Virus record (IMG/VR): IMGVR_UViG_3300032083_002535
Location: 1 to 22,699 of that record
Source of the DNA: a virus
Direction: 5' to 3' (one strand)
Length of the DNA: 22,699 nucleotides
The stretch's first letter is position 1, and each line of letters begins with the position of its first letter. Of the stretch, positions 1-22,699 are shown piece after piece. A program made the translations under genes and the position numbers. Below the pieces are notes generated by a model that saw only the letters and a list, made by a program, of their open reading frames with translations, was not told the origin of the DNA and did not search any database.

Positions 1-197
1 ATACATTCAGTAAATCTGAAAAGATAGACACACCATCAAAAGCACCGGGTAGCTATACTAAAGCTGAGATACTAGCACTTATGGATGAGGCTCATTGGGA
101 TGATATGTTTGCAAAAAAACATAACGTACACAAGAACCCACCAGCAGTAGATACAGTTGACAATTCGTTCGATATAAGTACATTAAACGATAGTTAA
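1..197 (+). CDS. C-terminal end of an unidentified phage protein (partial)
   Basis: An open frame enters from the left edge and stops at TAA 195-197. About 64 residues are visible. They are hydrophilic, with a stretch containing YTKAEILALMDEAHWDDMF followed by a lysine/histidine-rich segment and a proline pair. No domain is recognisable from this fragment. It lies immediately upstream of small virion-block genes, so it is probably part of the late structural operon; a scaffold, capsid-maturation or head-tail protein would fit the position, but nothing in the visible residues proves this. The start codon is outside the window. Confidence 0.6.
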   Translation, partial: TFSKSEKIDTPSKAPGSYTKAEILALMDEAHWDDMFAKKHNVHKNPPAVDTVDNSFDISTLNDS

Positions 198-220
198 TAT
201 AACTTACGAAAGGTATAGAA

Positions 221-397
221 ATGGACGAAAAAACTCAAAATTATGTGAACGGTCTTATAAGTATGCTGACTAAGCAAAGAAACCAAGCACTTGATGTTAA
301 TGCAAAACTTCAAGCTGAATTGGATGTGCTTAGAGCGGAGACTGCTGCACAAGATAAAGAAACTGAGGAAAAGTCAGAAGATCCAGAGGCTGAGTAA
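221..397 (+). CDS. Small coiled-coil protein, 58 aa, function unknown
   Basis: ATG at 221 is preceded by a purine-rich AAAGG ribosome binding site about 9 bases upstream. The 58-residue product has a central helix with spaced leucines (LTKQRNQALDVNAKLQAEL) typical of a short coiled coil. The last 17 residues are almost all charged, rich in glutamate, lysine and aspartate. The stop TAA (395-397) shares its last base with the ATG of the next gene, so the two are likely translationally coupled. Size, helical content and position between structural genes suggest a small virion or assembly accessory protein. No family is recognised. Confidence 0.7.
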   Translation: MDEKTQNYVNGLISMLTKQRNQALDVNAKLQAELDVLRAETAAQDKETEEKSEDPEAE

Positions 398-633
398 TGG
401 CCACTGAACATTGGTCACCAGTATACGTTCTTTCGGCTATATCAACCGACCTTGTTCAAAAAATAGAAACTTCTACTTTTGGTGAAAACGCTTTTGGTGT
501 AGTATCATTTGCAGGAAGCGTTGACACTTCAGTCGAATTATGGACAGAGATCAGCGCATCAGGGACAGGGGAAACATGGTCAACGGTCAACGCAGGTGGC
601 ACGGGTGAATCATGGACATCTATTAGTCCGTAA
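397..633 (+). CDS. Small repeat-containing probable structural protein, 78 aa
   Basis: The ATG overlaps the stop of the preceding gene by one base. The N-terminal half is mixed hydrophobic/polar. The last 30 residues form about two and a half copies of a 12-residue unit, with W-(T/S)-x-(I/V)-(S/N) followed by a Gly-Thr-Gly-Glu turn: ELWTEISASGTGE, TWSTVNAGGTGE, SWTSISP. Such short Trp/Gly turn repeats suggest a beta-rich, possibly trimeric virion component, as in parts of fibres or decoration proteins; this is inference from composition. It lies 9 bases before a 140-aa beta-rich protein. No named family is recognised. Confidence 0.7.
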   Translation: MATEHWSPVYVLSAISTDLVQKIETSTFGENAFGVVSFAGSVDTSVELWTEISASGTGETWSTVNAGGTGESWTSISP

Positions 634-642
634 GGAGATATT

Positions 643-1065
643 ATGGCAATAACACAAGCACTATGTAATTCATTCAAACAAGAACTTCTACAAGGTCTGC
701 ATGATCTTGATGGTCATACATTGAAGATGGCATTATTTACATCAAGTGCTACACTTGATGCAACGACTACAGCATACTCTACAACAAACGAGTCAAGCGG
801 CACAGGGTACACGGCCGGCGGTGCAACACTTGCAAACGTTGCTGTATCATTATCAGGCACTACAGCTTTTGTTGATTTTGATAATGTATCTTTTACAAGT
901 GCAACAATCAGTGATGCTGCAGGTGCTTTGATATACAACTCATCTGCTAGTGATAGAGCTATAGCAGTCATAGATTTTGGTGCTACAAAGTCAGTATCTA
1001 GTGGCACATTAACAATAACATTACCAACAGCGTCAGCGACAACAGCATTAATAAGGGTAAGCTAA
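643..1065 (+). CDS. Beta-rich phage structural protein, 140 aa
   Basis: The start has a strong ribosome binding site (AAGGAG, 7 bases before ATG 643). The N-terminus (MAITQALCNSFKQELLQG) is a predicted helix. It is followed by a long Thr/Ser/Ala/Gly-rich region with alternating hydrophobics, consistent with an all-beta domain (residues about 25-140). Motifs such as HTLKMALFTSSATL, GTGYTAGGATL and GALIYNSS resemble conserved uncharacterised proteins I know from several tailed-phage genomes, found next to head-tail genes. A head decoration or tail-associated role is plausible. The gene directly precedes and overlaps the gp10-like hub gene by one base. I cannot assign an exact function. Confidence 0.75.
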   Translation: MAITQALCNSFKQELLQGLHDLDGHTLKMALFTSSATLDATTTAYSTTNESSGTGYTAGGATLANVAVSLSGTTAFVDFDNVSFTSATISDAAGALIYNSSASDRAIAVIDFGATKSVSSGTLTITLPTASATTALIRVS

Positions 1066-2567
1066 TGCCTTTATCAAAATTAGAAATAGCTCCGGGCATA
1101 TTTACAGATGAGAGTTCTTACTCTCAAGAAGGCAGATATATTGATGCAGATAAAATTCGATTTTTACAAAATAGACCAGAAAAAATAGGTGGCTGGGCAA
1201 AACTAGACACAGATAATATTGCAAGTGGAGTGGTTCGAGCACTACTTCCATTTCGCGCTAACAACTCAAAACGTTACATTGGTATTGGCACTCACAGTCA
1301 TCTTTATTTATATGATGATGGCGCGGGCAGTTATGTAGATATTACACCGGCTTCAAACTATACAGCTGGTGCACAGCACACAACGATTAGTTCAGGTACG
1401 TATACTTATAATACTATGTGGACATTAGATATGTTTGGTGAAGATTTAATTGGGGTCAATGGCATTGGCGGACGACTTGTAAGATTGGATACAAGTGCTT
1501 TTCAATCAAATGCAGCGACTAATGCTGTTACAGAAGTGACATCTGGTGTACCAGCATCTGCAAACGGCGTGATTGTAAACTCAGCATCAAGACAGATTGT
1601 GTTGTACGGAGCTCATGACGGCACAGCAGCAAACCCGATGAACGTAGCGTTTTCTGATCTTCAAGACATTACAGACTTTGTCCCTGCCACTTCTAACTTT
1701 GCAGGCGCACAAGTTCTAACCGGAGGTAACTTACTTCTTGGCGGCATACGTACAAGAGGTACTATTCTTTTGTTTTCTGATACGTCAGTATTTACCATGA
1801 CTTTTGTCGGTCAACCTGATGTATTTGCATTTCAACAAGTTGCAGAAAATGCAGGTATTGTTGGGCCACAGGCAGCAGCCGAGTTTAATGGTACAGTGTT
1901 TTGGATGGGCAATGATGGCTTCTATCAATACGCAGGTGGTGTACAACAAATACCTTGTTCAGTAGAACGTCATGTATTTGACAATTTAACCAAACAACAA
2001 AAGATAAAATGTTTTGCTGGCATCAATCCTAAGTTTAATGAAGTATGGTGGTTTTATCCAGCGGGAACAAATGACGATGCTGAAGATATTAATAAATATG
2101 TCATCTACAATTACAAAGAACGAGTATGGTCTATCGGGTCATTAGTCAGAGGAGCGTGGGCACCTGAAGGTATTTATGATAACCCTATCGCAAGTTCAGT
2201 TGCTGCAACGTCTTCATACATTTACAAGCACGAATTTGGTACAGACGATGAATCATCTGCTATGTCTTGTACATTAACGTCTGGAGAAATGGACATTCAA
2301 GACGGTGATGACATTATGTTCGTAGACAAAGTTATACCAGATTTTGATGATCAAGTTGGTTCAGTCAGCATGAATTTAAAGTTTAGAATTTATCCAAATG
2401 CGTCTCAAATAACAGAGGCAACTGAAACATTGGCAACGACAACTGAGTTTACAAGTATCAGAGCACGTGGACGACAGATGTCTGTTATTTTATCAAGTAA
2501 CGCAATCAGTTCACATTGGAGACTTGGCGACATTCGTTTGAACATTCAACCTGATGGTAAACGATAA
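1065..2567 (+). CDS. P22 gp10-like packaged DNA stabilisation / tail hub protein
   Basis: This 500-aa protein resembles the phage stabilisation protein family of Salmonella phage P22 gp10 (472 aa). In P22 that protein joins the portal/gp4 ring to the tail needle and keeps packaged DNA from leaking. Recognisable features are the N-terminal LEIAPGIFTDESSYSQEGRY segment, KIRFLQNRPEKIGGW, and a beta-propeller-like body with repeated short strands (for example YIGIGTHSHLYLYDDG and LLLGGIRTRGTILLFSDTS). The segment VFWMGNDGFYQYAGG is typical of the family. Length agrees with a full-length protein. The gene overlaps its neighbours by one base on both sides, implying coupled translation within the late operon. 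The product acts in the virion tail. Family assignment is by motif memory, not by a search. Confidence 0.82.
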   Translation: MPLSKLEIAPGIFTDESSYSQEGRYIDADKIRFLQNRPEKIGGWAKLDTDNIASGVVRALLPFRANNSKRYIGIGTHSHLYLYDDGAGSYVDITPASNYTAGAQHTTISSGTYTYNTMWTLDMFGEDLIGVNGIGGRLVRLDTSAFQSNAATNAVTEVTSGVPASANGVIVNSASRQIVLYGAHDGTAANPMNVAFSDLQDITDFVPATSNFAGAQVLTGGNLLLGGIRTRGTILLFSDTSVFTMTFVGQPDVFAFQQVAENAGIVGPQAAAEFNGTVFWMGNDGFYQYAGGVQQIPCSVERHVFDNLTKQQKIKCFAGINPKFNEVWWFYPAGTNDDAEDINKYVIYNYKERVWSIGSLVRGAWAPEGIYDNPIASSVAATSSYIYKHEFGTDDESSAMSCTLTSGEMDIQDGDDIMFVDKVIPDFDDQVGSVSMNLKFRIYPNASQITEATETLATTTEFTSIRARGRQMSVILSSNAISSHWRLGDIRLNIQPDGKR

Positions 2568-3250
2568 TGTCAGGATCACGATTTAGATCATTACCACGAT
2601 TTACAGCGCTCAACGGTCAACCGACAACGGATGTCTTAGGTGAGCATATAAATTTATTGACAAGTGTTATTGAACAAAACATTCTTGAAATAGACCGTGC
2701 TGTAGCAACAGAAGATTTAGACCTTGACACCGGTTTTGAAGCACCAGCAATTGGTTCAGCAACAGTAGCTAACGCTCAAGTAAGCTCAGTGGCCGATATA
2801 GATATAACAAAACTAGACCTTGCTGGAGCTACAACTCAAGGTGATGCTATTAACAATAATGATGTATTCTTTATGTTAGACTTAAATTTAGGTACAGAAA
2901 CATATGCTAACAGTGATAATAAGAAGGTTACAGCGTCAAGAATTAAGACATATGTGTCTGATTTAACGTTGACCACAGCAGCGCAGACTGCTATAACTAG
3001 TGTAGGAACCTTGTCAGGTCTAACTGTCAACGCTTCCGGTACTGCCGCTAAGTTACAATACTCAGGGTCAAGTGGCAATCCCTGCCTTACATTGGATCAA
3101 GATGATACCGATGCACCGTTTATTGATTTTGATGGTACAGCAGGATCAGGTAGTAGCGTAGAGACTGGCTCTGTTGGTTCAATTTCAAGATATATAAAAG
3201 TTAAACAAGGTGGTACAACATACTACATGCCACTCTATGCAGCGAGTTAA
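2567..3250 (+). CDS. Putative tail needle / fibre-like structural protein, 227 aa
   Basis: The gene follows the gp10-like hub, the position that the tail needle gene 26 holds in P22. The N-terminus (MSGSRFRSLPRFTALNG) is basic. It is followed by a short helical stretch (residues about 25-50) and a Thr/Ser/Ala-rich middle compatible with a trimeric fibre stalk (LTTAAQTAITSVGTLSGL). The last 60 residues, with LDQDDTDAPFIDFDG, a Ser/Gly spacer and YIKVKQGGTTYYMPLYAAS, resemble a C-terminal module I know from fibre-like proteins of marine phages. A role at the tail tip or in host contact is therefore likely but not proven. The start overlaps the preceding stop by one base. Confidence 0.6.
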   Translation: MSGSRFRSLPRFTALNGQPTTDVLGEHINLLTSVIEQNILEIDRAVATEDLDLDTGFEAPAIGSATVANAQVSSVADIDITKLDLAGATTQGDAINNNDVFFMLDLNLGTETYANSDNKKVTASRIKTYVSDLTLTTAAQTAITSVGTLSGLTVNASGTAAKLQYSGSSGNPCLTLDQDDTDAPFIDFDGTAGSGSSVETGSVGSISRYIKVKQGGTTYYMPLYAAS

Positions 3251-3253
3251 TTT

Positions 3254-4480
3254 ATGGGTATTGGAAAATCATTAAAGAAAATAGCTAAAAAAGTTATACC
3301 AAAAGAAGTAGGTAGTCTAGCCCCTATAGTTGGTATGTTCAATGCACCTCTTGGCGCCATGATGGGTGTTGCGGGTGGAATTCGAGAAGGAAATTTAATG
3401 CAGGCAGCTATGTCGGGGCTTGGGGCCTACGGCCTAGGGTCATTTGCTCAAGGAACTAAACTCTTACCTCAACTTGGAGGAGGCATCAGTGATGCACTAG
3501 TCGGCGGATTAAAAAATATTCCGGGTGTTGGTCAAATTAGTGGCAGTAAAATTGGACAAGGAATCGGAAGCATATTTAAAAACATTCAAGGTCAAGGCGG
3601 TAAATTTGGTAATCTATTGAAAACAGGGTTTACTGGAGAACAGCCCCCAGTTGTGTACGACGAGTATGGAAAACAAATTAAAACATATTCTGATGCAGGC
3701 GGTGGCGGTTTAGGTTCATTGTTAAATTCAATACTTGGCACCGGAGGCGGCGGACAAGGAATGAATAACAATTTACTAGCTCAGTTATTAGGTTTTGGAG
3801 GAGGTTATCTACAACGTAAATCAGATATAAAAGACAAAGAAGCTGATTTAGAAAGTAGTGGATTTAACAAATCTTTAGATCAATTACGTCAAGAAAATCC
3901 ATTAGCTAGTGTAAATTATGACCCAGCGGCTGTCTATCAAGATGGTGGCAGAGTTCATGGATTTTTAGGTGGATTATTTGGAGGTGACGACGAAGCTGAA
4001 GCAGCTGTTCCAGATGGCTACGATCAATTGAACAGGGAATTCTTATCTATAATGAACTCATCTGCGGGCGGAATGTATGACGTACGAAATCCACAGCATC
4101 GAATGGAACTTGCAGATATGTTGGGAGCATCTGATGCGCAAACAAGAAAAATGTTATTGCAAATAATGCAACAATATTTAAGGACGAATCAAGCAGACGG
4201 TGGTATAATTGAAGCACGAACAAACTATAATATGGGCGGACTCGGCAGTATACCACAGACATCAATGGTACCACAGGGACAACAATTAGATGGTAGAGGT
4301 GGAGGTTTTATTCCAATGGGAGCAAAAGAACGTAAAGACGATGTGCCAGCAATGTTGGCGAAAAATGAATTTGTAATGACCGCTGATGCTGTACGAGCAG
4401 CAGGTGGTGGTAGTATTAACGAAGGTGCAAAACGTATGTATAATATGATGCACAATTTAGAAAATCAAGGAAGAGGATAA
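3254..4480 (+). CDS. Glycine-rich ejection-type virion protein, 408 aa
   Basis: The N-terminus (MGIGKSLKKIAKKVIPKEVG) is a strongly basic amphipathic segment. It is followed by a hydrophobic Gly/Ala/Met-rich stretch (residues about 25-70) that could insert into a membrane, as expected for proteins ejected with phage DNA. The middle is glycine-rich. Near residue 230 is DGGRVHGFLGG and near 314 DGGIIEARTNYNMGG, variants of a GGR/GG motif also seen in the 531-aa protein downstream. The C-terminus (residues about 345-408) contains FIPMGAKERKDDVPAMLAKN, then EFVMTADAVRAAGGGS and a helical end, a module I recall from podoviruses of marine bacteria. By position it corresponds to the ejection-protein cassette of P22 (genes 14, 7, 20, 16). 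It starts 3 bases after the preceding stop. Confidence 0.65.
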   Translation: MGIGKSLKKIAKKVIPKEVGSLAPIVGMFNAPLGAMMGVAGGIREGNLMQAAMSGLGAYGLGSFAQGTKLLPQLGGGISDALVGGLKNIPGVGQISGSKIGQGIGSIFKNIQGQGGKFGNLLKTGFTGEQPPVVYDEYGKQIKTYSDAGGGGLGSLLNSILGTGGGGQGMNNNLLAQLLGFGGGYLQRKSDIKDKEADLESSGFNKSLDQLRQENPLASVNYDPAAVYQDGGRVHGFLGGLFGGDDEAEAAVPDGYDQLNREFLSIMNSSAGGMYDVRNPQHRMELADMLGASDAQTRKMLLQIMQQYLRTNQADGGIIEARTNYNMGGLGSIPQTSMVPQGQQLDGRGGGFIPMGAKERKDDVPAMLAKNEFVMTADAVRAAGGGSINEGAKRMYNMMHNLENQGRG

Positions 4481-4484
4481 GATT

Positions 4485-5234
4485 ATGGCAATGGCATCAA
4501 TCATGGGTGGAGACTATACTAAGTTACCTAAATTTGTACAAGACGCTTATCAACAGTCTATTGGTCAAGCGTCTAATATTGCTAATCGGCCCGTGAATGT
4601 CGGAGCAATGTCTCCGGGTTTTGATCCATATCAGTCAGGGGCAGCAGGAATATTAACTCAAGGCCTTGGTTCTTACATGCCTTACATTGAAAAAGCAGCT
4701 CAATATGCGGGACCTCAAGGGGCTTCTGCATTTATGAATCCATACACTCAGAATGTAGTGCAAAACACAATGACTGATTTAAATAAACAATTTGGTCTAC
4801 AACAAGCGCAAGCTGATCAACGAGCTATTCAATCTGGATCATTTGCAGGATCTGGGACTCGTGGCGCTGTGTTTGACGCTGCTCTAAAAGGGGAACAAGC
4901 GAATACAATGAGAAACACCATAGGTGATTTATATAATAAAGGGTTTCAACAATCGCAACAAGCGGCGCAAAACGCATCAGGTTTAATGGCGGGACTTGGT
5001 TCACAGTTGCAAACACAAAGATTAGGAGACGTCAACGCGTTATTCAATTTAGGACAAACAAGAAGAGGATACGATGCTGAAAGAGCACGACTTGGTTATC
5101 AACTACCTATGAACCAAGCATCGTTCTTACAACAAGCGACTACTGGTATGCCAATGTTCCAACAAGCAAACATGCCTAGTCCGTTCTTAGGTGGTCTTGC
5201 TGGAGCTGGAATCGCTGGAGCAATGATGAGATAA
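4485..5234 (+). CDS. Ejection-type virion protein, 249 aa (gp7-position)
   Basis: ATG 4485 follows an AGAGGATAAG ribosome binding site. The product is rich in Gln, Ala and Gly. Its centre, with NPYTQNVVQNTMTDL, then QQAQADQRAIQSGSFAGSGT, has long helices likely to self-associate. A short hydrophobic C-terminus (FLGGLAGAGIAGAMMR) could touch a membrane. The size is close to P22 gp7 (about 229 aa), and it sits second in a run of four proteins in the P22 ejection-gene position. A role in forming the DNA-ejection conduit is inferred from position and composition, not from a recognised domain. Its stop overlaps the ATG of the next gene. Confidence 0.65.
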   Translation: MAMASIMGGDYTKLPKFVQDAYQQSIGQASNIANRPVNVGAMSPGFDPYQSGAAGILTQGLGSYMPYIEKAAQYAGPQGASAFMNPYTQNVVQNTMTDLNKQFGLQQAQADQRAIQSGSFAGSGTRGAVFDAALKGEQANTMRNTIGDLYNKGFQQSQQAAQNASGLMAGLGSQLQTQRLGDVNALFNLGQTRRGYDAERARLGYQLPMNQASFLQQATTGMPMFQQANMPSPFLGGLAGAGIAGAMMR

Positions 5235-6829
5235 TGTCTATCTTTCACAGAAAATTATTTACACACACACCGTATCATCATTATGGTACAGGAATAGCTT
5301 CTGGGTTAGTCGAAAGACAAGGGTTCGCGGTCGGCGGACGGGTAAAGTTAAACAAGGGTGGGGACCCTAGTTTAGAGGACATAAGGAAACAGTCAACGGC
5401 TAGAGATTCCATAAAAGAATTTCAAGGAGAAGCTAGACAAACATTGAAAATGGCAATAAGCGATTCTATTTACTCTGATTTTATTCAAAATTTTTCTACT
5501 CTTAGTGACTTTGATAAACCCGGTTTAGCTGACTACTATTCTTCAAAAATCACAGAAGTATTCAATCAATTGCCTGAGGAAATTTTACAGTCATTAACAG
5601 AACAAGACAAAAAAGATATTCTAACAAGGTATGACGAAGTTATAGATGAAATAAGCGCAACAGACGCAAGAGGTAATAATAAGTTTATTGCAAGTGGTAA
5701 AATCCCTATGATAACCAACAGCATTAAACGTAGAGAAAATGATTTAACACAATTTAGTGAAAAGTATAAAGGCAAATTAAGCGGTTTAGTTGACGTTGTT
5801 CAAAATACAGAGAAAGATGGTTCTAGTTCAGATGCAACAGATACAACAGGAACAGAGGCTTCCGATACAAAAACTGTTACAGACGCTGGCGTAAGCGCAC
5901 CAACAACAGATGTAACAGGAATTAAAGGAGCAATTACCTCGGATGAAGGCCGTCAATCTTTTGTTAAATATCTTAAAGACCTACAAGAAGAAACAGAACT
6001 TATGGAAAAAGCAAGACGTGCTGCAATACAAGATTCTTTTATTGCCGCGGGTTCTGTAGACTATGATGGCGATATGATGAAATCTTTATCTCTAGCTTTT
6101 CAAGATCCAATGAAAGAACTTCGTGATCGAGAATACAAACAGGGAGAAGACATTTATACAACAGTCCGTGATCAAGCAACAGGAGACCTTGAACGTCCAG
6201 ATATGCAAAAAATAATAGAGTTGGCACAAGGCAGCCCAGATTTTCTTTCTGCAGCGAAAGATATTTATGGTAGTCAAGATATCAATATTGGCGACGCGCC
6301 GTTAGACGCATCAGACTATCAAACATACTATGAAATAGCAGATAAATTCAGTGATAGTGAGATAGCAGAATTATTTGGAATTAGTAAAGAAAAGGCAAAA
6401 GCCAACAGAGGCATTTTAGTTGATCAGTTAGCAAAAAACAAAAACCAAGTTCCGACAAAAATTGACTTGGGAGGAACAGATTTAGCACAAGCTACTTTAA
6501 CGGAACCAACAATAAGCCGTCCAACAATTGCTGACGGAGGACGAATTGGTTTTCAAGAAGGTGGACAAACAGAAGAACAACCAGTTGAAAACGTACGAGG
6601 AATGCAAGAAGATGTTCAAACAACGTATGCTGCTTTAAGACAATCTTTGCCTGATTACATATCAGATAACGTGGTTACACTTTTATCAGAAGACGCAAAA
6701 GCTTTGGCTGAGTTTGTTGAAATACAAACATATAGTCAAATAAAAGATTTTGAAGACAAATACAGAGTAGAATTAAATTTTCCGCAAGAAGAGGAGACAA
6801 CAAATTTTCCAGAATCTGAAATGATTTAG
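5234..6829 (+). CDS. Ejection-type virion protein, 531 aa (gp20-position)
   Basis: The start overlaps the preceding stop (ATAATG). The N-terminus has many His, Tyr and Thr residues and then FAVGGRVKLNKGG (residues 31-43). The body is highly charged and predicted helical (residues about 45-190), then a Thr/Asp/Ser-rich low-complexity linker (about 190-235), a second helical part (240-420), and IADGGRIGFQEGG near residues 432-443. The C-terminal 90 residues are helical and acidic. P22 gp20 is 471 aa, so the size and order fit an internal virion protein released with DNA. No enzymatic motif is visible. The GGR...GG motif shared with the 408-aa protein suggests a common anchoring or processing signal. 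Confidence 0.65.
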   Translation: MSIFHRKLFTHTPYHHYGTGIASGLVERQGFAVGGRVKLNKGGDPSLEDIRKQSTARDSIKEFQGEARQTLKMAISDSIYSDFIQNFSTLSDFDKPGLADYYSSKITEVFNQLPEEILQSLTEQDKKDILTRYDEVIDEISATDARGNNKFIASGKIPMITNSIKRRENDLTQFSEKYKGKLSGLVDVVQNTEKDGSSSDATDTTGTEASDTKTVTDAGVSAPTTDVTGIKGAITSDEGRQSFVKYLKDLQEETELMEKARRAAIQDSFIAAGSVDYDGDMMKSLSLAFQDPMKELRDREYKQGEDIYTTVRDQATGDLERPDMQKIIELAQGSPDFLSAAKDIYGSQDINIGDAPLDASDYQTYYEIADKFSDSEIAELFGISKEKAKANRGILVDQLAKNKNQVPTKIDLGGTDLAQATLTEPTISRPTIADGGRIGFQEGGQTEEQPVENVRGMQEDVQTTYAALRQSLPDYISDNVVTLLSEDAKALAEFVEIQTYSQIKDFEDKYRVELNFPQEEETTNFPESEMI

Positions 6830-6837
6830 GAGGTTTC

Positions 6838-9800
6838 ATGGGAGACAAAAGAAATTATATTCTTGGCACGCAGTATGGAACTAAAGGCGAAGAATTTAAT
6901 AAATTAGAACAAATTTTGTTAGGCCTTGGTTCTGGAGGCCTTAAAATTTTTGAAGCCATAGCAGAACTCGGAGCTGGTGTATCTGATTATTTTTTAGACA
7001 CAGAGCTTTTAACATCAATAGAAGAAAATTTTCCAAAAATAAATGTAGACGATGGAGTGGGTAAGTTTGTTGAGTTAATGACTCAATACGCTGTTCCTTA
7101 TAGGGTAGCAACAAAGGCCGCCGGTAAATTAATGGGCCTTAAAAAATTGGACGCATTAAGAAAAGGAACAGGCGTTTCAGGTGTAGCTAAAAAAATGGGG
7201 TACTACGGAGGACTTGGTTTAGCAGTAGAGCCTATTGTAACAACCAGTAGAGACAAAACATTAGGACAAGCATTTGGTATAACAGCGGATCCAAAAATTT
7301 CTGAATTAACAGGTAGAGCTAGAGCAGCGGCTACTTTTAAACAAAAAGCATTAATGGGAATAGAAGGCTCTGGAGTAGGTGCCGTTCTCCCAGTGGCAGG
7401 AGTTGCAGCTAAAGGTGCGTTGGTAGGAGCTACAAAAGTTGCTAAACCTGCAGCGCAAGCTTTGGACTTTGCTGTTGTTAATCCTTTGTCTACTGTTCTT
7501 TCAAAAGGTCCAGTGGGAGACTACATTACACAACCCGTATTTAATACATTAACTAAAAGCGTTGCTAAAGCAAAAGAAATTACAAAAAACACTTTGGGGG
7601 CAAAAACATTAGACGAAATTAGATTAACTAGAAACCCTGAAAATTTTATTGGAAGACTTCAAAAAACAATAGCTAATAATTTAACAACATCAGGAATGGT
7701 TCCAAAAAACGCTTTTGATGTTAAACAAGTTCAGTCAAATATTTTTAGAGCTAAAACAAAAGATCTTCACAATTTATCTCAAAGTATAGATGAAGCAATA
7801 ACAAATTTAGCTAGAGAACATAAAGATGCTAAAAAAGGATTTATTGTAGATTCTCTTCCTAAAAAAGAAAAATGGTACGCTGATGTTGGCAGAGTTGTTG
7901 ATGGTGACAAACCTTTAAGTCAATTACCAAAAGATTTAAGGCGTCCTGTTAAAGAACTTAAAGATAAGTATAGTGAATTAAAAAAAGAAATCACTGATTT
8001 AATGACTAGCAAAGAAGTCTTAAATACGAAAGGATTGACTTTGTTTAAAAAAACAAAAATAAAAGACAGAGTAAAAGCTTTAACAACTAAATCATTGCAA
8101 GATGTTTTATCGAGAGGTTTACACGGGAGTTACGCAGCGTTTACTATGAAAGATACGTTTAAAATAAGAGAACCGGAACGAGTTAAAGCAGCTGTCAAAG
8201 AGGTAAAAGAATTTTTAAAAAGTCACAGTAAAGTTAAAGGAAATGACGCGTATTTTGAAACTCAAGCAAAAAAACAAATAGATTCTTTTATAAATCAAGC
8301 AGAAAAATCAAAAAATGCAGCTTATTTTTTTGATGAGGCTCTTCCTAATTTTCTTATTAGAAGTAAAAAAAGACCTAGAGGTAAAATTACTTTTATGGAT
8401 TTAACTGATGCTAAATACAGGCAGTTTAAAACAAGAGGTTTAACAGACTCATTGAGTAGTCTTCTTGGAAAAGGAGGGGTCAAAGAGTCTATATTTGATA
8501 CCAATATTTTTCTAGCTGAAATGGTAGCTAAAAAAAGAATGATAAATGAAATTTTTTTATTTAATAAAAATACAACAAAAGCCGGAACAAAATTTATTTT
8601 TCAACCTGACTATTCTGAAATTGCTAGAGAACAATCAAAGTTATTAGGTAAACCTATTCGAGCTAACTCTGCAAAATCAGATCTAACTAAAGCTACGAAT
8701 GACGTGTATGCTAATGACGTTATACAACAAAACTTAGAAAATCAATTTAAAAAACAATACCCAAACATAGAACCTCCTAACTTTAAAAACATGGGAGAAG
8801 AATTTAAAAGAGCGGGAGTTAGCGATGATCCTTTTGGATATTACAAATATATGCCAGACCATTATGTGCCAGAAAATATTCACGAAGCGTTGTTAGGAGA
8901 AGTTGCTGGCTGGTCTGTGCTGTTAGATCATGTTCCGTTTTACAAAGGATTTTTAGGTCTTAAAGGTTTAACACAAGCAGGAAAAACTGTTTTTAGTCCT
9001 ACAACACAAGTTCGTAACTTTACATCTGCATCGTTTTTTGCTTTACACAACGGTCACATTGGTAGACCATTTGGTGGCGCAGAACACACATTTGCTGATA
9101 TTGTTAAGGCGCACATAGACGAGGTATTTCCAAGCGGAAAAATTTCAAAAGAAAACGTTAAAAAAGTTTTGGGTGAAAAAAGAACTAGGGCCATAGAATT
9201 AGGTGTTACTCAAAGTAACATTGCAATGAGAGAAATAGACGATTTGTTAGAAGACGTGGTTTCAGGACAATCGAGATATGCCACAACAACAGCGTTGTTT
9301 AAAAAAATTACTCAATCAGCTTCTTTTAAAAAATCTCAAGAATTGTATACAAAAGGAGATGATATCTGGAAAGATTACGGATGGAGATTTACACAGTCTC
9401 AATTAAAAGAAGCGTTACCAGAAGGCAAAAATTTTGTAAAAGACGTAGATGAACTTTATTTTGAAGTGTTTGGAAAACAATTTAATCATTTAAACGCTGA
9501 TGGTAGCATTAAAACATACATGGAAACTTTAGAAGAAATTTCAGCTCAGTATGTCAAGAATACATACCCAAACTATAACTATGTGCCTAAGTTTGTTAGA
9601 GACATAAGAAGACTTCCCCTTGGAAACTTTATTTCGTTTCCAGCAGAAATTTTAAGAACATCTGCCAACCTTATGAAGTTTGCTGCAAAAGAAATGGCTA
9701 GCAGCAATCCGGTTGTAAGAAAGATGGGAGCTAAACGAATGATAGGTCAGACCATAGGTCTTTCTTCAGGTGCTGTACTTTCAACAGCATCACTATCCGC

Positions 9801-11028
9801 GTTAGGGATGAACCAAGAACAATATGAGTCATTTAAAGAAACTCAAGTTCCTGAATGGAATAAATTTGGAGATTTAATTATGTTGTCTAAAAAAGAAGAC
9901 GCTAATGGCAACATTGTGTACAGATACATACCGTTTTCTTATCAAAATCCTTATGCCTATTTACAAGCTCCTTTCTATGCTTTTTCCGGAGAGATGTCTG
10001 TAGGCAAAAAATTAGGTAGAGATTGGGACGATAGAATGATGAGATCTTTAATGAGTTCAGTTGGAGAAACATTACGTCCGTTTGTCAGTGAAGCTATTTT
10101 AAGTGAACGTCTTTTAGATGTAACTACCAGAGGAGGAGAAACATTAAGAAGATCTAGAGTTTGGTCTAATGATCCAAATACTCCTATTGGAGATAAAGTA
10201 TACGCAGGTTTTGGACATTTACTAGAAGGAATAGAGCCCGGAATATTTACTCAAGCCACTAAACTGACACAAGCTGTTGCTGAAGAAAAAACTCCATACG
10301 GCAAACAGTTTAAATTAGGAGACGAAGCGCTGGCACTGTTTGCTGGGGTTAGAATTTATGATGCTGATCTTAACAATAATTTAAACTTCAAATACAATAC
10401 TTTTGCAGCAGCAGATAGATCGATTGCCGCTACTGCAAAAGGTAGATTTTTTGCAGAAAATGCAACAACAAACACAAGAATAAATTCTTATCAAACTTAT
10501 TTAGAAAACTCGTACAGAAATTTTAATTCTTTTAAAAAATTAACTAATGATTTAGAAAAACTAGGGTTAAGCCCGCAATATATTCAAAAATTTTTAAAAG
10601 ATAGAAAAGCTCAAAAAAATATTAGAGCTAGTGTTAAACAAAACAGGTTTGTTCCTCCTAGTTTTGAGACTTTTTACAACGATGGACGTTTTATAAAACT
10701 TGCTAAAAAATTAGGTGTGTCTAGATCTAGTTTATTTCCTCGAGGTGAGCTAAGAGAAATATATAATAATTTTAGATACAGAGACTTATTTCAATCAATT
10801 AACAGTGTGCGTTCACAAATTAGAGAAGAAAATAAACCGAAAGAATCTTCTGCTAACACTCAAACTCAAAATATTGTTCAAGGCCAAGGAACAACGGCCG
10901 GCGGATCGCCGTTAAAAACTCCGCCAGCACAGGTAACTGGCATAACACAACCATTGGGCGGTTTAGCTTCTGGTAATTTAAGACAAAGAATTATTAGAGA
11001 CGATGAGTTTTTAAAGGATTTAGCATGA
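6838..11028 (+). CDS. Very large internal virion / DNA-ejection protein, 1396 aa
   Basis: This is the largest gene in the window. A consensus ribosome binding site AGGAGG (6828-6833) overlaps the previous stop and fixes ATG 6838. The protein is Lys/Phe/Asn-rich and mainly helical. A Gly/Ala/Val-rich hydrophobic region lies near residues 178-215 and another near 967-991 (GQTIGLSSGAVLSTASLSAL); both could insert in a membrane. A segment with TTQVRNFTSASFF (near residue 722) recalls large polyvalent proteins of phages and conjugative elements. The size is close to T7 gp16 (1318 aa), the ejectosome protein, and it is last in the ejection cassette. I see no lysozyme or lytic-transglycosylase motif at its N-terminus. 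The C-terminus has a Gln/Thr/Pro-rich linker (about 1340-1370). Its stop overlaps the next ATG (ATGA). Confidence 0.7.
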   Translation: MGDKRNYILGTQYGTKGEEFNKLEQILLGLGSGGLKIFEAIAELGAGVSDYFLDTELLTSIEENFPKINVDDGVGKFVELMTQYAVPYRVATKAAGKLMGLKKLDALRKGTGVSGVAKKMGYYGGLGLAVEPIVTTSRDKTLGQAFGITADPKISELTGRARAAATFKQKALMGIEGSGVGAVLPVAGVAAKGALVGATKVAKPAAQALDFAVVNPLSTVLSKGPVGDYITQPVFNTLTKSVAKAKEITKNTLGAKTLDEIRLTRNPENFIGRLQKTIANNLTTSGMVPKNAFDVKQVQSNIFRAKTKDLHNLSQSIDEAITNLAREHKDAKKGFIVDSLPKKEKWYADVGRVVDGDKPLSQLPKDLRRPVKELKDKYSELKKEITDLMTSKEVLNTKGLTLFKKTKIKDRVKALTTKSLQDVLSRGLHGSYAAFTMKDTFKIREPERVKAAVKEVKEFLKSHSKVKGNDAYFETQAKKQIDSFINQAEKSKNAAYFFDEALPNFLIRSKKRPRGKITFMDLTDAKYRQFKTRGLTDSLSSLLGKGGVKESIFDTNIFLAEMVAKKRMINEIFLFNKNTTKAGTKFIFQPDYSEIAREQSKLLGKPIRANSAKSDLTKATNDVYANDVIQQNLENQFKKQYPNIEPPNFKNMGEEFKRAGVSDDPFGYYKYMPDHYVPENIHEALLGEVAGWSVLLDHVPFYKGFLGLKGLTQAGKTVFSPTTQVRNFTSASFFALHNGHIGRPFGGAEHTFADIVKAHIDEVFPSGKISKENVKKVLGEKRTRAIELGVTQSNIAMREIDDLLEDVVSGQSRYATTTALFKKITQSASFKKSQELYTKGDDIWKDYGWRFTQSQLKEALPEGKNFVKDVDELYFEVFGKQFNHLNADGSIKTYMETLEEISAQYVKNTYPNYNYVPKFVRDIRRLPLGNFISFPAEILRTSANLMKFAAKEMASSNPVVRKMGAKRMIGQTIGLSSGAVLSTASLSALGMNQEQYESFKETQVPEWNKFGDLIMLSKKEDANGNIVYRYIPFSYQNPYAYLQAPFYAFSGEMSVGKKLGRDWDDRMMRSLMSSVGETLRPFVSEAILSERLLDVTTRGGETLRRSRVWSNDPNTPIGDKVYAGFGHLLEGIEPGIFTQATKLTQAVAEEKTPYGKQFKLGDEALALFAGVRIYDADLNNNLNFKYNTFAAADRSIAATAKGRFFAENATTNTRINSYQTYLENSYRNFNSFKKLTNDLEKLGLSPQYIQKFLKDRKAQKNIRASVKQNRFVPPSFETFYNDGRFIKLAKKLGVSRSSLFPRGELREIYNNFRYRDLFQSINSVRSQIREENKPKESSANTQTQNIVQGQGTTAGGSPLKTPPAQVTGITQPLGGLASGNLRQRIIRDDEFLKDLA

Positions 11029-11252
11029 GCGACGAAACAAAAATAGCGTTAGAAACACACTTGGCTGAATGTCAATTACGGTATGAAGTGTTTGAAGAAA
11101 AACTTGATAATGTTCAAGCACAACAAGAAAAAATAAATAAACACACATTTGAATTGAGACAAATGATGACGTGGTTTATGGGTGCAGCAGCGTCGTTCGC
11201 TGCAATATCTATTCTACTGAGTATTGTGTGGGTGTTCCAAAAACTTCTTTAA
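11025..11252 (+). CDS. Small membrane protein, candidate holin (XhlA-like architecture)
   Basis: The ATG overlaps the preceding stop as ATGA (11025-11028), so translation is coupled to the end of the virion operon. The 75 residues consist of a charged coiled-coil-like helix (about 1-45, with EEKLDNVQAQQEKINKHTF), one transmembrane segment (about 49-71, WFMGAAASFAAISILLSIVW) and a two-leucine end. A coiled-coil N-terminus with one C-terminal membrane helix in 70-90 aa is the architecture of XhlA-type haemolysin/holin proteins. A role in lysis, or as an anchor for an unseen endolysin, is inferred. The last 44 bases overlap the end of the opposing nuclease gene. It could also be a general membrane-associated accessory protein. 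Confidence 0.65.
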   Translation: MSDETKIALETHLAECQLRYEVFEEKLDNVQAQQEKINKHTFELRQMMTWFMGAAASFAAISILLSIVWVFQKLL

Positions 11253-11514
11253 CGTATATTATTCTAACAGTTAAATTTTTTGCTGACTTGTTTTTTGTTC
11301 TGTTAATTCTTCTCATCTTGCCTTTGTCCATTCGTTCACTATGTGTTTTCACATCATACAAATCAATGGTTCCAATTTTTGAATCTATTACAACGAGGTC
11401 GCAAGGGCCTTTGCCTCCCAAATCATAATAGACATGATGGTAGGGTCGAGATAAAAACTCTATTGCTGCGAGCAATTCGTTGCGTATACCTTTTTGTTGT
11501 TTGCTTATAGCCAC
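11209..11514 (-). CDS. PD-(D/E)XK nuclease, Holliday-junction-resolvase-like, 101 aa
   Basis: The short protein has the core of the PD-(D/E)XK nuclease fold: Glu13 in the first helix (GIRNELLAAIEF), Asp39 in GPCDLVVI, and D54-V55-K56 in LYDVKTHSE, with strands before and after. This is the arrangement of small archaeal Hjc-type resolvases and VRR-type nucleases, enzymes that cut branched DNA using divalent metal. All putative catalytic residues are present. Its start overlaps the end of the SNF2-type helicase gene by 10 bases, so the two are probably co-translated and may act on the same branched substrates during replication or recombination. It ends tail-to-tail over the small membrane protein gene. 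The exact substrate is unknown. Confidence 0.72.
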   Translation of the reverse strand: MAISKQQKGIRNELLAAIEFLSRPYHHVYYDLGGKGPCDLVVIDSKIGTIDLYDVKTHSERMDKGKMRRINRTKNKSAKNLTVRIIYVKEVFGTPTQYSVE

Positions 11515-12959
11515 TCTTTAAGTTCTTCACCTAATATTTCATTTGCAATATTTATTTTAGAACGTAATGCCTTTACTATTTTTTCATCAACAGTGTTCTC
11601 ACATATTAAATCCACATAATTAACTTTATGTTCTTGCCCTATTCTATGTGCGCGATCTTCTGATTGTAATCTTTTTTCCAAGTCGTAGCTGTTTGAGTAG
11701 TACACTACCGTGTTGGCCGCTGTAAGTGTAATTCCGTACCCTCCGGTTGATGGATTTCCAACGAAATAGCGTGCAGGGCCCTTTTTCTCTTGAAACAGAG
11801 TGATTTGCTTCTGGCGGACCTTTGCATCCACTGCACCGTAATATGCCACTGTAGAGGCTTCTCCGTAAGCTTTTTTTAAAGCAGCGACTATATTTTCTAT
11901 GTCTGCAACGTAAGTCGCCCATATTATGACCTTGCCATCTGTCTCTTCAAGCACAGACATTAGTTCTGACATTCTGTTGTTTTTAAGTTGTTTAATTGTA
12001 CCGTCATCAGCTTTAAACGTGCCACATGTTATTTGATGAAGTCTTAACAGCTGTGTCAACACGCTCATAGTAGAGCAAACTTTACCGTCAAGTTCTGCTA
12101 GTGCAATTGCTTTCATTGAATCATACGTTTTTCTTTGTTCTGGTGTCATTTCAATAATACGTTTTTGATAAACTTTTTCTGGCAAATCTAAACAATCTTC
12201 TTTTAATATTCTGTAAGAAAATTGAGATACAATATCGGATAGTTCTGCCAAGTTACGGTAGCTGTCGTGAGGCCTTACTATATTTACAAAACGTCCATTC
12301 ACATTAATTGTTTGCATGTGAGCGTATCGATTACGAAACGCTACAAAAGAGTCTTGTCCTAGCAATTCAGAATCTAAAAAATCACATTGAGAATACAGAT
12401 CCAATGGGCTTTTGGTAACAGGACTTCCTGTCATAATTCTTTTATATTCAGCGTTCATGCCAACAGATAATATGTTTCTTGTTCTTTGAGCCGTAGGTGT
12501 TTTAATAGATGTGCTTTCATCTACTGCCATCATTGCTTTATATGCCCACAAAAACTTTTCAGCTTCATCACGACCGGGTTTAGTAGAGAACGCTTCTACA
12601 TTTATTACAAAAAATGTAAGGTGAGGGTCTCTTGTTTTTGAGTATAATTGAGACAACATTTCTTTATCGTTTTTGGAACGAGAACTAGGTGCTACCCAAT
12701 AAAACGTTCTGCATTGTATGTGTTTGGGAATATGTTTAGGTATCTCTTGCTCCACCCAGTTTTTGTAAACACCTTTTGGTGCAACAATAACAGCGGCATT
12801 TATTTTTCCGTGATCATACAGCATAGCTATATTATCCAACAATATCTTAGACTTACCCGTACCCATCTCACAGAATAACGCGTAGTTTTTCTTATCCCAA
12901 CTTTTTTTCAAAGCCGTCAATTGATGCTTGTACGGCTTTGTTTTGAACTTGTAATTCAT
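11505..12959 (-). CDS. SNF2-family superfamily 2 DNA helicase/translocase, 484 aa
   Basis: The motifs of SNF2-type ATPases appear in order: YKHQLTAL Q-motif region (residues 10-17), Walker A EMGTGKS (31-37), VIVAPKGVYKNW motif Ia (57-68), DEST Walker B (147-150), MTGSPVTKSP motif III, a second RecA domain with KVIIWATYV motif IV, GGYGITLTAANTVVYY motif V and QSEDRAHRIGQ motif VI (432-442). It couples ATP hydrolysis to movement on double-stranded DNA or to branch remodelling. In phages such enzymes are usually placed in replication or recombination. The length covers only the helicase core, with no accessory domain. The gene runs against the neighbouring operons and is followed by a 10-base-overlapping nuclease gene. 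A sigma70-like promoter lies directly upstream (12986-13013). Confidence 0.88.
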   Translation of the reverse strand: MNYKFKTKPYKHQLTALKKSWDKKNYALFCEMGTGKSKILLDNIAMLYDHGKINAAVIVAPKGVYKNWVEQEIPKHIPKHIQCRTFYWVAPSSRSKNDKEMLSQLYSKTRDPHLTFFVINVEAFSTKPGRDEAEKFLWAYKAMMAVDESTSIKTPTAQRTRNILSVGMNAEYKRIMTGSPVTKSPLDLYSQCDFLDSELLGQDSFVAFRNRYAHMQTINVNGRFVNIVRPHDSYRNLAELSDIVSQFSYRILKEDCLDLPEKVYQKRIIEMTPEQRKTYDSMKAIALAELDGKVCSTMSVLTQLLRLHQITCGTFKADDGTIKQLKNNRMSELMSVLEETDGKVIIWATYVADIENIVAALKKAYGEASTVAYYGAVDAKVRQKQITLFQEKKGPARYFVGNPSTGGYGITLTAANTVVYYSNSYDLEKRLQSEDRAHRIGQEHKVNYVDLICENTVDEKIVKALRSKINIANEILGEELKEWL

Positions 12960-12962
12960 ATA

Positions 12963-12990
12963 TTGTCTTTCTTTCTAAAGAAGATATAAT
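12963..12990 (+). promoter_or_regulatory. Sigma70-like promoter for the rightward replication operon
   Basis: A -35-like TTGTCT (12963-12968) and a perfect -10 TATAAT (12985-12990) are separated by 16 bases. Transcription would start near 12997, giving a short leader before ATG 13025. The spacer holds a small inverted repeat (TTCTTT-CT-AAAGAA, 12969-12982) that could bind a regulator. It is the only gap before the + strand replication block, so a promoter is expected here. The assignment rests on consensus match and position. Confidence 0.6.
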
Positions 12991-13013
12991 AAGAAACATT
13001 TACAAATAGTCAA
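12986..13013 (-). promoter_or_regulatory. Sigma70-like promoter for the leftward helicase-nuclease pair
   Basis: Read on the - strand there is TTGACT (13013-13008), a 16-base spacer and TATTAT (12991-12986), each matching the consensus at five of six positions. It points at the SNF2 helicase start at 12959. Its -10 box overlaps the -10 box of the opposite promoter by five bases, so the two could not be occupied simultaneously. Confidence 0.58.
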
Positions 13014-13024
13014 GAAAGAAAAAT

Positions 13025-13384
13025 ATGACAGTTTACTGTGTGCAAGAACCACCGGGAACATCAAGAGGTACACCAAAAATGGATGTGATGAAAGCATTAC
13101 CTTTTGGAGATGTAAAATTTTTGTTTACAGAAAGAGCACAGTTGGTATATAGTGCCGGTGCACTTATACATGAACTTAGAAAGAAACTTGAAAATTTTAA
13201 TGACGAAGATTATCTACTTCTTGTGGGTGATCCTGCTATCATTGCTGCTACTAGTGCTGTAGTTTCCGATATCAACAACGGTAAATTTAAGATGTTGAAA
13301 TGGGATCGAGAATCTGCTAAGTATTATCCATTGAGTGTAAACTTATATCAGAAAGAAGAGAATAATGGAGAAGATCAATTTTAA
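13025..13384 (+). CDS. Conserved phage protein of unknown function, 119 aa
   Basis: This is the first gene after the divergent promoter gap and so probably among the first transcribed of the replication block. The product looks globular alpha/beta. It contains a strand-helix element LLLVGDPAIIAATSAVVSDI (residues about 64-83) followed by GKFKMLKWDRESAKYYPLSV and a charged Glu/Asn tail. I have seen similar uncharacterised proteins in marine podovirus genomes upstream of replication genes, but no function is known to me. No catalytic motif, metal site or membrane segment is visible. The end overlaps the next gene by 20 bases in another frame. The ribosome binding site is weak (AAGAAAGAA). Confidence 0.75.
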   Translation: MTVYCVQEPPGTSRGTPKMDVMKALPFGDVKFLFTERAQLVYSAGALIHELRKKLENFNDEDYLLLVGDPAIIAATSAVVSDINNGKFKMLKWDRESAKYYPLSVNLYQKEENNGEDQF

Positions 13385-13925
13385 AGAAGATGAAATAGAG
13401 CAAGTCACAAACGACGATGCCGCAACAATCGGTGCACTTTGTCAAGAGTTAGTTGACACAGAAGCAGAGATTGATTCACTAAAAGAATTATTAAAACAAA
13501 AACAAGAGCATGCTCTGGACATCAGACAAGTTAAGATTCCAGAATGGATGCAGGATAAAAATTTATCGCAGTTGAAACTGAATGATGGCAGTTCAATTGA
13601 CATAAAGAATTTTTATGGAATTACGATACCAAAGGACCCCGATCAACGGTCCACGGCGTATCAATGGCTTCGAGACAACAACCTTGGTGACCTTATTAAG
13701 AATGAGATTGCCGCTAGGTTTGGACGTAACGAAGACGGGAAGGCGTTGGAATTTGCCAAGTTAGCCACCGCAAATGGGTATGAGGTTGAGCAAAATTTAA
13801 AAGTTGAACCTATGACTCTAAAAGCAACTCTTCGGGAACTGCACGAAAAAGGTGCGGCTCTACCACCAGAAGAGATATTTAAAACGTTTGTGGGTAGACA
13901 AGCAAAAGTTATAAGGAAAAAATAA
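13365..13925 (+). CDS. Conserved phage protein of unknown function, 186 aa
   Basis: The start ATG 13365 is preceded by GAAGAGAA within the preceding gene, which it overlaps by 20 bases. The N-terminal 65 residues are a helical, probably coiled-coil region (LCQELVDTEAEIDSLKELLK). A compact domain follows, with IPEWMQDKNLSQLKLNDGSS, ITIPKDPDQRSTAYQWLRDN and DLIKNEIAARFGRNEDGKAL. The C-terminal part includes VEPMTLKATLRELHEKGAAL. The pattern matches a family found in many tailed phages next to the gene of the 263-aa protein, with which it may form a complex. An accessory role in DNA replication or single-strand DNA handling is inferred from context only. The next ATG lies 2 bases downstream. Confidence 0.72.
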   Translation: MEKINFKEDEIEQVTNDDAATIGALCQELVDTEAEIDSLKELLKQKQEHALDIRQVKIPEWMQDKNLSQLKLNDGSSIDIKNFYGITIPKDPDQRSTAYQWLRDNNLGDLIKNEIAARFGRNEDGKALEFAKLATANGYEVEQNLKVEPMTLKATLRELHEKGAALPPEEIFKTFVGRQAKVIRKK

Positions 13926-13927
13926 CA

Positions 13928-14719
13928 ATGAACAAAGTAGCAAAAACAAAAAGCAACGGGCAAGCACTCACTGCAGTTAGTCTTGACTCAATCATATCAG
14001 ACGCTGAATCATTATCGGGGCTCGAGAACGTGAACTCCGCAGATGACTTGGCACTGCCTTTCTTAAAAGTATTGAGCCAACTATCGCCGCAGTGCAACAA
14101 AACCAGTAACAATTTTGTGGAAGGTGCCGAACCCGGCATGATCTATAATAGTGTTAGTGGCAAACTCTATGACGGAGAAGAAGGGATCGATATCGTTCCT
14201 TGTTTCTACAAGCGAGAGTATATAGAGTGGGGCGAGAGAGGCACAGGGAGCGGAGCTCCTATTGCAATTCACGACTCTGACTATGACATAAGTCAAGCTC
14301 CGAGAGACGCAGGTTTTCAAAACAGGTTGCCGAATGGTAACATTGTAGAAGAAACTGCAAATCACTTTGTATTGGTCTTAGATGGTGACGGAGGCTTTGA
14401 ACAAGCTTTGATTACTATGAAATCAACACAGAGAAAAGTTTCTCGTAAGTGGAACTCTATGATGCTTCAAGTTAAGATGCAAGGTCCAGACGGAAAGTCT
14501 TTTACACCACCATCATATAGTCATGTGTATAGAATAAAAACTATACCACAGTCCAATTCAAAAGGGACGTGGTTTGGTTGGGAGATCTTTAAGATTGGCC
14601 CGGTTCAATCACAAGGCGTGTACGATGCCGCAAAACATTTCGCACAAGGCGTTAATAAAAACGCTGTGAAAGTGGAGCACTCAGACGAAGCGCAAGTCTC
14701 ACAAAAGAAAGCGTTTTAG
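13928..14719 (+). CDS. Conserved phage replication-region protein, possible ssDNA-binding protein
   Basis: The 263-aa product starts with a basic, flexible N-terminus, then a conserved-looking core: LENVNSADDLALPFLKVLSQ, GAEPGMIYNSVSGKLYDGEE, GIDIVPCFYKREYIEWGERG and NHFVLVLDGDGGFEQALITM. Alternating strands and aromatic/basic residues (KSTQRKVSRKWNSMML) would fit an OB-like or single-strand-DNA-binding protein, and it stands where phages often carry that gene. This is inference: it lacks the acidic C-terminal tail of classical SSBs and ends QKKAF. It is followed at once by a strong terminator, so it closes the first replication transcription unit. Similar proteins in marine phage genomes are usually left hypothetical. 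Confidence 0.72.
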   Translation: MNKVAKTKSNGQALTAVSLDSIISDAESLSGLENVNSADDLALPFLKVLSQLSPQCNKTSNNFVEGAEPGMIYNSVSGKLYDGEEGIDIVPCFYKREYIEWGERGTGSGAPIAIHDSDYDISQAPRDAGFQNRLPNGNIVEETANHFVLVLDGDGGFEQALITMKSTQRKVSRKWNSMMLQVKMQGPDGKSFTPPSYSHVYRIKTIPQSNSKGTWFGWEIFKIGPVQSQGVYDAAKHFAQGVNKNAVKVEHSDEAQVSQKKAF

Positions 14720-14726
14720 TTAGAAC

Positions 14727-14754
14727 AGGGCGGCGATAGCCGCCCTTTCTTTTT
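14727..14754 (+). terminator. Strong intrinsic terminator between the 263-aa gene and the primase
   Basis: Perfect 8-bp stem AGGGCGGC / GCCGCCCT (14727-14734 and 14739-14746) with a GATA loop, followed by TTTCTTTTT. It starts 8 bases after the stop of the preceding gene and ends 9 bases before the probable primase ATG at 14764. It is the most GC-rich short stretch nearby and fits the textbook form of a rho-independent terminator. Confidence 0.88.
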
Positions 14755-14763
14755 GTGGGGTTC

Positions 14764-16452
14764 ATGAAAGATAGATTATTTATTAGACAGGTATTCAAAG
14801 GAAACGAGAACGCTTACGGCACCTACGTTCCATCTGGAGAAGTAGACTCTAGAGGAAAAGCAAAAGGTTCTTGTAAGACCTTGCCTCTGCCAGAGGGAGA
14901 AGTGTTATCTGAAGACGAAACATTGTGGAAGAATCATTTAGATGGTGTTCAAAGTATAGGTGTTATTCCAATTAACAAACAACACGAATGTTTTTGGGGA
15001 TGCATTGATATTGATAGTTACAAAGGATTTGATCACAGGCAACTTCTTGTAAGTATTAAAAGAGCAAAGCTTCCTTTTATTGTTTTTAAATCTAAGAGTG
15101 GTGGGGCTCACGTTTACATATTTTTTAAAAATCCTGTTAAAGCAAAAGCACTGAGAAAGAAATTAGACAAGGCCGCCTCTTTGCTTGGATTTAAAGGCCA
15201 AGAGATATTTCCAAAGCAAAGTGAATTACCGACAGGTTTCTTTGGCAACTACGTCAACACTCCATACTTTAATGCGCATAATCCAGATCGTTATGCGATG
15301 GTGTTGGATGACAACGAGCAAGTAAAACAGTTGTCGTTGCAGGAATTTTTTGCAGTGTACGAGAACACACTTGTTGAATCAATAGATAAATTTGTAATAA
15401 AAACTGACACTGTATTTCCGGATGGTCCTCCTTGTAATAATTGTATAGCTCTTCGTGGTTGCGCTGAAGGTGGTCGTAACATGTATCTTTTTAATGTGGC
15501 TGTAATGTATAAAAAAATGTACGAAGAGAGCGGAGAAGACTGGTTTTCTAAACTTCAAGAAGCAAATCAAAAATACATAACAAATCCTTTATCACCAACA
15601 GAGGTGTCTAGAATATATTCTTCAGTCACGAGTCACACAGAGTCTTCGGTAAACTCTATTACGGAAGAGGGAGAGCACTTAGACGAAGAGAGCACTTCGA
15701 GTTATCACTATTTGTGTAAGCAAGAACCTATGAAAAGTTACTGTAATCGTGAAGAGTGCATACCGAGAAAGTACGGCGTAACACGGACAACGGACGGTGA
15801 TGATAATCAAACAGACATATCTCAAATACATAAAGTATTAGATGACCCTGTTTTTTATTATGTGACGTTTGAGAACGGCGTTGTTATGAAAGCAGAAGTT
15901 GATGACATTTTTGAAGAAAAGAATTGGAGAAAAAAAGTTGGTGTGACTTTAGATTTTAAACCTGCACGAATGGGCGCAGACGATTTTGATACATACATTA
16001 ATCATCACATGAGAGAGCATTTAGACATTATGGAGTTGCCAGAAGGTGTTGGAAGGAACAATAGAATACACAAAGGAGTTGAAGACTGGTTGTCTGGCAC
16101 AGGACGTGGGGACGATGTTGAAGGTTTATTGCAGGGCAGTTCTTTCTACGATGAAAAGAAAAATAAAATATTCTTTAAGTTTGAAGATTTGCGTTCGGCA
16201 TTGGTGTCAACAAAAATTATTAGAGACACACAAAAAGAATCTTCTTTGCTATATGATTTTGTAAAGAAGCCGTACGAAATACAGATTGATGGTAAAACAG
16301 AACGAGTTAAAAACCCGGGTTTGAATGGAGAGCAAACAAAGAAAACTGTAAATAAAAAAACTATTCACGTGTGGGTGGTAGATTCAAGATTGTTTGATCT
16401 TGTAGGGGACAATGTTGAACCAAAAGAAATTATAAAAGAAAGGGCGTTTTAA
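14764..16452 (+). CDS. Archaeo-eukaryotic-type DNA primase (AEP / PrimPol-like), 562 aa
   Basis: The catalytic core of an AEP primase is visible: GCIDIDSYKG with metal-binding Asp82 and Asp84, then SKSGGAHVYIFF with Ser112/His116, then EIFPKQSEL...GNYVNTPYF (residues 147-169), the pattern of the primase of TOTE-type elements. It synthesises primers, and possibly longer chains, at the replication fork. Two cysteine clusters follow (C224, C227, C233 and C318, C327, C332) that could hold zinc or an iron-sulphur centre. Residues about 235-300 look like a PriCT-type helical domain, and 345-562 are an unassigned C-terminal domain. ATG 14764 was chosen over the in-frame GTG 14755 because the GTG lies at the end of the terminator U-tract. 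The stop overlaps the next ATG by one base. Confidence 0.8.
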   Translation: MKDRLFIRQVFKGNENAYGTYVPSGEVDSRGKAKGSCKTLPLPEGEVLSEDETLWKNHLDGVQSIGVIPINKQHECFWGCIDIDSYKGFDHRQLLVSIKRAKLPFIVFKSKSGGAHVYIFFKNPVKAKALRKKLDKAASLLGFKGQEIFPKQSELPTGFFGNYVNTPYFNAHNPDRYAMVLDDNEQVKQLSLQEFFAVYENTLVESIDKFVIKTDTVFPDGPPCNNCIALRGCAEGGRNMYLFNVAVMYKKMYEESGEDWFSKLQEANQKYITNPLSPTEVSRIYSSVTSHTESSVNSITEEGEHLDEESTSSYHYLCKQEPMKSYCNREECIPRKYGVTRTTDGDDNQTDISQIHKVLDDPVFYYVTFENGVVMKAEVDDIFEEKNWRKKVGVTLDFKPARMGADDFDTYINHHMREHLDIMELPEGVGRNNRIHKGVEDWLSGTGRGDDVEGLLQGSSFYDEKKNKIFFKFEDLRSALVSTKIIRDTQKESSLLYDFVKKPYEIQIDGKTERVKNPGLNGEQTKKTVNKKTIHVWVVDSRLFDLVGDNVEPKEIIKERAF

Positions 16453-18065
16453 TGAGGTATCTTGATGAAGCAGAAAAAATACTTGGGCCGGAGTCACATA
16501 AAATATTTGGTCCACCGGGAACAGGAAAAACAAATTATTTAATAACAAAATTAATTGATATTATTGACAACAAAAAAATACATCCAAAAGACATTTGTTA
16601 TATTACATTTACAAACAAAGGTATTGACGAAGTAAGAGAACGTTTAGGAGTTCTTAAAAAGACAGAGGGCTATGAATCCTTCGCTACTATTCACGGTCTA
16701 TGTAATCGATACATAAAGGGTGAGAGTTCAAAGTTAGTTGAGGCATCAGACTTCGAATACTGGGCGAAGTCAGAACGAGGTGACGTAAAAAAAGAGTATG
16801 GAGAAGATCTTGATAATAATTTTATTTTAAATTTATACAATTTACAGAGAGTATCTAACACAACGTTGGAGCAGTCTTTTGTGAAAATTAATGAAAGAAA
16901 CCACAAGTGGAAATATGTTAAATACTATGTAGACAGCTGGCATAAGTATAAAGAAAACAATAAGTTACACGATTTTACAGATCAAATTTTATTTGCTTTG
17001 AAGGTTAATCAGTTTCAAAAATACAAAGCTGTGTTCTTAGATGAAGCTCAAGATTCTTCGTGGTGTCAGTGGCAAGTTATTGACAAACTGTTGGAGAAGA
17101 ATTCTGTTGATTATTTGTACATTGCAGGAGACGACGATCAAGCAATTTTTGATTGGAACGGTGGAGATGTTAATTATTTTTTAAATCAATATTCGAATAC
17201 CTGTGAAAATATTTCTTTAACAAAGTCTCGTCGTTTGTCTCAAGAGCATATTAATTTTGCAAGTTTAATTAGTGATACTATAAATAAAAAACAAGAGAAA
17301 AAATACATCGCGAAAAAAAAGGACAAGGGTTACTTGCAGTACACAGGAAGTTTTATGTCAATACCGGTAGACAATGGTGAGTCTTGGACAATCATGGTCA
17401 CCGGCTCACGGATTATGAACGAGATGAAGAACATAATGATGAGAAGAAGATTGTGGTTCAAACAAACTACGGCCAAAGGCTATGTTCATTATCCTGTGGG
17501 ATCTAAAATACTATCGGCTTTAAAATGTTATTTTAATTTACAAAAAGGTAAGTACGTTTCTAAATCAGATCTTCTTATATACAGAACATTAGTCAAACCA
17601 AAAAATTTTATGCCAAAACAATTAGAAGGTTTAGACAAAGATCAATTGTACAATAGGGAACAACTGGAGGAAATGTTTGACTTTGATTTTTCAATAGATT
17701 GGAAGGAACATTTTGCAAATGTGAACAATCCAGAATGGAAAAAGAAGTTTCGTTATATAAAAGACTGCATTGATAACAACGTTGATATATTTACAAAAAA
17801 GCCTGCGATCAAGATGTCAACGATTCACGGAATGAAAGGCGGCGAAGATGATAACATTGTTCTAGTTGGTAACATGGAACAACCATTTTATAATAAATAT
17901 AAAAGTAATGAGCCGGACGAACGAGATGCTATCACGCGAATGTTTTACGTTGGTAGCACAAGAGCAAAGAAGGCCATGTATGTTTATGTATGTTCTGATT
18001 TGCCATATCGATTTAATTTTGATAGAGTGTTCAAGCAATACAACGAAAGAAAAAAAGTAGCATAA
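16452..18065 (+). CDS. UvrD/PcrA-like superfamily 1 DNA helicase, 537 aa
   Basis: The helicase motifs stand in order: Walker A GPPGTGKT (residues 20-27), Ia ITFTNKGIDEVRERL, Walker B DEAQD (197-201), motif III GDDDQAIFDW (226-235), motif IV region SLTKSRRLSQ, motif V STIHGMKGGEDDNIVLVG (starting near 456) and motif VI YVGSTRAKKAMYV (from 499). This is a 3'-5' translocase of the UvrD/Rep type, shorter than UvrD (about 720 aa), so accessory domains 1B/2B are reduced. It probably unwinds DNA for the adjacent primase and polymerase. Its ATG shares a base with the primase stop and its own stop directly abuts the DUF3310 gene. It may be the fork helicase, as no DnaB-type gene is seen. Confidence 0.88.
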   Translation: MRYLDEAEKILGPESHKIFGPPGTGKTNYLITKLIDIIDNKKIHPKDICYITFTNKGIDEVRERLGVLKKTEGYESFATIHGLCNRYIKGESSKLVEASDFEYWAKSERGDVKKEYGEDLDNNFILNLYNLQRVSNTTLEQSFVKINERNHKWKYVKYYVDSWHKYKENNKLHDFTDQILFALKVNQFQKYKAVFLDEAQDSSWCQWQVIDKLLEKNSVDYLYIAGDDDQAIFDWNGGDVNYFLNQYSNTCENISLTKSRRLSQEHINFASLISDTINKKQEKKYIAKKKDKGYLQYTGSFMSIPVDNGESWTIMVTGSRIMNEMKNIMMRRRLWFKQTTAKGYVHYPVGSKILSALKCYFNLQKGKYVSKSDLLIYRTLVKPKNFMPKQLEGLDKDQLYNREQLEEMFDFDFSIDWKEHFANVNNPEWKKKFRYIKDCIDNNVDIFTKKPAIKMSTIHGMKGGEDDNIVLVGNMEQPFYNKYKSNEPDERDAITRMFYVGSTRAKKAMYVYVCSDLPYRFNFDRVFKQYNERKKVA

Positions 18066-18284
18066 ATGAAAGTTGATAACGTCAACCATCCTCCTCATTA
18101 TAAACAGGGAGACGTAGAGTGCATTGATGCCATTGCATCTTGTTTGGGCGAAGGCTTTAAATTTTATTTGCAAGGAAACGCTATGAAATATTTATGGCGC
18201 TATCAACATAAGGGCAAAGCACAAGAGGATCTAGATAAATCTATTTGGTACATAAATAAATTAAAGAGTACTGTTAATGAATAA
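18066..18284 (+). CDS. DUF3310 domain protein, 72 aa
   Basis: The sequence NHPPHYKQGDVECIDAIAS, with NAMKYLWRYQHKGKAQEDLDK and a final helix, is the DUF3310 pattern. This family is frequent in tailed phages and occurs at the C-terminus of T7 gp1.7, a nucleotide monophosphate kinase. Here the domain stands alone at about the usual single-domain length. A role in nucleotide supply or nucleotide sensing for replication is inferred from T7 and from its position between helicase and polymerase; the isolated domain has no visible kinase P-loop. The start abuts the helicase stop and the end overlaps the polymerase start by 8 bases, indicating coupling. Confidence 0.85.
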   Translation: MKVDNVNHPPHYKQGDVECIDAIASCLGEGFKFYLQGNAMKYLWRYQHKGKAQEDLDKSIWYINKLKSTVNE

Positions 18285-20178
18285 TCAAGTTAAATGGACT
18301 GAGTGGGTTGCTGACGACAATTTTCCTGATCTGTCCAAAGCTCCTTATCTAGCGGTTGACTTAGAGACATGTGATATACACTTGATGACACACGGAGCAG
18401 GTTGGGCTACTGGTAAAGGATACATAACTGGATTTGCACTAGCCACAGCAGATTGGGAAGGGTACTACCCAATAGCTCATGAAGAAGGTAACTACGAAAA
18501 AGATAAAGTTATTTCTTGGATAAAGAAAACTTTATCCTATCCCATGCCTAAAATATTTCACAACGCGTCCTACGATGTGGGTTGGTTACGAAACGCAGGC
18601 ATAACCGTCAATGGTACAATACATGACACAATGATTTCAAGTGCTTTGATTGATGAAAATCGTTTTTCTTTTACTTTGAACAGTTTAGCTAAAGATAAAT
18701 TGGGACAAACAAAGAACGAAGATGTTCTTGTGGAGTTTGCAAAGTCAAAAGGGATTGATCCCAAAGCTGAGATGTACAAGGTTCCGGCAATGTATGTAGG
18801 CAAGTATGCAGAAATGGACGCACGATTGACGTATGACTTATACTTTCACAATCAAAAAGAAATAGAGGATCAAGATCTTCATAAAATTTATGATTTAGAA
18901 TGCAGACTACAACCTTGTTTGATTGACATGAGAGCTCACGGTGTTCGTGTAGATCTTGACGGAGCCGCGATTGCAAAAGCAGAATTGTTAAGTCAAGAAA
19001 AACAAGCGTTGTTTGAAATAAAAAAATTATCGAATGTAGACGTTGATATCTGGGCTGCAGCTTCTGTTGCAAAAGCATTTGATAATATGAACGTGAAGTA
19101 TGAAACAACGCCAACAGGAAAACCTTCGTTTACAAAAAACTTTTTAAATACCAACGGATCTCCTTTAGCAAAATTAATTGTTAAGGCACGAGAAACAAAC
19201 AAGGCACACACAACATTTATTGACAGTATATTGAAGCACCAGCACAAAGGACGCATTCATTCTGAGATACATCAGATGAGGAGTGACAACGGCGGAACTG
19301 TGACTGGACGTTTTAGTTATAGCAAACCTAATCTGCAACAGATTCCTGCACGAAACGAAGATATTAAAAACAAAATACGTTCTTTGTTTATACCAGAAGA
19401 GGGGACACAATGGGGGAGCTTTGACTATTCACAGCAAGAACCACGATTGGTGGTGCATTTTGCAGAGAAAGTTAATGAAGTAGAAGGGTATACGCACAAC
19501 TCAAAACGGCCAACGATGGCCACCAAAGAATTTATTAAAGGGTATCGCAAGGGAGATGCTGACTTCCACACTATGGTCGCTAAGATGGCGGGCATTGATC
19601 GTAAGATTGCAAAAACAATTAATTTAGGATTATTTTATGGTATGGGTAAAGCCAAACTTACAGAGGAACTAGGCATTGATCAAGAGACTGCTGAACAATT
19701 GATCGATGAATACAATCAAAAAGTTCCTTTTGTGAAACAACTATCTCAATATGCCATGAACGCAATGGATGAGAATGGTTTTGTGACCACGATAGGTGGT
19801 AGGCGTTGTCGTTCTTTTGGCTATGTTTCAAAGCAATGGAATGCAAAAGGATTTTTTAAAACAGAGAAAGAAGCAGAGGCAGAGTGGGGCAAGTACAATT
19901 ATAAAAAAGCCTACACCTACAAAGCATTAAACAAATTAATTCAAGGGTCTGCGGCAGATCAAACCAAACAAGCAATGGTGGACTTGTATGAACAAGATGG
20001 TATCATACCACATATACAAGTTCATGATGAACTTAACATCTCAATTGAGAGTGAGGAGCAAGCAAAAATGATTGCACAAAAAATGGAAGACTGTATGCCG
20101 GGAGACGCGCCTTTGCATGTACCCAGTAAGGTTGAATACATTCTAGCCAAGAACTGGGGAGACGCAAAAGGTGACTGA
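18277..20178 (+). CDS. Family A DNA polymerase with 3'-5' exonuclease, Leu at position 762
   Basis: The 633-aa enzyme has an N-terminal proofreading domain: Exo I VDLETCD (Asp28, Glu30), Exo II HNASYD (Asp100) and Exo III YAEMD (Tyr177, Asp181). The polymerase domain follows: GTVTGRFSYSKPNLQQIP, motif A FDYSQQEPR (Asp383), motif B RKIAKTINLGLFYGM (Lys446, Tyr454) and motif C QVHDEL (His583, Asp584). There is no 5' nuclease domain. Aligning motif B with E. coli Pol I places Leu450 at Phe762, the residue controlling dideoxynucleotide discrimination. All catalytic residues are present, so it should be active as the replicative polymerase. The start overlaps the DUF3310 gene by 8 bases, and the end overlaps the GTG start of the zinc-ribbon gene. 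Confidence 0.93.
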   Translation: MNNQVKWTEWVADDNFPDLSKAPYLAVDLETCDIHLMTHGAGWATGKGYITGFALATADWEGYYPIAHEEGNYEKDKVISWIKKTLSYPMPKIFHNASYDVGWLRNAGITVNGTIHDTMISSALIDENRFSFTLNSLAKDKLGQTKNEDVLVEFAKSKGIDPKAEMYKVPAMYVGKYAEMDARLTYDLYFHNQKEIEDQDLHKIYDLECRLQPCLIDMRAHGVRVDLDGAAIAKAELLSQEKQALFEIKKLSNVDVDIWAAASVAKAFDNMNVKYETTPTGKPSFTKNFLNTNGSPLAKLIVKARETNKAHTTFIDSILKHQHKGRIHSEIHQMRSDNGGTVTGRFSYSKPNLQQIPARNEDIKNKIRSLFIPEEGTQWGSFDYSQQEPRLVVHFAEKVNEVEGYTHNSKRPTMATKEFIKGYRKGDADFHTMVAKMAGIDRKIAKTINLGLFYGMGKAKLTEELGIDQETAEQLIDEYNQKVPFVKQLSQYAMNAMDENGFVTTIGGRRCRSFGYVSKQWNAKGFFKTEKEAEAEWGKYNYKKAYTYKALNKLIQGSAADQTKQAMVDLYEQDGIIPHIQVHDELNISIESEEQAKMIAQKMEDCMPGDAPLHVPSKVEYILAKNWGDAKGD

Positions 20179-20524
20179 GGATAACATTATCAATGTCTGT
20201 TTATGTCCGGGCTGTAGTCATTTGACTCACATGAAGCCCCTTGAGGACAATATTTATTTCTGTAGATTATGCCATCAAAAATTTAAACAGTTTAAAAATG
20301 GTAAGTTAATTTACATACCTTTAGCTGTGGCTGAGACCATGGACGACAATAAAATTTTATTTACATTTAATTCTGATCGAACAGCAGAGGCCATGAAAGA
20401 ATTGGATTCACGTTTAAAAGTAATATTTGAAAAATACAAAGAAGATGAAGAACCTGAACCAGACGATGAACTTGAGTTCGACATTGATTTTGAGCCTGAC
20501 TTTGACCCTGACAAAGTTAACTAA
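20171..20524 (+). CDS. Zinc-ribbon protein with long acidic tail, 117 aa
   Basis: The GTG start at 20171 overlaps the polymerase stop by 8 bases; the first in-frame ATG comes only after the first CxxC pair, so GTG is preferred. Residues 12-34 have C-P-G-C and C-R-L-C, spaced as in a zinc ribbon. A beta/alpha middle follows (GKLIYIPLAVAETMDDNKIL). The last 28 residues contain 15 acidic residues interspersed with Phe, Ile and Pro (ELEFDIDFEPDFDPDK). Acidic/aromatic tails are known from SSB-type proteins, where they bind replication partners, and from DNA-mimic proteins. A regulatory or protein-docking role beside the polymerase is inferred. No named family is recognised. It ends tail-to-tail with the TSCPD gene, overlapping by 8 bases. 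Confidence 0.7.
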   Translation: MTEDNIINVCLCPGCSHLTHMKPLEDNIYFCRLCHQKFKQFKNGKLIYIPLAVAETMDDNKILFTFNSDRTAEAMKELDSRLKVIFEKYKEDEEPEPDDELEFDIDFEPDFDPDKVN

Positions 20525-20822
20525 GTTTTTCTAACTGATTGAATACTTCACCAACAATTGTCGACGGCCTACCGTCAGTATGAAACGTTGCGCACGATTT
20601 TAATTCTTCAAGAGGTGTACCGTTTTGCAATGCAACTGAAACTAATCTTCCAAACTCAGTTAATATATCAAACCGTTCTGTCCCGGCTTTGCCTCCACCA
20701 TTGATCCAAACCTCTTTAACAACGCCATTTTCAAACGAAACTGTGAGTCTGTATGGTGTTCCATTGTTGTCTTGTATAGTGAATGCGTAACACGGCCTAC
20801 GGTCTGCTAATTCTGATCTCAT
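20517..20822 (-). CDS. Stand-alone TSCPD-domain protein, 101 aa
   Basis: The sequence YRLTVSFENGVVKEVWINGG, then GKAGTERFDILTEFGRLVSV and ALQNGTPLEEL, matches the TSCPD domain known from the C-terminus of vitamin B12-dependent ribonucleotide reductases and from separate small proteins. Here it is on its own, with no reductase gene in the window. An upstream ATG at 20903 would add 27 residues, but that extension reads through the palindrome and into the divergent gene. ATG 20822 has a good ribosome binding site (AGGAAG, about 5 bases upstream), so I chose it. The function is uncertain: possible links are to nucleotide metabolism or to a partner reductase. It is transcribed against its neighbours and probably has its own promoter in the gap. 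Confidence 0.75.
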   Translation of the reverse strand: MRSELADRRPCYAFTIQDNNGTPYRLTVSFENGVVKEVWINGGGKAGTERFDILTEFGRLVSVALQNGTPLEELKSCATFHTDGRPSTIVGEVFNQLEKLS

Positions 20823-20853
20823 AATTCTTCCTTTTTTTGTTGACAATTTTCCA

Positions 20854-20880
20854 TAATCTACTACATCTAGTAGTAGATTA
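20854..20880. promoter_or_regulatory. Perfect 27-bp inverted repeat, probable operator
   Basis: Two 11-base arms, TAATCTACTAC and GTAGTAGATTA, are exact reverse complements around ATCTA. The element lies in the 79-bp gap between the divergent TSCPD gene and the small coiled-coil gene. On the - strand it spans a possible promoter, TTGTAA (20883-20878), 17 bases, TAGATT (20860-20855), four of six matches in each box. A perfect TTGACA (20840-20845) lies on the + strand but has no good -10 at normal spacing. No U-tract follows, so it is not a standard terminator. It fits a repressor-binding site. Confidence 0.6.
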
Positions 20881-20901
20881 CAATAAAATATGGAGGTTTC
20901 C

Positions 20902-21078
20902 ATGGATTATGACGATAATTTAGCGTTCAATTTGGATAACTGGACAGAGAAAAACGCTTTGGTTATGGAGAACGAACATTTACGACTACAAAATCGTTCT
21001 TTGACGGAGCAATTAAAGGAACTGAAAGTTTGTTTAGAGCAAGCAACAGGTCCTAAAAGACTCTCTAACGTTAGATAA
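20902..21078 (+). CDS. Small coiled-coil protein, 58 aa, function unknown
   Basis: A strong GGAGG ribosome binding site (20892-20896) lies 5 bases before ATG 20902. An in-frame ATG at 20890 is inside that site's own sequence and has no signal of its own, so 20902 is the likely start. The protein is acidic at the N-terminus (MDYDDNLAFNLDNWTEKNA). It then forms a heptad-like helix (LVMENEHLRLQNRSLTEQLK) of leucine-zipper character and a short basic end. Such proteins are often oligomerising regulators or accessory subunits, but no family is recognised. It is the first gene of the rightward unit after the palindrome. Confidence 0.72.
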   Translation: MDYDDNLAFNLDNWTEKNALVMENEHLRLQNRSLTEQLKELKVCLEQATGPKRLSNVR

Positions 21079-21108
21079 AGAACGAAATACATAAAGAAAG
21101 GAACAAGA

Positions 21109-21291
21109 ATGCCCGACATTCTTAAGTACAGTTCTGTCTCTGTGAATAAAAAGACATACAAAGAACTAAAGGCAGTATCTGCCGCGTTATCAACTGAGTT
21201 AGGAATGAAAGTATCTTTGGCTAAGACCATTGAGCACCTAGCAACACAGAAAGCAAAGCAACTAGGATTGAATGGCCATTCAAAATCTTGA
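21109..21291 (+). CDS. Probable ribbon-helix-helix DNA-binding protein, 60 aa
   Basis: ATG 21109 is preceded by AAAGGAAC. The short protein has a beta strand (residues about 5-12, LKYSSVSV), a helix (about 13-30, NKKTYKELKAVSAALS), a turn with a glycine, and a second helix (about 36-53, SLAKTIEHLATQKAKQLG). This is the layout of ribbon-helix-helix repressors such as Arc and MetJ, which bind DNA as dimers through the paired strands. Identification is by secondary-structure pattern. If right, it could bind the palindrome 230 bp upstream and control the divergent genes. Its end overlaps the exonuclease gene by 20 bases in another frame. Confidence 0.6.
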   Translation: MPDILKYSSVSVNKKTYKELKAVSAALSTELGMKVSLAKTIEHLATQKAKQLGLNGHSKS

Positions 21292-21970
21292 GTCATTAAT
21301 CACCGAGCGTTATGACTACAAGGATGTTCGACGTAAGAAGGTGAACGGAAAACGATATTACGAAGGGGAGAACAAACTTCTTCCTTCGGTCACAACGGTT
21401 ATATCTGCAACAAAAGATGAGAAAGATAAGGCGGGTCTTCAACGATGGAGAGACAAAGTTGGCGACGCAGAAGCAGATGCAGTTATGCATCAAGCGGCTT
21501 CTGTTGGTACCGCTATGCACAAATTTCTCGAGTGTCATATAAAAGGTGTTGGTTATGACGATAAAAGTAATATTGGTATTATAGCCAAGAGAATGGCGCA
21601 AACAATTATTAAGAATGCTTTACCATCAATGGACGAATACTGGGGCACAGAAGTTCCTCTTTACTACCCCACGTTCTATGGTGGCACAGCAGACTGTGTA
21701 GGAGTTTGGCGTGAACAGCCCGCAGTTATTGATTTTAAGCAGACAAACAAGCCAAAGAAAGAAGAGTGGATTGATGATTACTTTACACAGTTGGCGGCGT
21801 ACTGCATGGCGCACGATGCACTGTATGGTACAGAGATGAAAGCCGGTGTGGTTCTTATGGCGTCGCGTGGTATGGATCTACAAATGTTCACGATCAACGG
21901 CCAACGGTTAGATGATTACAAATACAAATGGCTAAAGCGATGCGAAAAATATTATAATTTAGGAGAGTAA
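21272..21970 (+). CDS. RecB/MGME1-like PD-(D/E)XK exonuclease, 232 aa
   Basis: The motifs of the RecB/Cas4 nuclease family are complete: GTAMHKFLE (His83), WGTEVPLYYP (Glu127), GGTADCVGVW (Asp141), AVIDFKQTNKPK (Asp154, Lys156) and FTQLAAYCMAH with the QxxxY signature (Gln173, Tyr177). Phage members act as single-strand-dependent or 5'-3' exonucleases in recombination and primer removal. It may supply the 5' nuclease activity that the polymerase lacks, as T7 gp6 does. ATG 21272 has AGGA about 5 bases upstream and overlaps the preceding gene by 20 bases. No cysteine iron-sulphur cluster of Cas4 type is seen. Confidence 0.87.
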   Translation: MAIQNLESLITERYDYKDVRRKKVNGKRYYEGENKLLPSVTTVISATKDEKDKAGLQRWRDKVGDAEADAVMHQAASVGTAMHKFLECHIKGVGYDDKSNIGIIAKRMAQTIIKNALPSMDEYWGTEVPLYYPTFYGGTADCVGVWREQPAVIDFKQTNKPKKEEWIDDYFTQLAAYCMAHDALYGTEMKAGVVLMASRGMDLQMFTINGQRLDDYKYKWLKRCEKYYNLGE

Positions 21971-21971
21971 A

Positions 21972-22229
21972 ATGACGGATAAAACTATACTTTGTGACAC
22001 GTGTCAAACTCCCTTGTTAGAGGAAGAGTTACCAGAAAATAGAAGACCTTCGTTGACATCACTTATATCTGGTGTGATCTTAGGTTCTTTTCCAACAGAA
22101 CATGAGTGTATGGTATGTTATTTTAAAAGAGCAGACTTAGATGGTAAGTCAACTGATCCTAAAGATCAAAAATTACATAAAGAATTTATAAAAGAACAAG
22201 CTTCTATACGAAGAAAAAAATTCAATTAA
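21972..22229 (+). CDS. Two-CxxC putative zinc-binding protein, 85 aa
   Basis: A ribosome binding site TAGGAGAG lies just before ATG 21972, one base after the exonuclease stop. The protein has C-D-T-C at residues 8-11 and C-M-V-C near 46-49, which could bind one zinc ion. A short hydrophobic loop lies between them (SLTSLISGVILGSFPTEHE), and the C-terminal helix is highly basic/charged (KLHKEFIKEQASIRRKKF). This may be a small nucleic-acid-binding or regulatory protein. No family is recognised. The next ATG follows the stop by one base. Confidence 0.68.
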   Translation: MTDKTILCDTCQTPLLEEELPENRRPSLTSLISGVILGSFPTEHECMVCYFKRADLDGKSTDPKDQKLHKEFIKEQASIRRKKFN

Positions 22230-22230
22230 A

Positions 22231-22699
22231 ATGTATAACATAACTGAACTACCACGATTTCAAAAAAACTTTGGGCGACCGTACATCTACAAGAACGCAT
22301 TGTTATTGATGGCCTCTGAATGGTTTATTGATGATAAGACGTTGCCTTTGATCAATAGTGCGCTACCGGTTATGCAACGTTTTGAGAACGAAGAGGGCCT
22401 TGAAGATCCCGAGCCTACCAAACTACGGAACACGATCAACGAACCGTTGAATGAAGTGTTTACTTTGCCTATCTTTTCAAAAGAGTTTTGTTCTGTATTC
22501 ATGGACGAGGTGCACAACATGGAGAAACAATTTACATTTGAACCAAACTACAGAGAACTGAAACAGCATCAGATAAATGAGTTTGTTTTACAAAATGATG
22601 CGAGAGACCTGTATCTGTCGTTAATGAAACTTGTTATCTCTAAAATCAATGTGGTCTTTCAAACGTTGTGGAACAGAGAAGTTGTGGGCGGTGGCATTC
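22231..22699 (+). CDS. N-terminal part of a probable 2-oxoglutarate/Fe(II) oxygenase (partial)
   Basis: An open frame from ATG 22231 runs to the right edge without a stop, giving 156 complete codons. The region PLNEVFTLPIFSKEFCSVFM followed by DEVHNMEKQFTFEPN resembles the start of phage 2-oxoglutarate/Fe(II)-dependent hydroxylases of the procollagen-lysyl-hydroxylase-like type, in which the text before the catalytic domain has a LPIFS/FC helix. The HxD...H iron ligands would lie beyond the window, so the call cannot be confirmed here. Such enzymes may modify DNA or proteins of phage or host. The start is one base after the preceding stop. Confidence 0.5.
   Translation, partial: MYNITELPRFQKNFGRPYIYKNALLLMASEWFIDDKTLPLINSALPVMQRFENEEGLEDPEPTKLRNTINEPLNEVFTLPIFSKEFCSVFMDEVHNMEKQFTFEPNYRELKQHQINEFVLQNDARDLYLSLMKLVISKINVVFQTLWNREVVGGGI

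Follow-up and report, generated by a model that had tools for sequence, protein, structure and literature searches.

HTVC023P-type phages are abundant pelagiphages whose primase has served for the phylogeny of the group (PMC9599517). The primases of HTVC023P (gp03), HTVC027P (gp04), DSL-LC04 and 023Pt_psg01 are homologous to the protein studied here over most of its length, with 25-32% identity, and share with it the operon order, four cysteines and the C-terminal domain. CAPP of Marinitoga (PDB 7nqd, 7nqe, 7nqf and 7p9j) shares the fold of the archaeo-eukaryotic primases (AEPs), the D, D, E triad and the EIFPKQ sequence; its E260 has been named as an active-site residue (PMC10345425), and it also has a PriCT-like C-terminal domain with conserved cysteines (PMC8211822). 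PriCT-1/2 have been proposed to be homologous to the Fe-S domain of PriL (PMC5862659). The layout of AEP domain, PriCT domain and C-terminal winged helix is also that of the PrimPol-PV1 primases (PMC5862659, Kazlauskas 2018), from which our protein differs in having no fused helicase or ATPase and probably in its AEP subfamily.

Here we analyse an entire viral contig of 22,699 bases (the window), a 22.7-kb fragment that encodes a member of this group of proteins. By profile, motifs and predicted fold, the window protein is a genuine archaeo-eukaryotic primase, of the type used by a very common ocean phage group, and it bears on how DNA synthesis starts without the TOPRIM/DnaB pair of T7. Its build is unexpectedly modular, and we seem to have no earlier account of the cysteine-bearing middle, of the winged-helix tail or of the exchange of catalytic halves among related viruses.

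The primase gene and its genomic setting

The primase frame is open from the ATG at 14764 to the TAA at 16450-16452 (Table 1). An in-frame GTG at 14755 is a possible alternative start, and relatives favour the ATG. In two contigs (L114 and L154), of which one is viral and one comes from a SAR11 single cell, the primase frame is split into pieces by either a frameshift or a sequencing error. A search against AEP families confirmed the assignment made in the original prediction: the Pfam AEP-TOTE profile (PF22548) matched with E=3.7e-18 and 66.4 bits (cut-off 27), and the phrog_21866 'primase' profile matched residues 8-540 with E=5.7e-73. The latter is a catalogued phage 'primase' family, to which the window primase belongs by sequence; more than 590 relatives were found in one viral scan.

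Table 1. Features of the window at and around the primase gene (window coordinates; residue numbers of the primase)
Feature	Position	Strand	Evidence or remark
SNF2/HepA-like SF2 helicase	11505..12959	-	Pfam E=2.3e-21; phrog_62 E=5.5e-117
Pam3 gp32-, gp33- and gp34-like genes, directly upstream of primase	13025..14719	+	Pfam E=1.7e-31, 6.3e-26, 1.4e-68
Intrinsic terminator-like hairpin, gap between gp34-like gene and primase	14727..14755	+	AGGGCGGC GATA GCCGCCCT and T-run; covariation
AEP primase gene	14764..16452	+	562 aa; ORF reading, Pfam, PHROG
AEP catalytic domain	14764..15408	+	residues 1-215; PF22548; VIA-align to CAPP 7nqe
Motif I, D82-I83-D84	15007..15015	+	invariant, 137 relatives
Motif II, SGGAH, residues 112-116	15097..15111	+	S112 and H116 invariant, 137 relatives
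Motif III, E147-IFPKQ, residues 147-152	15202..15219	+	E147 invariant, 137 relatives; matches CAPP E260
PriCT-1 helical domain and Cys-rich unit	15409..15798	+	residues 216-345; PriCT_1 profile
C224, within the PPC motif; first conserved Cys	15433..15435	+	133/137
C318, C327, C332 (YxCK..P...C....C)	15715..15759	+	132-133/137
Beta unit (predicted)	15799..16035	+	residues 346-424; AF2 pLDDT mostly >83; VIA Z
Winged-helix-like domain (predicted)	16036..16413	+	residues 425-550; VIA Z to TcpK, FOXM1
UvrD/Rep-like SF1 helicase	16452..18065	+	Pfam UvrD-helicase E=5.8e-34
DUF3310	18066..18284	+	Pfam
Family A DNA polymerase with 3'-5' exonuclease	18277..20178	+	Pfam E=2.1e-61, 3.2e-13
PD-(D/E)XK exonuclease	21272..21970	+	phrog_298 E=5.2e-51

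The start of the UvrD-like helicase gene overlaps the primase stop in a TAATG (16450-16454), which suggests translational coupling of the two. The order of SNF2-like helicase (on the opposite strand), homologues of Pam3 gp32, gp33 and gp34, primase, UvrD and PolA is repeated in DSL-LC04 and largely kept in HTVC023P and 023Pt_psg01. In neighbour counts drawn from about 115 other loci and restricted to those with enough flank, a gp34-like gene lies upstream of the primase in 57/66, gp33 in 57/66 and SNF2 in 55/66, and downstream UvrD is found in 50/56 and PolA in 48/56. This gene order, together with relatives of ~60 kb, fits HTVC023P-like phages and rules out a T7-type podovirus. The proposal that an AEP had replaced the usual primase of a T7-type phage was therefore mistaken: the module is HTVC023P-like, and in these podoviruses (~60 kb) the AEP is the ordinary primase, annotated as such before.

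As the window is only a fragment, absences within it mean little. A contig of 62,121 bases (G001; L015, L023-L026) has the same genes as the window and, for most of the window's length, a nucleotide identity to it of 88-96%. Neither TOPRIM (PF13155) nor DnaB_C (PF03796) was found in G001 or in eleven further relatives with complete or long records, with HTVC023P, HTVC027P, DSL-LC04 and 023Pt_psg01 among the complete ones; the controls were detected. The predicted lack of a TOPRIM primase and of a DnaB helicase is thus supported in this set. The larger ORFs scanned in G001, all but four of the tail region, matched structural, packaging, metabolic or unknown families and include no primase and no helicase; this contig has no terminal repeats and may be incomplete. 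The AEP-TOTE profile has exactly one match in each of 13 records. In the distant record ct52p938, DnaB matched below threshold a gene whose annotation reads DnaB-like helicase, and the AEP of this record is different and shorter. Further genes of G001 (L024:427-1062, L024:13479-14219) include one for a phage ferredoxin, matching phrog_3704 with E=2.6e-94, and one for a 2OG-Fe(II) oxygenase.

Catalytic domain and active site

The motifs on which the primase call had been based, DID (residues 82-84), SGGAH (112-116), FPKQ and GNYVNTPYF (161-169), are present in the protein far beyond chance, and the protein has all the AEP superfamily motifs (hhhDhD/E, sxH, hD/E). D82, D84, S112, H116 and E147 do not vary across 137 homologues, which rules out an inactive remnant. 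The D-to-E spacing in the profile-aligned CAPP chain is 81, i.e. that from D179 to E260 (260-179), and this equal spacing identifies E147 as motif III and as the counterpart of CAPP E260.

An AlphaFold2 model built from 64 sequences reached a pLDDT of 89.6 and bears out an AEP-type fold. Its residues 1-211 align with CAPP (7nqe) with a VIA-align Z of 19.7 and an rmsd of 2.5 over 184 residues, followed by the LigD polymerase domain and Prim-PolC at Z about 10; CAPP was also the sole significant PDB family in a profile search (E=2.2e-13). To judge from sequence and model, the two-metal active site formed by D82, D84 and E147 is intact, with H116 as the putative nucleotide-binding residue.

A conserved set of four cysteines

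The PriCT_1 profile matches the window primase weakly (E=0.0006) and is found in 40/64 homologues, with a best value of 3.8e-9. Within this region, C224, C318, C327 and C332 are all present in 132/137 homologues; the exceptions are four rhizobial-type proteins without any of them and one poorly aligned protein from an archaeal bin. C227 and C233 are almost confined to the window's clade, which differs from the HTVC023P-type primases by these two extra cysteines and by an insert of ~24 residues between C224 and C318. Since C227 and C233 are unconserved, the arrangement is 1+3 instead of 3+3, and two Cys3 metal sites are ruled out; what had been read as two Cys3 clusters is a set of four conserved cysteines plus two lineage-specific ones. 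That the four are gained or lost together suggests one metal site.

Most of the phage proteins (92 of 132) have these cysteines, from first to fourth, spaced at 70-9-5; in the window primase the insert makes this 94-9-5. Thirty archaeal PriL proteins have mostly 72-9-6/7, with the PPC motif at the start as in the phage primases. Among 1,725 ORFs, the PPC-plus-spacing pattern was found only in these phage primases (or pieces of them) and in PriL, in a test devised after the pattern had been noticed. The C-terminal domain of the CAPP proteins at L186 and L187 also has conserved cysteines; the spacing in two CAPPs is 68/69-16-2, unlike that of the window primase family. The near-PriL spacing of the phage primases is suggestive, and on sequence grounds a PriL-like cysteine unit in the window primase is plausible.

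A stronger reading takes the PriCT unit with its four Cys for a PriL-type [4Fe-4S] domain that has been retained, which would make the phage enzyme a one-chain counterpart of PriS-PriL. The AEP core is shared with archaeal and eukaryotic PriS-PriL, from which the window primase differs in being one chain instead of two. Besides the exclusive pattern and the PPC start, this reading agrees with the published kinship between PriCT-1/2 and the Fe-S domain of PriL and with the cysteine-bearing C-terminal domains of CAPPs, and a local hhalign score of 19.45 was matched by 0/99 column shuffles. Profile support is nevertheless weak: the hhalign probability is 5.8% with E=0.0065, the signal drops to chance once the cysteines are masked, and the global score is beaten in 1/60 shuffles, or in 2/60 with the cysteine columns fixed. 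Local alignment of the whole cysteine unit to PriL covered the PPC motif alone (E 0.044) and was gone after masking; an implausible score over 5 columns in a single shuffled control is an artefact. The spacing test is post hoc, and Zn suits four cysteines equally. PriL does not appear in the VIA-align fold listing, nor PriL-CTD or the pRN1 PriCT in the fold comparison of the C-terminal model, which does not exclude them, and a PDB profile search with the cysteine/C-terminal part gave nothing significant. Taken together, we regard a retained PriL-type cluster as possible, with the balance leaning slightly to the other side. If the four cysteines do hold such a cluster, the Fe-S question of the eukaryotic primase would have in these enzymes a small, one-chain model.

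C-terminal domains and a probable swap of the catalytic half

The C-terminus of some 200 residues, left unassigned in the original prediction, can be assigned from fold comparison of the model as a beta unit and a winged-helix-like domain. Residues 346-562 are confidently folded in the AlphaFold2 prediction. The comparison gave, for residues 425-550, Z values of 7.4-7.6 with the TcpK wHTH bound to oriT (5vfx) and 5.0-5.2 with the FOXM1 winged helix and, for residues 346-424, 6.4 and 5.5 with the N-terminal part of SaPI Rep (8tch) and SCCmec Cch (5dgk), all in a range where a shared arrangement alone could suffice.

In other marine viral contigs (at least 80; L236, L237, L239, L244, L249, L260, L288, L298, L299, L343-L421), the primase slot is filled by a different protein with a homologous C-terminal part. 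This part is homologous to residues 346-562 of the window primase in 80/80 by HMM (hhalign E=3.2e-10), and the AEP and PriCT/Cys profiles of the window primase match 0/80 of the alternative primases. The gp34-like gene lies directly upstream in 53/53 with enough flank, and PolA downstream in 72/79. The motifs found in their N-terminal half are DxD, SHY and EIR...VPxS, and Prim-Pol (PF09250) matches weakly, in 3/14 members with a best value of 1.3e-4; by sequence this half is probably another AEP type, Prim-Pol-like. A PDB profile search with the alternative primases gave nothing significant. A tblastn search with one member had no match in 50,697 phage records, so that the chimeric form is apparently unseen in those annotated records.

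We tentatively propose, as rather less likely than not, that a conserved C-terminal chassis of beta unit and winged helix, between the gp34-like and UvrD genes, takes either a CAPP-like AEP joined to a four-Cys Fe-S unit resembling that of PriL or an unrelated Prim-Pol-type AEP. If this were true, primase catalytic cores would be exchanged beneath a fixed adaptor, and phages would carry a one-chain PriS-PriL analogue. The swap is a natural experiment on the role of the C-terminal domain.

Proposed role in replication

The window protein very probably serves an HTVC023P-like podovirus as its replicative primase, acting as proposed here from sequence, model and analogy. On single-stranded DNA of the phage, the AEP domain would synthesise a short primer. 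The PriCT/Cys domain would contain one metal site, Fe-S or Zn, and may help to hold the initiating nucleotide, as in PriL/Pri2 and the C-terminal domain of CAPP (PMC10345425). The winged helix may dock on duplex DNA or on partners, unwinding would be done by the UvrD-like and/or SNF2-like helicase instead of a DnaB-type ring, or by recruited host DnaB, and PolA would extend the primers. Every reaction step is drawn by analogy with CAPP and the eukaryotic/archaeal primase. A T7 gp4-type primase-helicase would share the role of phage replicative primase, but its fold is unrelated, and the TOPRIM and DnaB domains are absent from the window primase.

The adjoining UvrD-like helicase and the exonuclease downstream could also suit a repair or fork-restart prim-pol, engaged in repriming or gap filling as some AEPs are (PMC10345425). 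Such a function is unlikely for the sole primase found in these phages, which sits in a core replication operon with PolA. As AEPs can polymerise, the enzyme might even copy the whole genome without a separate polymerase, for which the PrimPol of phage NrS-1, as cited in PMC10149686 and PMC8065100, is a precedent; the complete proofreading family A polymerase encoded in the same operon and in most relatives makes this highly improbable. Co-option of a TOTE-type conflict primase or of a CAPP for defence or counter-defence might be read from the passing of the AEP-TOTE cut-off (66 versus 27 bits) and from weak matches to PADLOC PrimPol models. True TOTE proteins, however, score far higher with PF22548, at 255-353 bits when the match is complete, and combine a motif III of the D..FPNQ type (D.FFPNQ or D.LFPNQ) with a fused SF2 helicase, absent from the 562-aa window primase, and with no PriCT seen; the comparison set was 296 genomes of the phylum of a Flavobacteriaceae bin, long helicase-fused ORFs included.

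In a 57-row tree, arbitrarily rooted and with a long CAPP branch, TOTE forms one clade (100/98) joined to CAPP (98/93), and this well supported split separates both from the phage family. The separate clade, the missing fused helicase and the far lower PF22548 score rule out TOTE membership, so that of the suggested kinship with TOTE primases the common Pfam family of the AEP domains stands, and by sequence the link is only distant. In contrast to CAPP, the window primase has no TPR or RT fusion and no Cas1/Cas2, and has an extra winged helix; only its AEP part matches the NCBIfam CAPP model PrimPol_Msp, at 32.3 bits against a cut-off of 200. A scan of ten proteins encoded around the primase in the window showed no Cas gene, and neither Cas1/Cas2 nor TOTE partners were found within the window. 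A co-opted TOTE or CAPP enzyme is scarcely credible on this evidence, and we retain the reading as a replicative primase.

Hairpins upstream of the primase gene

The stem of the strong terminator-like hairpin in front of the primase gene covaries in close relatives (L006, L007, L011, L012 and L016). In 101 non-redundant relatives, folding of the 70 nt just before the primase gene is better than that of shuffled sequences, with a median z of -2.1 compared with -0.3 inside the gene. A second conserved hairpin, GGGCGNN-GAAGCGAGAGTGGA-NNCGCCC, has a GAGA tetraloop and a covarying outer stem, and is found in L066, L083, L089, L096, L098, L125, L126 and more than 100 other viral contigs. It follows a gp34-like gene in 68/73 and lies mostly (63/79) 5-17 nt ahead of a primase. 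An Rfam search with the upstream hairpins gave no match; the GAGA hairpin is possibly a regulatory or mRNA-stabilising element. At two loci in which no window-type replication genes were detected (L229 and L246), the GAGA hairpin precedes a basic protein of 91 aa.
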